DNA from: Aeromicrobium chenweiae
GTDB taxonomy: Bacteria; Actinomycetota; Actinomycetes; Propionibacteriales; Nocardioidaceae
Direction of reading: 5' to 3'
Assembly (NCBI RefSeq): GCF_003065605.1
Contig: NZ_CP026952.1
Coordinates: 2,976,001 to 3,040,000, forward strand
Length of the DNA: 64,000 bases
Positions 1 through 64,000 of this stretch are shown piece after piece (position 1 is the stretch's first letter; each line of letters begins with the position of its first letter). Below the pieces are notes generated by a model. That model saw only the letters and a list, made by a program, of their open reading frames with translations. It did no database searches and had not been told where the DNA came from. The translations under genes and the position numbers were made by a program.

Positions 1-436
1 GCCTTCGTCTCGGGCTCGGAGAACGCCTTGCGGCCCGAGTACGTCGCGCCCCCCTTCTTGCGCCACCCGGTCGAGAAGTTCCGGTTGAGGTCGACACCGC
101 GGGCGTTCTGCCGCTTGCCCTTGGCCCGCCGTCGCGGTTCAGGACGGGCACGACCCAGATGTCCGCACCTTTGATCGGACGCCCGTCGCGCAGGGCCCGC
201 AGCGTCCGCGTCGGCCCCGTCTCGTTGCCGTGCATCGCCGCGATGAGCAGGACCTTCTTCTTCGACGACGGTGTGCCGAGGCGCCACGCGACGATGTCAC
301 GACCCTGCACCGTCTTGCCGATGACCTTCTTCTGCACGATCGCGGACGGTGGCTTCTCCGCCGCGACGGCAGTCGATCCGGCCGTCGGCACGGTGAGGGC
401 GACGGTGATCAGGAGGGCGGCCCCGAGAGTCTTCAT
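1..436 (-). CDS. M14-family zinc carboxypeptidase (MpaA-like), 3'-truncated by window edge, apparent frameshift
   Basis: The start gives a signal peptide (MKTLGAALLITVALTVPTA, then Ala-rich) followed by an M14 peptidase domain. The zinc-ligand motif MHGNETGP (HxxE) and the downstream NRDG motif are visible. Immediately after NRDG the reading frame changes: the conserved block KRQNARGVDLNRNF and the following GATYSGRKAFSEPE are encoded only in another frame, as if one base were missing around positions 127-131. M14 enzymes of this type cleave peptidoglycan-type peptides; a secreted product would act on the cell wall or extracellular peptides. It lies just downstream of the SARP regulator on the same strand (stop of that gene at 444). 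Either a pseudogene or a sequencing error; the rest of the gene is outside the window. Confidence 0.72.
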   Translation of the reverse strand, partial: MKTLGAALLITVALTVPTAGSTAVAAEKPPSAIVQKKVIGKTVQGRDIVAWRLGTPSSKKKVLLIAAMHGNETGPTRTLRALRDGRPIKGADIWVVPVLNRDGGPRASGRTPAVSTSTGTSRPGGARRGARRTRAARRSPSPRRR

Positions 437-443
437 CGCCCCA

Positions 444-3400
444 TCATGACCCAGCCGGAGCGCCTCCACCAGGGAGTGCGAACGCCACCGCGTCCTCCTG
501 GGTCATGGCCGAGCCCTCCGACCGCAGCGCCTCGAACACCTCCGCGCCGAGGGTCGTGGCCAGCGCAGCGGAGAGGTCCCGCATGTCACGGCTGGACCGG
601 TCCGGCCGTCCCCGGATGACCTCGGTCGCGCCCAGCACCCGGGCGGCACGCTTGTCCTGACCGTGGTGGTGCGCGACGACCGCCGCCGCAACGGCGACCC
701 CGGCCATCACCGGCATGTCCCGCGTGCGCCGACCGGTGCTCGCGGCGTCCAGCAGCTCACGATCGGCGCCGGCCAGGTCGCCGCTCCCGGCCAGGACGAC
801 CGCGAGCAGCGCGCGCATCCAGGCCTCCAGCTGGCCGCTGCCGAGCTCGGTCCGTCCTCCCATGTCGGCCAGGACGTGCTGCAGGTGCTCTGCCGCGGAC
901 GACTCCCGGCCCAGGACGTGCTCGAGGTGTGCCAGGTTGGTCCGGGCCACCGCCTGCTCACGAGGACTCCCCGATCCGAGGGCGCGCTCCAGCGCCGCGT
1001 CGAGTCCCGGGCGCAGCTCCTCCGCGTCCGACGGGTCCATGCGGGCGAGCTCGAGCTCGACGATCCGGATCGACGACAGGTCCCACTCCTCCGTCCCGCC
1101 CATCGCGTCGAGCAGCGGGACGGCCTCGGCCCACGACGCGAGCGCACCGTCGACGTCCCCGTCGAGCGTCTGGACGGTCGCCTGCTGGGTGAGCGCCATC
1201 GCCAGGCCCCACTGGTCGCCCAGCTCGCGGAACGCGTCGATCGTCGAGGAGATGACGTCGACCGTCTCCCCCACGCGGCCGGCGTTGTCGAGCATCACGA
1301 CCCGCATCAGGTCGATCATCGCGCGGGTCCAGGGGTCCTCGGGCACCGGGAGGACCCGGTCGCCGGTCACCCCGAGGTGGCCCATCGTGGCCAGGACCAG
1401 GTGGACGAGCGGGTCGTCCGGCTGGTGCTCGTCCCAGAGGGCGAGCAGACGCCCCGCCGGCTCGCGCCAGGCTGCGGTGTCGCTGGTGTCGAACTGGCTC
1501 GTGAGCAGCAGCCCGCTGAGCGCGAGCGCCTCCATGCAGATCTCGCTGGCCGGATCGGCTGTGCCCGGCAGCCCGAGCACGGTCTCTCCCCACGCGAACG
1601 ACTCCATGTGCTGGTCGCGGATCGACCAGTACATGGCCAGGCCCGCCACCAGGCGTCCCGCCCGTGCGCGGTCGCCCCGGTCGACCGCGAAGCGCAGCGC
1701 CGCCATCACGTTGCCGTGGTCCGCGTCGATCGCGGCGAGCGCGGCGACCTGTCCGGGCCCCCGCAGCAGCACGGACTGGGTCGTCACCAGGTCGCCGAAG
1801 TACGTGAGGTGCAGGTCGCGCACCGACTCGGCGAGGCCGTGGTCGAGCAGCCGCTCGACCCCGTACTCCCGCAGCGTCTCCAGCATCCTGAAGCGGGTGT
1901 GCTCGCCCCGGACCGGGACCAGCAGGGACTTGTCGGCGAGTGAGTCCAGCAGCGCCTCGACGTCCGCGCCCGGCGCCGCCACCGCCGCCGCGCTCTCGAC
2001 CGTGACTCCCCCGGGGAACACCGCGAGCCGTTCGACGAGGTCGCGCTCGGCGTCCTCGAGCAGGTCCCAGCTCCACTCCACGACGGCCCGAAGGGTGCGG
2101 TGCCGGGGCAGCGCGGTGCGGCTGCCACCGGTCAGCAGACGGAACCGGTCGCCCAGCCGCGCTGCGACCTGCGCGACGGTGAGGGTCCGCAGACGCGCGG
2201 CCGCGAGCTCGATCGCCAACGGCTGTCCGTCGAGCCGGCGGCAGATCTCCCGCACCGCCGGCAACGTCTCGGCGTCGAGGACGAACGCCTGGTCCACCGC
2301 GCGAGCCCGCAGCACGAACAGCGCCACGGCGCTGTGCTGCAGGGCCTCCTCGGGAGTCGCGTCGTCGCCCGGGGACGTGAGCGGACGCAGCTGGTAGGCG
2401 TACTCACCGATGATGCGCAGCGGCTCGCGGCTGGTCGCGATCACGCGGAGCCGGGGGGCGTGCTCGAGGAGGTCCTCGGTGACCCGGGCGACCCCGTCGA
2501 CGAGGTGCTCGCAGTTGTCGATCAGCAGCAGGCCGCGGACGTCGCGCACCGCCTCGATCAGACGCGCCCGCTCGTCGAGCCGGTGGGCGATCTGCGTACG
2601 GTCCCGCACGACCACCTCGAGCTGGCCCATCGCGGCCAGGATCGCCCGGACGATGCCGTCCTCGCCGGTGACCGGTGCGAGCTCGGCGAGCCAGACGTCG
2701 TCGAAGCGGTCGAGCGCGGAGCGGGCGGTCTCGATCGCCAGGCGGGTCTTGCCCGCACCCCCGGGGCCCAGGATCGTGACGAGCCGGTGGTCCTCGAGCG
2801 CGGAGCGCAGGTCGGCGATCGCGGTCTCCCGCCCGACGAACGACGTGAGCCCGGCGGGCAGGGACGGGTGCGACCGGCGCGGCTCCTGCTCACCGCGAAG
2901 GATCGACAGGTGCAGCTCCTGCAGCTCCGCCGACGGGTCGGTGCCGAGGTCGTCGGCCAGGGACGCCCGCAGGCGCTCGTACGCCGCGAGGGCCTCGTTG
3001 GCCCGGCCGTGGCATGCCAGGGCGGTCAGGTGGAGACGCCAGAAGCCGTCGCGGTAGGGGTGGTCGGCGGTCAGCTCGGCCAGCTCGGCGACGACCGTAG
3101 GGTCGATCCGCACCCGGGACTCCAGGCTCGTCTCGATCGCGGTCAGCCGCAGCTCCTGCAGCCGTGGGGCGGCAGCAGCCGCGAAGGGCAGGTCGGTCAG
3201 ATCGGCCAGCGGCTCACCGCGCCACAGCGCGAGGGCCTCCTCCGCGCGTCCGGCGGCGACGAGCCGCTCGAACTCGTCGGCGTCCACGGTCGTGCCGCGC
3301 AGGACGTAGCCCGCGGGCGTCGAGTCCAGGACGTCGGACGGGAGCCGGCGACGCGTGCGGGACACGACGGACTGCAGTGCGCCCTTCGGGTCGTCGGGCA

Positions 3401-3569
3401 CGTCCGGGCCCCACAGGTCGTCGATCAGCGTCGCGGCGCTGACCGGCCGGCCGCCACCGAGGGCCAGGCGTGCCACGAGGGCGCGGTTGCGCGGCCCGCC
3501 GAGATCGATCGAGCGATCGTCGGCGCGCACTCTCACCGGTCCGAGGACGTCCACCTGCACGACAGCCAT
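444..3569 (-). CDS. SARP/AfsR-type transcriptional regulator with NB-ARC-like ATPase and TPR region
   Basis: This is a protein of about 1041 residues. The N-terminus (MAVVQVDVLGPVRV) is an OmpR-type winged helix typical of SARP regulators, followed by a BTAD domain to about residue 240. An ATPase module follows with Walker A GPGGAGKT (Lys274) and Walker B-like LLLIDNCEHL. The C-terminal ~450 residues are helical and TPR-like. Such proteins activate secondary metabolism or stress genes, often by binding direct repeats near promoters. I chose the ATG at 3569 because the winged helix begins there; the frame stays open to 3656, but that part would be coded by the repeat-rich leader. The upstream region holds 21-bp-spaced direct repeats, possible autoregulatory sites. 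Its targets are unknown. Confidence 0.9.
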   Translation of the reverse strand: MAVVQVDVLGPVRVRADDRSIDLGGPRNRALVARLALGGGRPVSAATLIDDLWGPDVPDDPKGALQSVVSRTRRRLPSDVLDSTPAGYVLRGTTVDADEFERLVAAGRAEEALALWRGEPLADLTDLPFAAAAAPRLQELRLTAIETSLESRVRIDPTVVAELAELTADHPYRDGFWRLHLTALACHGRANEALAAYERLRASLADDLGTDPSAELQELHLSILRGEQEPRRSHPSLPAGLTSFVGRETAIADLRSALEDHRLVTILGPGGAGKTRLAIETARSALDRFDDVWLAELAPVTGEDGIVRAILAAMGQLEVVVRDRTQIAHRLDERARLIEAVRDVRGLLLIDNCEHLVDGVARVTEDLLEHAPRLRVIATSREPLRIIGEYAYQLRPLTSPGDDATPEEALQHSAVALFVLRARAVDQAFVLDAETLPAVREICRRLDGQPLAIELAAARLRTLTVAQVAARLGDRFRLLTGGSRTALPRHRTLRAVVEWSWDLLEDAERDLVERLAVFPGGVTVESAAAVAAPGADVEALLDSLADKSLLVPVRGEHTRFRMLETLREYGVERLLDHGLAESVRDLHLTYFGDLVTTQSVLLRGPGQVAALAAIDADHGNVMAALRFAVDRGDRARAGRLVAGLAMYWSIRDQHMESFAWGETVLGLPGTADPASEICMEALALSGLLLTSQFDTSDTAAWREPAGRLLALWDEHQPDDPLVHLVLATMGHLGVTGDRVLPVPEDPWTRAMIDLMRVVMLDNAGRVGETVDVISSTIDAFRELGDQWGLAMALTQQATVQTLDGDVDGALASWAEAVPLLDAMGGTEEWDLSSIRIVELELARMDPSDAEELRPGLDAALERALGSGSPREQAVARTNLAHLEHVLGRESSAAEHLQHVLADMGGRTELGSGQLEAWMRALLAVVLAGSGDLAGADRELLDAASTGRRTRDMPVMAGVAVAAAVVAHHHGQDKRAARVLGATEVIRGRPDRSSRDMRDLSAALATTLGAEVFEALRSEGSAMTQEDAVAFALPGGGAPAGS

Positions 3570-3609
3570 TGTGCCCCCCGTCGCACCCGGGATCAGGCGG
3601 CGCGGCGGC

Positions 3610-3739
3610 GAGTGGCGCAGACCGTCCCCCGAGTGGCGCAGAAGTGGACGACACACCGTCCCACTTCCTTCATCTTGCGCCAGTCGCGGATCAGATGGCG
3701 CCAGTCGCGGATCGGATGGCGCCAGTCGCGGATCAGATG
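3610..3739. repeat. Direct repeats with 21-bp spacing upstream of the SARP gene
   Basis: GAGTGGCGCAGA occurs at 3610-3621 and 3631-3642, exactly 21 bp apart. A 21-bp unit beginning GCGCCAGTCGCGG is repeated three times without gaps at 3677-3697, 3698-3718 and 3719-3739, with a single difference (A/G) in the middle copy. Both sets share a TGGCG(C)CAG-like core. The last unit overlaps the stop codon of the response regulator gene (3733-3735). A 21-bp period places sites on one face of the helix, as expected for cooperative binding by a SARP-type protein. Binding is inferred. Confidence 0.75.
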
Positions 3740-4374
3740 AGGCGGCGGTCGTTGGCCCAGCGGGTGAGCTCGTGGCGGCTGGACAGCTGCAGCTTGCGCA
3801 GGACGCTGGAGACGTGGGTCTCGACCGTCTTGATCGAGATGAACAGCTCCTTGGCGACCTCCTTGTACGCGTAGCCGCGGGCGATGAGGCGCATGACCTC
3901 CCGCTCGCGCTCGGTCAGGCGGTCGAGGTCCTCGTCGACCTGGGCGATCTCGATCGTCCCGGCGAACGCGTCCAGGACGAAGCCGGCCAGGCGCGGGGAG
4001 AACACCGCGTCGCCGGCCGCGACCCGGCCGATCGCGTCGAGCAGCTCAGGGCCCGAGATGTTCTTGGTGACGTAGCCGCGGGCCCCGGCCCGGATGATGC
4101 CGATGACGTCCTCGGCCGCGTCGCTCACCGAGAGGGCCAGGAACTTCGTCCCGGGGTGCCGTGCCTGGAGCCGGCGCATGACCTCGAGCCCGCCCCCTCC
4201 GGGCATGTGGACGTCGAGCAGGACCACGTCGGGCTGGGTCGCGGCGATCACCGTCACCGCGCTGTCGACGTCCTCGGCCTCCGCGACGACGTCGACAGGT
4301 CCGTCTATCTCGGCGCGGACACCGGTGCGGAACATGGCGTGGTCGTCGACGATCGCGACGCGCAGGGTGGTCAT
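3733..4374 (-). CDS. NarL/FixJ-family response regulator
   Basis: The 213-residue protein has an N-terminal receiver domain (VAIVDDHAMFRTG, acidic pair D10/D11; phospho-acceptor Asp54 in VVLLDVHMPG) and a C-terminal LuxR-type HTH (LTEREREVMRLIARG; KTVETHVSSVLRKL). It is the partner of the PspC-fused histidine kinase just upstream: the kinase stop and this ATG overlap as TGATG, so they are translationally coupled. It probably binds in the divergent kinase/pspC promoter region and may also act on the neighbouring repeats upstream of the SARP gene. The closest functional analogue is LiaR of the cell-envelope stress response; this is inferred from the PspC/LiaF neighbours. Confidence 0.93.
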   Translation of the reverse strand: MTTLRVAIVDDHAMFRTGVRAEIDGPVDVVAEAEDVDSAVTVIAATQPDVVLLDVHMPGGGGLEVMRRLQARHPGTKFLALSVSDAAEDVIGIIRAGARGYVTKNISGPELLDAIGRVAAGDAVFSPRLAGFVLDAFAGTIEIAQVDEDLDRLTEREREVMRLIARGYAYKEVAKELFISIKTVETHVSSVLRKLQLSSRHELTRWANDRRLI

Positions 4375-5660
4375 CAGGGTTCCTCTTCGGTGGACGGGGG
4401 CTCGGGGGTGGCGGTGGTGCTCGGGGACTCGCGGGGGCGCAGGGTGACGCTGAGCGCGACCTCGGTGCCCTCGCCGGGGCTGCTGCGGATGGACGCCAGC
4501 CCGCCGTGGCGCTCGACCCGGTCGACGATCGACCCGCGGACGCCCATGCGGTCGCCGGCGATCGTCGCCAGGTCGAACCCGACGCCCCGGTCGCGGACGA
4601 ACACGTCGGCGGTGTGGCCGTCCGTCTCGGCGTAGACGTCGATCCGGTCGACCTTGGCGTGCTTCGCGGCGTTGATCATCGCCTCCCTCGCCGCCCGGGC
4701 GAGGGCCAGGGCGTCGGGGTCGAGCGGGGCGTCGCCGACCGCGATGACCTCGACGGGCACGCGGTGGGTGTCCTCGACGTCGGCCGCGGCAGCGCGCAGC
4801 GCCCCGACCAGCGAGTCGCCGGCCTGCTCGTCGTCGCCGTACAACCAGGCCCGCAGCTCACGCTCCTGGCGGCGGGCGAGCGTCGCGACCGTGGCGGCGT
4901 CGCCGGCGTTCTTCTGCAGCAGGGCCAGTGTCTGGAGCACCGAGTCGTGCAGGTGGGCGGCCACGTCGGCGCGCTCCTGCGACCGCACGCGTTCCCGCCG
5001 CTCCTCGCCGAGGTCGCCCAGCAGCCGCGAGATCCACGGGCCGAGGATCAGGCCGATGCCGAGCAGCGCGATGACCAGGGCCGACGCCAGGTTGAGCGCA
5101 GCCCCCCAGCCGCCCTCCTTGCCGAGGAAGTAGAGCCCGGCGAGCGCGACGAGGGCTGCCCCGGCCGCGACGCGCGAGGCGAACGCCCAGCCGCGGGTCT
5201 GCCGCATCCAGCGCTCCCACGCGACGTCGTCGAACTGGCGCCAGATGACCGCGAGCCCCACCACGGCCACGAGCAGCGGCGCGAACAGTCCCCCGCCGAT
5301 GCCCCGGCCGGTGGCCTGGATCAGCAGCAGGACGCCGATGCCGACCGCGCCCAGCGCGATCGTCTGGGCGATCTCGGTCGGCCCGGTCCGGGTGCGGCTG
5401 CGCAGGCCGCGACGCGTCGCGGACTCCAGGCCGGGTGACAGGTCGGGGCGCCTGAGCGGGAGGAACCGCCACAGCAGCAGGTACGCGAGGACGCCGATGC
5501 CCTGCACCCAGGTCGCCACGATGAACGCGAGCCGCACGTAGAGCACCGGGACACCGAGGTGCTCGGCCAGCCCCGCCGACACACCGCCGACGAGGCGACG
5601 GTCCGCCGGTCGGTACGCGCGGCGATAGCCGTCGACGTCGCGCAGGGGGTCCGGACTCAC
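4374..5660 (-). CDS. PspC-domain sensor histidine kinase (HisKA_3 type)
   Basis: The 428-residue product starts with a PspC domain (YRRAYRPADRRLVGGVSAGLAEHLGV-like, about residues 10-70) containing a membrane hairpin, followed by further membrane segments to about residue 210. A HisKA_3 dimerisation motif AAHLHDSVLQTL (phospho-acceptor His238) and a HATPase domain (AAREAMINAAKHA; DRGVGFD; GMGVRGSI-like) follow. The GTG at 5660 is chosen because the PspC domain begins directly after it and longer versions run through the divergent promoter region. It is coupled to the response regulator (TGATG). PspC-kinase fusions sense membrane stress in actinobacteria; the actual stimulus is not visible. 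Confidence 0.9.
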   Translation of the reverse strand: MSPDPLRDVDGYRRAYRPADRRLVGGVSAGLAEHLGVPVLYVRLAFIVATWVQGIGVLAYLLLWRFLPLRRPDLSPGLESATRRGLRSRTRTGPTEIAQTIALGAVGIGVLLLIQATGRGIGGGLFAPLLVAVVGLAVIWRQFDDVAWERWMRQTRGWAFASRVAAGAALVALAGLYFLGKEGGWGAALNLASALVIALLGIGLILGPWISRLLGDLGEERRERVRSQERADVAAHLHDSVLQTLALLQKNAGDAATVATLARRQERELRAWLYGDDEQAGDSLVGALRAAAADVEDTHRVPVEVIAVGDAPLDPDALALARAAREAMINAAKHAKVDRIDVYAETDGHTADVFVRDRGVGFDLATIAGDRMGVRGSIVDRVERHGGLASIRSSPGEGTEVALSVTLRPRESPSTTATPEPPSTEEEP

Positions 5661-5719
5661 ACAGAGATCGTCACACGTGCGTGCGCGCGGGCGCCACCAG
5701 GAACGTCCCCGGTCGTCCC

Positions 5720-5747
5720 TCAGGGTCCCCGGGTGCGATTCAGGGTC
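5720..5747. promoter_or_regulatory. Paired TCAGGGTC direct repeats in the divergent kinase/pspC promoter region
   Basis: TCAGGGTC occurs at 5720-5727 and 5740-5747, 20 bp apart, in the 130-bp space between the divergently transcribed histidine kinase and PspC/LiaF-like gene. This is a plausible binding site for the cognate response regulator or a shared promoter element. The inference rests only on repeat and position. Confidence 0.35.
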
Positions 5748-5790
5748 GTACCCGATGTCCCGGGCGGCCCGGGTCGGACACGATGGAGAC

Positions 5791-6969
5791 ATGACCGACC
5801 CCCAGCAGCCCACCGCGTCGGGGCCTCCGCCGCGCGGCCCGGACGAGGGCTTCGAGCCCCGCCGGATGCGCACCATCACCGACATGAAGCGCTCGCGGGA
5901 CGACCGCGTCGTCGCCGGCGTGTGCGCCGGCGCGGCCAAGTACCTCAACATCGACCCGGTCATCGTCCGCGTCGTCATCGCGGTCCTCACCGTCGCCGGT
6001 TTCGCGGGCGTCATCCTGTACGTCGCCGCGTGGTTCCTGCTGCCGTCCGAGGACGCCGACCGGAGCATCGCCGCCGAGTGGTTCAAGCTCGACAGGAACG
6101 AGGAGCAGGTCCGCGTCGCGGGGCTGGTCGGTGCGGTCGTGGTGGCGTCCCTCTCCCTCGTCGGCGACAGCAGCTGGGCCTGGTGGGGCGGCTCGCCGTG
6201 GTGGCTGCTCCCCCTCGCCCTGGTGGTGTACGTGGTGTGGATCCGCCCGCGGCGCCGTCGGGACGAGCAGGCCCGCCAGGAGTCCGCCTACGTCCAGTCC
6301 CCCGCCGCCGGGACGGACCCCGCCGGCACGCGCCGGTACGACGTTCCCGCGGGGACCGCCGCCCCCACGCCCCGGGAGACCAGGTCCCACGCACTGCTCG
6401 GGCTGACCCTGTCGGTCGCCGCGATCGCGGTCGCGGCCACCGTCATCTACGACGTGACGCAGCACGACGTCCCCTGGACGACCTACGTCGCGGTCGCGCT
6501 GGCGGTCGTCGCGGTCGGGCTCCTGGTCAGCACGTTCTTCGGCAACGGCGGTGGCCTCATCGCGGTCGGCTCCCTCCTGGCGATCGGCCTGGCGGTCGGC
6601 TCGCTGCTCCCGAACGGACGCCTCGGCGCCCAGCAGACCACGCCGTCCGTGGCGTCCGCGGTCGACGCGCACTACCGGCACGGTGTCGGGCTGCTCGAGG
6701 TCGACCTGACGCGGGTCACCGATCCCGAGGAGCTGCTGGGACGCACGATCACGCTCGACGCCGGGATCGGGCAGACCCGGGTCATCGTCCCTGACGGCCT
6801 CGCGGTCCGCGTCGACGCCGACCTGCGGGCCGGCGAGATCTCCCTCTTCGGCCGTGAGGACAACGGCACCGAGGTGTCGCTCGAGACCCGGACCGCGGAG
6901 CCCGCGGCCACCTCCTTGACGATCGACATCGACCAGAAGCTCGGCCACATCGAGGTGATCAGCCGATGA
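5791..6969 (+). CDS. PspC domain protein with LiaF-like C-terminal domain
   Basis: The 392-residue protein starts at an ATG preceded by GGAG. After a Pro-rich cytoplasmic leader it has a PspC domain (MKRSRDDRVVAGVCAGAAKYL..., about residues 30-90), several transmembrane segments to about residue 290, and a C-terminal beta-rich domain (LLGRTITLDAGIGQTRVIV ... KLGHIEVISR) like the cell-wall-active antibiotic response domain of LiaF/YvqF. LiaF inhibits LiaS in Firmicutes; here the divergent neighbour is a PspC kinase, so a negative regulator or co-sensor role is reasonable. The stop overlaps the next ATG (ATGA), indicating coupled translation with the small membrane gene downstream. Confidence 0.85.
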   Translation: MTDPQQPTASGPPPRGPDEGFEPRRMRTITDMKRSRDDRVVAGVCAGAAKYLNIDPVIVRVVIAVLTVAGFAGVILYVAAWFLLPSEDADRSIAAEWFKLDRNEEQVRVAGLVGAVVVASLSLVGDSSWAWWGGSPWWLLPLALVVYVVWIRPRRRRDEQARQESAYVQSPAAGTDPAGTRRYDVPAGTAAPTPRETRSHALLGLTLSVAAIAVAATVIYDVTQHDVPWTTYVAVALAVVAVGLLVSTFFGNGGGLIAVGSLLAIGLAVGSLLPNGRLGAQQTTPSVASAVDAHYRHGVGLLEVDLTRVTDPEELLGRTITLDAGIGQTRVIVPDGLAVRVDADLRAGEISLFGREDNGTEVSLETRTAEPAATSLTIDIDQKLGHIEVISR

Positions 6970-7217
6970 ACCGTCATCCGTTCCGCTGGGAGGGTCTCGC
7001 CTTCGGGCTGTTCTTCCTGGCCATCGTGGGCAACTGGGCCGTGTGGGAGCGCGATCTCCTGAGCACCCGCGAGCTGAGCCTGACCGCGTCCGGCGTCCTG
7101 ATCCTGCTCGGCGTCATCGGCATCGCCGCAACCCTCCGCCCCACCCGCCCGTCGCAGCCCACCCCTCACCCCGTCCCCGAAGGAGACCACGATGAAGAAG
7201 CTGACCCGCAACACTGA
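6966..7217 (+). CDS. Small two-TM membrane protein in the PspC operon
   Basis: The 83-residue product has two hydrophobic segments (about residues 10-27 and 38-58) and a charged Pro/Asp/Glu/His tail. It starts in an ATGA overlap with the upstream PspC/LiaF-like gene and its end overlaps the next small PspC gene by 26 bp, so the three genes form one transcript. I do not recognise a family. The context suggests an accessory of the envelope-stress module. Confidence 0.72.
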   Translation: MNRHPFRWEGLAFGLFFLAIVGNWAVWERDLLSTRELSLTASGVLILLGVIGIAATLRPTRPSQPTPHPVPEGDHDEEADPQH

Positions 7218-7443
7218 GGACCGTTGGGTCGCCGGCATCTGCTCGGGCGTGGCCGACTACACAGGTGTCGACGTCACCGTCGTGCGGCTCGTGCTCGTCG
7301 TCTGCACGCTCCTCGGCGCCGGGTCGCTGCTCATCGGCTACCTCGTGGCCTGGGTGCTCATCCCCAAGCGCACCGACACCCTCTGGGGCCGGGCTACCGA
7401 CGTGCCGCCCACGCACGACGGGCCTGCACCGCCGTCTGCGTGA
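7192..7443 (+). CDS. Small stand-alone PspC domain protein
   Basis: The 83-residue protein is almost entirely a PspC domain: MKKLTRNTEDRWVAGICSG, then two hydrophobic stretches ending YLVAWVLIPKR. A strong AAGGAGA sequence lies just upstream of its ATG. It is the third PspC-containing protein within 3 kb (kinase, LiaF-like, this one). It probably sits in the membrane as part of the phage-shock/LiaFSR-like response. Its 3' end overlaps the convergent glycerophosphodiesterase gene by 50 bp. Confidence 0.86.
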   Translation: MKKLTRNTEDRWVAGICSGVADYTGVDVTVVRLVLVVCTLLGAGSLLIGYLVAWVLIPKRTDTLWGRATDVPPTHDGPAPPSA

Positions 7444-8416
7444 AGTCCGTGAACACCCCGTCGACGCCAGCGTCGTAGAACGCGAGGTACTCGGCCACGG
7501 CATCGCCGTGGGCGGCCTTGTCCCGGCCGACCCTCAGGTCGAGGGGCAGGAAGTTGTTCTCGCTGCGCATCGTCCAGACGTGCACGAACAGGCCGAGGTC
7601 GTGGGCGTCCCGGACGAGCCCGGTCTCGCCGGTCAGTCGCTGCGACCGGTCACGGCCGATCACCTGGCTCTTGTTGGGACCGATCCCGTCGGCGTACGCG
7701 GCGATGCCGGTCAGCTCCTCGGGCGTCGACAGCGCGGCGTACGTGCGCGGGTCCCCCGCGGCCACCAGGTCGTACGGCGCGCCCTGCCGGTCGAGGAGCT
7801 GGACCAGCGGCACCGGCGTCCGGTCGCGCAGCGCACGCAGGTTGCCGGTCTCCTTCGACTGGATCACGACGCCGGAGTCCTCGTGGTCGAGACCGCGGCG
7901 CTCCAGGTTCGCGACCAGGAGGTCGTTGAGGTCCAGGCCGATGCCGGCGAAGTACGTCGGGTGCTTGGTCTCCACGTAGACCCCGACCGGCTCGTCCCGG
8001 CCGACGCTCGCCTGCTCGGCGATGTCGACGACCTCGTCGAACGTCAGGACCGGCTCGGTGTGGGCCAGGGGGATGTTCTGCGGCCGCAGCTTCGGCAGGC
8101 GCTCGCGGGCCCGCAGCGTCCTGATCTCCTCGAGCGTGAAGTCCTCGGTGAACCAGCCGGTGTGCGGGACACCGTCCAGGACCTTCAGGGTCTTGCGGTC
8201 GGCGAACTCGGGCCGCTCCGCGACGTCGGTGGTGCCGCCGATCTCGTTCTCGTGCCGCACGACCAGCACGCCGTCCTTGGTCACGACCACGTCCGGCTCG
8301 ATGTAGTCGCAGCCCTGCTCGATCGCGAGCAGGTAGGACGGTCGGGTGTGCTCGAGGCGCTCGCCGGGCACGCCGCGGTGGCCGATGACCACGGGTGCCT
8401 GGCGCGCGGCGGTCAT
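7394..8416 (-). CDS. Glycerophosphodiester phosphodiesterase (GlpQ/UgpQ family)
   Basis: The 340-residue protein shows the GDPD signature: VIGHRGVPGERLEHT near residue 10, EPDVVVTKDGVLVVRHE (catalytic Glu/Asp/His pocket) near residue 40, and the C-terminal GVDGVFTDF motif. The enzyme hydrolyses glycerophosphodiesters to sn-glycerol-3-phosphate and an alcohol. I see no clear signal peptide, so it may be cytoplasmic. Its ATG overlaps the stop of the upstream gamma-glutamyltransferase gene (TGATG), so the two are co-translated. Confidence 0.92.
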   Translation of the reverse strand: MTAARQAPVVIGHRGVPGERLEHTRPSYLLAIEQGCDYIEPDVVVTKDGVLVVRHENEIGGTTDVAERPEFADRKTLKVLDGVPHTGWFTEDFTLEEIRTLRARERLPKLRPQNIPLAHTEPVLTFDEVVDIAEQASVGRDEPVGVYVETKHPTYFAGIGLDLNDLLVANLERRGLDHEDSGVVIQSKETGNLRALRDRTPVPLVQLLDRQGAPYDLVAAGDPRTYAALSTPEELTGIAAYADGIGPNKSQVIGRDRSQRLTGETGLVRDAHDLGLFVHVWTMRSENNFLPLDLRVGRDKAAHGDAVAEYLAFYDAGVDGVFTDFTQTAVQARRAWAARR

Positions 8417-9909
8417 CACGCCGTCGTGGCGGGCGTCGGGCCGTGCACCAGGCGTACGGCGCCGTCGCGGCGCGGGTCGGCGGCGGCCACCAGACGTCCG
8501 TCGTGGCGGCGCAGCGTGGCACCGACCCCGCCGTAGTACATCGTCAGGTCGGTCTCGGTCCGGACGACCTCGTCGGGCCGGCCGGCCCGGTGCACGTGGA
8601 CCCGGCGGTGGTCGACCGCGTCCTGGAGGCCCAGGCCCCCGTTGACGAACCCCGCGAGCACCTGCACGATCGCGGTCGTGATGCGATCGGCGCCCGGCGA
8701 GCCGATCGCGATCGCGGAGCCGTCGACGTGCTGGCCGACGGTCGGTGCCATGTTCGACAGCAGCCGGGTGCCGGGGGCGAGGCCGTGCAGTCCGCGCGGG
8801 TTGAGCTCCTGCTCGCCGAGGCAGTTGTTGAGCCAGATGCCCGTCCCCCGCGCGATCATGCCCGAGCCGTACCCGGACGAGACCGTGACGGCGCAGGCCC
8901 CGCCGTCGCTGTCCGTCGCGGACACGTGGGCGGTCGAGCCCGACTCCAGGGCGCCGACGTCGTCGCGGTCCACGAGGTCGAGGAAGGCCGCCGCGTCCCG
9001 CTCGAGGTCGTCGGCGTGGTCCAGGACGGACAGCCGGTGACCCAGCACCGCGCGCTGCACGTCGATGACGTGCTGCACGTCCTCGGGCTCCCAGGGCCCA
9101 CGCGGGCGCCCGTCGAGCAGCCGCAGCATGGCCGCGACGCACACGCCGCCGACCGACGGGGGCGGGTTGGTGCCGAACGTCCAGTCCCCCGCCCGCGCCA
9201 CCAGCGAGGGCCGCACCACGGGGCGATAGTCAGCGAGGTCCTCGGGGCCCAGGATCCCCCCGCGCCGGATGACGTCCGCACTGATCAGGCGTGCGAGCTC
9301 ACCCGTGTGGAGCGCGGCGGCCCCGTCGGCCGCGATCAGCTCCAGCGACGCCGCGAGGTCGGGCAGCACGAGCTGGCCGGAGTCGATCGCGCCGTCGGCG
9401 TCGTGCACCGCCGCACGGCTCTCCTCGTCCCACCCGAAGATCGCCTCGTGGACGTGCTCGAGGTAGTACCGGGACGCCGCGCTCATCCGGAAGCCGGTCC
9501 GGGCGACCTCGATCGCCGGGGTGACCAGCTCCCGCCACGGGATGCTGCCCCAGCGCCGGTGTGCCTCCTCGAACGCCGCGATCGAGCCGTGCGTGGCGAC
9601 CGAGCCGGCACCGATCGTGATCGTGACGCCGCCGCCGTACTCCGTGTCGACGTCCCACGTGCCGCCGCCGAGAGCCTGTCCCCGGCCGGGCATGTCCATC
9701 CAGCCGTCGACCGTCTGCGGCGGGCTCCCGTCAGGCGGCTGCACCGTGATGAAGCCCCCGGAGCTGAGGGACACGAGGCCGACCTCGTTGACCATCGTGA
9801 CGAGAGAGGCGGCCAGGGCCGCGTCGACCGCGTTGCCGCCGGCCAGGGCGATCCGCTGGCCGGCATCCGCCGCGGCCTCGTTGGGGGCGGCGATCGCGAC
9901 GTCGGGCAT
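8416..9909 (-). CDS. Gamma-glutamyltransferase family protein
   Basis: The 497-residue protein begins near the GGT fold start (AAADAGQRIALAGGNAVDAALA). The autoprocessing nucleophile motif is present as GSTAHVSATD, with Thr326 predicted as the N-terminal residue of the small subunit, followed by the GSGMIARGTGIWLNN and SNMAPT substrate-pocket motifs. No signal peptide is visible and the protein is short of the usual ~570 residues, so it may be an intracellular GGT-like amidohydrolase. GGTs transfer or hydrolyse gamma-glutamyl groups; the exact substrate here is not known. It is translationally coupled to the downstream glycerophosphodiesterase and divergent from nhaA. Confidence 0.88.
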   Translation of the reverse strand: MPDVAIAAPNEAAADAGQRIALAGGNAVDAALAASLVTMVNEVGLVSLSSGGFITVQPPDGSPPQTVDGWMDMPGRGQALGGGTWDVDTEYGGGVTITIGAGSVATHGSIAAFEEAHRRWGSIPWRELVTPAIEVARTGFRMSAASRYYLEHVHEAIFGWDEESRAAVHDADGAIDSGQLVLPDLAASLELIAADGAAALHTGELARLISADVIRRGGILGPEDLADYRPVVRPSLVARAGDWTFGTNPPPSVGGVCVAAMLRLLDGRPRGPWEPEDVQHVIDVQRAVLGHRLSVLDHADDLERDAAAFLDLVDRDDVGALESGSTAHVSATDSDGGACAVTVSSGYGSGMIARGTGIWLNNCLGEQELNPRGLHGLAPGTRLLSNMAPTVGQHVDGSAIAIGSPGADRITTAIVQVLAGFVNGGLGLQDAVDHRRVHVHRAGRPDEVVRTETDLTMYYGGVGATLRRHDGRLVAAADPRRDGAVRLVHGPTPATTA

Positions 9910-9970
9910 GTCGGCAGGCTACCGGTGCGCCCGGGCACCCGCCGGGGACGACCGTCACGCGGCGGCACGT

Positions 9971-10021
9971 AGACTGGACCCCGGTGCGCCGGGAAGTCTG
10001 GTCGGCATGATTCCACCGACC
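9971..10021 (+). promoter_or_regulatory. Structured nhaA leader, candidate Li+/Na+ riboswitch (nhaA-I-like)
   Basis: The 60 bp before nhaA fold into consecutive helices. AGACT (9971-9975) pairs with AGTCT (9995-9999), enclosing a CCCGG-TGCG-CCGGG hairpin (9980-9993). GGTCGG (10000-10005) pairs with CCGACC (10016-10021), ending three bases before the Shine-Dalgarno AGGAG (10024-10028). Position before an Na+/H+ antiporter and proximity to the SD recall the nhaA-I class of lithium/sodium-responsive RNAs. Assignment to that class is from memory and was not tested with a covariance model. Confidence 0.55.
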
Positions 10022-10032
10022 CCAGGAGCCCC

Positions 10033-11304
10033 ATGACCAGCCAGCGCCACCGCCTGTTCCACCGCCCCGGATCCTGGCCCGAGGCCTCCCGGATCACCGA
10101 GATCCTGCGCCAGGAGACCATCGGCGGGGCCCTCCTGATCGTCGCGGCCGTGGCCGCTCTCGTGGCGGCGAACACCGGTGACTGGTACGGCGACCTGCGC
10201 GACACCGTGGTCGGCCCCTCGGCCCTGCACCTCGACCTGAGCCTGGGGACGTGGGCGGCGGACGGCCTGCTCGCGATCTTCTTCTTCGTGGCCGGCCTCG
10301 AGCTCAAGCGCGAGTTCGTCGCCGGCGACCTCCGCGATCCCCGGCGCGCCGCGATCCCCATCGTCGCAGCGGTCGGCGGCATGGTGGTGCCGGCGGTCCT
10401 GTTCACCGTGATCAACCTCGGCGGGTCGCTGCGCGGCTGGGCGGTGCCGACCGCGACGGACATCGCGTTCGCGCTCGCGGTCCTGGCCGTGATCAGCACG
10501 CACCTGCCGACGGGCCTGCGCACGTTCCTGCTGACCCTGGCGATCGTGGACGACCTGCTGGCCATCGTCATCATCGCGGTCTTCTACACCAGCGACCTCG
10601 AGATCCTCTGGTTCCTCGTCGCGCTGCTCCCCCTCGCCGCCTTCACGGTGCTCGTGCAGCGCCGCGTACGCGTCTGGTGGCTCCTGCTGCCGCTCGCCGT
10701 CGTCATCTGGACGCTCGTCCACGCCTCCGGCATCCACGCGACCGTCGCCGGCGTCCTGATGGGCTTCGCCGTCCCGGTCCTGCGCAGGGACGGGAACGAG
10801 GGCCCCGGGCTCGCCGAGCACTTCGAGCACGTCTTCCGCCCGTTGTCGGCTGCCGTCGCGGTGCCGGTCTTCGCGTTCTTCTCCGCCGGGGTGGCGATCG
10901 GCGGCCTGGAGGGGCTGCGGTCGGCCCTGCGCGACCCGATCACGATCGGCGTCGTCGTCGGCCTCGTCGCCGGCAAGACCATCGGCGTGCTGGGCGCGAC
11001 CTGGCTCGCCTCCCGCTTCACCCGGGCCGACCTGGACAGCGACCTCACCTGGATCGACGTGACCGGGCTGTCCATGCTGGCCGGCATCGGGTTCACGGTG
11101 TCGCTGCTGATCGGCGAGCTCGCGTACGGACCGGGCAGCGCCGCCGACGAGCACGTCAAGGTCGGCGTGCTGCTCGGCTCGTTGATCGCGGCGGCGGCGG
11201 CCGCCGTCGTGCTCCGGGCCCGCAACCGGCACTACCGGCGCATCCACGAGCAGGAGACGCTCGACGCCGACGGGGACGGGATCCCCGACGTCTACGAGCA
11301 GTGA
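10033..11304 (+). CDS. nhaA: Na+/H+ antiporter NhaA
   Basis: The 423-residue integral membrane protein belongs to the NhaA family (about 12 helices). The conserved ion-binding aspartates are present: Asp143 in [11 protein letters not shown] and Asp173/Asp174 in [10 protein letters not shown], equivalent to E. coli Asp133, Asp163 and Asp164. It exchanges Na+ or Li+ for protons for pH and sodium homeostasis. The ATG has a good AGGAG upstream, within a structured leader that may control translation. The extreme C-terminus ([15 protein letters not shown]) resembles a calcium-binding DxDxDG loop, an unusual tail for NhaA. It is transcribed convergently with the GH15 gene. Confidence 0.96.
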
Positions 11305-11357
11305 CAACCCGTGTGACCACGGTCACGACGGACTAGCACACCTGACCCGATGTGGCC

Positions 11358-11377
11358 ATACCCACATCTGTGGGTAT
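11358..11377. terminator. 9-bp inverted repeat between convergent nhaA and GH15 gene
   Basis: ATACCCACA (11358-11366) and TGTGGGTAT (11369-11377) form an inverted repeat with a two-base centre in the 135 bp between two convergent genes. The location favours a bidirectional terminator, although there is no T-run and the short spacer would also suit a protein-binding dyad. I see nothing else in this interval. Confidence 0.4.
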
Positions 11378-11439
11378 CCCTGTGAACAGTGCGACACGTT
11401 GTCCTGCGCGGGATGGCAGGCGACACGCCGACGACGGGC

Positions 11440-13263
11440 TCATCGGTCGAGCGCGCGGTCGAGGTTGATGGCCGCGCTGATCAGCGCGAGATGGGTGAAT
11501 CCCTGCGGGAAGTTGCCGAGCTGGTCCCCCGTCGCGCCGACCTCCTCGGCGTACAGGCCGACGTGGTTGGCATACGTGAACATCTTCTCCAGCGCGAGCT
11601 GGGCGTCGTCGAGGCGACCGGCGCGGGTGAGCGCCTCGACGTACCAGAACGAGCACAGCGAGAACGTCCCCTCCTCACCGTCGAGTCCGTCCGGGGCCTC
11701 GTCGGGGTCGTAGCGGAAGACCAGGCTGTCGACCACGAGCCGCTCCTCGATCGCCTCCAGCGTGGAGAGGAACCGCGGGTCCGCGGGCGACAGGAACTTG
11801 ACCATCGGCATGAGGAGCACGCCCGCGTCGAGCGCGTCGCCGCCCTCGACCTGCGTGAACGCCTTCAGGTCCCCGTTCCACGACTCGCTCATGATGCGCT
11901 CGTAGATCTCGTCGCGGACCGCGGCCCAGGCCGGGATGTCGCCGGGAAGACCACGTTGGCGGGCGATGCGGATCGTGCGCTCGATCGCGACCCAGCACAT
12001 CAGCCGGGACGTCGTGTGCGCCCGCAGCGAGCCGCGGACCTCCCACATCCCCGCGTCGTCACGGTCCCAGTTCTCGCACACCCAGTTCACGACCCGCGTG
12101 ACGTCGTTCCACGCGTCGCTGCTGATGCCGGCCCCGTACTTGTTGAACAGGTAGACCGAGTCGATCAGCTCGCCGTAGATGTCGAGCTGGAGCTGGTCGA
12201 CAGCCGCGTTGCCGACGCGGACCGGTTGCGAGCCTCGGTGGCCCGAGAGGTGGTCGAGCCGGGTCTCCTCGCGGGGGACGTTGCCGTCGATGTCGTACAG
12301 GACGCGCAACGGGCCCAGGTCGTCGGACTGCTCGGACTCGCTGCCCAGGCGCTCGGAGAGCCACCGGATGAACGCCGACGCCTCGTCGGTGAAGCCGAGC
12401 CGCAGCAGCGCGTACAGCGTGAAGCCCGCGTCGCGCATCCACACGAAGCGGTAGTCCCAGTTGCGGTCGCCGCCGATCGCCTCGGGCAGGCTGGTCGTCG
12501 GCGCGGCGATGACCGCTCCGCTCGGCTCGTGCGTGAGCAGCTTGAGGGTGATCGCCGAGCGATTGACCATCTCGCGCCACCGACCGGTGTACGACGACTG
12601 CGACAGCCATCCCCGCCAGAACGCGGCCGTGGCCTCGAACAGCGCCGAGGTGTCCTCCACGTCCGCCTCGCGCAGCTCCTCGTCGGCGTCGAGCACCTCC
12701 AGCACGAACAGCGCGACGTCACCGGTGCTGAGCTCCAGGTTCGCCGACACGATCCCGTCCTCGATGTCGAGGTCGCAGGACGCGCTCACACCCATCCGCA
12801 TGCCGTCCCCGGTCAGCAGGACCCCGTGCTCGACCGTCTCGGCCTCGCAGCTGGCCCGGCCGTAGTCGGGCCGGGCGTCGAGCCGCATCCGGATGTGCGT
12901 CGTCCCCCGCACGGCCACGACCCGTCGCACGAGCCGCTGGCGGTGGTCGGGGTCGCGAGCCTGCAGCACCGGCATGAAGTCGTGGACCTCGACGACCCCG
13001 TCCTTGGTCAGGAACCGGGTCGCGAGCATCGCCGAGTCCGGGAAGTAGAACTGCTGGGTGCGCACCGTGCCGTCGCGCGGCTCGATCTGCCAGGAGCCGC
13101 CCTCCTCGGGGTCGAGGATCGCCCCGAAGATGCTCGGCGAGTCGAAGCGCGGGGCGCAGAACCAGTCGATCGTCCCGTCGGTGCCGACCAGCGCCGCGGT
13201 GCGCAGGTCACCGATCAGTCCGTGGTCCTCGATCGCCAGCTGACCCTCGGGGTCCTCAGGCAT
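11440..13263 (-). CDS. Glycoside hydrolase family 15 protein (glucoamylase/trehalase-like)
   Basis: The 607-residue protein begins [34 protein letters not shown], the N-terminal beta-domain signature of bacterial GH15 proteins. It continues into an (alpha/alpha)6 barrel with [14 protein letters not shown] around residue 270 and a C-terminal [20 protein letters not shown] block that carries a catalytic acid in the family. Substrates are alpha-linked glucans or trehalose; actinobacterial members of this type are often trehalases. No signal peptide is visible, so it is probably cytosolic. The ATG at 13263 overlaps the G6PDH stop by 8 bp, giving a zwf-GH15 operon that could feed released glucose into the pentose phosphate pathway after phosphorylation. 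Confidence 0.9.
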
Positions 13264-14671
13264 CCGGCAGCCGCCAGCCACGGCTGCCCGGCAGGCTGAG
13301 CGCGGCGTCGGGGCCCCACGACCCCTGCGCGTACGGCTGCGTCGGCGGCCGGGAGTCCAGCACGGGCTGGCACACCTCCCAGAGCCGGTCCACCTCGTCG
13401 GAGCGGGTGAACAGCGTCTGGTCGCCCTTCATGACGTCGAGGAGCAGCCGCTCGTACGCCTCGAGCGGCACGTCCGCGGGATCGTCCTCCGCCACCTCGA
13501 GGTGCAGCGTGGAGAGGGTGAGCTCCAACGTGGGTCCGGGACGCTTCGCGTACAGGCAGACGCTGATGGTCGGCGAGTCCTCCAGCTCCAGCACCAGCTC
13601 GTTCGGGCCGTAGTCGTTGTCGCCGAAACGCCCCATGGGCGGGGTCCGGAACGTGAGGGTGATCGTGCGACGGGTGCTGCCCAGGGCCTTGCCCGTGCGC
13701 AGGTAGAACGGCACGTCCTGCCACCGCTCGGTGTCGACGAACGCTTCCAGGGCCACGAACGTCTCGACCTGGGAGTCGGGGGCGACGTCGTCCTCGTCGA
13801 GATAGCCCTCGTACTGCCCGAAGACGACCCGCTCCGGGTCGAGCGGGCGCATCGCGGCGAACACCTTGGACTTCTCGTTGCGCAGGGACGTCGCGTCGAG
13901 GTGCACGGGGGGCTCCATCGCGACGAAGCCCAGCACCTGGCACAGGTGGGTCGTGATCATGTCGCGGAACGCGCCGGTGGACTCGTAGAAGCTGCCGCGA
14001 CCCTCGACGGTCAGCTTCTCGGGGATGTCGATCTGCACCGAGACCACGTGGTCGCGGTTCCACGCCGGCTCGATCAGGCCGTTCGCGAACCGCAGCGCGA
14101 GGATGTTCTGGACCGCCTCCTTGCCCAGGAAGTGGTCGATGCGGAAGACCTGGTCCTCGGAGACGACCTCCTTCACGGTCGCGTCGAGCTCGCGGGCGGT
14201 CGCCAGGTCGGTGCCGAACGGCTTCTCGATCACCAGACGGGCGCCGTCGGCCAGCCCCTCCCGGCCGAGCATCCCGATCATCGGCTCCATCGCCGCCGGC
14301 GGCACCGAGAGGTAGATGAGCTTCTCGGCGTCCTCGCCGAGGTCGCTCAGCGCGGACTCGACAGCCTTCGCCAGGTCCGAGCCGTCGTCGGCGTCGGACA
14401 CCTGGAAGGTGAGCCGGCCGAGCAGGTCGTCGGCGACCGTGTCGTCGAGGTCGGTGACGAACTCCTCCAGGGACTCGCGAATCCTGGCCCGGAACTCGTC
14501 ATCCGTCCCGGGGGCGTGACGACCCGAGCCGATGATCGCGTAGTCCTGGGGCAGGCGAGACGCCGCGGCGAGCCGGTACAGGCCGGGGAACAGCTTGCGC
14601 TTGGCCAGGTCGCCGGTCGCGCCGAAGAGCACGAAGACGTGGGGGGCGGGGATGTCGCTTTCAGGAGGCAC
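13256..14671 (-). CDS. zwf: Glucose-6-phosphate 1-dehydrogenase
   Basis: The 471-residue enzyme has the NADP-binding motif [20 protein letters not shown] near the N-terminus and the substrate-site signature [19 protein letters not shown] around residue 170. It oxidises glucose-6-phosphate to 6-phosphogluconolactone, making NADPH. The GTG at 14671 is chosen because the Rossmann motif lies 11 residues after it and the upstream region belongs to the neighbouring gene; the SD is weak. It is followed by the GH15 gene with an 8-bp overlap. The usual opcA, tal and pgl partners are not in the window, so this may be a paralogue outside the main pentose phosphate operon. Confidence 0.95.
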
Positions 14672-14715
14672 CCTGTCAGCGTATGCACGCTGCGGGCGGG
14701 CGCAAGGGGTACGGA

Positions 14716-15369
14716 TCAGTCGTAGTCGGACTCGTTGTCGAGCGAGATCCAGTCCGACGCCTTCTGCCGGGTCGTTCGGCCGTCCTTTTCCACGACCAAG
14801 GTCCCGTCGTAGGCCTGGACGGCGTACGAGACACCGTCCTTCTGGGCCACGAACGCGTCGAGCTGCGGGTCGTAGTCGCCCTTGAGGTCGACGATCTGTC
14901 CGCCTGAGGCCTTGGTGACGAAGCGGAAGTCCTCGCCCGAGCTCGTCCGGCCGCAGATCGACGTCTTGGCGCCGGTCGTCGTGGTCTTGTAGAGGATCAC
15001 CGGGTACGAGCCGCCGCACGCGAGGCCGAGGCCGGACTTCTTCTGCTCCGACGCGGTGACCGGCGCCGCGACACCGCAGTCGGGCAGGAGGCTCTCCTGG
15101 CGGATGCCCTCGACGTTGAACTGGGTGTTCGGGCCCTCGCACTTCTTGGGCGCCGTGGCCTTCGGGGTCTTCTTCATCGGCGTGGGCGTCGTGGAGGCCC
15201 GCGGCGACGGCGTCGTGGCCGTGGCGGTGTCGCTGGGCGCGGTCGCCAACGGGGTCACGTCGTCGTCCCCGCCGAGGCGCCACACGCCCACGGCGACGAC
15301 CGCCGCGATCGCGACGGCAGCGACGACCACGAGCAGGGGCTTGCGCCGCGATGAGGCGGACTGACTCAC
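14716..15369 (-). CDS. Membrane-anchored extracytoplasmic protein of unknown function
   Basis: The 217-residue protein starts at GTG preceded by GGAAGG. It has an N-terminal transmembrane anchor (residues ~12-30), a Thr/Pro/Ala/Lys-rich linker to about residue 75 and a globular C-terminal domain with four cysteines (PKKCEG, PDCGVA, LACGGS, SICGRT), suggesting two disulfides outside the membrane. I do not recognise the family. It is upstream of zwf on the same strand with a 44-bp gap. Confidence 0.75.
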
Positions 15370-15434
15370 GGTGGTGCCTTCCGGTGGACTCCCACGACCC
15401 TAACAAGCCCGCGCCGTCAGGTCCGCATCGTGGC

Positions 15435-16217
15435 TCAGGCGCCGGCGCCCCCGTCGACCGGGATGATCGCCCCGTTCACGTACGAGGCACGGTCGCTGAG
15501 CAGCCACGCCGCCACCTCGGCGACCTCCTCGGGCCGCCCCATCCGGCCGAGCGGGCTGGCGGCCGTGACCTGCTCGATGATCCCGGGAGTCGACTCCTCC
15601 CACGCCTGCATCATCTCCGTCGCGGTGCCGCCGGGGGTGATCCCGTTGACCCGGATGCCCTCCGCGGCCCAGGTGACGGCCGCCGTCTCGGTGAGGCTGT
15701 TGAGCGCGCGCTTCATGGCGCCGTACGCGGGCAGGACCGGGTTCGCGCGCCGGCTGCCGATGCTCGAGGTGTTGACGATGGCCCCGCCGGTGCCGCGACG
15801 CATGAGCGCGGCCTCGGCCGTCATCGCGGTCCAGTGGGAGCGGAAGTTGACCTGGTACTGCTCGTCGATGTCCTCGTCGGCCGTGCCGTCGAGCGGACCG
15901 GGCCCGGCCTGGATGGCCGCACCGTTGTTGAACGCCCCGTCGAGGCGCCCGTGCAGCTCGGCGACGCGATCGATCGCGGCCCGGATGGTGGCCGGGTCGG
16001 CGAGGTCCACGCGGACCGCGTCGGCGACGCCCCCGTCCGCCCGGATGTCGGCGACGACCTGGTCCAGCGCGTCGGTGCTGCGCGCGCCGAGGACGACCGA
16101 CGCGCCCTCCGTGGCGAAGAGGCGCGCAGCCGCGGCACCGATGCCCCGACTCGCGCCGGTGACGAAGATGGCCTTGCCCGTGAGCAGGCCGATGGATGAA
16201 GTGATCTCAGCTGTCAT
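15435..16217 (-). CDS. SDR-family oxidoreductase
   Basis: The 260-residue protein is a classical short-chain dehydrogenase: TGASRGIG cofactor motif at residues 20-27, NNGA motif ([10 protein letters not shown]), catalytic Ser in [13 protein letters not shown] as the YxxxK pair, and the C-terminal ending [10 protein letters not shown]. It reduces or oxidises a carbonyl/alcohol with NAD(P)(H); the substrate is unknown. It is divergent from an XRE/MmyB-type regulator 85 bp away, a common arrangement in which the regulator controls the dehydrogenase. Confidence 0.92.
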
Positions 16218-16302
16218 GGCTCCACCGTGCTGCGGGACGGCCGGCGGAGGGAGGCACAGACGGTACTACGGTCCGCGGCGGGTTCCGCGGCACACTGGAC
16301 GC

Positions 16303-17154
16303 ATGGACAAGCGCGAGCTCGGCGCATTTCTGCGCACCCGACGTGAACGACTGCGGCCGCAGGTCGCCGGGCTGACGGCGGGTCCGCGTCGCCGGACGCC
16401 GGGGCTGCGTCGCGAGGAGGTCGCGGTGCTGGCCCACATCTCCACGGAGTACTACGTCCGGCTCGAGCAGGGCCGGGCGCCGCGCCCGTCCGGTGAGGTG
16501 CTGGCCGGGATCGCGCGTGCGCTCCGGCTCACCGACGCCGAGTCCGACCACCTGCACGTCCTGGCGGGCACCGCGCCGGTGCGCACCGGACTGCACCGGC
16601 GCGATGTGCGGCCCAGCATCCTCGCGCTGCTCGAGCGCACGCCGCAGACGGCCGGGTTCGTGATCTCGGCGGCGTTCGAGGTCCTCGCGTGGAACGACCT
16701 CGCCGTCGCGCTGATGGAGGACTTCGGTGCGCTCGCTCCCCGCGACCGCAACCTCGCGCGGAAGGCGTTCCTCGACCCGGCACCCCCGGAGTCGACGCTG
16801 TACGGCGTGTCCGACGCCGCGGAGTTCCGGCACCACGTGGTGATGCAGCTGCGGACGGCCCGCGCGCGCTACCCGTCCGATCCCACGGTCGTCGGGCTCG
16901 TCGACGAGCTGCGCGACGGCAGCCCGGAGTTCTCACGGCTGTGGGAGGGACACGACGTCGGGCCCGCGGCGGTGCTCGCCAAGACGTTCCGCCATCCGTC
17001 CGTCGGGGAGGTCACGGTCGACTGCGACAGCCTCACCCTCGCCGAGCGCGACCAGCACCTCGTGCTCTACACCGCGCCGCAGGGGTCCCGCGACGCCGAC
17101 GCGCTCGCCCTGCTGGGCGTCCTGCACGCGGGCGCCGGCACGCCCGGCCGCTGA
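16303..17154 (+). CDS. XRE-family regulator with MmyB-like ligand-binding domain
   Basis: The 283-residue protein has an N-terminal HTH (LGAFLRTRRERLRP ... TPGLRREEVAVLAHISTEYYVRLEQGRAPRPS) and a C-terminal MmyB-like domain from about residue 105 (SAAFEVLAWNDLAVALM; RHPSVGEVTVDCDSL; YTAPQGSRDADALALL). MmyB domains are thought to bind fatty-acid-like ligands. The divergent SDR is the likely target, a pairing seen widely in actinobacteria; this is inferred from position. Confidence 0.92.
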   Translation: MDKRELGAFLRTRRERLRPQVAGLTAGPRRRTPGLRREEVAVLAHISTEYYVRLEQGRAPRPSGEVLAGIARALRLTDAESDHLHVLAGTAPVRTGLHRRDVRPSILALLERTPQTAGFVISAAFEVLAWNDLAVALMEDFGALAPRDRNLARKAFLDPAPPESTLYGVSDAAEFRHHVVMQLRTARARYPSDPTVVGLVDELRDGSPEFSRLWEGHDVGPAAVLAKTFRHPSVGEVTVDCDSLTLAERDQHLVLYTAPQGSRDADALALLGVLHAGAGTPGR

Positions 17155-17173
17155 CGTCAGCGGCCGCGCGCGC

Positions 17174-18733
<1,560 letters not shown>

Positions 18734-18785
18734 GCCTGTCAGTCTATCGGTCGAGAATTTTCTCCAGGAACGTCGTAACCCCCTC

Positions 18786-18900
18786 GCAGGACGTTCGTTG
18801 GACAGGGTGGATCCGACACACTCCCTCCCGCCGGATCATGTGCTGCTCCTCGTGGCACGACAGGGCCCGACCCGTACACTCCCTCCCGGTCGGGCCCTGC
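18786..18900 (+). ncRNA. 6C-like small RNA (two hairpins with C-rich loops)
   Basis: Two hairpins occur between guaA and the deiminase gene. Hairpin 1 pairs GATCCG (18810-18815) with CGGATC (18832-18837). Hairpin 2 pairs CAGGGCCCGACC (18861-18872) with GGTCGGGCCCTG (18888-18899). Both loops contain the same 13-mer ACACTCCCTCCCG (18818-18830 and 18876-18888), so each displays six cytosines. This is the defining feature of the actinobacterial 6C RNA (B11 in M. tuberculosis), whose C-rich loops pair with G-rich ribosome-binding sites. The 5' end is estimated; hairpin 2 may double as the terminator. Class assignment is by memory of the motif. Confidence 0.72.
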
Positions 18901-18930
18901 GCACGTCCGGGGCCGGTCGGGAACCGCGAC

Positions 18931-18960
18931 GAGGCCCGCGACCTGATGGTCGCGGGCCTC
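18931..18960. terminator. Strong hairpin terminator between 6C-like RNA and deiminase gene
   Basis: GAGGCCCGCGACC (18931-18943) and GGTCGCGGGCCTC (18948-18960) form a perfect 13-bp stem with a TGAT loop, 20 bp after the deiminase stop. There is no T-run, as is common in GC-rich actinobacteria. It can serve both the deiminase transcript and the convergent small RNA. Confidence 0.75.
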
Positions 18961-18979
18961 GCCTCCGTCCGTGCCTCGG

Positions 18980-21511
18980 TCAGCGGCGGACCTTGCCGAC
19001 CTTGACCGTCGTCGCCTTCGTCGTGAAGCCGGACTTCTTGGACGTGATGACGACCTTGATCGTCCTGCCTGCCCACTGCTTCTTGAGCTTGAGCCGGGTC
19101 TTCGTCGCGCCGGGGATCGCCTTGTTGCTGACGTACCAGCGATACGTGACCGACGATGCCTTCGGGCTCAGCGAGCCCGCCCGGAGCGTCAACGTCTTGC
19201 CCACCTTGTGGCTGCCTCGCACCGACGGGCGCTTCGACTGCGTGAAGGTGCGCGGGACGCTGCCGACGGTGGTCATCGTCGTGACCGTCGCATAACCTCG
19301 CTTGCTGCTCGCGATCGCGACCCGGATGACCTGTCCGCCCCAACCGCTCTGGAGCTTCAGGCGGTTCGACGTCGCTCCCGGGATCAGCGTCGATCCGCGG
19401 TACCACTGGTACGTGACCGCGTCCGGCGAAGGACTCAGCGAGCCCCGCCTGACCGTCAGCGTCCGACCGGCCTGGAGCACGCCGGAGACCGATGGCTGCG
19501 AGACCGTCAGGAACTCCTTCGGCCCCTCCGGGGCCACGGACTTCTTCTCACCCTCGGTCCACCAGGAGTCGCCGTACGTCGTGTCGCGGAGGGCGTTCGT
19601 CACGCAGTGGATCTGGCCGCCGCGGTTCGTGTAGAAGTAGTCCTCGGCCCACTGCACCTCGGTCCCGATCTCGGCGAAACGTGCCTCGATCTCGGCCTGG
19701 AACACATCCTGGCCGTCGACCGCCGGCGCGTGCTGCGTGGGGATGAGGACCACGTCATGTCCGGTGCCGATGAGGTTGGACGCGTTGGGCACCTGGACAC
19801 CGACCCGGCCACGACCCGCCGCACCCTCGCGGTACAGAACCGGGACGCGGATGATGTCAGCCTCGGTGAGTCCGGCCTCCTCGCGCAGGACCTTCAGCGC
19901 GCGGTTGACGCCGGCGTGGCCGATAGCGGTGCCGTTGACGATCAGGGGGTCGTTGACGGCCTCCGCGATGGTGGTGGTCGGAGGGGTCGTCCCCTCCGGC
20001 GGCACCAGGTCGTACGCGGTGTAGAGCCGCTCGTCGCCCCGGCCGTCCTCCACGAGCTCCTCGAGCATGTCCAGGGCGAGCTTCGGGTCCGCGGCGACCA
20101 GGGCCCAGCCACGGTCGTTGTCAGCAGGGATCACCGACATGAACTCGTCGATGTGTCCGACGTTGAGCCAGCTGGTGTCGACCGTGATCGGGTCCTGGAA
20201 GCCCTGCAGTGCGAGCATCTTGTTGAAGGCGGGATCGGCGGTGAACTCCGTGCCCGGCACGGCGCCGAACACCTTGCGACCGAGCGGGTAGCTCTTGCCG
20301 TTGTGCTCGTACGCCGGGAGGGTGCCGTAGTTGCCGGTCGAGCCTCGGCTGTCATAGCTCATGCCGGCAATGGTCGGCGGCACGTACGCAGGGTCGAAGT
20401 GCTGGATCCCGGCCACGTCAGGACCGCGCAGCTCGGTGAAGACGACCCGACCTGTCTGCCGGAACGGGTTGCTCCCGGCGTTGTCCCGGCCGTCGCGCAC
20501 CGGCGCGCGGACGAACACCCGCATCTGCTGCTCGCCGTCCCCCGAGGGGATCGACATGAGTCCGGGCTCCATGATGTCCTGGGTCCAGATGTCGGTGCCG
20601 TCGCCGCCGCCCCGGGCGCCCTGCATGCTGGGCAGCTTCTCCAGCTGGACGTCACCGTCCATGCGTTCCATCCCGGCGAGGAAGTCGGCCGCCATGGCCT
20701 CGGCGCTCTGCCTGGTGCGCAGGGTTCCGGCAGTCGGCGCCGGCATCTCGACGTCTTCGTAGACCGACGTCTCGTTGTCGGCCATGTACAGCTTCTCGAT
20801 GGGCATGCTGTCGGTGACGAACAGCAGCGGAGCGACCCGCAGCTGCACCTCGTCGGTGGCGACCTGTTTCGAGCCGCTGCGATGAACGACGCGAACCGTG
20901 ACGCTGCCGTCCCACGACTCGTCGCGGATGATGTCCTTGCCCTCGATGCCGAGCTCCACGCCGTCCTCGATCAGGTCGGACGGCAGGGCGCCGTTCGCCC
21001 CCAGCCGCGTCCAGTCCCCTGCCGAGGAGCCCTCGCCGCGCTTGACGAAGACGTTGACCTTCGCCGCGCCGACGCCGCGCAGCTCGACGCGGACCGCGCT
21101 GACCTCGTCCGGGTCGACCGGCTGCACCCGGATGCGGGCCAGGTCCTTGACGTCGGTGTCCCCGTTGACGACGCCGTCGGCGGCGTCGTTGCACGAGGCC
21201 AGCTGGACGTCCGTGAGCTGCGTGCCGCCGGACCCGATCGTCGGGCAGCGGCTCGTGTCGTCGTCCAGGTTCGCCAGGAAGAACGCGCCCCGGTCCTTGG
21301 ACCAGGAGGCACGCCCGTTCGCGTCCTTGGCATCGATGACACCGTCACGGTTGGTGTCGGAGAGGATCAGCGCCCCGGTGTCGTTCGCGGCGACGGACGG
21401 CGTGGCGATGGCCTGGATGCCGCCACCGGCCAGGACGGCCGCGGTGGCGATGAACGCGCCGGAGCGGGCCCACGTGCGTGGCGCCCTCGTCTGTTGGATG
21501 TGGAGTGACAT
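18980..21511 (-). CDS. Secreted protein-arginine deiminase (PAD) with C-terminal tandem repeats
   Basis: The 843-residue protein has an N-terminal export signal (residues ~1-42, Ala/Gly-rich core), an EF-hand/dockerin-like loop (DTNRDGVIDAKD, residues 52-63), beta-rich middle domains and a PAD catalytic domain. The catalytic set is intact: Asp312 in WTQD, His453 and Asp455 in GHIDEF, and Cys636 in GGQIHCVTN, matching human PAD4 Asp350, His471, Asp473 and Cys645. Two Ig-like repeats (about 672-754 and 758-840, each with GSLSP..VTY.WY...IPGAT..RLKL) end the protein and may bind cell wall or carbohydrate. PADs convert peptidyl-arginine to citrulline with calcium. ATG 21511 is chosen because AAAGAGAG precedes it and the signal peptide follows; the frame is open to 21610. 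It lies downstream of an IclR-type HTH gene and an APC permease. Confidence 0.9.
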   Translation of the reverse strand: MSLHIQQTRAPRTWARSGAFIATAAVLAGGGIQAIATPSVAANDTGALILSDTNRDGVIDAKDANGRASWSKDRGAFFLANLDDDTSRCPTIGSGGTQLTDVQLASCNDAADGVVNGDTDVKDLARIRVQPVDPDEVSAVRVELRGVGAAKVNVFVKRGEGSSAGDWTRLGANGALPSDLIEDGVELGIEGKDIIRDESWDGSVTVRVVHRSGSKQVATDEVQLRVAPLLFVTDSMPIEKLYMADNETSVYEDVEMPAPTAGTLRTRQSAEAMAADFLAGMERMDGDVQLEKLPSMQGARGGGDGTDIWTQDIMEPGLMSIPSGDGEQQMRVFVRAPVRDGRDNAGSNPFRQTGRVVFTELRGPDVAGIQHFDPAYVPPTIAGMSYDSRGSTGNYGTLPAYEHNGKSYPLGRKVFGAVPGTEFTADPAFNKMLALQGFQDPITVDTSWLNVGHIDEFMSVIPADNDRGWALVAADPKLALDMLEELVEDGRGDERLYTAYDLVPPEGTTPPTTTIAEAVNDPLIVNGTAIGHAGVNRALKVLREEAGLTEADIIRVPVLYREGAAGRGRVGVQVPNASNLIGTGHDVVLIPTQHAPAVDGQDVFQAEIEARFAEIGTEVQWAEDYFYTNRGGQIHCVTNALRDTTYGDSWWTEGEKKSVAPEGPKEFLTVSQPSVSGVLQAGRTLTVRRGSLSPSPDAVTYQWYRGSTLIPGATSNRLKLQSGWGGQVIRVAIASSKRGYATVTTMTTVGSVPRTFTQSKRPSVRGSHKVGKTLTLRAGSLSPKASSVTYRWYVSNKAIPGATKTRLKLKKQWAGRTIKVVITSKKSGFTTKATTVKVGKVRR

Positions 21512-21667
21512 GCGCTCTCTTTCGTCTGGGAGCAATTCGAGTCCGCTGTCAGCGGGCCGGGCCCAGTACAGCGACGCGCAGTTGCCGCACAGTTCCACCG
21601 GGGTTGCCATCGGGTAGGTCCAAATGAGACACCCCCACCGGCTTCGTCGCCGCCAGGATCGCGCTGC

Positions 21668-21958
21668 TCAGACGACGCTCTCGCTCGTGTGCGGCCGACC
21701 GGAGTCGGTCGCAGGAACGGTCGCCTGCTCGGCCTGGCGTCCGAGCGCCACGACACGGACACCCAGGACGAAACCACTCAGATCGGGAGTCCTGACGAGA
21801 TACTCCTGCGCGACCAGATGCTTGAGGATCCGGTAGACGGTGGCCCTGGACATGGGCAGCACGCCCAGCAGGGTCCGCGTCGTGACGCCCGGTCCCAGGT
21901 CCGCCACGGCCTCCAGCACCGCGAAGGCGTTGTCGACGGCTCCGGGCTCGCGCGCCAC
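21668..21958 (-). CDS. IclR-type HTH-only regulator
   Basis: The 96-residue protein contains only a winged HTH of IclR type (AVDNAFAVLEAVADLG; TRTLLGVLPMSRATVYRILKHLVAQEYLVR). The normal IclR effector-binding domain (~150 residues) is missing. GTG 21958 is chosen because a perfect AGGAGG (21968-21973) sits nine bases upstream; a GTG at 21982 is possible. It follows the APC permease stop by 16 bp and is probably co-transcribed with it. It may regulate the permease and the deiminase genes on either side, or be a domain remnant. Confidence 0.72.
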   Translation of the reverse strand: MAREPGAVDNAFAVLEAVADLGPGVTTRTLLGVLPMSRATVYRILKHLVAQEYLVRTPDLSGFVLGVRVVALGRQAEQATVPATDSGRPHTSESVV

Positions 21959-21974
21959 GAAGACGTCCCTCCTG

Positions 21975-23441
21975 TCAGGCACGGAGCTCCTTGCCCTCCG
22001 GGCCGCCCGCCAGAAGAACCTCGTGCACCAGCCCCACGTCGTGGGCTCCGACACGCACGGCGCCCTGCGGCATCCTGGACCTGATCGCCAGTCGCCAGGC
22101 CAGGCCCGCCACGACGACCCCGCCGAGCAGGCCGGCCGCCCAGCAGGAGCCCTGCCCCGCCTCACGGACGACTCGGTGGGCGGCGACTGCGCTGACCCCG
22201 AGGAAGGCCAGGCCCGAGGCCACCACCGCCCGGGCACGCACCTCGTCCAGCGTCCGCAGGAACGGGACGAGCGCCAGCGCCGCGCAGGCGTACGCGACGC
22301 ACATGATCGTGGTGGAGGCCCCCAGGAGGTGACCGGACACTGCGGTCGCGCTTCCACCCTCGACCCATGCGGCGAACGGGACCAGGAGAGCCAACGGCAG
22401 GATGCACCACATGGCGATGACCGGGACACCGCCGCGACCGGTGCGCCCCAGGGCGGACCACACGATCCCTTCACGCGCGAAGGAGAACAACAACCGGGAC
22501 AACGCCGTCCAGGCGCACAACGCGAGAGCCAGCAGGGACACCCCAAGGATCACGAGAGCCACGGCGTCGGGCCAGGAGATCTGGGCCTCGACGTTGAACC
22601 AGCGGCGGTTCCACAGCGGGCCGTCGTCCGGTGGCGCCAACGTGCCCACCAGGTTGGCGGTCAGGAAGAGCCCGCCGGTGACCAGCAGGCTCGTCCTCAT
22701 GGCGGCGGGGACGGCGCCCTGAGGTCGTTCGGTCTCCAGGCCGAGCGATGCGCAGCTCTCGAACGCGACCGTGAGCGCGGCGATCATGCCCGCACCGGCG
22801 AGGACGTGTTCGACCGATGCGCCGGAGAGGGAGAATGCCTCCGCGCTCGGCATCCCGTACCTCACGACCCACACCGAGAAGATCGTCAACAGCAGCAGGA
22901 TGCTGACGGTCTCGGCCCCGAACGCAGCCCGTGTCGACCACCGGATGCCCCGGCGCATCACCAGCAGGCACGTTGCCGCGGACAGGAGCACCAGGATCCA
23001 TCCGGCCTGGTTGTCGGGCGCGCTGCCACCCACCGCCGTCCAGGCCCCTTCGAAGCGGCGGGCGCCACCGGTGAGCCCGAACCCGATCAGGATGCCGTAC
23101 CCCAGGACGAGGGCGACGCCGACGATCAGGGCGACCGTCGCACCCAGACCCTTGGCCACGTACGTGTAGAGCGACCCAGCCGCAGTGAAGCGGGACGAGA
23201 ACTGGTCGAAGACCACCGCGAGCAGTGCCGCTAGCCCGAACCCCAGCACCGTGCTGATCCAGAAGCCCGGACCGACGATCGAGGGCAGGGCCAGGCCCGT
23301 GCCGAGCGCGCTGAGTGACGGCGTGAGGACGGCGACCGAGTGGGCCACCAGGTCACGACGCCCCACCTGACGCCGCGCCAGCCCCTCGAACGCCGATCGC
23401 CGACCGAACTCGGGCGTCTCTGGTCGTGGATCGCCGCGCAC
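21975..23441 (-). CDS. APC-superfamily amino acid permease
   Basis: The 488-residue protein has about 12-14 transmembrane helices and APC features (SVAVLTPSLSALGTGLALPSIVGPG in helix 1, FDQFSSRFTAAGSLYTYVAKGLG, and FESCASLGLETERPQGAVPAAM). GTG 23441 is preceded by GGAGGG. It would import or exchange amino acids or related amines; the substrate cannot be read from the sequence. It is the first gene of a three-gene run with the IclR-type HTH and the secreted arginine deiminase, so arginine, citrulline or peptide-derived amino acids are reasonable candidates by context only. Confidence 0.9.
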   Translation of the reverse strand: MRGDPRPETPEFGRRSAFEGLARRQVGRRDLVAHSVAVLTPSLSALGTGLALPSIVGPGFWISTVLGFGLAALLAVVFDQFSSRFTAAGSLYTYVAKGLGATVALIVGVALVLGYGILIGFGLTGGARRFEGAWTAVGGSAPDNQAGWILVLLSAATCLLVMRRGIRWSTRAAFGAETVSILLLLTIFSVWVVRYGMPSAEAFSLSGASVEHVLAGAGMIAALTVAFESCASLGLETERPQGAVPAAMRTSLLVTGGLFLTANLVGTLAPPDDGPLWNRRWFNVEAQISWPDAVALVILGVSLLALALCAWTALSRLLFSFAREGIVWSALGRTGRGGVPVIAMWCILPLALLVPFAAWVEGGSATAVSGHLLGASTTIMCVAYACAALALVPFLRTLDEVRARAVVASGLAFLGVSAVAAHRVVREAGQGSCWAAGLLGGVVVAGLAWRLAIRSRMPQGAVRVGAHDVGLVHEVLLAGGPEGKELRA

Positions 23442-23517
23442 GTCGTCTCCCTCCGCCGACGACGTTGGTGCCGCCTGATCGCGACGCTAGCCATGCCGCG
23501 CGACGTCGGTGGTTCAG

Positions 23518-23532
23518 GCAGGTTTCGCCTGC
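23518..23532 (-). terminator. Small hairpin after the GMC oxidoreductase gene
   Basis: GCAGG (23518-23522) and CCTGC (23528-23532) form a 5-bp stem with a TTTCG loop, about 10 bp after the GMC oxidoreductase stop. It is a weak terminator candidate separating that gene from the permease cluster. The rest of the 100-bp gap shows nothing I recognise. Confidence 0.35.
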
Positions 23533-23541
23533 GTTTCCCTC

Positions 23542-25233
23542 TCAGCTCACGCCGACGATGGGCAGCCGCAGGGCGGCCGGGGCGCCCGCGGGCACGACCG
23601 GGTTCTTCGGGGCGATCGGCTCGATCGCGCGATAGGGCTCGCCCATCGCCGGGCGCTGATCGGCCTCGCCCTTGTTGGGCCAGTACGACATGGCCCGCTC
23701 GGTCTGGGCCGTGATCGTCAGGGACGGGTTGACGCCGAGGTTCGCGGTGATCGCCGAGCCGTCCGCGACGTGCAGGCCCGCGTGGCCGTACAGACGCTGG
23801 TACGGGTCGACGACGCCGGTCTCGGGCGAGTCACCGATCGCGCAGCCACCCATGAAGTGGGCGGTCAGCGGGACGTTGAACGGCTCGCCGATCGTGCCGC
23901 CGGGGGTGCCGCCCATCTCCTCGGCCATCATCTGGACGGCCCGGTGCCCGGGCTCGATGAACGCCGGGTTGGGCGCGCCGTGGCCCTGCCGCGACGTCAG
24001 GCGGCGCCGGCCCGTGATGCCCCGCTTGGTGTAGGTCGTGATCGAGTTGTCGTGCGTCTGCATGACCAGCGCGATGACCGTGCGCTCGGACCAGTGCCGC
24101 AGGTCGTACAGCTTGAGCAGGTTGCGCTTCTGGCGCCACATCTCCCGCAGCCACACCCGCCAGCGCGGGGTGTCGGTGCTGCCGTCCGTGAGAACGGTCT
24201 GCAGGAGCGACATCGCGTTCGAGCGCCGGCCGTAGCGGGTCGGCTCGATGTGGGTGAACTCGTCGGGATGGAACGACGAGGTGATCGCGACGCCCTCGCT
24301 GTAGTCGACGTCCTTGTCGTCGGCGATCGACCCCAGCAGCGCCTCGGAGTTCGTTCGCGTCAGCAGCCCCAGGCGGTCCGAGACACCGGGCAGGTGCCCC
24401 TGGTCGCGCATCGCGTGCAGCAGCTTCTGCGTGCCCATCGTGCTGGCGCTGAAGACGACCTGCTCCGCGGTGATCGTCCGGTGCTTGCGGAAGCGCTTGT
24501 TGGTCCGCCGCGTCTCGATCTCGTACCCCCCGCCGGCCAAGGGACGCACCGCGACCGCGGTGGTCAACGGGTGCACCTCGGCCCCGGCGGCCTCGGCGAG
24601 GTGCAGGTAGTTCTTGACCAGCGTGTTCTTGGCGTTGTGGCGGCACCCGGTCATGCACTCGCCGCAGTTGAGGCACGCGTTCCGGTCCGGACCGACACCG
24701 CCGAAGAACGGATCGGCGACCTTCTCCCCCGGCTGGCCGAAGTAGACGCCGACCGGGGTGTGGTGGAAGGTGCCGCCCACGCCCATGCGCTCGGCCACCT
24801 TCTTGACGACCTCGTCGGCGGGCGAGACGTACGGGTAGACCCTCACGCCGAGCATGCGCTTGGCCTGGTCGTAGTAGGGCGCGAGCTCGGTCCTCCAGTC
24901 CGTGATGTGGCCCCACGCGGGGTCCTCGTAGAACGGGTCCAGCGGCTCGTAGAGCGTGTTGGCGTAGACCAGCGAGCCACCCCCGACGCCCGCTCCCGAG
25001 AGGATCAGGACGTCCTTGAGCTTGTCGATGCGCTGGATGCCGTAGCAGCCGAGCTGCGGCAGCCAGAGGAACTTGCGCAGTCGCCACGAGCTCGTGGCGA
25101 AGTCCTCGTCCTCGAAGCGCTTGCCGGCCTCGAGCACGGCCACCTTGTAGCCCTTCTCGGTGAGTCGGAGGGCCGAGACGCTGCCCCCGAAGCCGGAGCC
25201 GATCACCAGGACGTCGTAGTCGAACGCGGTCAT
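23542..25233 (-). CDS. GMC-family FAD oxidoreductase with Cys-rich motif (ChoD-like)
   Basis: The 563-residue protein starts with an FAD-binding Rossmann motif (DVLVIGSGFGGSVSALRL) and ends with the GMC C-terminal block (HFMGGCAIGDSPETGVVD; HVADGSAITANLGVNPSLTITAQ). A CX2CX2CX3C motif is present at Cys187, Cys190, Cys193 and Cys197, like a 4Fe-4S ligand set, which classical GMC oxidases lack. It resembles the M. tuberculosis protein annotated ChoD (Rv3409c), which also lies beside guaB3. Cholesterol oxidase activity should not be assumed. No signal peptide is visible. Confidence 0.9.
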   Translation of the reverse strand: MTAFDYDVLVIGSGFGGSVSALRLTEKGYKVAVLEAGKRFEDEDFATSSWRLRKFLWLPQLGCYGIQRIDKLKDVLILSGAGVGGGSLVYANTLYEPLDPFYEDPAWGHITDWRTELAPYYDQAKRMLGVRVYPYVSPADEVVKKVAERMGVGGTFHHTPVGVYFGQPGEKVADPFFGGVGPDRNACLNCGECMTGCRHNAKNTLVKNYLHLAEAAGAEVHPLTTAVAVRPLAGGGYEIETRRTNKRFRKHRTITAEQVVFSASTMGTQKLLHAMRDQGHLPGVSDRLGLLTRTNSEALLGSIADDKDVDYSEGVAITSSFHPDEFTHIEPTRYGRRSNAMSLLQTVLTDGSTDTPRWRVWLREMWRQKRNLLKLYDLRHWSERTVIALVMQTHDNSITTYTKRGITGRRRLTSRQGHGAPNPAFIEPGHRAVQMMAEEMGGTPGGTIGEPFNVPLTAHFMGGCAIGDSPETGVVDPYQRLYGHAGLHVADGSAITANLGVNPSLTITAQTERAMSYWPNKGEADQRPAMGEPYRAIEPIAPKNPVVPAGAPAALRLPIVGVS

Positions 25234-25308
25234 ACCCTGAGTATGACATCAGCGATGTCACATGACTACCGGTCGGTAACCCCCCTCGGGCCGGAGATAG
25301 TCTGGACT

Positions 25309-26346
25309 GTGCCCACCTCGCTGATCCGCCTGCTCGCGCAGGACCTGCGGCGGGTCGGACCCGGCGCCGTCAACGCCCTGACGGCGACCCGTGTCGGCAT
25401 CGCCGTCGCGGTCCCCCTGATCGTCCTCGTGGCCGTCGACCGCCTCGACTGGTCGGCGTTCTGCGCCTTCGGCACGTTCACCGCGATCTACGGCCGCACG
25501 CTCTCGCGCCGCGTCCGGGCCGTCCAGCAGGTGAAGGTGGGTCTCGCGCTCGTCGCGGCCATCACCACCGGGACAGTCGCGGCGATGTCCTCACACCAGA
25601 GCTTCTGGATCGTGGTGGGCGGCTCGCTGGCCGCGATGACGATGGCGGTGCTGGCCGACATCGGCCAGTGGAAGCCGCCCGGGGGCCTCTTCGCGGTGTT
25701 CGCCTTCACGGTGTGCGCCACCCAGGCCGGTGCCACCTGGCACACCGTGCTGATCGCGGCCGTCCTCGGCACCGCGTCGGCGGCGTTCGCGATCGTCGTC
25801 AGCGCGATCGGGCCCGAGGGCACCGGCGGCGCGCCGGAGACACGGGGACTGCGCGAGCACCTGTCCGACCCCGCCACGCTGCGTCACGCGGTCCGCCACC
25901 TGGTGGCTCCCCTGCTGACCGGATGGGTCGCCGTGCTGCTGCACATCGGCCACCCGTACTGGGGCATGGTCGCGGCGATCGTCCCGCTGACCTCGCCGTC
26001 GATGCGCGAGATGGCCTTCCGGGGCGTCCACCGGCTGGTCGGCACCGTGCTGGGTCTCGGGCTCACCGCCCTGATCCTCGCGTTCGACCCCAGCGCCGTG
26101 GCGCTCGTCGTCGTCATCATCGCGGCCCAGTTCATGACCGAGCTGATCGTGCTGCGGCACTACGCGCTGGCCCTCGTGTTCATCACGCCGCTGGCCCTCC
26201 TGATGGGCCAGCTCGTGCACCCGCTCCCGGCCGGCGACGTCGTCACCCAACGCGCCGTCGAGACGCTGCTCGGCGTCGTGATCGGGCTGGGCGTCGCCTG
26301 GCTCACCCGCAGGCGTCCTCAGGCGAAGAGCTTCTCGCCCCAGTAG
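25309..26346 (+). CDS. FUSC-family membrane protein (aromatic acid exporter-like)
   Basis: The product of about 345 residues has two blocks of hydrophobic helices (residues ~25-165 and ~200-330) around a cytoplasmic linker, the layout of FUSC/YccS-type proteins. The second block contains HPYWGMVAAIVPLTSPSMREMAFRGVHRLVGTVLG, the FUSC signature. Some homologues export aromatic acids, but no substrate can be assigned here. GTG 25309 is preceded by GGAG at a long distance; an ATG at 25255 would add 18 residues. The 3' end overlaps the convergent efeB gene by 28 bp. Confidence 0.82.
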   Translation: MPTSLIRLLAQDLRRVGPGAVNALTATRVGIAVAVPLIVLVAVDRLDWSAFCAFGTFTAIYGRTLSRRVRAVQQVKVGLALVAAITTGTVAAMSSHQSFWIVVGGSLAAMTMAVLADIGQWKPPGGLFAVFAFTVCATQAGATWHTVLIAAVLGTASAAFAIVVSAIGPEGTGGAPETRGLREHLSDPATLRHAVRHLVAPLLTGWVAVLLHIGHPYWGMVAAIVPLTSPSMREMAFRGVHRLVGTVLGLGLTALILAFDPSAVALVVVIIAAQFMTELIVLRHYALALVFITPLALLMGQLVHPLPAGDVVTQRAVETLLGVVIGLGVAWLTRRRPQAKSFSPQ

Positions 26347-27617
26347 CCGGTGGTGCCGACGCCGGGCGGGCACGCGAACAGGCCCGATCCGACGTGGACG
26401 ATGTACTCGTTGAGGGTGTCGTTCTGCAGCCCCGCGAGCGAGCGCTGGATCTGCACGAACTGCTTCTCGGGGTCGCGCTGGTACGCGATGAAGAACAGCC
26501 CCGCCGACAGCTGGCCGAGGCCGTTGGAGCCGTCCACGAAGTTGTAGCCGCGGCGCAGCAGCTTCGCGCCGTTGTTGGCGTCGGGGTGCGCGAGACGCAC
26601 GTGGGACTTCGTGTCGATCAGCGGCTTGCCCGTCTCGTCCTTGGCGTCGAAGTCCAGGTCCGCGAACTCGTCGCCGCCCGAGCGGGGCCCGCCGGAGCCC
26701 TTCGTGCGGCCGATGATCGCCTCCTGCCCCTCCAGCGGCTCGCGGTCCCAGATCTCGATGCGCATGTCGATCTTGCGCGAGACGAGGTACGAGCCACCGA
26801 CGAGCCACGCGGGACCGTCGTCCTCGTGCACCCACACGAAGTCGTCGACGTCCTTGGCGTCCTCGACCTTGATGTTGGCCGTGCCGTCCTTGAAGCCGAA
26901 CAGGTTGCGGGCGGTCACCTGCGCGGTCGACGTCGACGAGGTCCGGCCGAAGCCCATCTGCGAGTAGCGGACCGAGGCGCGACCGAAGGCGATGCGGGCG
27001 AAGTTGCGCACCGCGTGCACCGCGACCTGGGGGTCGTTGGCGCACGCCTGCACCGCGATGTCCCCGTCGCTGATGGCCTGGTCCAGACGGTCGCCCGCGA
27101 ACGACGGCAGGTTCTTCAAGCGGTCAGGCAGCCGGCCCTCGAGCCCGAACCGGGTCCTGCCCTTGTCGTCGACGAACAGGCTGCGGCCGAACCCGATCGT
27201 GAGGGTGAGGCCCGACGGGGGCAGGCCGAGCGCTTCACCGGTGTCCTCCGGCGGCGCGTACGGCGATCCGCTCACGGCGCCGAAGTCACCGACGTCGTTG
27301 CCCTGCGTCATCTGACGGGCCGCGGCGGTCCAGTCCTTCAGCAGCGAGATGAGGTCCTCGCGCTTGTCCGAGGTCATGTCGAACGTTGCGAAGTAGAGCC
27401 GGTCCTGCGACGGCGTGACGATGCCCGCCTGGTGCGCGCCCTCGAACGGGATCGGGGCGGCGTCGGGGTCGACGACGCCGGCCGGGGCCTTCGGCTCACC
27501 GGACGCCTGGCCCACCGCGTAGCCGCCGCCGGCGCCCACCGCCAACGCGCCGACCCCGGCCGCTCCCAGCAGCTTCCTGCGCGAGAGGCCGGAACCGGAG
27601 TGGTCCTGGGCGGTCAT
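26319..27617 (-). CDS. efeB: Dyp-type peroxidase EfeB (Tat-exported)
   Basis: The 432-residue protein has a twin-arginine signal (LSRRKLLGAAGVGALAVGAGG, RR at 13-14) and a Dyp-type heme peroxidase fold. The distal-site motif GFKDGTANI carries the catalytic Asp, and SHVRLAHP supplies a candidate proximal His. It ends ACPPGVGTTGYWGEKLFA. In the Efe system it is the periplasmic or extracellular heme peroxidase that assists ferrous iron use. It follows efeO with a 9-bp gap and should be part of the same iron-repressed transcript. The permease gene efeU is not adjacent. Confidence 0.94.
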   Translation of the reverse strand: MTAQDHSGSGLSRRKLLGAAGVGALAVGAGGGYAVGQASGEPKAPAGVVDPDAAPIPFEGAHQAGIVTPSQDRLYFATFDMTSDKREDLISLLKDWTAAARQMTQGNDVGDFGAVSGSPYAPPEDTGEALGLPPSGLTLTIGFGRSLFVDDKGRTRFGLEGRLPDRLKNLPSFAGDRLDQAISDGDIAVQACANDPQVAVHAVRNFARIAFGRASVRYSQMGFGRTSSTSTAQVTARNLFGFKDGTANIKVEDAKDVDDFVWVHEDDGPAWLVGGSYLVSRKIDMRIEIWDREPLEGQEAIIGRTKGSGGPRSGGDEFADLDFDAKDETGKPLIDTKSHVRLAHPDANNGAKLLRRGYNFVDGSNGLGQLSAGLFFIAYQRDPEKQFVQIQRSLAGLQNDTLNEYIVHVGSGLFACPPGVGTTGYWGEKLFA

Positions 27618-27626
27618 GAGGTCAGG

Positions 27627-28760
27627 CTACGCAGACGCGGCAACTGCGGCCGCGACCTGGCTGATGGGCTCGCTCAGCGCCGCCACGGCGTTGGACAGGG
27701 CCTTGACCTGGTCCTTCGTCAGCTCGTCGTAGAACGTCCACGCACCGGTGTCCTTGTCCTGGTGCTGGTTGAGCTCCCGGTCGAGCGCCGCGAACTGCTC
27801 GTCGAGCTTCCTCACGAGGGCCGGGTCCTGCTTCTCCAGGACCGGACGCAGCGAGGCGATCGCGGCCTGCGAGCCCTCCACGTTCGCCTTGAAGTCCCAC
27901 AGGTCGGTGTGGCTGAACTCGTCCTCCTCGCCGGTGATCTTGCCGGTCGCCACCTCGTCGAGGAGCCCCTTGGAGCCCTGCGCGAGCTCGAGCGCGGTGA
28001 GCGGGGTGTCCTGGCCGAGCTGGACGATCTTCTTGACGTTGCCGAGCAGCTGATCGGCGTACTTGTCCATGCCCTCGGTGTTGTCCTCGACCCAGAGCTG
28101 CTTCTCGATGCGGTGCCAGCCGGTGAAGTCCACGCCCTCGGCCTTCGCGTCGGGCTCGCGGCCGTCCGTGATCGGGTCCAGGTCGCCGAACTTCTCCGCG
28201 ACGGGCTCGATGCGCTCCCAGTACGTGCGCGCGATCGGGAAGAGCTGCTTGGCCTTGTCGACGTCCCCGGCCTTGACCGCGTCAACGAACTCCGTCGTCT
28301 TGACGATCAGGGTGTCGCTCTGCGACTTGACGTAACGGGCGTAGCTGTCGGCGGCGGCCTGCAGCTCCTGGGAGTCCGAGAGCCGCTTCGCGGCCTGCCC
28401 CGTCACCGTCAGGGTCTGGCGGATGCCGTCGCCGATCATGCCGGGCTTGCACGCGCCCTCGTACGTACCCTTCGGCAGGTCGACGACCAGGTTGCGGGTC
28501 AGGCCGGGACCGATGTTCTCGACCTCGCCCATGATGCGGTCGCCCTCGGCGTACACGTAGAACTCGGTGACCTTGGAGCCCTTGTTGCTGACCTTGAACG
28601 TCGACGGACCGGCCTCGAGCTTCGTCGCCGAGACGTCGCAGGACGAGTCGGTGGCGGCGACCGACAGGTCTCCGCTCGCGGTCGACTCGTCCGGGTCGGA
28701 CGCGCAGGCGCTGAGACCCACCGCGACGAGGGCACCGACGACGACGAGGCTGGGCTTCAT
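27627..28760 (-). CDS. efeO: EfeO iron-uptake lipoprotein (cupredoxin plus M75 domain)
   Basis: The 377-residue protein has a lipoprotein signal (VAVGLSAC, Cys19), an N-terminal cupredoxin-like domain (~35-125, CDVSATKLEAGPSTFKVSNKG) and an imelysin/M75 domain with the metal motif GWHRIEKQLW (HxxE). EfeO captures iron outside the membrane for transport. The ATG at 28760 has GAAGGA just upstream; an ATG two codons earlier would overlap the SD. An iron-box sequence lies 32 bp upstream. It is followed by efeB. Confidence 0.94.
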   Translation of the reverse strand: MKPSLVVVGALVAVGLSACASDPDESTASGDLSVAATDSSCDVSATKLEAGPSTFKVSNKGSKVTEFYVYAEGDRIMGEVENIGPGLTRNLVVDLPKGTYEGACKPGMIGDGIRQTLTVTGQAAKRLSDSQELQAAADSYARYVKSQSDTLIVKTTEFVDAVKAGDVDKAKQLFPIARTYWERIEPVAEKFGDLDPITDGREPDAKAEGVDFTGWHRIEKQLWVEDNTEGMDKYADQLLGNVKKIVQLGQDTPLTALELAQGSKGLLDEVATGKITGEEDEFSHTDLWDFKANVEGSQAAIASLRPVLEKQDPALVRKLDEQFAALDRELNQHQDKDTGAWTFYDELTKDQVKALSNAVAALSEPISQVAAAVAASA

Positions 28761-28791
28761 GGGCATTCCTTCAGGGCTACGTGCTGTCAGA

Positions 28792-28810
28792 TTAGGCAAG
28801 CCTCACCATG
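28792..28810. promoter_or_regulatory. IdeR/DtxR-type iron box upstream of efeO
   Basis: TTAGGCAAGCCTCACCATG matches the 19-bp DtxR/IdeR consensus (TTAGGTTAGCCTAACCTAA) at about 13 positions, keeping the TTAGG and GCCT cores. It sits between efeO and the divergent membrane protein gene. Iron-dependent repression of efeOB is the expected effect. Confidence 0.75.
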
Positions 28811-28900
28811 CTAAGCGACACCGATCCGCGTCGGCCACCGGGACTCCGTGATGTGACCCGCTCCTCGCCCGGGACGCGGCCGGAGCGGGAAGGGGCGAGG

Positions 28901-29386
28901 ATGGGACGACCACCTCCGACGTCAGGACAGCCCCGTGCCCCAGAACCGGACCAGCCTCCCAGCCACGACGCGCCTCGGCGGGACGACGGCATGAGGGAGG
29001 CCACGACCTGGATCGTGACCGCGGCGCTGTCCGCCGCTGCTTGGCTGGCGTGGTGCGGCTGGGACGACGAGTACCAGGTGGACGCGCGGACCGGCGAGAC
29101 CAGCGGCCCCTTCGAGGCCTGGCAGATCGTGGGGTCGGGCGTCACGCTCGTGGTCGTCGTGGTGCTGGCCACCCTCGCTTTCCGCAACGCGGGGCAGGTG
29201 GCCCTCGCCGCCACCGCCGGGTACGCGATCGCGTGGGCGACGACCGAGATGCCGGACGACGAGTCCGGCCTGTCGGGCGTCGGCCTGGTCATGATCGTGA
29301 TCGGCGTCGGCGCGGCGTCGTTCGCCCTGGCGTTCGGCACGCGGGCGGTCCGGGCCCGGCTCGATCGTCGCCACGGGCCGTCCTAG
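28901..29386 (+). CDS. Membrane protein of unknown function
   Basis: The 161-residue product has a Pro/Arg-rich cytoplasmic leader (~30 residues) followed by about four transmembrane segments (TTWIVTAALSAAAWLAW; GSGVTLVVVVVLATLAF; VALAATAGYAIAWA; VGLVMIVIGVGAASFALAF). ATG 28901 has GAAGGGG upstream; an ATG at 28991 would remove the leader. It is divergent from efeO and could share the iron-box region, but it does not look like EfeU (no ferric-permease REGLE motif). Its TAG stop lies in the same CTAG as the stop of the convergent GNAT gene. Confidence 0.65.
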   Translation: MGRPPPTSGQPRAPEPDQPPSHDAPRRDDGMREATTWIVTAALSAAAWLAWCGWDDEYQVDARTGETSGPFEAWQIVGSGVTLVVVVVLATLAFRNAGQVALAATAGYAIAWATTEMPDDESGLSGVGLVMIVIGVGAASFALAFGTRAVRARLDRRHGPS

Positions 29387-29850
29387 AGCAGCTTCTCGAA
29401 GCAGAGCGAGTAGGTGACGGCCTCGTAGGGCGGGAACACCGGGATCGGCGTGTAGCCGTGGCGGGCGTAGAACCTCAGCGCCGCGTGCTGCCGGTCCCCG
29501 GTGTGGATCACCATCCTCGGCGCTCCGAGGTCGCGGGCGACCTGCTCGACCGCGGCGAGGAGCTCATCGGCGACACCGCTCCCCCGCGACGCCGGGCGGA
29601 CGTAGAGTCGCTTCATCTCCGGCACCCCGGCCAGGTCGCCGTCGAGCACCCGCACGCACGCGTGGCCGATCGGCTCGTCGCCGTCGTACGCCACGAACGT
29701 GGCCAGGATCGTCGCCGGGTCGATGCCCTCGGACCCGCCCCGGTGCACCGCGGCGGGGTCGTCGGCGTACAGCTGGTTGCCGGCGGCCACGTGCTCGTCC
29801 CGCAGGGCGACCGCATCGGGATGGTCGAACTCCACCCGCTCGATGCGCAT
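29383..29850 (-). CDS. GNAT-family N-acetyltransferase
   Basis: The 155-residue protein has the GNAT core (EMKRLYVRPASRGSGVADELLAAVEQVARDLGAPRMVIHTGDRQHAALRFYARHGY), with the acetyl-CoA loop R-x2-G-x-G/A in RPASRGSGVA. The substrate is unknown. It starts 26 bp after guaB3 on the same strand and is probably the last gene of the guaB operon. Confidence 0.9.
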   Translation of the reverse strand: MRIERVEFDHPDAVALRDEHVAAGNQLYADDPAAVHRGGSEGIDPATILATFVAYDGDEPIGHACVRVLDGDLAGVPEMKRLYVRPASRGSGVADELLAAVEQVARDLGAPRMVIHTGDRQHAALRFYARHGYTPIPVFPPYEAVTYSLCFEKLL

Positions 29851-29875
29851 CAGCAGCCCCTCCGGCCGAGCCCGG

Positions 29876-30982
29876 TCAACCGACGACGACCTCGACCCGC
29901 TGGAACTCCTTGAGGTCCGTGTAGCCCGTGGTGGCCATCGCACGACGCAGCGCACCGATGATGTTCATGGTCCCGTCCGGGACGGACGAGGGGCCGAACA
30001 GGACCGACTCGAGGTCGCCCACCGTGCCGATGTCGACGCGCTCGCCACGCGGCAGGTCGGGGTGCCACGCCTCGGCGCCCCAGTGAAAGCCACGGCCCGG
30101 CGCCTCGACGGCGCGGGCGAACGGCGAGCCGATCATGACCGCGTCGGCGCCGCACGCGACCGCCTTCGCGATGTCGCCGCTGCGTCCGATCGAGCCGTCC
30201 GCGATGACGTGGACGTAGCGTCCGCCGGACTCGTCGAGGTAGTCACGACGCGCCGCGGCGACGTCGGCCACGGCCGAGGCCATCGGCACCGAGATGCCCA
30301 GCACCGAACGGGTCGTGTGGGCCGCGCCTCCGCCGAAGCCGACGAGCACGCCGGCCGCGCCGGTCCGCATGAGGTGGAGGGCGGCCTGGTAGGTCGCGCA
30401 GCCGCCCACGACGACCGGGACGTCGAGCTCGTAGATGAACTCCTTGAGGTTCAGCGGCTCGGTCTGGCCCGAGACGTGCTCGGCGGACACCGTGGTGCCG
30501 CGGATGAAGAACAGGTCGACGCCGGCGTCGACGACGGCGTCCGCGAACTGCTTGGTTCGTTGCGGGGAGAGCGATCCGGCGACGGTCACGCCCGACTCGC
30601 GCATCTGCTGCAGACGAGCGGTGATGAGCTCGGCCTTGATCGGCTCGGCGTAAATCTCCTGGAGCCGCTTGGTCGCCAGCGGGCCCTCGATCCGGGCCAC
30701 CTCGTCGAGGAGCTCCTCAGGGTTCTCGTAGCGCGTCCAGAGGCCCTCGAGGTCGAGCACGCCCAGACCGCCGTGCCGGCCCAGCGCGATGGCCGTCTCC
30801 GGGCTCATCACGGAGTCCATCGGCGCCGCGATGACCGGCAGCTCGAACCGGTACGCATCGATCTGCCAGGCCGTCGACACCTCCTCGGGGTCGCGGGTGC
30901 GGCGGCTCGGGACGATCGCGATGTCGTCGAAGGAGTACGCGCGCCGACCGCGCTTGGCCGTGCCGATCTCGATGTCTGCCAT
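29876..30982 (-). CDS. guaB3: GuaB3-family IMP dehydrogenase-related protein
   Basis: The 368-residue TIM-barrel protein is homologous to IMP dehydrogenase/GMP reductase (DDIAIVPSRRTRDPEEVSTAW; VIAAPMDSVMSPETAIALGRHGGLGVLD; HVIADGSIGRSGDIAKA) and has no CBS domains. The loop that carries the catalytic Cys in IMPDH/GMPR (GPGSICTTR in GuaB of this window) reads GFGGGAAHTTR here, with no Cys. Cyanobacterial GuaB3 has been reported as a GMP reductase; whether this actinobacterial form is catalytic is unclear. It is co-directional with guaB and a NYN protein. Confidence 0.94.
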   Translation of the reverse strand: MADIEIGTAKRGRRAYSFDDIAIVPSRRTRDPEEVSTAWQIDAYRFELPVIAAPMDSVMSPETAIALGRHGGLGVLDLEGLWTRYENPEELLDEVARIEGPLATKRLQEIYAEPIKAELITARLQQMRESGVTVAGSLSPQRTKQFADAVVDAGVDLFFIRGTTVSAEHVSGQTEPLNLKEFIYELDVPVVVGGCATYQAALHLMRTGAAGVLVGFGGGAAHTTRSVLGISVPMASAVADVAAARRDYLDESGGRYVHVIADGSIGRSGDIAKAVACGADAVMIGSPFARAVEAPGRGFHWGAEAWHPDLPRGERVDIGTVGDLESVLFGPSSVPDGTMNIIGALRRAMATTGYTDLKEFQRVEVVVG

Positions 30983-31031
30983 GGGCCCCAGCCTAGTGGT
31001 TGCCGAGGCGGCGCCCCGGGGGCCTCTCCGG

Positions 31032-32156
31032 CTACTGCACCCCGCGCTGGATGTCGTCGAGGGAGAGGTCGGTCATGATGCCCGCCGGGTTGTTCGCACG
31101 CCGCACCAGCACCGGCTGGACGTCGTCGCTCTCGCGCGCGAGGGCGTACTGCGTGTCGGCCAGGGCGAAGCGCAACGCCCGTGACATCGAGCTGACCTTC
31201 GCGTCGGACGGGCTGATGCGGGGCGCGGCGGCCTTGATCGCCATCGCGAGGATCGGCAGCGTCCCGCCCTGGTTCGCGAGCTGGTCGCAGAAGCTGCGGA
31301 CCTTGGGGTCCGACAGGACCTGCTTGATGATCGCCTTGTAGTCCTCCGGCGATGTCGCGGGTCCCTCGTGGACGACCTCGATCTCCTTGGCCATCTCGTG
31401 CCAGGAGATCTTCGCCCCGCCCTTGGGCTGCTCGTGCTTGACGGCCCGGCGCGTCGACTTCTCGGCCTTGGCCGGCTCGCCCCTGGTCGGCTCGGCCACC
31501 ACGGGCTCGGGGTCCGCGCTGTGCGTCACGGGCGCGTGGCGGGTGTGCTCGGCCCGGCGGGCGGGACGCTCGGACCGTGTGCGCTCGGACCGGCCGGGCT
31601 TGCTGGCCGGGAGCTTCGCGGACGGGTCGCTGGAGAAGATCGGCTGCAGCGCCGCGGCCGGCGGCGTGGGCTTGACCTTCAGCGGGACGTACTGATCGAC
31701 CTCCTGCTCGAGCACGTTGTTGACCGGGTGGTCGGACAGCGTCGCCCCGATGACGTACTTGTCCAGCTCGTGCAGGCGGCGCACCAGCGGCACGAAGTCA
31801 CCGTCCGCGGACACGATGATGAAGACCTCGAGCTGCTCGAGGTCCGCGGCGGCACGCAGGCAGTCCACGACCAGGACGATGTCGGCGGCGTTCTTCTCGG
31901 CCTTGCTGACCGAGAACACCTGCATGGTCTGGACGCCGGCCCGCTCGACGTCGCGGCGGAAGTCCTCCAGGCCCAGGGCGCCCCAGTCCGCGTAGGCCCG
32001 GGCGAGCGCGATGTCGCCGGCCCCGGCCTCACGCGCGGCGGCACGCTCGAGCTGGTCGAGGATGTCGGCCATCGACAGGTCAGGGATGTCGAGCTTGCCG
32101 TAGCCCTTGAAGAGATTCTCGGCGTCGATGAAGACGGCGACGTTGCGATTGGTCAC
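31032..32156 (-). CDS. NYN domain protein (PIN-like ribonuclease fold)
   Basis: The 374-residue protein has an N-terminal NYN/LabA-like domain (residues ~1-160: AVFIDAENLF, DIVLVVDCLRAA, FIIVSADGDFVPLVRRL, YVIGATLSD), which is a PIN-like nuclease fold with conserved Asp residues. A low-complexity basic, Arg/Pro-rich linker follows (~165-250), then a helical C-terminal domain of LOTUS/OST-HTH type. It may cleave or bind RNA. It starts at GTG and lies between guaB and guaB3, with gaps of 67 and 49 bp, implying co-transcription. Confidence 0.85.
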   Translation of the reverse strand: MTNRNVAVFIDAENLFKGYGKLDIPDLSMADILDQLERAAAREAGAGDIALARAYADWGALGLEDFRRDVERAGVQTMQVFSVSKAEKNAADIVLVVDCLRAAADLEQLEVFIIVSADGDFVPLVRRLHELDKYVIGATLSDHPVNNVLEQEVDQYVPLKVKPTPPAAALQPIFSSDPSAKLPASKPGRSERTRSERPARRAEHTRHAPVTHSADPEPVVAEPTRGEPAKAEKSTRRAVKHEQPKGGAKISWHEMAKEIEVVHEGPATSPEDYKAIIKQVLSDPKVRSFCDQLANQGGTLPILAMAIKAAAPRISPSDAKVSSMSRALRFALADTQYALARESDDVQPVLVRRANNPAGIMTDLSLDDIQRGVQ

Positions 32157-32223
32157 CCGACGAGGTTATCGGTCGCGGACCCGAGTCTGTATTCCACCGT
32201 CCGCCGAGCCCGGCGACCGGCAC

Positions 32224-34447
<2,224 letters not shown>

Positions 34448-34463
34448 CCGCAGGAACGACGAA

Positions 34464-34497
34464 GGGCCGCACGCCGGGTCGTCCCGGCGCACGGCCC
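34464..34497. terminator. Bidirectional hairpin terminator
   Basis: GGGCCG (34464-34469) with CGGCCC (34492-34497) and CGCCGGG (34472-34478) with CCCGGCG (34483-34489) form a 13-bp stem broken by a 2x2 internal loop, closed by TCGT. It lies in the 66-bp gap between the convergent TetR and siderophore-binding genes. Confidence 0.75.
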
Positions 34498-34513
34498 ATG
34501 GGCCGCAGTGGTC

Positions 34514-35509
34514 CTACTTCTGCTTCTCCAGGTCGTCGGCGAGACGGTCCATGAGGTCCGCGTACGCCTGGTGGCTCGGCGGGGCGACCGACGTCCACGG
34601 CACGTACGCGCCGTTCTTGGCCGCGTCGAGGGTCTGGAAGACCTTCTCCTTCTCGAACAGCTGCATGCCGGCCTCACCGATCCGGTCGTCGTACAGGAAG
34701 ATGTCGGCCGGGTACTTGTCGGCCTTCTCCCAGCTGAGGGACTCGAAGTAGCCGCCCTCGTCGGGGTTGCCGGGCACCGTCAGGGGCAGGCCCAGCTCGT
34801 CCTTCCAGTAGGACAGGTCGGGGCTCACCTTGGGGTTCGAGACGTAGTAGTAGTCCTGCGCGGCCGAGCCGGCGAGGATCGTGCGGTCACCGAGGTCGGC
34901 GGAGACCTGCCTGACCCGCTCGGCGGCCTTCGTGAACGCGTCGTGCGTGGCCTCGACCTTCTCCGAGCCCAGGTCGGCGCCCAGTGCCTTGGCGGCCCGC
35001 TCGGTGCCGTCCAGCAGCTCGGGCAGCGTCTTGCCGTCGAAGCTGACCACGAGGATCGGGGCGAGCTTCTTGAGCGCCGTGGCGTTCTTGTCGTTGATGT
35101 ACCAGAGGTCGTCGTCGAGGTAGGAGCTCGTGACGACGAGGTCGGGCTTGAGTCCCGCGGCAGCCTCGAGGTCGATCGACCCGTACTCGCCGCCGCCGGT
35201 CACGTCCTTGACCTTCGAGACGTCGAGACCGGCCACCTGCGAGTCGGGCTTGCCCTCGGCGTCCTTGAGCGGGCCGAACGTGCCGACGATCTTGTCGCCG
35301 AGGCCGAGGTCGGTCAGGGCGGCGGCCATCGACGACTGCACGAGCAGGCGCTGCGGCATCGTGTCGAGATCGATCTGCTGGCCGAAGTCGTCCTTGTAGC
35401 TGAAGGACGAGGAGGCAGCGTCGTCGCCACCCTCGGAGTCGGACGAGCCGCACGCGGACAAGGTCAGGAGTGCCGTCGCAGCGAGGGCTGCGAGGAAGGT
35501 CTTCTTCAT
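34514..35509 (-). CDS. Iron-siderophore ABC transporter substrate-binding lipoprotein (FecB-like)
   Basis: The 331-residue protein has a lipobox (LLTLSAC, Cys20), a Gly/Ser/Asp-rich linker and a periplasmic-binding fold (RLLVQSSMAAALTDLGLGDKIVG; LEAAAGLKPDLVVTSSYLDDDLW; LPELLDGTERAAKALG) of the FecB/FhuD class. It captures ferric siderophores for an ABC importer whose permease and ATPase are not nearby. An iron-box sequence overlaps the start codon, so iron-dependent repression is expected. The ATG is chosen from the lipoprotein signal. Confidence 0.93.
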   Translation of the reverse strand: MKKTFLAALAATALLTLSACGSSDSEGGDDAASSSFSYKDDFGQQIDLDTMPQRLLVQSSMAAALTDLGLGDKIVGTFGPLKDAEGKPDSQVAGLDVSKVKDVTGGGEYGSIDLEAAAGLKPDLVVTSSYLDDDLWYINDKNATALKKLAPILVVSFDGKTLPELLDGTERAAKALGADLGSEKVEATHDAFTKAAERVRQVSADLGDRTILAGSAAQDYYYVSNPKVSPDLSYWKDELGLPLTVPGNPDEGGYFESLSWEKADKYPADIFLYDDRIGEAGMQLFEKEKVFQTLDAAKNGAYVPWTSVAPPSHQAYADLMDRLADDLEKQK

Positions 35510-35527
35510 AAGGTGAGCCTAACCTAG
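35509..35527. promoter_or_regulatory. IdeR/DtxR-type iron box at the siderophore-binding protein gene
   Basis: TAAGGTGAGCCTAACCTAG matches the iron-box consensus TTAGGTTAGCCTAACCTAA at about 16 of 19 positions. It overlaps the first base of the start codon, so the transcript leader must be very short or the site lies over the ribosome-binding region. A further TTAGGC half-site (minus strand, 35532-35537) follows, suggesting tandem binding. Confidence 0.82.
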
Positions 35528-35533
35528 GGCAGC

Positions 35534-36946
35534 CTAAGTTCGTGCGTGACCCTCGTCATGCGCGAAGACGACCCGGCGACGTTCCTCGTCGACCTCGTCC
35601 AGCCGCACCCGGACGTGCTGGCCCTCGGGCAGGCCGGCTCCCCGACACGTCGCGATGACCGGCGGCATGGTCACGACGACCTCGCCCTCGTCGTCCCCCG
35701 CGCGCAGGACGACCGCGTCGAAGACCGTGCCGACCCGGCCCTCCAGCTCCCACACCTCGGCCAGGTCGATGCACGTGCGGTCGGCGGTCGCGGCGCGCTG
35801 GTCGGACGCCCGCATGATGCCGCCGAGCTCGGGCAGGGCCGAACGCACCCACGCCGGCACCTCGTCACCCGCACAGATCGCCAGGCACACCTCGGTGCCG
35901 AAGCGGTCGGCCAGACGCCGCAGCGGGGCGGTCACGTGGGCGTACGGAGCGCCGATGCCGGCGTGGCCCGCCTGATCGGGCGGGGTGCCGTCGAAGGCGA
36001 CGTAGCCCGCTCCGCGGAGCAGCCCGGTGGCCTCACGCATCAGCGCGATCGAGGCCGGCAGGTCCGGGTCGAGGCCCGCCAGCACCTCGGCTGCGGTCGT
36101 CCCGTCGGCGACCGGGACGCCCAGTGTCGCCGCGGTGCGCAACAGCTCCCGCACGGCCTCGTCGTCCGCCGGCGGCAGCGTGCGGAGCAGGCCGATGCCG
36201 GCGTCCAGCATGAGCCGGGCCGCGGCCATGCCCGTGAGCAGGGAGATCTCGGCGTTCCAGCCGTCCACCTCGGTGCGCCGGCGCATCCGGACGACCCAGT
36301 CGTCCCCCTCGGCCATGACCTCCTGCTCGGGCAGGGCGAGCTCGATCGCCCCGAGGCCCACGCGGACGTCGAGCCGCAGGCGGCCCAGGTCCGCCAGGGG
36401 CTCGATCGACGGGTGCGGCGCTCCCGCGTCGAAGCCGGCCTGCGCGCCCTCGTAGTCGAGCTGCGCGACCGACCGGATCCGTGCCCGTCGGACGGACGCG
36501 GCACCGACCCCACCCGCCGCGTCCACGTCGATCGTCCACAGCGCCGCCGACCTGACCTCGTCCGGGAGGAGGCTCAACGTGCCCTCGGACAGGACCGGCG
36601 GGTGCAGGGGCACGCGCCCGTCGGGCAGGTAGATCGTCTGCCCGCGTCGCCGCGCCTCGGCGTCCACCGCGCCGCCCGGCACGATGGCCGAGCCGAGATC
36701 GGCGATCGCGTAGTGCACCCGGAACCCGGCACCGACCCGCTCGAGGAACATCGCCTGGTCGAGGTCGCGCGCACCGGGTGGGTCGATCGTGACGAACGGG
36801 ATCGCCGTGGCGTCCTCGGCCTCCGGCGGCACCGTGGCCGCGATCGTCTCCGCCTCGGCCAGGACGTCGTCCGGGAACCGGTCGGTCTGCGCTGCCGGCG
36901 GCAGCCCGAGCTCGTCGCGGACGGACTCGAAGTCGTGGGCGGTCAC
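35534..36946 (-). CDS. RNB-domain ribonuclease (RNase II/R family)
   Basis: The 470-residue protein has an RNB catalytic domain: FVTIDPPGARDLDQAMFLERVG (conserved Asp residues for Mg2+), HYAIADLGSAI, GQTIYLPDGRVPLHPPVLSEGTLSLLPDE and HVTAPLRRLADRFGTEVCLAI. A short S1-like C-terminal region may follow, and cold-shock domains seem absent, so it is shorter than RNase R. It degrades RNA 3' to 5'. GTG 36946 is chosen; a TTG at 36961 would lie in the groEL terminator stem. With only about 15 bp between that hairpin and the start, its promoter must overlap the terminator or it depends on read-through. Confidence 0.93.
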   Translation of the reverse strand: MTAHDFESVRDELGLPPAAQTDRFPDDVLAEAETIAATVPPEAEDATAIPFVTIDPPGARDLDQAMFLERVGAGFRVHYAIADLGSAIVPGGAVDAEARRRGQTIYLPDGRVPLHPPVLSEGTLSLLPDEVRSAALWTIDVDAAGGVGAASVRRARIRSVAQLDYEGAQAGFDAGAPHPSIEPLADLGRLRLDVRVGLGAIELALPEQEVMAEGDDWVVRMRRRTEVDGWNAEISLLTGMAAARLMLDAGIGLLRTLPPADDEAVRELLRTAATLGVPVADGTTAAEVLAGLDPDLPASIALMREATGLLRGAGYVAFDGTPPDQAGHAGIGAPYAHVTAPLRRLADRFGTEVCLAICAGDEVPAWVRSALPELGGIMRASDQRAATADRTCIDLAEVWELEGRVGTVFDAVVLRAGDDEGEVVVTMPPVIATCRGAGLPEGQHVRVRLDEVDEERRRVVFAHDEGHART

Positions 36947-36960
36947 GCCCCGAACGTACA

Positions 36961-36990
36961 ACGCCCGCCCCGGAGAACCGGGGCGGGCGT
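36961..36990 (-). terminator. groEL transcription terminator
   Basis: ACGCCCGCCCCGG (36961-36973) and CCGGGGCGGGCGT (36978-36990) form a perfect 13-bp GC-rich stem with an AGAA loop, 18 bp after the groEL stop. There is no clear U-tract. Confidence 0.85.
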
Positions 36991-37008
36991 CGTGCGATCA
37001 GCAGCAGA

Positions 37009-38625
<1,617 letters not shown>

Positions 38626-38677
38626 CTACGAAAAAATGTGGGTGTTGCCGGGACTGGGACAGTCCGAAAAGTGAGAG

Positions 38678-38708
38678 GCCCCAGCGCCCCGCATGGGGGC
38701 GCCGGGGC
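38678..38708 (-). terminator. Hairpin between groES and groEL (possible attenuator)
   Basis: GCCCCAGCGCCCC (38678-38690) pairs with GGGGCGCCGGGGC (38696-38708) across a short loop, with one A-C mismatch. It lies just after the groES stop and 65 bp before groEL. It may cause partial termination or act as an mRNA processing or stability element that alters the groES:groEL ratio. Confidence 0.6.
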
Positions 38709-38714
38709 GTCAGA

Positions 38715-39008
38715 TCACGAAACGACAGCGAGGACGTCGCGCGCGGAGAGGATGAGGTACTCCTCGCCCGCGTACTTGACCTCGGTGCCGCCGTACTTGC
38801 TGAAGATGACCTTGTCACCCTCGGCAACGTCGAGCGGGACGCGGTTGCCGTTGTCGTCGACCCGACCGGGGCCGACCGACACGACGATGCCTTCCTGCGG
38901 CTTCTCCTTGGCGGTGTCCGGAATAACGAGTCCGGACGCAGTGGTCTGCTCTGCTTCGACGACCTGGATGACCAGGCGATCCTCGAGCGGCTTGATGGTG
39001 ACCGACAC
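38715..39008 (-). CDS. groES: 10-kDa co-chaperonin GroES
   Basis: The 97-residue protein is full-length GroES ([38 protein letters not shown]; mobile loop around TTASGLVIP; ending [16 protein letters not shown]). GTG 39008 is preceded by GGGGAGG, which fixes the start. It is expressed from a CIRCE-containing promoter region and followed by groEL. Confidence 0.97.
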
Positions 39009-39086
39009 GTGTCGACCTCCCCTTTCAGGCGGTGAAACGTTGGACGTAGGTGAGAACGCCGTCGCGGGGGTCGTGCTCACCTGTGA

Positions 39087-39129
39087 TTGGCACTCCCATG
39101 GTGAGAGTGCCAGAACAAAGTTAGCACTC
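39087..39129. promoter_or_regulatory. CIRCE operator (HrcA site) upstream of groES, with extra half-site
   Basis: TTGGCACTC (39087-39095), nine bases, GAGTGCCAG (39105-39113) form a CIRCE inverted repeat (consensus TTAGCACTC-N9-GAGTGCTAA). A third half-site TTAGCACTC follows at 39121-39129, directly after the MFS gene stop, and pairs with GAGAGTGC of the previous half. The expected regulator, HrcA, is not in the window. Confidence 0.9.
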
Positions 39130-41163
39130 TCACGAGGAGACTGCTACCGGCTCCTGGTCCGACTCGGCGATCTCCTGCAGCAGACGTTGCGTGATCCGCT
39201 GGATCGCCGCATCGACCGTCGGCGCCTCCACGCTGTCGATCCCGTCCAGGCGGGCGAGGATCCACTGGCGGAAGTACTCACCGAGCGCGCGCATGGTCTC
39301 GGCACCGGTCTCGGTCATCGTGAGCTGCGCCAGCGAACCACCGAGATGACCCGATCGCAGCAGGCTCTCGAAGGCAGGCTGCAACAGGATCGGCGGCACC
39401 CGGTGCGCTCGTGCGATGCCGCTCAGGCTGGCCGGCTGTCCCTCCCGGTTGCGGCCGTGCACCTGCAGCAGCGCCCAGGTGCGGCCCTCGTCCAGCCCCA
39501 CGTCGGCGTCCTGCAGGATGTCGGCCACCGGGCGGCCGTGGTCGGCGTACACGAGCCGGGCGATGCGCGACGCCAGACGCTCCTCGGCGCTCGAGGACTC
39601 CGGCATCCCGAAGCCCTCCCCCAGGTCGGTCGCACCGGGCTGGAGCCCGTGGCGCAGCGCGACCTGCGGGATCATCAGCGCGAGCAGGAGTCCCAGCAGC
39701 GCCACCGGGGCCGCCCAGGCGAAGACATGACCGATCGACTCGGCGTACGCATGGACGACGGGCTGGATGACCCGGTCGGGCAGGTCGTGCAGTGCGGACG
39801 GCGTGGTCGCGTCCGTCGGCGTGACCGCGCCCCTGGTCGCGGCGATCGCCTCGGGCAGCCGTCCGGACAGGAAGTTGGAGTACAGCGAGCCGAACACCGC
39901 CGCGCCGAACGCGCCACCCAGCGTGCGGAAGAAGGTCACCGCCGACGTCGCGACGCCCAGGTCGCGGTACGCGACGGTGTTCTGCACGATGATCGTCAGG
40001 ACCTGCATGGATGCCCCGATGCCCAGCCCGAGCACGAACATCGACAGCGCCTCCTGCAGCACCGAGGTGGTCTCGTCGAGCCGGCTGAGCAGCACCAGGC
40101 CGAGCGCGATGACGGGTGTCCCGACGACCGGGAAGATCTTGTAGTGGCCGGTCCGGCTGACGATGTTGCCCGACGTGATCGCCGTGGCCATCAGGCCCAG
40201 CACCATCGGCAGCATCCGCACACCGGACGCCGTCGCGCTGACCCCGTTGACGTACTGCAAGAAGGTCGGCAGGAACGTGATCGAGCCCATCATCGCGAAC
40301 CCCACGACGAAGGACAGCGCGCAGCACGTCCAGAACACCCGGTGCCGGAAGAGCCGCATCGGCAGGATCGGCTCGACCGCGCGCCGCTCCACCAGCACGA
40401 ACGCCGCCAGGCCCACCGCGCCACCGGCGAACAGGCCGATGATGGTCGGGGAGCCCCACGGGTGCGTGGTGCCGCCCCAGCTGGTCGCGAGCACGAGGCA
40501 CGACGCGCCGATCGTGATCAGCAGCATGCCGAGGTAGTCGATGCTCTGGCGGCCCTGGGCGCGGACCGACGGCAGCGTGCGGCCGGCGACCACGATCACG
40601 ACGAGCGCGAGCGGCACGTTGATGTAGAACACCCATCGCCAGCTCAGGTTGTCGGTGAAGAACCCGCCCAGCAGCGGTCCCAGCACGGTGGTGATGCCGA
40701 ACACCGCACCGAGCGAGCCCTGGTACCGACCGCGCTCGCGCAGCGGGATGATGTCGGCGATGAGCGCGGTCGCCGTGACCGTGAGGCCACCGGCGCCGAG
40801 TCCCTGGATCGCCCGCGACCCGATCAGCCAGCCCATGTCCTGCGCCATCCCGCACAGCGCCGAGCCGATGATGAACATCGCCACCGACAGCTGGAAGATC
40901 GGCTTGCGACCGAACTGGTCGCCGAACTTGCCGATCACCGCGGTCACCACGGTCTGGGCCAGGAGGTAGGACGTGACGACCCACGACACGTGGTCGCCCC
41001 CGCCCAGGTCACCGACGATCGTGGGCAGCGCGGTCGACACGACCGTGGAGTCGAGCGCCGACAGGAGCATCCCGAGGGCGATCGTCAGGAAGGCGATGCG
41101 GCGCGCCCGACCACTCAGGGTGTGCGCCTCCTGCGGCCGCTCCTGCACGGTGGCTGTGGCCAT
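39130..41163 (-). CDS. DHA2-type MFS multidrug exporter with C-terminal winged-helix domain
   Basis: The 677-residue protein has a 14-helix DHA2 MFS core ([26 protein letters not shown] motif C-like start; [13 protein letters not shown] motif [33 protein letters not shown]) to about residue 500. A further ~170 residues follow, including a MarR-like winged helix ([57 protein letters not shown], ~575-655). It probably exports drugs by proton antiport. The DNA-binding-like tail on a transporter is unusual. The ATG at 41163 fits the family start. Confidence 0.92.
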
Positions 41164-41234
41164 GCGACGAGGCTTGCACAGCCCGACCACGACGTCGCCC
41201 GCCAAAGGTCCCGGGCGACCGGCAGACTTGGACC

Positions 41235-42389
41235 ATGGATCCCGAGACGTTCGCGCAGCTCATGGCCCCGGCGGGGCAGGAGCTGCTCGGCGAGATCGCC
41301 GCACGGGCGGGCGTCGAGAGCGACCTGGCGCTCGGCACGCGGCTGCGCCGGACGTACGAGCCCGGCCTCGTGGCCGCCGCGGTGACCCAGAACCACCTGC
41401 GCGGCAGGGCCACGACCAAGTTCGGTCCCGATGCGGCCCGGATGTACTTCACGCACGACGCCCTCGAGCAGTCCACCCGCCTGCCCGTCGCGAACCACCG
41501 CGCCCGTCGTCTGGCGGAGGTCGGCGCCACGTCGGTCGTCGACCTGGGCTGCGGCATCGGCGGCGACCTGATCGCGATGGCGCGCGCAGGCCTCGCGGTG
41601 CGCGGCGTGGACCAGGACCCCGTGCGGGCCGCGATCGCCCAGGCCAACCTCCGCGCGCTCGGCCTGAGCGGCGAGGTGGTCTGCGCGGACGCCCTGCAGA
41701 TCGACATCGCCCCCGACGAGGTGGCGTTCGTCGACCCCGCACGCCGCAACGGCCGTGGGCGGACCTTCTCGACCGCCGATCTGCAGCCCCCGTGGGAGTG
41801 GGTCCGTGAGCTCCTGACCGGGCGCGCGGTCGCCAAGGTCATGCCCGGGCTGGCGCACGACGCGGTCCCGGCCGGCGTCGAGGCCGAGTGGGTCAGCGAC
41901 GGCGGCGACCTCGTCGAGGCGTGCCTCTGGGGGACGCCGTTCGCCACCGTCGGCCGCCGGGCCACGGTGCTCCCGTCCGGCGCCCAGCTGGTCGCGAGCG
42001 GTGAGCCCGCCGAGGTCGGCGACGTCGGTGCGTACCTGTACGAGCCCGACGACGCGGTGATCCGGGCCGGCTTGGTGGGCGAGCTGGCCGCCACCGTCGG
42101 GGGGCGGCTGCCCGATCCGCATATCGCGTACGTGAGCTCGGACCGGGCGGAGTCGACGCCCCTGGCGCGAGGCTTCCGGATCCTGGAGGAGCTGCCGTTC
42201 CGCGAGAAGCCGCTGAAGGCCGCCCTGCAGGCGCGCGGGGTGGGCACGCTGACGATCAAGAAGCGCGGCGTCGACATCGTCCCCGAGGAGGTCGTGCGGC
42301 GGATGAAGCTCAAGGGCAGCACCTCGGCCCTGGTCGTGATGACACGCGTGCAGGGGCAGGGCCGCGCCTACCTGGTCGAGAGGATCTAG
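41235..42389 (+). CDS. Class I SAM-dependent methyltransferase with THUMP-like C-terminal domain
   Basis: The 384-residue protein has an N-terminal helical region, a Rossmann methyltransferase (motif I VVDLGCGIGGDLIAMA; GVDQDPVRAAIAQAN; catalytic-type VDPARRNGRGRTF resembling a DPPR/NPPY motif) and a C-terminal THUMP-like domain (KAALQARGVGTLTIKKRGVDIVPEEVVRRMKLKG). This suggests an RNA base methyltransferase. It precedes pxpA by 2 bp and is likely co-transcribed with pxpABC, with no obvious functional link. Confidence 0.87.
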   Translation: MDPETFAQLMAPAGQELLGEIAARAGVESDLALGTRLRRTYEPGLVAAAVTQNHLRGRATTKFGPDAARMYFTHDALEQSTRLPVANHRARRLAEVGATSVVDLGCGIGGDLIAMARAGLAVRGVDQDPVRAAIAQANLRALGLSGEVVCADALQIDIAPDEVAFVDPARRNGRGRTFSTADLQPPWEWVRELLTGRAVAKVMPGLAHDAVPAGVEAEWVSDGGDLVEACLWGTPFATVGRRATVLPSGAQLVASGEPAEVGDVGAYLYEPDDAVIRAGLVGELAATVGGRLPDPHIAYVSSDRAESTPLARGFRILEELPFREKPLKAALQARGVGTLTIKKRGVDIVPEEVVRRMKLKGSTSALVVMTRVQGQGRAYLVERI

Positions 42390-42391
42390 GC

Positions 42392-43105
42392 ATGCGGATC
42401 GACCTCAACGCCGACCTGGGTGAGTCGTGGGAGCGCTGGCACTCCGGTGAGGACGTCGAGCTGCTCGGCGTCGTGACGTCCGCCAACGTCTGCTGCGGCG
42501 CGTACGCCGGGGACGCCGAGCTGATGCGGGTGACGTGCGAGGCCGCGGTCGAGCGCGGCGTCGCGATCGGCGCACAGATCGGGTACCCGGACCGCGAGGG
42601 CTTCGGCCGGAAGCGGGTTGACGTGCCCGCCGCCGAGCTGACCGCCGAGCTGCTGGACCAGGTCCGGCAGCTCGACGAGATCGCGCGCGCAGCGGGCGGG
42701 CGGGTCGCGTACGTCAAGCCGCACGGCGCGCTCTACAACACGATCGTGCACGACGAGGCGCACGCGCGGGCCGTGGTCGACACGATGCGGCAGCTCGCGT
42801 CCCCGATCCCCCTCCTCGGGCTCCCCGGAGCGGTCTCGCTCAGCCTGGCGCAGGCGGACGGCCTCCCCGTGGTCCACGAGGGCTTCGCCGACCGCGCCTA
42901 CACGCCCGAGGGACGGCTCGTGGCCCGCACCGAGGTGGGTGCCGTGCTGGACGACCCGCGGGCGGTCGCGGCGCAGGCGGTGCGCCTGCTCGGCGACGTG
43001 GCATCGATCTGCGTGCACAGCGACAGCCCGGGCGCGGTGCGGCTCGCCCGCGCGGTGCGCTCGGCCCTCGAGGACGCCGGGGCGCAGCTCGCGAGCGCGC
43101 CGTGA
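42392..43105 (+). CDS. pxpA: 5-oxoprolinase subunit PxpA (LamB/YcsF family)
   Basis: The 237-residue protein has the YcsF signature (MRIDLNADLGESWERW; TSANVCCGAYAGD; IGAQIGYPDREGFGRK; AYVKPHGALYN). With PxpB and PxpC it hydrolyses 5-oxoproline (pyroglutamate) to glutamate with ATP, detoxifying a by-product of glutamine metabolism. Its stop overlaps the pxpB GTG (GTGA), showing tight coupling. Confidence 0.96.
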   Translation: MRIDLNADLGESWERWHSGEDVELLGVVTSANVCCGAYAGDAELMRVTCEAAVERGVAIGAQIGYPDREGFGRKRVDVPAAELTAELLDQVRQLDEIARAAGGRVAYVKPHGALYNTIVHDEAHARAVVDTMRQLASPIPLLGLPGAVSLSLAQADGLPVVHEGFADRAYTPEGRLVARTEVGAVLDDPRAVAAQAVRLLGDVASICVHSDSPGAVRLARAVRSALEDAGAQLASAP

Positions 43106-43683
43106 GGCTCCGCCCGTACGGCGACCGGGCCCTGCTGCTCGACTGCGACGACCTGGCCGAGGCGCAGGCGTGGTTCGCCGCCCTGCACGGCACCACCGAG
43201 GCCGTGCTCGGCGCCCGCAGCGTGCTCGTGCGGGGCGAGCCGGCCGTGCTCCGGACCCTGGTCGAGCGGACCACACCCCTCGCCGCCGGCCCCGGCGCGG
43301 ACGACCGTGCCGTCGAGGTCCCCGTGGCGTACGACGGGCCGGACCTCGACGACGTCGCCCGGCTGACGGGGCTGTCGACGCGCGAGGTCGTCGCGGCCCA
43401 CACCGGGACGGCGTGGACCGTGGCGTTCGGCGGCTTCGCGCCGGGGTTCTCCTACCTCGTCGGCGGCGACCCACGGCTGGAGGTGCCGCGCCGCCCGTCG
43501 CCCCGCACGACCGTCCCGGCGGGATCGGTGGGACTGGCGGGCGGGTTCAGCGGCGTCTACCCGCGCTCCTCCCCCGGCGGCTGGCAGCTCGTCGGGCGGA
43601 CGTCCCTCGCGATGTGGGACTCCCGCCGCGAGCCTCCTGCGCTGCTGACGGCCGGGACGACGGTCAGGTTCGTGGTCGCATGA
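43102..43683 (+). CDS. pxpB: 5-oxoprolinase subunit PxpB (allophanate hydrolase subunit 1 family)
   Basis: The 193-residue protein carries the KipI/PxpB motifs VAFGGFAPGFSYLVGGDP and GSVGLAGGFSGVYPRSSPGGWQLVGRT. It works with PxpA and PxpC in ATP-dependent 5-oxoproline hydrolysis. It starts with GTG overlapping the pxpA stop and ends in an ATGA overlap with pxpC. Confidence 0.95.
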   Translation: MRLRPYGDRALLLDCDDLAEAQAWFAALHGTTEAVLGARSVLVRGEPAVLRTLVERTTPLAAGPGADDRAVEVPVAYDGPDLDDVARLTGLSTREVVAAHTGTAWTVAFGGFAPGFSYLVGGDPRLEVPRRPSPRTTVPAGSVGLAGGFSGVYPRSSPGGWQLVGRTSLAMWDSRREPPALLTAGTTVRFVVA

Positions 43684-44531
43684 CGCTCCGCGTCGAGCAG
43701 CCCGGGCTGCTGACCCTCGTGCAGGACCCCGGCCGGCCCGGGCTCGGCCACCTCGGCGTGAGCGCCGCGGGCGCCTTCGACCGCGGTGCGCTCCGGCAGG
43801 CGAATGCCCTGCTCGGCAACGACCCGGACGCCGCGGCGATCGAGCTGCTCGGCGGTGGTCTCGTGCTCCGCGCCGCGGCGCCTCACCGGGTCGCGGTCAC
43901 CGGGGCACCGGGACCCGTCACGATCGACGGGCGGCACGTCGCGCACGGGCGGGCGCTGCGACTGGCCGCGGGTCAGCTGCTCCGCGTCGACCCGCCGAGC
44001 AGCGGCCTGCGCACGTACGTCGGGGTCGCCGGGGGGCTGGACGCGCAGCCCGAGCTGGGATCGGTGTCGACCGACACGCTCGCCGGCCTCGGTCCGGCAC
44101 CGCTCGTCGCCGGGGACACGCTGCACACGGGCCGGGAGCCGGTGCCGCCCCTGCTCGAGGACGTCCTGCCCCTGGTCAACAGCGGCGACATCACGGTGGA
44201 CGTGGTGCTGGGACCGCGCGACGACTGGTTCTCCCCCGTGGCCGTGCGACGCCTGCTGGACGATCCGTGGCACGTGAGCCCGTCGTCCGACCGGGTCGGG
44301 GTGCGCCTCGTCGGTGAGCCGTTGGAGCGCTCGCGCACGGACGAGCTGCCGAGCGAGCCGTGCCTGCGCGGCAGCGTGCAGGTCGCCGCGGACGGCCAGC
44401 CCATCGTCTTCGGCCCCGACCACCCGGTGACGGGTGGCTACCCGGTCATCGCGGTTGTCGTCGACGCCCACACCGATCGCCTGGCGCAGGCGCGTCCGGG
44501 ACAGGTCGTGCGGTTCCACCGCGTGCCGTGA
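43680..44531 (+). CDS. pxpC: 5-oxoprolinase subunit PxpC (biotin-dependent carboxyltransferase family)
   Basis: The 283-residue protein has the KipA/PxpC N-terminal motif (PGLLTLVQDPGRPGLGHLGVSAAGAFD) and C-terminal GSVQVAADGQPIVFGPDHPVTGGYPVI. It completes the PxpABC enzyme. It starts in an ATGA overlap with pxpB and ends 9 bp from the convergent GH3 gene. No 5-oxoproline transporter is adjacent. Confidence 0.95.
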   Translation: MTLRVEQPGLLTLVQDPGRPGLGHLGVSAAGAFDRGALRQANALLGNDPDAAAIELLGGGLVLRAAAPHRVAVTGAPGPVTIDGRHVAHGRALRLAAGQLLRVDPPSSGLRTYVGVAGGLDAQPELGSVSTDTLAGLGPAPLVAGDTLHTGREPVPPLLEDVLPLVNSGDITVDVVLGPRDDWFSPVAVRRLLDDPWHVSPSSDRVGVRLVGEPLERSRTDELPSEPCLRGSVQVAADGQPIVFGPDHPVTGGYPVIAVVVDAHTDRLAQARPGQVVRFHRVP

Positions 44532-44540
44532 CCAGCCGGG

Positions 44541-46205
44541 TCAGCAGCGCTGGGGTGCGGGGACGCCGACGTCGACCGGCAGCGCACCCTGCGCCCGCGC
44601 CGTGCCCTGCAGCACCTTGACGAGGGCGCGCATCGCCGGGACGTCCCGGCCGTAGAGCGCGATCTTGGTCGGCGCCGAGCTCGAGGCCAGCGCGTAGGGC
44701 GTGTCGGTCGAGACCGCGACGTCGCCGGCGGCCCCTGAGGAGCCCGGACCGAGGAACACCACCGACGTGCCGGAGCCCAGGGGCAGGCCGGCCTCCTCCG
44801 CCGCGGTCCGGAACGCGGTGACCGCCTCGGGCGACCCGAGCGGGACGACGCCGGCGATCTTCGGCACGGGGCACGGGTGGGCGACGATCGTGGCCGCCGA
44901 GGCGCTCAGGGCCTCGGACGCGTCCGCGTGGCTGCCCGGCTCGCCGGGCAGCTCCGGCGAGGCCTGGGCGTGCAGGAGGTAGGCGATCGTGCGGGCGGCG
45001 GACTCACGTGCCTGCTTCTCGGGGATCTCGCCGGACCTCAGGGCCGCGAGCACCGCGTCGTACGCCTGCTCGTTGTCCGCCGGCATCAGCGCGAGATCGC
45101 TGCCGGCCTTGATCGCCTCGACCGTCGCGTCGCCGCCGGGATAGCGGCTCATGACCGCACCCATGCCGAGCGAGTCGCTGATCACCAGGCCGTCGAAGCC
45201 GAGGTTGTCGCGCAGTCCCCGGGTGATGACCTTGTGCGACATCGAGGCCGGCACGCCCTTGTCGATCGCCGGGACGTCGAGGTGGCCGGTCATGATGCCC
45301 GGGGCGGCGTCGGCGACGGCCGCCGCGAACGGCTTGAGGTCGTGGCTGCGCAAGCGGTCGCGGTCGCTGCGCAGGACGGGCAGCCCCTTGTGGCTGTCCT
45401 CGTCGACGTTGTGCCCCGGGAAGTGCTTGACCGCCGAGATCATCCCGGCCTCGGAGTAGCCGTCCACGGCCGCGACGACCGCCCGCGCCACCGTGTCGGG
45501 ATCGGAGCCGGCCGACCGACTGCCGATGATGGGGTCCGCGGGCCCGATCGTGATGTCACCGTCCGGGGCGAAGACCGTGTTGTAGCCCGCCGCGCGCAGC
45601 TCGGCGCCGGAGGCGCGCGTCGCGGCGGTGACGGCCGCCTCCCCGTCCGTGCCGTGCCCGGCGATCGCCGCCCCGGCCGACATGAACGTCGGGAACGGGG
45701 TCAGCGGGTCGGCCAGGCGTGCGACCAGACCGCCCTCCTGGTCGATCGGCACCATGACCGGGAAGCCGCGGCCCTTGCCGGCGTCCTGGAGCTGGTCGTT
45801 GAACGCCTTGACGCTCTCGAGCGGGTCGTCCGTCGTGACGTCGAGGATCTGCTGACCGGTCACCATGACCCCGGCGAAGTGCTTCTCACGCACCAGCTCC
45901 AGCGACGACTCGTTCGAGAAGCTCCGGGCGATGATGAGCTGTCCGGCGAGCTCGTCGAGGGGCAGCGCCTCGGCGAGCGAGCGCGCCTTCTGCTTCTCCG
46001 CGTCGGTCGGCCCCCACCCCGTCGGCTCCTGCGCCGCGGGCGACTTCGACGTCCGCGGCGAGGCCGGCGGCGAGGACGTCGGCGACGACGAGCCGTCCCG
46101 GCCGATCCACCAGACGACGCCCGCCGCGACGACCAGCGCGGTCGCGGTCAGGAGGACGACCGTCGCCAGCAGGCGGCGGTTCCGGGAGGGGCGCGGGGAC
46201 GACAT
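44541..46205 (-). CDS. NagZ-like beta-N-acetylhexosaminidase (GH3), membrane-anchored
   Basis: The 554-residue protein has an N-terminal transmembrane anchor (LLATVVLLTATALVVAAGVVWWI), a Ser/Pro-rich linker and a GH3 catalytic domain. The NagZ-type motif AVKHFPGHNVDEDSHKGLPV supplies the His/Asp acid-base dyad and VISDSLGMGAV the nucleophile Asp. A ~130-residue C-terminal domain follows. It probably removes N-acetylglucosamine from peptidoglycan fragments outside the cell. The ATG lies 2 bp after the tsaD stop. Confidence 0.9.
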   Translation of the reverse strand: MSSPRPSRNRRLLATVVLLTATALVVAAGVVWWIGRDGSSSPTSSPPASPRTSKSPAAQEPTGWGPTDAEKQKARSLAEALPLDELAGQLIIARSFSNESSLELVREKHFAGVMVTGQQILDVTTDDPLESVKAFNDQLQDAGKGRGFPVMVPIDQEGGLVARLADPLTPFPTFMSAGAAIAGHGTDGEAAVTAATRASGAELRAAGYNTVFAPDGDITIGPADPIIGSRSAGSDPDTVARAVVAAVDGYSEAGMISAVKHFPGHNVDEDSHKGLPVLRSDRDRLRSHDLKPFAAAVADAAPGIMTGHLDVPAIDKGVPASMSHKVITRGLRDNLGFDGLVISDSLGMGAVMSRYPGGDATVEAIKAGSDLALMPADNEQAYDAVLAALRSGEIPEKQARESAARTIAYLLHAQASPELPGEPGSHADASEALSASAATIVAHPCPVPKIAGVVPLGSPEAVTAFRTAAEEAGLPLGSGTSVVFLGPGSSGAAGDVAVSTDTPYALASSSAPTKIALYGRDVPAMRALVKVLQGTARAQGALPVDVGVPAPQRC

Positions 46206-46207
46206 CG

Positions 46208-47254
46208 TCAGGCCGCGACGACCTGGGTGACCGGCATGCTCGAGTCGGCCGGCAGGTCCAGCGAGGACGGGGCGATGCCACGCCGGACGACCTCGGCACC
46301 GAGGGCCGCGACCATCGCACCGTTGTCGGTGCACAGCCCCATCCGCGGGATGCGGACCTGGATGCCGGCCTTGGCCGCCCGCTCCTGCGCGAAGTGACGC
46401 AGCCGGCCGTTGGCGGCCACGCCGCCGCCGATGATCAGGGTGTCGACGTCGTGCTCGACGCACGCGGCGATCGTCTTCTTGGTCAGCACGTCGCAGACCG
46501 CGTCCTGAAACGAGGCCGCGACGTCGGCCGTCGAGATGCTCCGGCCCATCCGCTGCTCGTGCTGGACGTGCCGGGCGACGGCACTCTTCAGCCCCGAGAA
46601 CGAGAAGTCGTAACGGTGCTTGTCGAGGTCGCGCCCGGTGGTGAGGCCGCGCGGGAACGCGACCGCGGTCGGGTCGCCCTCGCGGGCGACGCGGTCGATG
46701 TGCGGTCCGCCGGGATAGGGCAGGTCGAGGAGCCGGGCCACCTTGTCGAACGCCTCGCCCGCGGCGTCGTCGATCGTCTGGCCGAGCATCGTGATGCCGG
46801 TGACGATGTCGTCCACGAGCAGCAGCTCGGTGTGGCCTCCGCTGACCAGCAGCGCCGCGACCCGCTGGTCGAAGCGGCCGTGCTCGAGCTGGTCCACCGC
46901 GACGTGCGCGGCCAGGTGGTTGACGCCGTAGAGCGGCTTGTCGTGGGCCAGCGCGAGCGCCTTCGCCGCCGCGACACCCACCAGCAGCGCACCGGTCAGC
47001 CCAGGTCCACTCGTCACCGCGATCGCGTCGACGTCCTGCACCCGGATGCCCGACTCGGCGTACGCCTGCTCGAGCGTGGGCACCATCGCCTCCAGGTGCG
47101 CGCGGCTCGCGACCTCGGGCACGACGCCGCCGAAGCGCACGTGCTGCTCCATGCTCGAGCTCAGCGCGTGGGCGAGCAGCTCGGTGCCGCGGACGATTCC
47201 CACGCCGGTCTCGTCGCAGGAAGACTCGATGCCCATCACCAACGGTTCACTCAC
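46208..47254 (-). CDS. tsaD: tRNA N6-threonylcarbamoyladenosine transferase TsaD
   Basis: The 348-residue protein has the Kae1/TsaD signatures [34 protein letters not shown], the metal-binding NHLAAH, and [10 protein letters not shown]. With TsaB and TsaE it transfers threonylcarbamoyl to A37 of ANN-decoding tRNAs. A GTG at 47254 is chosen ([12 protein letters not shown]); GTG 47260 or ATG 47230s are possible. tsaB and tsaE lie about 4 kb away, an interrupted version of the mycobacterial order. Confidence 0.96.
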
Positions 47255-47294
47255 CTGCACATTGTGTCAGGCACCCCGAACCGCCGGGCGGCCG

Positions 47295-47924
47295 TCACGC
47301 GTCCGGAGGCGGCGCCCCGCGGTCAGCCAGCTCCAGCAGGCGGCCGACCGAGCGCGCCGCGGCCGCCACCGGGTCGTCGTCGCCCGTCAGGCCCGCGTAC
47401 ATCAGCGACGCGTCGATCATCTGGGCCAGCAGGTCGACGTCGGGCCCGTCGGCCACCGCCGCGTGCCCGGAGCGTCGCAGGACCACCCGGAGCGCGGCGA
47501 GGTGCCCGGGGCGGAACTCGGTCATCGTGGCGCGCAGCTCGGGATCGCGGTGCGCCGCGAGCATCGGCTCGAGCCGGACGGTCAGGACGTCGGTGTCCAG
47601 GCCCGGGGCGTAGAACGCCTCGATCAGCAGGCGTGCGGTCTCCTCGGGGGTGCGGGACCGCTCGGGCACCGCGAGGGCGTACGCCATCGCGCCGTCGCGC
47701 CTGATCTCCTCGGCCCGCCGGACCGCCTCGGCGTAGAGGACGGCCTTGGACGGGAAGTAGTAGTTCGCGGACCCCGCCGGGACGCCGGCCTCGGCGGCCA
47801 CCCGGCGGTGGGTGACGGCGGCCGGGCCGTGCTCGATCAGCAGCTCCGCAGCGGCGTCGACGAGGGCTCGTTGCCGGGTGCTGCTGCGTTCCTGCGTCGT
47901 CGTCCGCACCGGCCGTGTCGTCAT
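47295..47924 (-). CDS. TetR-family transcriptional regulator
   Basis: The 209-residue protein has an N-terminal TetR HTH (RQRALVDAAAELLIEHGPAAVTHRRVAAEAGVPAGSANYYFPSKAVLYAEAV) and a C-terminal ligand domain. It is divergent from a DUF981 membrane protein, and a perfect 12-bp palindrome in the shared region is its likely operator. The start at 47924 is a choice over ATG 47933; neither has a clear SD. Confidence 0.93.
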   Translation of the reverse strand: MTTRPVRTTTQERSSTRQRALVDAAAELLIEHGPAAVTHRRVAAEAGVPAGSANYYFPSKAVLYAEAVRRAEEIRRDGAMAYALAVPERSRTPEETARLLIEAFYAPGLDTDVLTVRLEPMLAAHRDPELRATMTEFRPGHLAALRVVLRRSGHAAVADGPDVDLLAQMIDASLMYAGLTGDDDPVAAAARSVGRLLELADRGAPPPDA

Positions 47925-47961
47925 GGCGAGCATCGTATCGACGCCGATGAGGGAATAACCC

Positions 47962-47973
47962 ATACACGTGTAT
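47962..47973. promoter_or_regulatory. Perfect palindrome ATACACGTGTAT, probable TetR operator
   Basis: ATACACGTGTAT is a perfect 12-bp palindrome in the 100-bp space between the TetR gene and the divergent DUF981 gene. It is an AT-rich island in a GC-rich genome and overlaps a TATATG sequence that could be a -10 element for the rightward promoter. Assignment to the adjacent TetR is inferred. Confidence 0.7.
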
Positions 47974-48024
47974 ATGTTTAGTCCCGACGAGGCCGCTTCG
48001 GCCTCCCTGAACAACGAGGTGCAC

Positions 48025-48759
48025 ATGAACACGCAACTGGCCCAGGAAGGGCTGAAGATCGACTGGGCGAACATGCCCACGTACAACACGATCATGTCGA
48101 TCGCAGCGGGCGCGGGCCTGCTGGGCATCGTGCTGCTGGCCCGGCAGATCGTCCGGAAGCCGGCCGACGTCAGCGCCGAGGGATGGTCGCTCGCATTCGG
48201 CGCGCTCGGCGCGATCCTGACCGCGACGGGCCTCCACATGTCGCTGACCTGGCCGCTCGCTGCGGGCGGGTTCCCGTTCGACAACATCATCTTCGGCGAG
48301 ACGAGCCTGGGCTTCGGCGTCCTGCTGCTCGCCGCGTCGATCTATCTGTGGCGCCGGGGCGCCGAGGCGCTGCTGCGTCCGAACCCCCTCGCCGCGCTGG
48401 CGAAGGTCGCGCAGCCGATCTCGGTCTTCATCGGCGGCCTGGGCCTCGCCCTGTTCGGCATCGCCGTCGCCGGCGTCAAGTACAAGCTGTTCGCCGCTCC
48501 CCCGCAGGAGCCCATCTCGGGCGAGTTCGCCGAGTGGCCGCTGGTCGAGGCGATCTTCATGTCCGCCCTGTTCGCCCTCATCGGCCTCGGCGCGGTCCTG
48601 TTCCCGTTCGTCGTCACCGGCCTGAAGAACACCGCCGCGACCATCACGCTGCCCGCCCGGATCATGGGCGCCGTGTGGGCCGTCACCGGCGTGGTCTTCA
48701 TCCTGTTCGGCGCGATGAACTTCTTCACCCACATCGGTCTGATCGTCAACACGATGTGA
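48025..48759 (+). CDS. DUF981 family membrane protein
   Basis: The 244-residue protein has about six to seven transmembrane helices and resembles the DUF981 family (MSIAAGAGLLGIVLLARQI; GLHMSLTWPLAAGGFPFDNIIFGETSLGFGVLLL; MGAVWAVTGVVFILFGAMNFFTHIGLI). The function is unknown. ATG 48025 is chosen from the GAGGTG upstream and because translation from further left would begin inside the palindrome. It is probably controlled by the divergent TetR, and is followed by a very strong terminator. Confidence 0.84.
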   Translation: MNTQLAQEGLKIDWANMPTYNTIMSIAAGAGLLGIVLLARQIVRKPADVSAEGWSLAFGALGAILTATGLHMSLTWPLAAGGFPFDNIIFGETSLGFGVLLLAASIYLWRRGAEALLRPNPLAALAKVAQPISVFIGGLGLALFGIAVAGVKYKLFAAPPQEPISGEFAEWPLVEAIFMSALFALIGLGAVLFPFVVTGLKNTAATITLPARIMGAVWAVTGVVFILFGAMNFFTHIGLIVNTM

Positions 48760-48780
48760 CCCATCGCCACCCCGTGGCAC

Positions 48781-48821
48781 ACCGACGGCGGGACCTCCTT
48801 CGAGGAGGTCCCGCCGTCGGT
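48781..48821 (+). terminator. Strong terminator after the DUF981 gene
   Basis: ACCGACGGCGGGACCTCCT (48781-48799) and its exact complement (48803-48821) form a perfect 19-bp stem with a three-base loop, located 22 bp after the DUF981 stop and before the DinB gene. Confidence 0.92.
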
Positions 48822-48842
48822 GCGTTGTGACAAGGTGGCGAG

Positions 48843-49346
48843 ATGACACGCACCGACGACATCCCCCAGGCGTACGACGAGCGGTCGGTCCTGCTGCAGA
48901 TGCTGCACTACACGCAGGACACCGCGGTCATGAAGGTCAGCGGACTGAGCGAGGATCTGGCCCACCGAGCGCCCCTGGCCGGGTCGCCGCTGATGACGCC
49001 GGCCAACGTCCTCAACCACCTGCGCTGGGTCGAGCGCTCGTGGGTCAACGCCGACCTGTTCGGCGGCGAGGACGACGGGCCGTGGAGCGAGGAGGACCCC
49101 GACGGGGAGTTCCGCCAGGGCTCGGAGCTGTCGGTCGCCGAGGTGATCGGCCTCTACGAGCAGGAGGCGGCCCGGACCCGCGCGGCCTTCGCCGAGGTCG
49201 ACCTCGACCTGGTCCGCCAGGGTGAGCGGGTCCGTCCGCCCGTCACGGCGCGATGGATCCTGCTGCACCTCATCGAGGAGACCGCCCGGCACAACGGCCA
49301 CCTCGACCTCCTGCGCGAGATGGCCGACGGCACCACGGGCGACTGA
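48843..49346 (+). CDS. DinB/DUF664 family protein (mycothiol-dependent enzyme-like)
   Basis: The 167-residue protein is a four-helix-bundle DinB-type protein (ERSVLLQMLHYTQDTAVMKVSGLSEDLAHRAP; NVLNHLRWVERSWV; LLHLIEETARHNGHLDLLREM). Metal-binding His residues in NHLRW and HLIEE/RHNGH fit the family. Many actinobacterial members are mycothiol-dependent transferases. ATG 48843 has AAGGTGG upstream. The palindromic repeats begin immediately after its stop. Confidence 0.9.
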   Translation: MTRTDDIPQAYDERSVLLQMLHYTQDTAVMKVSGLSEDLAHRAPLAGSPLMTPANVLNHLRWVERSWVNADLFGGEDDGPWSEEDPDGEFRQGSELSVAEVIGLYEQEAARTRAAFAEVDLDLVRQGERVRPPVTARWILLHLIEETARHNGHLDLLREMADGTTGD

Positions 49347-49351
49347 CCGCG

Positions 49352-49397
49352 GACGTCATCCCCGGTGGAGTGCCTGCGGCACGCGCGGGATGACGTC
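49352..49397. repeat. 46-bp palindromic repeat, copy A
   Basis: The outer arms GACGTCATCCC (49352-49362) and GGGATGACGTC (49387-49397) are perfect 11-bp complements. The centre contains a second inverted repeat, GTGCC-TGC-GGCAC-like. It is the first of four equal-length copies and is separated from copy B by a 16-bp spacer. Confidence 0.88.
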
Positions 49398-49413
49398 CCG
49401 ACGCCACCCCGAT

Positions 49414-49459
49414 GACGTCATCCCTGGCGGGGTGCCTGCGGCACACGCGGAATGACGTC
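49414..49459. repeat. 46-bp palindromic repeat, copy B
   Basis: The arms GACGTCATCCC (49414-49424) and GGAATGACGTC (49449-49459) pair with one mismatch. The centre has the same GTGCC-TGC-GGCAC core. Copies A and B together form a ~110-bp dimer between the convergent DinB and DUF427 genes. Confidence 0.88.
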
Positions 49460-49474
49460 AGGCGCTGGTGTGCG

Positions 49475-49780
49475 CTACTCCCCGAGGCTCACCTGGGACT
49501 TGTCGAACGCGACGTAGCCGCTGAAGTCCTGGCCGACGCGGTCGAACGCGGTCGGAATCGGGTCCGGGTAGGACCACGCCCCGTCAGCCGCGACGCCGTC
49601 ATCGCTCCTGACGTTCCAGTACTGCGCGTCGCCCTTCCACGGGCAGTGGTAAGCCGTGGGGCTCTTCTCGAACGCCCCCTCGTCCAGGCTGGAGGGTGGG
49701 AAGTACCAGTTGCCCTCGATCTTGACGAGCTCCTCGGTGGGCGCCTCCGCGACGACCGTGCTGCCGATGACTGCCTTCAT
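49475..49780 (-). CDS. DUF427 domain protein
   Basis: The 101-residue protein matches the DUF427 family (MKAVIGSTVVAEAPTEELVKIEGNWYFP; YHCPWKGDAQYWNV; AAWSYPDP-like; FSGYVAFDKSQVSL). The function is unknown. ATG 49780 is preceded by AGGAGG. The gene is bracketed on both sides by the dimeric palindromic repeats (A+B and C+D), as if the pair marks a duplicated or inserted segment. Confidence 0.9.
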   Translation of the reverse strand: MKAVIGSTVVAEAPTEELVKIEGNWYFPPSSLDEGAFEKSPTAYHCPWKGDAQYWNVRSDDGVAADGAWSYPDPIPTAFDRVGQDFSGYVAFDKSQVSLGE

Positions 49781-49822
49781 GCGTGCCTCCTGGGGTCTGG
49801 TCCCAGTCTGCACCCTGATGCG

Positions 49823-49868
49823 GACGTCATCCCGATCGAAGCGCCAGCGGCACGTGCGGGATGACGTC
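49823..49868. repeat. 46-bp palindromic repeat, copy C
   Basis: The arms GACGTCATCCC (49823-49833) and GGGATGACGTC (49858-49868) are perfect complements. The centre is the most divergent of the four copies (GCGCCAGCGGCACG). It lies upstream of the DUF427 gene and is followed by copy D with the same spacing as A to B. Confidence 0.88.
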
Positions 49869-49885
49869 CCCGACGCCGCCCCGGG

Positions 49886-49931
49886 AACGTCATCCCTGGC
49901 GAGGTGCCTGCGGCACGCGCGGGATGACGTC
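49886..49931. repeat. 46-bp palindromic repeat, copy D
   Basis: The arms AACGTCATCCC (49886-49896) and GGGATGACGTC (49921-49931) pair with one mismatch at the outer end. The core GTGCC-TGC-GGCAC is intact. Its right arm contains the stop codon of the acyltransferase gene (TGA at 49930-49932, minus strand). Copies B and D are both followed by AGGCGCTG. Confidence 0.88.
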
Positions 49932-50688
49932 AGGCGCTGCGCTCGGTGCGCCGAGCGGCGCGGGCGGCGTACTCCTCCTCGTCGAGGCGGGCGGCCTCCT
50001 CGAGGGACGGCGCGGTGCCGCCGTGGCGCGCGGGTGCCCACCACTGGCCGACGGGGCTGAGCGGGTACTCGAGGACCGCGCGGTCCAGCAGCGTCGACAT
50101 CGCCTCGCGCAGCAGCTTGGTCTCGGCGACCGGGTCCTCGCCCGTGACCTCCAACGGCGCACCGACGTGCAGGCCGATCGTCTTGCCGCGACCCGTCAGG
50201 TCCGACGGGTGGTCCTTGGTCTTCAGCAGCTGCGTGCCCCACGTGACCATCGGGATGAGCGGGACGCCGGCCTCGGCGGCCATGCGCACGGCGCCGGTCT
50301 TGAGATCCTTGATCTCGAAGGCGCGGCTGATCGTGGCCTCGGGGAAGATGCCGACGATCTCGCCGGACCGCGCGTACTCGACCGCGTCGTCGTACGACTG
50401 CTGGCCGTTGTCGCGGTCCACCGAGATGTGGTGGAACGAGCGCATGATCGGCCCGGAGACCTTGTGGTCGAACGCATCCTTCTTCGCCATGAAGCGCACC
50501 AACCGGCCGCTGGGCTGGGCGGCGAGGCCGTCGAAGATGAAGTCGACATAGCTGATGTGGTTGGCGGCGAGGATCGCTCCGCCGGTGCGCGGGATGTGCT
50601 CGGTGCCGGACATCTGGAACTTCATGCCCAGCACCTTGAACAGCGTCTTGGCAGTCACAATCGTGGCCGGATACGTGTAGTCGCGCAT
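49930..50688 (-). CDS. 1-acyl-sn-glycerol-3-phosphate acyltransferase (PlsC family)
   Basis: The 252-residue protein has the PlsC motifs: ANHISYVDF (HX4D, motif I), FMAKKDAFDH (motif II) and GIFPEATISR (motif III). It acylates lysophosphatidate or a similar acceptor in phospholipid synthesis at the membrane. ATG 50688 is chosen; a GTG at 50706 is possible. The C-terminus is charged (LDEEEYAARAARRTERSA) and its stop lies inside repeat copy D, so the repeat may also form the end of its mRNA. Confidence 0.9.
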   Translation of the reverse strand: MRDYTYPATIVTAKTLFKVLGMKFQMSGTEHIPRTGGAILAANHISYVDFIFDGLAAQPSGRLVRFMAKKDAFDHKVSGPIMRSFHHISVDRDNGQQSYDDAVEYARSGEIVGIFPEATISRAFEIKDLKTGAVRMAAEAGVPLIPMVTWGTQLLKTKDHPSDLTGRGKTIGLHVGAPLEVTGEDPVAETKLLREAMSTLLDRAVLEYPLSPVGQWWAPARHGGTAPSLEEAARLDEEEYAARAARRTERSA

Positions 50689-50763
50689 GCGGTCAGGGTA
50701 GTGCACACGCGTGCACTCGGCGCTGTGGCCGAGCGCACGCGTGGCGATGGTCCAGCGGTGCCG

Positions 50764-51174
50764 TCAGTCCTCGTCGACGACGTGGACGGCAGCCTCCTCG
50801 GCGCTAGCGGCGGCACCGTCGATGCCGACGTCCTCGCCGATGAGGTCCTTCTCGGTGTCCTCGCCGATGCCGCCGTCGGGATCGACCAGTCGTCCGGCGC
50901 GCTCGGTGCCGACCTCGCCGTCGTCGAGGATCTCCGGCTCCGGGGCGTACGGGTCGGGCTCGGGCTCCTCCTGGCGGAGGCGCTGCTCGAGGGACTCACC
51001 CTCCAGCTGCTCCTCGGCCGTCGTGCCGAACCCCTCGCCGCGGTACTTCTCCGGCGGCGAGTAACCCTCGTCCATGACCTCGTCGGGATCGTCGAAGATC
51101 GCGTCCTGGTCGGGTCCGAAATCGTCCGTGGGGATGATGTCAGGGGTGTCAGGTGTCTCAGGTACTTCGGTCAT
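50764..51174 (-). CDS. DUF5709 family acidic protein
   Basis: The 136-residue protein is strongly acidic (about one third Asp/Glu) and contains a DUF5709-like segment (MDEGYSPPEKYRGEGFGTTAEEQLEGESLEQRLRQEEPEPDP). It looks largely disordered. The function is unknown. It is 39 bp downstream of rimI on the same strand, so it may be the last gene of the glmS-rimI run. Confidence 0.82.
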   Translation of the reverse strand: MTEVPETPDTPDIIPTDDFGPDQDAIFDDPDEVMDEGYSPPEKYRGEGFGTTAEEQLEGESLEQRLRQEEPEPDPYAPEPEILDDGEVGTERAGRLVDPDGGIGEDTEKDLIGEDVGIDGAAASAEEAAVHVVDED

Positions 51175-51213
51175 GCCTTCCAGCGTGGCACGCTCTCGCG
51201 AGGTGGCAACCGG

Positions 51214-51648
51214 TCAGCGCCACTCCGCGATGGTGATCTCCATGACGAGCGCGTCGATGCCACCCGCGTAGTAGCCGCGACGGGTGCTGATGGTGTCGAA
51301 GCCGTGCGCCTCGTAGAGCCCGATCGCCGCGGCGTTGTCGGCGGCGACCTCCAGCAGCATCCGGTCCGCACCGAGGTCGCGCACCCGGTCGACCAGGTCG
51401 GTCAGCAGGTCGCGGGCGAGGCCCCGTCCGCGGGCGGCCGGCAGCACCGCGATGCGGTCCAGGTCGGCGGTCTCCCCGGCCAGGGACGCCGCCGCGTACG
51501 CCGCCAGGTCGTCGGTCACCAGCACGACGTGCCGGTCGCTGACCACCTCGTCGCGGACGAGGCCCTCGCTCCACGCGGAGGCGCCGAAGCAGGAGCGCTC
51601 GATCGCGGCGATCGCCTCGACGTCGGCCTCGGTCGCCGTGCGGCTCAT
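51214..51648 (-). CDS. rimI: Ribosomal-protein-alanine N-acetyltransferase RimI
   Basis: The 144-residue GNAT protein has the RimI features: IAVLPAARGRGLARDLL (acetyl-CoA loop) and VAADNAAAIGLYEAHGFDTISTRRGYY. It acetylates the N-terminal Ala of ribosomal protein S18 in E. coli; actinobacterial RimI may have broader targets. It overlaps tsaB by 4 bp (ATGA), the standard arrangement in actinobacteria. Confidence 0.94.
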   Translation of the reverse strand: MSRTATEADVEAIAAIERSCFGASAWSEGLVRDEVVSDRHVVLVTDDLAAYAAASLAGETADLDRIAVLPAARGRGLARDLLTDLVDRVRDLGADRMLLEVAADNAAAIGLYEAHGFDTISTRRGYYAGGIDALVMEITIAEWR

Positions 51649-52280
51649 GCCCGCTTGGACGAGGCCTGCGGCACCGCGTCGGGACGGCGCAGGTAGAGCG
51701 GCTCGAGCGGCACCTGCACCGCGCGCCCGGAGACCACGAGGTCCGCCAGCGCGGCAGCACGGGGATCGCTCGCCTCGCCCGCCGCGCGCAGGACGCCGTC
51801 GTAGAGGTGCGCGCCCCGTCCGTACGCCGGGAGGCTCGGGTGCTGGGCGGCGAGGTCGGCGGGCTTGAGCACGTGCGGCCCGTCGAGGCGTACGTGGTCC
51901 GCTCCGTAGCGGGCCCAGTAGACCTCCTTGCGGCGGGCGTCGGTCGCGACGAGGAACTCACCCTCCACCTGGACGTCGGCGGCCACGATGTCGAGCGAGC
52001 ACACGCCGTGGGTCGTCAGGCCGAGCGTCGAGCCGAGGGTCAGGGCGGTGACGACGCCGACGCGCAACCCGGTGAACGGACCCGGTCCCACGCCGACCGC
52101 GACATCGGTCAGGTCGGCCATCGTGGCGCCGGCCTGCGCCATCGCGTCGCGGATGGCCGGGGCGAGCAGCTCGCCGTGCGCCATCGCGCCCTCGCCGTAC
52201 GCCTCGGCGACCACCCGCTCGCCGTCGTGGACGGCAACGGTGATCGCGGGTGTGGCGGTGTCGAAGGCGAGGAGGAGCAC
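51645..52280 (-). CDS. tsaB: tRNA threonylcarbamoyladenosine biosynthesis protein TsaB
   Basis: The 211-residue protein belongs to the TsaB/YeaZ family (LLAFDTATPAITVAVHDG; VGVGPGPFTGLRVGV; HGVCSLDIVAADV; ATDARRKEVYWARY). It forms the t6A-transferring complex with TsaD and TsaE. It starts with GTG, 9 bp after tsaE, and overlaps rimI. Confidence 0.95.
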   Translation of the reverse strand: MLLLAFDTATPAITVAVHDGERVVAEAYGEGAMAHGELLAPAIRDAMAQAGATMADLTDVAVGVGPGPFTGLRVGVVTALTLGSTLGLTTHGVCSLDIVAADVQVEGEFLVATDARRKEVYWARYGADHVRLDGPHVLKPADLAAQHPSLPAYGRGAHLYDGVLRAAGEASDPRAAALADLVVSGRAVQVPLEPLYLRRPDAVPQASSKRA

Positions 52281-52289
52281 AGGAGCAGC

Positions 52290-53270
52290 CTACGAGCCGA
52301 GCAAGGTGGAGCGGAGCGGGACTCCGACCCACCGGGGGCCGTGCGGCTTGATCGTGACGACCCGGGGATCCACCTCGTCCGGCACGTCCCCGTCGTGCGG
52401 CGTGCCGAGCGGGTCGATCGGCCGCGGACCACGGACCTCGATCCTGACGTGCAGCCAGCTGTCGGCGAGCTGCTCGGCCATCCCGTCGCCCCACTCCACG
52501 ACGGTGACCGCCGAGTCGGTCGTGGAGTCCAGGTCGAGGTCGTCGATCTCGCTCAGGTCACCCAGCCGGTACGCGTCCACGTGCACGAGCGGCGGGCCGT
52601 CGACGAGCGAGGGGTGGGTGCGCGCCAGGACGAACGTCGGCGACGTGATGGGTCCGCGGACGCCGAGCGCCTCGCCCAGGCCCTGCGTGAACGTCGTCTT
52701 GCCCGCCCCGAGGTCACCGGACAGCACCAGCAGGTCGCCGGCGCGCAGCAGCGGGGCGAGCCGCTTCGCGAGCGACTGCATCTCCTCTGCGGTGGGCACC
52801 TCCCGTGCCAGCCACAGCGTCTTGCCGAACTCGATGAACGGCTCGTCCCGGCCGATCGGCTCGTAGCGGCGGTGCGTCCAGAACTGCACGGTCTCCGGCA
52901 GCTCCTCGCGCACGTTGAGCCAGATGCCGTCCTTGCCCCGCTCCTCGGCGGTGTCCTCCGCGACGCCCAGCATCGCCGACGCGACGCCGCGCGCCTGGAT
53001 GTCCGGGTCCACGCACACCCGTCGCAGGCCCAGCTGCCCCGGGCGGGACTCGTCGAACAGCATCGCGCCCATCGGCAGGCCACGGCGCTCGACGAGCAGG
53101 CCGCCCGCGGTCGCCAGCGTCCTCGCGACCGACTCGACCGTCTCGTCGAGCGCCGTGGACGGCGGGTCGAGCACGGGGCGGGCGCCGAACGAGCGGTGGA
53201 TGATGTCGACGATGACCGCGGCGTGCTCCGGGCCCGCGTCGATCACGTTGAGGGCGTTGGATCCGGTCAT
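52290..53270 (-). CDS. tsaE: GNAT-TsaE fusion protein
   Basis: The 326-residue protein has an N-terminal GNAT domain (residues ~1-155: RRVCVDPDIQARGVASAMLGVAEDTAEERG; FWTHRRYEP) and a C-terminal TsaE ATPase (Walker A LSGDLGAGKTTFTQGLGEALG; ITSPTFVLARTH; HVDAYRL; VTVVEWGD). TsaE powers turnover of the TsaBD complex in t6A synthesis. The GNAT fusion is in addition to the separate RimI gene 1 kb downstream. Overlaps of 4 bp (upstream) and a 9-bp gap (downstream) place it in one operon with tsaB and rimI. Confidence 0.94.
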   Translation of the reverse strand: MTGSNALNVIDAGPEHAAVIVDIIHRSFGARPVLDPPSTALDETVESVARTLATAGGLLVERRGLPMGAMLFDESRPGQLGLRRVCVDPDIQARGVASAMLGVAEDTAEERGKDGIWLNVREELPETVQFWTHRRYEPIGRDEPFIEFGKTLWLAREVPTAEEMQSLAKRLAPLLRAGDLLVLSGDLGAGKTTFTQGLGEALGVRGPITSPTFVLARTHPSLVDGPPLVHVDAYRLGDLSEIDDLDLDSTTDSAVTVVEWGDGMAEQLADSWLHVRIEVRGPRPIDPLGTPHDGDVPDEVDPRVVTIKPHGPRWVGVPLRSTLLGS

Positions 53271-54247
53271 GACTCGATGTCCTCCAGGACGTCCTCGATG
53301 GCCTTCGTGACGGTCTCGTGGGCCTCGAACGGGACCATGTGGCCGACGTCCTCCAGCACCACGAGCTTGGCGTCGGGGATCCGGTCGGCCAGGACGCGGG
53401 CGTGCTTGATCGGGGTCAGCAGGTCCGCGGTACCGCCGATGACGGTCGTCCGGGCCCGGCCGAGGTCGCGCAGGCCGGCGGTCAGGTCGAGGCTGACGAA
53501 GTTGGGGTAGAAGTCCATGAGCACGCGGGTCGGCGCACGCAGGATCATCTCGTTGGCCATGTCGGCGTGGCGCTCCTGGGCGTTCGGGCCGAGGCCCCAG
53601 CGCTTGATGATCGAGTAGCTGTTGAAGCGCCGGCCCCAGTTCAGCATCGGCGTCCCGGCACGCAGCAGCGGGACGAGGTAGCGAAGCGCCGGGCTGCTGC
53701 GCATGAGCTTGCCCGAGCTGGTCGAGACCAGCACGACTCCCTGGACCCGGTCGCCGAAGAGGTCCGGCCGCGTGCGGGCGAGCTCCATGATGGTCATGCC
53801 GCCCATCGAGTGCCCGACCAGGACGACGGGACCCTGCGGGACGACCTGGTCGAGCACGGTCTCGAGGTCGTCAGCGAGGTCGGCGAGGGACGAGTTGCCG
53901 GCGTACGAGCGGCCGGACCGGCCGTGGGAGCGCAGGTCGACGAACACGGTGCGGACACGTCCTCGCAGAGCGAGCCGCTGGTAGTGCCAGACGTCGCTGT
54001 CCTCGACCCACCCGTGCAGGAACACGATCGTGGGGGTCGCGCGGTCGGCCTCGTCGACCTCGACGTGGAGCGCGACGCCGTCGGGCGCGAGCACGGACAG
54101 GGGCGTGCTGCGCACGGAGCCGAACTCGACGTCCTCGCCGCGGCGCCTCCGCCGGCTCGTGCGGTGCCGGTCGTTGAGCACCGTGGCGACCGCCCCGGCG
54201 GCCACGAACGCCCCCGCAGTCGTCGCGAGCTTCACGGTTCTTCTCAT
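53267..54247 (-). CDS. Alpha/beta hydrolase, membrane-anchored
   Basis: The 326-residue protein has a short N-terminal hydrophobic anchor (LATTAGAFVAAGAVATVL), a basic stretch (RRRRRG), and an alpha/beta-hydrolase fold with oxyanion motif FLHGWVEDS, nucleophile elbow GHSMGG and catalytic His in EDVGHMVPFEAH. The substrate is unknown. It sits between alr and tsaE with 4-bp overlaps on both sides, as does the M. tuberculosis counterpart region. Confidence 0.9.
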   Translation of the reverse strand: MRRTVKLATTAGAFVAAGAVATVLNDRHRTSRRRRRGEDVEFGSVRSTPLSVLAPDGVALHVEVDEADRATPTIVFLHGWVEDSDVWHYQRLALRGRVRTVFVDLRSHGRSGRSYAGNSSLADLADDLETVLDQVVPQGPVVLVGHSMGGMTIMELARTRPDLFGDRVQGVVLVSTSSGKLMRSSPALRYLVPLLRAGTPMLNWGRRFNSYSIIKRWGLGPNAQERHADMANEMILRAPTRVLMDFYPNFVSLDLTAGLRDLGRARTTVIGGTADLLTPIKHARVLADRIPDAKLVVLEDVGHMVPFEAHETVTKAIEDVLEDIES

Positions 54248-55362
54248 GCGCCACCCTTGTAGGTCCGGACGATGCGGTCACCCAGACGGGTGACCACCTC
54301 GTAGGCAATGGTGCCCGACGCCACCGCCCAGTCCTCCGCGGTGGGCTCCCCGTCGTGGCCGGGGCCGAACAGCACGACCTCGTCGCCGCGCCGCGCGGAC
54401 CGCTCCCCGAGGTCGACGACGAACTGGTCCATGCACACCCGGCCGACCAGGGGCACGCGGGCGCCGGCGGTGAGCACCTGCGCCCGGTTGGACGCCGAGA
54501 CCGGGATGCCCTCGCCGTACCCGAACGGGACGAGGCCGACCGTGGTGTCGTGCTCGGCGGTCCAGGTCTGTCCGTACGAGACCTTCGCCCCGGCGGGGAG
54601 GCGCTTGACCTGGACGAGGCGCCCGCGCAGCGTCAGCACCGGGGTGAGCCGGGTCGGGTACGTCATGCCCGGGTCGGGCCGGATGCCGTAGGCCGCGATG
54701 CCGACGCGGACGAGGTCGAAGTGCGCCGAGGGGCGGGTCAGCGTCGCGGGCGAGTTGCTGAGGTGGCGCACCCGCGGCTGGATGCCCGCCGCGAGGAGCT
54801 CGTCGACGGCCGCGACGAACACCGCCTCCTGCGCGTCGTTGGCCGGGTGGTCGGGCTGGTCGGCGCACGCGAAGTGCGACCAGACGCCGGTGACCTCGAG
54901 CCGGCCGCCGGACTGGGCCTGCGCGGCGGCCGCGACCAGCGCGGTCCACTCCTGCCCCAGCGCCCCGTTGCGCGAGAGCCCCGTGTCGACCTTGAGCTGC
55001 ACCCGCGGCCGGCGGGGGGCGGCGGACAGGATCTCGGCCAGCTGCTCCACCGAGGACGCCGTGACCTCGACGTCCGCCTCCACGGCGGCCGCGTAGTCGG
55101 CGCCCGGCGCGGCGAGCCAGCACAGCAGGTCGCCGGTGTCCCCCGCGGCCCGCAGGGTCAGCGCCTCCCGGAGGGTCGCGACGCCGAGCCAGTCGGTGCC
55201 GGCGGCGCGGGCCGCGCGGGCCATCTCGACCATGCCGTGGCCGTACGCGTTGGCCTTGACGACCGTCATCTGGGCCGCCGACGGGGCGCAGGCGGAGAGG
55301 GCGGCCAGGTTGGCGCCGAACGCGTCGAGGTCGATGACCGCCTCGGCCTGGGGATCGGTCAT
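54244..55362 (-). CDS. alr: Alanine racemase
   Basis: The 372-residue PLP enzyme has the N-terminal TIM-barrel lysine motif VVKANAYGHG (Lys36) and the C-terminal Tyr region (SYGQTWTAEHDTTVGLVPFGYGEG), with CMDQFVVDLG. It makes D-Ala for peptidoglycan. It starts 1 bp after nnr and overlaps the hydrolase by 4 bp. Confidence 0.97.
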   Translation of the reverse strand: MTDPQAEAVIDLDAFGANLAALSACAPSAAQMTVVKANAYGHGMVEMARAARAAGTDWLGVATLREALTLRAAGDTGDLLCWLAAPGADYAAAVEADVEVTASSVEQLAEILSAAPRRPRVQLKVDTGLSRNGALGQEWTALVAAAAQAQSGGRLEVTGVWSHFACADQPDHPANDAQEAVFVAAVDELLAAGIQPRVRHLSNSPATLTRPSAHFDLVRVGIAAYGIRPDPGMTYPTRLTPVLTLRGRLVQVKRLPAGAKVSYGQTWTAEHDTTVGLVPFGYGEGIPVSASNRAQVLTAGARVPLVGRVCMDQFVVDLGERSARRGDEVVLFGPGHDGEPTAEDWAVASGTIAYEVVTRLGDRIVRTYKGGA

Positions 55363-55363
55363 G

Positions 55364-56806
55364 TCAGCTCCTCCAGTCGCGGACGACGTCGAGCACGCCG
55401 TCGTGGAACGCCGCGACGGTGCCGGGGAGGGCCGCGGCGACCGCGGACGCGGTGACCGGGCCGCCGAGGTTCGCGCGGACGCTCGCGGCGCCGTGCAGGA
55501 ACGCCGCCAGGGAACCGGCGTCGTGCGGGTCGGCGCCGGCGGCCATCAGCGATCCGGCCAGGCCGGAGAGCACGTCACCGGAGCCGGCGGTGCCGAGCCA
55601 CGGCGAGCCGGTCAGGTTGACCCGCGTCGCTCGTCCCGGCGTGACGACGAGGGTGCGGGCGCCCTTGAGCAGCACCGTCGCGCCCCACCGCTGGGCGGCG
55701 CGCGTCGCGTGCGCGAGCGGCTCGGCCTCGACGGCGTCGCGGTCGGTGCCGAGCATCTGGGCGAGCTCTCCCGCGTGCGGGGTGAGCAGGGCCGGGACGT
55801 CGAAGGACTCCGGCAGGTGCTGCAACCCGGACGCGTCGACCAGCACGGGCACACCGTCCTCGAGCGCGGTCGCGAGCTGGTCACCGGCGTCGTCTCCCCC
55901 GCCGGGACCGACCACCCAGGCCTGTACGCGGCCACGTCCCACCACGACCTCGGGGGCCCGGTCGACCACGCGCCTGCCGAGCTCGGCCGTCCCGAGGAAC
56001 CGCACCATGCCGGCCATCCCGGCCTGGGCGCCCGCGACGCAGAGGTGCGCTGCGCCCGCGTACTGCTCGGAGCCGGCGGCGACGCCGACGACGCCGCGGG
56101 CGTACTTGTGGCTCGTCGGGCTGCGCAGCCAGTCGAAGGTGTCCTCGAGCAGATGGCCGTCGGACGGCTCGATCGCCTCGACCGACGGCGGCGGCAGGTA
56201 CGGCCCGAGCCCGATGTCGACGAGCTCGGGGATCGAGGTGCCGTTCCACCCGGCAGCGCCACTCGCGGGAGCGACCAGCAGAGCGTTCTTGTACGTGCCG
56301 AACGTGATCGTCGCGTCGGCCCGCACGTGCGCGCCGGGCACCGTGGCACCGTCGACGTCCACGCCGGACGGCACGTCGACCGCGATCGTGTGGGGGCGGG
56401 ACCGCGCGATCCACTCGGCCCAGCCGGCCGCCCGACCGGTGAGCCCGGGCCGCGCGCCGATCCCGAAGACCGCGTCGAGGCAGTGCGACTGGTCGGACGG
56501 CTCGTCGACCACGCGCGCCCCTGCTGCCAGCGCGGCCGCCAGACCGTCGTCGTGGACGGTGGCGGGGTCGAGCAGGCACAGGTCCACGCGGACGCCGCGG
56601 CCGAGCAGGTGCACCGCGGCGTACAGCGCGTCGCCACCGTTGTTGCCCGGTCCGACGAGGACGAGCACGACCTCACCCGCCGCCACGTGCCCGAGCGCGT
56701 CGGCCAGGCCCTGCGAGGCGCGTCGCATGAGCTCGCCGTCGGGCAGGGTCGCCGCGAGGGCCGCCTCGGCGGCGCGGACGTCCCCGACCCGGTGCGACCT
56801 CAGCAT
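55364..56806 (-). CDS. nnr: Bifunctional NAD(P)H-hydrate epimerase/dehydratase
   Basis: The 480-residue protein joins a YjeF_N epimerase (VLVLVGPGNNGGDALYAAVHL; DAVFGIGARPGLTG; VDVPSGVDVDGATVPG) and a C-terminal ADP-dependent dehydratase (LTPHAGELAQMLG; VLLKGARTLVVTPG; GSGDVLSGLAGSLMAAG). It repairs damaged NADHX/NADPHX. The ATG at 56806 overlaps the acpS stop by 7 bp. Confidence 0.96.
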   Translation of the reverse strand: MLRSHRVGDVRAAEAALAATLPDGELMRRASQGLADALGHVAAGEVVLVLVGPGNNGGDALYAAVHLLGRGVRVDLCLLDPATVHDDGLAAALAAGARVVDEPSDQSHCLDAVFGIGARPGLTGRAAGWAEWIARSRPHTIAVDVPSGVDVDGATVPGAHVRADATITFGTYKNALLVAPASGAAGWNGTSIPELVDIGLGPYLPPPSVEAIEPSDGHLLEDTFDWLRSPTSHKYARGVVGVAAGSEQYAGAAHLCVAGAQAGMAGMVRFLGTAELGRRVVDRAPEVVVGRGRVQAWVVGPGGGDDAGDQLATALEDGVPVLVDASGLQHLPESFDVPALLTPHAGELAQMLGTDRDAVEAEPLAHATRAAQRWGATVLLKGARTLVVTPGRATRVNLTGSPWLGTAGSGDVLSGLAGSLMAAGADPHDAGSLAAFLHGAASVRANLGGPVTASAVAAALPGTVAAFHDGVLDVVRDWRS

Positions 56807-57153
56807 TCGGCCACCACGAAGGCAGTCGCGACGGTGGTGTCGTGGGAGATCGACAGGTGCGCGGTCGTGACGCCGAGCTCGCCCGCGCGGTCCTTCGCGG
56901 CTCCCTGCAGCCGAAGCTGCGGCGCACCGTGGGCGTCGTTGACGACCTCGATGTCCTGCCACGACATGCCGGCCGGCGCGCGCAGCGCCTTGACGAACGC
57001 CTCCTTGGCCGCGAACCGGCCCGCCAGCGACTCCAGTGGCAGGTCGATCTCGGACGCCGTGAACAGCCGGTTGCGCAGCGTCGGGGTGCGCTCCAGCGAC
57101 GCCGCGAACCGGCCGATGTCGACCACGTCCACGCCGATGCCCAGGATGCTCAT
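56800..57153 (-). CDS. acpS: Holo-[acyl-carrier-protein] synthase AcpS
   Basis: The 117-residue protein has the AcpS signature (GIGVDVVDIGRFAASLER; the Mg2+ site Asp; AGRFAAKEAFVKAL; LSISHDTTVATAFV). It transfers phosphopantetheine from CoA to carrier proteins. It follows glmS by 7 bp. Confidence 0.96.
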   Translation of the reverse strand: MSILGIGVDVVDIGRFAASLERTPTLRNRLFTASEIDLPLESLAGRFAAKEAFVKALRAPAGMSWQDIEVVNDAHGAPQLRLQGAAKDRAGELGVTTAHLSISHDTTVATAFVVAEC

Positions 57154-57160
57154 CCCGGGA

Positions 57161-59005
57161 TCACTCGACGGTGACGGACTTGGCCAGATTGCGCGGCTGG
57201 TCGACGTCGTGGCCCAGCTGGCTGGCGAACTCGGCGGCGAAGATCTGCAGCGGCACCGTGGACACGAGCGGCTGCAGCAGCGTCGGCACCTTCGGCAGCC
57301 GGATCAGGTGGTCGGCGTACGGCACGACGTCCTCGTCACCGTCCTCGGCCAGCACGATCGTGCGGGCGCCGCGGGCGCGGATCTCCTGGATGTTGCTGAC
57401 CGTCTTCTCCTGCAGCTGGTCGCGGCCCTTGGGCGGCACGATCACGAACACCGGCAGGCCCTGCTCGATCACCGCGATCGGACCGTGCTTGAGCTCGCCC
57501 GCGGCGAAGCCCTCGGCGTGGATGTACGCGAGCTCCTTGAGCTTGAGGGCACCCTCCAGGGCGACCGGGTAGCCGACGTGGCGGCCCAGGAAGAGGATCG
57601 AGCGCGATCCCGCGAGCTCGGTCGCGAGCTTGCGCATCTGGTCGCCCTCGTCGAGCATCCGCTGGATGCCGTCGGGGATCCGCCCGATCTCGGCGAGGAT
57701 CCCGTCGATCTCGTCGCCGTACTTCATGCCCTTGACCTGGGCGATGTAGAGCGCGAGGAGGTAGCACGCGACGACCTGGGCGAGGAAGCCCTTGGTGGAC
57801 GCGACCGCGACCTCGGGGCCCGCGTGCGTGTAGATGACCGCGTCGGACTCGCGCGGGATCGTCGAGCCGTTGGTGTTGCAGATCGACAGCACCCGCGCGC
57901 GCTGCTGGCGGGCGTACCGGATCGCCATGAGGGTGTCCATGGTCTCGCCGGACTGGCTGATCGTGACGACCAGCGTGCTCTTGTTGAGGATCGGGTCGCG
58001 GTAGCGGAACTCCGAGGCGAGCTCGACCTCGCAGGGCGTGCGCGTCCAGTGCTCGATCGCGTACTTGGCGACCATCGCGGCGTAGAAGGACGTGCCGCAC
58101 GCGATGACGATGATCTTGTCGACCTCACGCAGCTCGGTGTCGCTGATGCGCATCTCGTCGAGCTGCAGCAGGCCGCCGGGACTGTGCCGCCCCCGCAGGG
58201 TGTCGGCCACGGCGGAGGGCTGCTCGTCGATCTCCTTGAGCATGAACCACTCGAAGCCGCCCTTCTCGGCCGCCGACACGTCCCAGTCGACGTGGTACTC
58301 CTTGGTCTCGGCCGGCCGGCCGTCGAAGTCGGTCACGACGATGTCGTCGGGCGTGATCGTGACGACCTGGTCCTGGCCCAGCTCGACGGCGTTGCGGGTG
58401 TACTCGATGAACGCGGCGACGTCGGAGCCGAGGAAGTTCTCCCCCTCACCCCGACCGACCACGAGCGGTGAGTTGCGGCGGGCGCCGACCACCACGTCGG
58501 GCTGGTCGGCGTCACAGATCACCAGGGTGAACGCACCCTCGAGGCGGCGGCAGACCGCGCGCACCGCGTCGGACAGGTCCGCAGTGCGCTCGAGCTCGTC
58601 GTGCAGCAGGTGGGCGACGACCTCGGTGTCGGTCTCGGAGAGCATCTCGTGGCCGCGTGCCTCCAGCTCGTTGCGCAGGGACGCGAAGTTCTCGATGATG
58701 CCGTTGTGGACGACCGCGACCCGCCCGGTGGCGTCGAGGTGCGGGTGGGCGTTGACGTCGTTGGGCGCGCCGTGGGTGGCCCACCGGGTGTGCCCGATGC
58801 CCGTGTGCGCGACCGGCAGCGGGTGCGCCGCGAGCTCGGCGTCGAGGTTGACGAGCTTGCCCGCCTTCTTGGCCGAGAGGATCTCTCCCTCGTGCACGAG
58901 GGCGACACCTCCCGAGTCATATCCCCGGTACTCCAGGCGTCGCAGGCCCCCCATGACCACGTCAAGAGCGGACCGCTGACCGACGTACCCGACAATTCCA
59001 CACAT
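57161..59005 (-). CDS. glmS: Glutamine-fructose-6-phosphate aminotransferase GlmS
   Basis: The 614-residue protein starts [13 protein letters not shown] with Cys2 as the N-terminal nucleophile after Met removal, followed by the glutaminase domain ([21 protein letters not shown]) and two SIS domains ([32 protein letters not shown]), ending [12 protein letters not shown]. It makes glucosamine-6-phosphate for peptidoglycan and other amino sugars. The ATG at 59005 is fixed by the required N-terminal Cys. No glmS ribozyme is visible in the 75-bp leader. Confidence 0.98.
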
Positions 59006-59080
59006 GTGTCCAGAGTAGCGAGTGCGGCCCACCGGGGACCGAGTGCAGCGCCGAAACCGGCCACGGGCCAGAATGGCCGC

Positions 59081-60022
59081 ATGACGCGCGACCAGTCACC
59101 GTACGTGGAGCTCGAGCGGGCCGCGTGGGCCGCGCTCGCCGGTGACGCGCCCCAGCCGCTCAAGCCCGATGAGATCGAGCGGGTGCGTGGCCTCGGTGAC
59201 GAGCTCGACCTCGAGGAGGTCCGACAGGTCTACCTGCCAATGACCCAGCTCATCAGCATGCGCGTCCGCCTCGCGGGGGCCCTGTACGAGGCGACCGAGG
59301 AGTTCCTGCACGCCCCGCAGTCCCGGCGCACCCCGTTCGTGATCGGCATCGCCGGCTCGGTCGCGGTCGGCAAGTCCACGACCGCCCGCCTGCTGCGCGA
59401 GCTGCTGGCCCAGTCCCCCGACCACCCGGTCGTGGAGCTGGTGACCACCGACGGCTTCCTGTTCCCCAACGCCGAGCTCGAGCGCCGCGGGCTGCTCGAC
59501 CGCAAGGGCTTCCCCGAGTCGTACGACCGCAAGGCCCTGCTGCGCTTCGTCATGGAGGTCAAGTCCGGCGTGGAGGTGGTGACCGCCCCGGTCTACTCGC
59601 ACCTGACGTACGACCGCACCGACGAGGTCGTGACCGTCAAGGCACCCGACATCGTGATCGTCGAGGGTCTCAACGTCCTCGCGCCCGCGCGTCCGCGCGG
59701 CGACGGGTCGCCGGGGCTCGCGGTGAGCGACTTCTTCGACTTCTCGATCTACGTCGACGCCTCCGGCAAGGACCTGCGCCAGTGGTACATCGACCGGTTC
59801 CTCACGCTGCGCAAGACCGCGTTCGCCGATCCCGCGTCGTACTTCCACCGCTACAGCTCCTTCACCGACGAGCAGGCGATCCAGCGGGCGAGCGAGCTGT
59901 GGGACACGATCAACTACCCCAACCTCAAGGAGAACATCGCCACGACGCGTGGCCGGGCCTCCTTGGTGCTGCGCAAGGGACCGGACCACGCCGTCGACTG
60001 GGTCCGGCTCCGCAAGATCTGA
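59081..60022 (+). CDS. coaA: Type I pantothenate kinase CoaA
   Basis: The 313-residue enzyme has Walker [15 protein letters not shown] around residue 95, [28 protein letters not shown] and the coenzyme-pocket region [10 protein letters not shown]. It phosphorylates pantothenate, the first step of CoA synthesis. It is divergent from glmS and convergent with a GNAT gene, with 16 bp between the stops. Confidence 0.97.
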
Positions 60023-60038
60023 GCACCCCCGCCGGCCG

Positions 60039-61007
60039 TCACATCGCCCGCACGTACTCCCCGGCCCAGGCGGTCTGCCGGAACCCGAGCCGCTCGTTCA
60101 CGGCGATCATGTGGGTGTTGCTGGCGGCGTTCCACGTCGTGATGCGCCGGCGCCCCGCGAGCAGGTCCGCCGCGGCATGCATCGTGTGGACCTTGAGCGC
60201 CAGACCCAGCCCGTGACCTCGGTGAGCCGGACGGACGAGCGTGTCCCACTGATAGACCTCGAAGCCCTCCCCCGGAAAGGCCAGCTGGGTGTGGCCGGCC
60301 AGCTCACCGCCGGCGGAGCGGGCGACCGTCACCTGCATCACGCGACCGACCCGGGCCAGATCGGCCTCGTCCTTGCGGACCCGTGCGGCGTCCCAGTGCT
60401 CGTTCTCCAGACCGGTCTCCCCGCTGGGCGCCTCGGCATTGAGGATGCGACGCAGGTCCGCGTACTCGTCGAGCCACTCGTCCGGGCACGGGCCGCGCCA
60501 CGTCTCGAGGGTGTAGGCCGGGTCGAGCTCCACCGGCGGCACCTCGGCCGGCAGCGTCAGCTCCCGCACCGCGTCCATCATGTCGAGCGAGAACCCGCGT
60601 GCCTCCGCGAAGGCACGCCCCGCATCCGTCTCCCGGTCGACCGCCCACACCGCCTCACCGAAGGCGATCGTGCGACCGCCTCGTCGACCGATGTCGACGA
60701 GGGCGTCGAGCACCGCCGAGCCATGGCCGCGGCGACGCTGCTCAGGGGGCACGAACACCTCCACGAAGGCGACCGCGGTGTTGTCCTGCAACGCCATCAC
60801 GATCGTGCCGCCCGCGACGGCGACCCCATCGACGTCGCGAGCGACGACGGCCACCTTGGTGCTGTAGTCGTCATCGATGAGGTTGACGCGCTTCTCGATC
60901 GCGAGGTACGGACCGTCGAAGGCCCGCGTGTGCGCGCGTGCGTAGAGGTCGTAGAGCTGCGTGAACGCGTCGTCGTCGGCCACGTCGACGTGCTGGACCT
61001 CGAGCAT
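60039..61007 (-). CDS. Tandem-GNAT protein (mycothiol synthase-like fold)
   Basis: The 322-residue protein has two GNAT-like domains: an N-terminal one with FVPPEQRRRGHGSAVLDALVDIGRRGG and a C-terminal one with LVRPAHRGHGLGLALKVHTMHAAADLLAGRRRITTWNAASNTHMIAVNERLGFRQT. MshD-type mycothiol synthases share this architecture, but this is not enough to name it; a resistance or metabolite acetyltransferase is equally possible. It is 9 bp upstream of the FHA-HTH gene's stop, on the same strand. Confidence 0.88.
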   Translation of the reverse strand: MLEVQHVDVADDDAFTQLYDLYARAHTRAFDGPYLAIEKRVNLIDDDYSTKVAVVARDVDGVAVAGGTIVMALQDNTAVAFVEVFVPPEQRRRGHGSAVLDALVDIGRRGGRTIAFGEAVWAVDRETDAGRAFAEARGFSLDMMDAVRELTLPAEVPPVELDPAYTLETWRGPCPDEWLDEYADLRRILNAEAPSGETGLENEHWDAARVRKDEADLARVGRVMQVTVARSAGGELAGHTQLAFPGEGFEVYQWDTLVRPAHRGHGLGLALKVHTMHAAADLLAGRRRITTWNAASNTHMIAVNERLGFRQTAWAGEYVRAM

Positions 61008-61016
61008 CCCCCGACC

Positions 61017-61757
61017 CTACGACACGTCGGGCGGCGCGGACGCCGCTCGCTCCTGACCGGCGTCCGGAGCCGACAGGTCCAGGAGCGGGAGGTGCTCGGC
61101 CCGGACGATGCCGGCGGACACGGCGTACTCCACCAGGCGGGACCGGCGCGAGGTGGCGAGCTGTCCTGCCCCGCCGTGCAGTCCCTTCACGCCGTTCCTA
61201 GCGAACTTCTCGCAGACGTTGTCGAGCTTGCGGTTGAAGGTCGTGATCGGCACCCCGAGACGTTCGGCCGCGGCCGCGTTGGTGGGAACCTCACCCGGCC
61301 CGGCTCCCCTGCGACGGAGGACCGGCTCGGCCAGTGCCAGCACCAGCCGCAGCTGGGAGGGGGTCAGTTCGACAGCACCCAGCGTCGCGTCACCGGACTC
61401 CTCGGGCGTCGAGGGAGTCCCGGAGTACACCGGCTCGTCGCAGACGATGGTGATCTCGTAGACCGTGTCGCCTGCGGTGAACACGATCGCCTGGCTCGCC
61501 ATGACCACCGGGAGCCGCGACCCCGGACCGATCCAGGACTGCAGCGTCCCCGCGTCACCACTGACCGTGACGGACAGCCGCGTCCCGACGTTGACGATCC
61601 ACCAGAAGCCGGCGTCGTGGCGCAGCTCCACGACCCGCCGGTGGAGGTAGGGATTGTCCTCGTCGACCACCAGGTCGCCCTCACGACCGATCGTGAAGAC
61701 CTCGTCGGGCCCGACGACGAGCTCCTCGCCACAGAACTCGACGGTCAGCGTGCTCAC
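61017..61757 (-). CDS. FHA domain protein with C-terminal HTH
   Basis: The 246-residue protein has an FHA domain (residues ~1-110: FTIGREGDLVVDEDNPYLHRRVVELRHDAGFWWIVNVGTRLSV), a phosphothreonine-binding module, and a C-terminal winged/helical HTH (LTPSQLRLVLALAEPVLRRRG ... TNAAAAERLGVPITTFNRKLDNVCEKFARNGVKGL). GTG 61757 has GGAGGT upstream. It probably links Ser/Thr kinase signalling to DNA binding. The kinase gene 1.5 kb away is a plausible partner. Confidence 0.85.
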   Translation of the reverse strand: MSTLTVEFCGEELVVGPDEVFTIGREGDLVVDEDNPYLHRRVVELRHDAGFWWIVNVGTRLSVTVSGDAGTLQSWIGPGSRLPVVMASQAIVFTAGDTVYEITIVCDEPVYSGTPSTPEESGDATLGAVELTPSQLRLVLALAEPVLRRRGAGPGEVPTNAAAAERLGVPITTFNRKLDNVCEKFARNGVKGLHGGAGQLATSRRSRLVEYAVSAGIVRAEHLPLLDLSAPDAGQERAASAPPDVS

Positions 61758-61830
61758 AGGGCCACCTCCGGCTCGACGTGCATCACGCCCATGGTGCCGT
61801 GTCGTCCACCCGTCGCGCTCGTCCAGGTGG

Positions 61831-63111
61831 TCAGCGCACCATCGCCCGGACGGTCCGGTGAGCATCTGCCGTGCTGGACGTCCCGGCGTAGTCGACGTGG
61901 AAGGTGCGGTGGCCCCTCGGCACCACGCCGGTCAGCGTCACGATGCCGACTCCCCGCTTCAGGGTCACGGTGCGGCTGACGTCCTTCCGCGAGATCGTGA
62001 CCTTCCCGCTGGGGTGGTGGCCGGTGGCGCTGCGCGTCACCTCGACCCGGAACGTGATCTTGCCGGCGGTGGTGCTGCGCCGGGTCGACACGGCCAGCTC
62101 GGCATTCGACTTGAGCGCGGTGGTCAGCCCGTTGACCGTCGCGCCCTCGCCCAGCGAGAACACCCGGGCGCCGGTGCTGCCGGGGGCGGTGTACCACTGG
62201 TCCGCCCAGGTCCCGGACGGGTCCTCGACCCTCAGCCGCACCGCGCTGGGCGCGTCCACTGGGAGGTCGTACCGCCCTGACGACCGGGTGCTGGCGGCGC
62301 CTGCGTCACGGTCCTGGTTCACCACAGCCCTGACGACGATCCCGCGCAGCGGCTCGCCGCTCGCGGTGGTCACGGTGCCCCGGACGTGCGCGCGCAGGTG
62401 ATCGAGCTGCTGGGCCCCTGCTGTGGTGGTGGCGCCCTCGCGCACGGTCAGCGGTGTCGCCTGATCGACGGTGAGGGCCTCGTCATGGCACTCGTCGCGG
62501 AACGTCGTGGACGTGTCGTGGTAGCAGACGGTGTACGTGCCCGCCGGGAGTCCCCGGAAGCGGTAGGTCCCGGTCGCGTCGACCGCCCGGTCGGGGTCGT
62601 ACCTGCTCATCTGGAGGTTCTCGATCAGGCTGCTGTCGGGCCCGTCGACGATGTTCGCCCGGATCGACGTGGGTGACGCGCCGTCGGCCCGGCTGACACG
62701 ACCTACGAGGGTCGCGGCCGGCTTCAGCGTCACGTTGCGGGTGACCGTGCGTGACGTGTTCCCCATGAACTGTCGATAGGCCGACACGGCGCGCTTCTTC
62801 GGGTCCTGCACGACGACGTGGTCGTACCACCACGTCGTGTGGCTGCCCGCCGGACGGGTGAGCGAGTACCGCCCTGCACTGTTGGTCGTGACCGTCTTGT
62901 ACTTCCCGAACACATCGCCGCTGTCGCCGTCGCGAAGCACCAGGGTCACCCTGGCCCCGGCCAACGGCACGCCGGCGATGGTGACCGTGCCCTTCACGGT
63001 GCCGGCCGGGACGGTGCGCGCGTCCGCCGGTGCCACGAGCAGGCCCGCGCCCAGGACCGCTGCGGCCACGAGCCCCACGAGCAGGCGGACGGTGCGGCGG
63101 TGCTGGGTCAT
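61831..63111 (-). CDS. Secreted protein with repeated beta-sandwich domains
   Basis: The 426-residue protein has a signal peptide (LLVGLVAAAVLGAGLLVAPADA) and three or four carboxypeptidase-regulatory/Ig-like units (VKGTVTIAGVPLAGARVTLVL; AGRYSLTRPAG; LVGRVSRADG; GTYRFRGLPAGTYTVCYHD; VRGTVTTASGEPLRG), ending with a different Ig-like domain (GKVTISRKDVSRTVTLKRGVGIVTLTG). ATG 63111 is preceded by GGAGGAAC. It probably acts on the cell surface or in the medium. No catalytic motif is visible. Confidence 0.85.
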   Translation of the reverse strand: MTQHRRTVRLLVGLVAAAVLGAGLLVAPADARTVPAGTVKGTVTIAGVPLAGARVTLVLRDGDSGDVFGKYKTVTTNSAGRYSLTRPAGSHTTWWYDHVVVQDPKKRAVSAYRQFMGNTSRTVTRNVTLKPAATLVGRVSRADGASPTSIRANIVDGPDSSLIENLQMSRYDPDRAVDATGTYRFRGLPAGTYTVCYHDTSTTFRDECHDEALTVDQATPLTVREGATTTAGAQQLDHLRAHVRGTVTTASGEPLRGIVVRAVVNQDRDAGAASTRSSGRYDLPVDAPSAVRLRVEDPSGTWADQWYTAPGSTGARVFSLGEGATVNGLTTALKSNAELAVSTRRSTTAGKITFRVEVTRSATGHHPSGKVTISRKDVSRTVTLKRGVGIVTLTGVVPRGHRTFHVDYAGTSSTADAHRTVRAMVR

Positions 63112-63306
63112 GATGTTCCTCCGAGATCTGGTGCCGACGTGCCTCACGCTCGACGCTAGGCGGCGTCCGTCCCGGCGTCGATGGGGAGAGGTTCCCTCCG
63201 CCTCGCGGCCTGACGAGCCTTCAGGACCGGGGGCCGTCGGTTAGGGTGGATCGCACCCCGGCGCCCAGCGCGCCAGCCAGCTCGCTCGCTCCCAGGAGAC
63301 GGACCC

Positions 63307-64000
63307 GTGCCAGCACGTTCCCTCCCACCCCCTGAGCTGGACGGCTTCACCTTCGTCCGGCTCATCGGCCACGGCGGCTTCGCCGACGTGTACCTGTACC
63401 GCCAGGCCGTCCCGGCGCGTGATGTCGCGGTCAAGGTGATGCACCCGTTCGCCGGCGCGGACACCGAGTTCTTCCATGCCGAGGCGAACGTCATGGCCCA
63501 GCTGTCCGGGCACCCGTCGATCGTCCCGATCTTCCAGGCCGACGTCGCCGCGGACGGACGGCCGTACATCGTGATGGAGTACTGCCCCGCCCCCAGTCTC
63601 GGGGAGCGCTACCGGACCGAGCAGATCCCGCTGCCGGACGTCCTCGAGATCGGCATCAAGGTCTCGGCCGCGGTCGAGACCGCCCACCGGGCCGGCATCC
63701 TGCACCGTGACATCAAGCCCCACAACATCCTGACCAACGCCTACGGAGCGCCGTTGTTGACGGACTTCGGGATCGCTGCGGCCACCGACGACCCCGAGAC
63801 CGTGGAGACGACACTGTCGGTCCCGTGGGCGCCGCCCGAGGCCTTCCGCGGCGCGACCGTCAGGGACGTGCGCAGTGATGTGTACTCACTGGGGGCCACG
63901 GTCTACAGCCTGCTCGCCGGCCGGTCGCCCTACCAGCGCGACGACCGGACGAACGACCCCATCGCGATGGGCATCCGCATCTCGACGGAACCGCTGCGTC
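63307..64000 (+). CDS. Ser/Thr protein kinase, 3'-truncated by window edge
   Basis: The first 231 residues are in the window. They show a eukaryotic-type kinase: Gly-rich loop IGHGGFADVYLYRQA, VAVKVM (ATP-binding Lys), HRDIKPHN catalytic loop, DFG and a WAPPEAF activation-end motif (usual APE position). GTG 63307 is preceded by AGGAGA. It is divergent from a secreted repeat protein and near an FHA-HTH gene, a likely substrate. Whether it has a membrane segment and sensor domain lies beyond the window. Confidence 0.93.
   Translation, partial: MPARSLPPPELDGFTFVRLIGHGGFADVYLYRQAVPARDVAVKVMHPFAGADTEFFHAEANVMAQLSGHPSIVPIFQADVAADGRPYIVMEYCPAPSLGERYRTEQIPLPDVLEIGIKVSAAVETAHRAGILHRDIKPHNILTNAYGAPLLTDFGIAAATDDPETVETTLSVPWAPPEAFRGATVRDVRSDVYSLGATVYSLLAGRSPYQRDDRTNDPIAMGIRISTEPLR

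Follow-up and report, generated by a model that had tools for sequence, protein, structure and literature searches.

A probably secreted protein-arginine deiminase in the enzyme position of a transporter-regulator cassette that usually accompanies copper amine oxidases

Results

The window, a 64,000-nucleotide stretch of the Aeromicrobium chenweiae genome, carries on its minus strand a gene for an APC-superfamily permease (488 amino acids, GTG start, 21975..23441), a gene for an HTH-only IclR-type regulator (104 amino acids, GTG start, 21668..21982) and a gene for a PAD-family protein-arginine deiminase with an export-type N-terminus (843 amino acids, 18980..21511, ATG at 21511). A sequence-only reading of this DNA had grouped these three genes and described their spacing as tight; the grouping was borne out, and the spacing held for the permease and regulator genes, where the permease stop overlaps the regulator's GTG start by 8 bases, but not for the regulator and the PAD, which are separated by 156 bases (21512..21667, minus strand). 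This gap may give the PAD a promoter of its own, and a motif search located in it GTCTCATTTG (21621..21630, minus strand), the predicted operator of the HTH protein. Outside the cassette, the insertion site is flanked by guaA (17174..18733) and a gene for a GMC-type oxidoreductase (23542..25233), both on the minus strand. That the triad is an insertion was confirmed in the genus, as 12 of 24 other loci there have guaA within 1.5 kb downstream of the GMC gene and no triad.

Pfam searches matched the small regulator to the IclR winged HTH (PF09339, E 3.3e-08, 33.6 bits against a cut-off of 22) and found no IclR_C effector-binding domain in its 104 residues, so we class it as an HTH-only protein of the IclR type; a 250-amino-acid relative at locus L194 carries IclR_C. 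The permease matches PF00324 (E 2e-09, 37.1 bits against a cut-off of 24.6). Overlap of the permease and HTH genes recurs in 25 of 33 loci, and one genome (G105) encodes a natural APC-HTH fusion protein.

Residues 217 to 651 of the PAD match PF03068 (E 2.9e-62, 211.3 bits against a cut-off of 25), and profiles of the middle and catalytic domains of human PAD2 and PAD4 (with known structures 4n2c, 3apn and others) match at E 4.3e-140 and 4.7e-140. The catalytic set named by the sequence-only reading (D312, H453, D455 and C636) is correctly numbered, is conserved without exception across all 27 aligned PADs and is that of the human enzymes. Unlike human PAD2 and PAD4, the window PAD has no PAD_N domain (Pfam), carries an export-type segment and differs in part of its calcium ligands. 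The proposed export signal was upheld, judged by eye, as an N-terminal hydrophobic segment of export type, and the protein is probably secreted and is predicted to be an active deiminase. The calcium-loop-like segment fared less evenly: the DTNRDGVIDAKD loop is present, but two calcium-ligand positions, equivalent to E411 and E351 of human PAD4, hold Gly396 and Ile313. The window PAD accordingly lacks full animal-type Ca1 and Ca2 sites, which are unnecessary for membership of the PAD family. Substrate-pocket residues were likewise read from sequence alignment. All six triad PADs have an Arg six positions ahead of the catalytic Cys, presumably the equivalent of PAD4 R639, which none of the other 21 aligned PADs shares, and the region of PAD4 R374 gave no clear sequence alignment with the window PAD. 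Two C-terminal Ig-like repeats lie at about residues 665 to 843, as the sequence-only reading had proposed, and such repeats are found in seven Nocardioidaceae PAD rows; 207 residues follow the catalytic Cys in the window PAD, against 9 to 23 in 20 aligned rows from outside Nocardioidaceae.

A profile search found PADs above the cut-off in 7 of 341 Nocardioidaceae genomes, a count that leaves out partial matches below the cut-off in two genus genomes (G017 and G021). Six of these seven genomes have the complete triad, which answers the proposed check for a conserved neighbourhood, and the triad stands at six different genomic places among mostly unrelated flanking genes. The seventh (G321), the sole Nocardioidaceae genome seen with a PAD alone, keeps a close PAD (58% identity) without the cassette, so a PAD can occur without it. 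Since the six triad PADs form one clade (support 100/100), their conservation reflects one joining event followed by transfer and not six independent events. At the other PAD loci no cassette was found within the flanks examined, which include almost no upstream sequence at L005 and L020. Plasmid-borne PADs appear in eight records (six from Streptomyces, one each from Embleya and Curtobacterium), all below 60% identity and four matching in the C-terminal part only; no mobile carrier of the window's PAD was thus found among the plasmid records searched. Arginase, considered as a cassette companion, is uninformative, being present in just 4 of the 13 cassette-related genomes.

The regulator and transporter had been read as the PAD's own, a view not supported by the 37 loci and the plasmid loci that we read, where the same pair usually partners a copper amine oxidase. 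We predicted neighbouring genes with an in-house gene caller based on codon scores, mostly over 7 to 10 kb per side and less at contig ends. In this survey the HTH gene is partnered by a copper amine oxidase at 26 of the 37 loci, by a PAD at 6, by an amidase at 3 and by neither enzyme type at 2. Within Nocardioidaceae, the 27 genomes comprising all HTH matches at E<=6e-14 hold a copper amine oxidase in 17 cases, a PAD in 6, a secreted amidase in 2 and neither in 2; matches at E<=0.001 extend to 132 Nocardioidaceae genomes, from which the 27 strongest and the G105 fusion were examined. A search of 394 genomes of the class (E<=1e-9) added ten HTH loci from beyond the family, nine with an amine oxidase and one with an amidase. 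The permease is absent from L142, L193 and L195, frame-broken at L004, and split and about 1.6 kb away at L144; the HTH gene of L142, missed by the gene caller, was placed from the HTH profile search. On plasmids, six of ten matches were read, all with an amine oxidase near the APC-IclR pair and five with a second permease. Ten of ten amine oxidase rows, covering both types, keep the cofactor Tyr, the Asp that acts as base and the three copper-binding His. The slot downstream of the HTH gene holds an amidase in related cassettes, or an amine-oxidase operon in L139 and L141. The window locus shares the APC-HTH overlap and the motif with these cassettes, and since a PAD stands there in place of the copper amine oxidase, it is a variant and not a plain member of the amine-oxidase APC-IclR cassette.

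An APC tree of 33 of the 37 loci, rooted at the midpoint and leaving out L004, L142, L193 and L195, joins the PAD and Nocardioidaceae amidase cassettes (seven rows, SH-aLRT 99) to two secreted-amine-oxidase cassettes (nine rows, 99). These nine rows sit inside a larger secreted-oxidase group, and the PAD-cassette rows are grouped at a support of only 56.

The exact 10-mer GTCTCATTTG has a single copy in the 3.7-Mb window genome (G000), within the HTH-PAD gap, and occurs once each, at the cassette, in G005, G246, G264, G239, G226, G111 and G613; its reversed control is absent from 12 of 13 genomes. We call the motif rare because the exact 10-mer was counted over the whole genome; once one mismatch is allowed, the 64-kb window contains 1 site against 0.98 expected, and the motif can no longer be called rare. 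A looser core, chosen after viewing part of the same 35 loci, precedes the enzyme operon at 26 of them, where dinucleotide shuffles predict 2.65, and is lacking at 9. The 26 include a weak, possibly chance reverse-strand match at L195, and the misses include L139, even though its HTH gene carries the exact motif at the 3' end. This looser core is present in all six HTH-PAD gaps, and the motif core also precedes amidase and amine-oxidase operons. Six plasmid gaps not used in defining the motif contained the strict TCTCATT core in three cases (3, 1 and 2 copies; about 0.12 expected from first-order Markov samples) and lacked it in three. No motif was found upstream of the permease gene in the window, and a palindrome search alone revealed no shared inverted repeat. 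A widened pattern, KTCTCAKTYGR, was rejected as a means of finding additional regulon members, because it matches 6 sites in the window genome and its reversed control matches 4.

Discussion

The occurrence of the triad at six places, together with a genome-unique 10-mer between the HTH and PAD genes, makes the three genes look like one system. Comparison across genomes gives good support to the identity of the cassette and its predicted regulation, and draws on features read directly in the sequences: the gene set and its conservation, the catalytic residues, the APC-HTH linkage, the shared motif and the varied enzymes behind the same pair. In our best explanation, to which we assign a probability of about 0.6, a secreted PAD has moved into the enzyme position of an amine-metabolism cassette built around a transporter and a regulator. 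The three genes would form a portable unit for the utilisation of amines or amino acids. Its permease would provide sensing and transport, the product of the HTH gene overlapping the permease gene would provide DNA binding, and the two would act as a single regulatory unit. By binding GTCTCATTTG in the 156-base gap, the HTH protein would switch the gene for a secreted enzyme that releases nitrogen, which is a copper amine oxidase in most actinobacterial cassettes read. In one Nocardioidaceae lineage a PAD would have taken this enzyme's place, probably once, and in a related lineage a secreted amidase. The exported PAD may then deiminate the arginine residues of peptides or proteins outside the cell, or a small guanidine, yielding citrulline and ammonia. 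The permease, in turn, would import or sense a compound akin to the substrate or product, either an amine or an amino acid. We infer the nutritional role, the permease cargo, the direction of enzyme exchange and ammonia release as the common theme of the partner enzymes, and our particular assignments of PAD substrate and APC cargo are guesses. A further, tentative proposal, which we think somewhat improbable, is that the permease itself is the sensor: the HTH protein, its IclR effector domain discarded, would have become a permease accessory, in keeping with the overlapping genes and the single APC-HTH fusion, the resulting transporter-receptor would control one operator, and different secreted nitrogen-releasing enzymes would have been exchanged behind this kept operator, protein deimination being recruited into an amine-sensing circuit. 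If true, the APC-HTH unit would be an unusual transporter-linked transcription regulator.

The PAD might instead act on a small guanidino compound such as free arginine or agmatine, in a catabolic step outside the cell that supplies the permease with its import substrate, and we regard this as the less probable but most serious competitor. Amine oxidases usually act on small amines, and both their frequent partnership with the APC-HTH pair and an Arthrobacter plasmid locus (L203) adjoining formaldehyde-assimilation genes fit such a role, as does the unclear alignment around the PAD4 R374 region; the closest characterised family, however, is that of peptidyl-arginine deiminases, matched over the middle and catalytic domains at E 4.3e-140, and the R639 equivalent is kept in every triad PAD. 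That same Arg is compatible with peptide binding and could also serve an enzyme that citrullinates competitor or host proteins, with the regulator and permease timing it to the amino-acid supply. The export-type N-terminus, Ig-like repeats that could bind surfaces, and a fold family and catalytic residues shared with enzymes acting on proteins all suit antagonism or host interaction. We nevertheless judge it unlikely, since in other cassettes this APC-HTH-motif unit has amine oxidases and amidases as neighbours, enzymes that normally serve nutrition, and the few annotated genes of the six flanks, annotated only in part, weakly argue the same way by including nothing suggestive. The sequence-only reading had proposed such targets, and we found no pointer to them in the material examined, where the context is one of amine and nitrogen metabolism. 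Very improbable, finally, is a recently transferred piece of DNA in which the PAD merely hitch-hikes beside an unrelated APC-HTH pair: a single clade of triad PADs and insertion at an otherwise joined site would be expected of it, but retention at six genomic positions whose flanks are mostly unrelated, the looser core in every HTH-PAD gap, and the alternative enzymes in the slot of related cassettes speak against it.

To our knowledge, the roles of PADs in bacteria are largely untested, and the conserved regulator, the one-copy predicted operator and the amine-oxidase context together offer testable hints as to when a bacterial PAD is made and for what purpose. PPAD of Porphyromonas gingivalis is a secreted bacterial enzyme that acts on arginine residues and, unlike the window PAD, lies outside this PAD family. 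In Cummings et al. (2021; PMC8826395), PPAD is called an extended agmatine deiminase, and animal PADs are proposed to derive from cyanobacterial PADs. The window PAD resembles the 'two-domain' actinobacterial and fungal PADIs described there in family, in its middle and catalytic domains with all catalytic residues, and in calcium sites that depart from the animal pattern. It differs from them in the C-terminal Ig-like repeats of the seven Nocardioidaceae rows, in its APC-HTH context and in a Gly at the PAD4 E411 equivalent. The paper reports a Gly at the calcium-switch position, whereas the window PAD keeps Asp in 'GPD', the positions being matched by alignment. A word search of its main text found no mention of an operon, transporter, secretion, periplasm, genomic context or gene neighbourhood, and we found no description of a comparable cassette in the open-licence literature searched, judged by title and the start of the abstract.

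The nearest known kin of the cassette are annotated clusters of copper amine oxidase with APC and IclR genes on plasmids of Rhodococcus, Arthrobacter, Paenarthrobacter and Tsukamurella. These share the APC-IclR pair, whose genes mostly overlap or almost abut, and, in half of the six gaps, the TCTCATT core, whereas the window has a probably secreted PAD as its enzyme and an HTH protein without the IclR effector domain. The window genome also encodes two copper amine oxidases elsewhere, so the PAD did not replace amine oxidase activity genome-wide.

Conservation of the triad

The triad lies on the minus strand and comprises, in transcription order, an APC permease (21975-23441; AA_permease PF00324, Pfam E 2e-09), a 104-aa IclR-type HTH protein (21668-21982; HTH_IclR PF09339, E 3.3e-08), with an 8-base overlap between its GTG start and the APC stop, and a protein-arginine deiminase of 843 aa (PAD; 18980-21511; PF03068, E 2.9e-62). 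PADs above the Pfam cut-off were present in 1/49 genus, 7/341 family and 11/394 class genomes (overlapping sets that each include the window's own genome), and the closest named relatives were Nocardioides. The cluster proposed by the sequence-only reading recurred in six of the seven PAD-bearing family genomes (the window, L002, L003, L004, L061 and L062), the seventh being G321 (locus L063); no APC or HTH relatives were found in the fetched flanks of non-triad PAD loci. Because the six triad PADs form one clade (100/100), with the G321 PAD next, and their neighbouring genes are mostly unrelated to each other, PAD and the APC-HTH pair were probably joined once and thereafter kept together at differing places. 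In the window that place is between guaA (17174-18733) and a GMC oxidoreductase gene (23542-25233); guaA lies within 1.5 kb downstream of the GMC gene in 12 of the 24 other genus loci matching the GMC flank, and the triad is absent from all 12. At L004 (Nocardioides sp. TF02-7, genome 70% complete) the reading frames of the APC gene and of the PAD repeat region are broken (8011-9610 and 9836-12505), possibly through sequencing errors. Two class genomes, G401 and G415, carry PADs 49% identical to the window's (L070 and L069) and, elsewhere and unlinked to them, an amine-oxidase/IclR cluster without APC (L193 and L195).

The catalytic residues D312, H453, D455 and C636 do not vary among the 27 PADs aligned, and the alignment profile matched human PAD2 (E 4.3e-140) and PAD4 (E 4.7e-140) over the middle and catalytic domains. 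The equivalent of PAD4 E411 is Gly in the subclade's 12 rows and Glu in the remaining 15, so calcium control of the window's PAD may differ from that of animal PADs; the equivalent of PAD4 R639 is Arg in 6/6 triad PADs versus 0/21 others.

Different enzymes behind the APC-HTH pair

Of the HTH relatives in the 341 family genomes, the 27 strongest (E<=6e-14) were read, and the accompanying enzyme was a PAD in six, a secreted-type amidase (PF01425) in two, a copper amine oxidase (PF01179; 11 secreted-type, 6 canonical) in 17 and neither in two, both Nocardioidaceae amidases occupying the exact place of PAD. Ten further relatives from 394 class genomes stood beside nine amine oxidases and one amidase, its identity confirmed. 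Six of ten plasmid matches were read; all six had an amine oxidase near an APC-IclR pair, five a second permease, and one adjoins formaldehyde-assimilation genes. In 10/10 rows, from secreted and canonical oxidases alike, the cofactor Tyr, the Asp base and the three His residues for copper are shared. The window's genome retains two copper amine oxidases elsewhere. At L104 (7281-8539) the secreted-type oxidase has as neighbours a DUF305 protein and an S26 protein resembling type-I signal peptidases; the same gene clusters are present at L105-L108, L143, L144 and L146, and these neighbours may hint at dedicated export processing.

The APC tree (33/37 loci) groups the PAD cassettes with those of the Nocardioidaceae amidases in a seven-row set (support 99), nested with two secreted-oxidase cassettes in a nine-row set (99) inside a larger secreted-oxidase group. 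Since the root is midpoint only and the PAD rows alone group at 56, the direction of exchange is tentative. By gene calling, cassettes with a PAD, a Nocardioidaceae amidase or a Nocardioidaceae secreted oxidase have an HTH of 76-124 aa; the remaining cassettes have one of 216-264 aa, bar L190 (101), L145 (91) and L149 (151); the 250-aa relative at L194 has an IclR_C domain. APC and HTH genes overlap at 25/33 loci, and in G105 APC (8-468) and HTH (490-571) share one 572-aa open frame (L154:7405-9120), a single case seen in the assembled sequence; together these suggest that permease and HTH act as one unit. The fused HTH is IclR/MarR-type. At L144 (G159; 8618-11961) APC is in two pieces, with about 1.6 kb containing other genes between APC and HTH.

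A predicted control site

In five of six triads the gap between HTH and PAD contains the 10-mer GTCTCATTTG; L061, the remaining triad, has GTCTCAGTTG. The only exact copy of the 10-mer in the window's whole genome is at 21621-21630, with none before APC in the window. Elsewhere it occurs once per genome, always at the cassette, in G005 (amidase), G246, G264 and G239 (PAD), and G226, G111 and G613 (amine oxidase); G126 has three copies and G206 two, one at the cassette in each, and whole-genome searches of G143, G115 and G688 found none. The reversed control was absent from 12/13 genomes. A looser core, partly fitted to the same loci, lay upstream of the enzyme operon at 26/35 loci versus 2.65 in shuffles (PAD 6/6, amidase 2/3, secreted oxidase 11/17, canonical oxidase 7/9). 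In plasmid gaps, which are independent of the pattern's definition, the strict core was found in three of six (3, 1 and 2 copies) versus about 0.12 expected, and not in the other three. L142 carries two face-to-face copies of the motif (GTCTCGTTTGAGGTGAC; 2704-2733) before an Ig-repeat gene and a further copy (4384) before amine-oxidase genes.

Proposed function and genomic setting

Most likely, an amine or amino acid would be the signal for the permease/HTH unit, whose HTH would switch the PAD gene via the 10-mer; exported PAD would deiminate either a small guanidine or arginine within peptides or proteins, and the ammonia, citrulline or related compounds would then be used. The sequences show that differing enzymes stand behind one pair and motif; we infer that the HTH binds the motif and that PAD is active and exported, and likewise its substrate and its role in nutrition.

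Cummings et al. 2021 (PMC8826395) described PADIs of the two-domain type from actinobacteria and fungi, the group that includes the window's enzyme; the main text has none of the gene-context terms looked for. Searches of an open-licence library yielded no paper on PAD with Nocardioides, or on amine oxidase combined with IclR and either APC or actinobacteria. The PAD is an enzyme of an already known kind; together, its cassette, the predicted operator and the exchange of enzymes form a novel variant.

Near the locus, a presumed DyP-type peroxidase (26319-27617) and a presumed EfeO-like protein (27627-28799), both assigned by eye, suggest a ferrous-iron uptake cluster (26319-28799).
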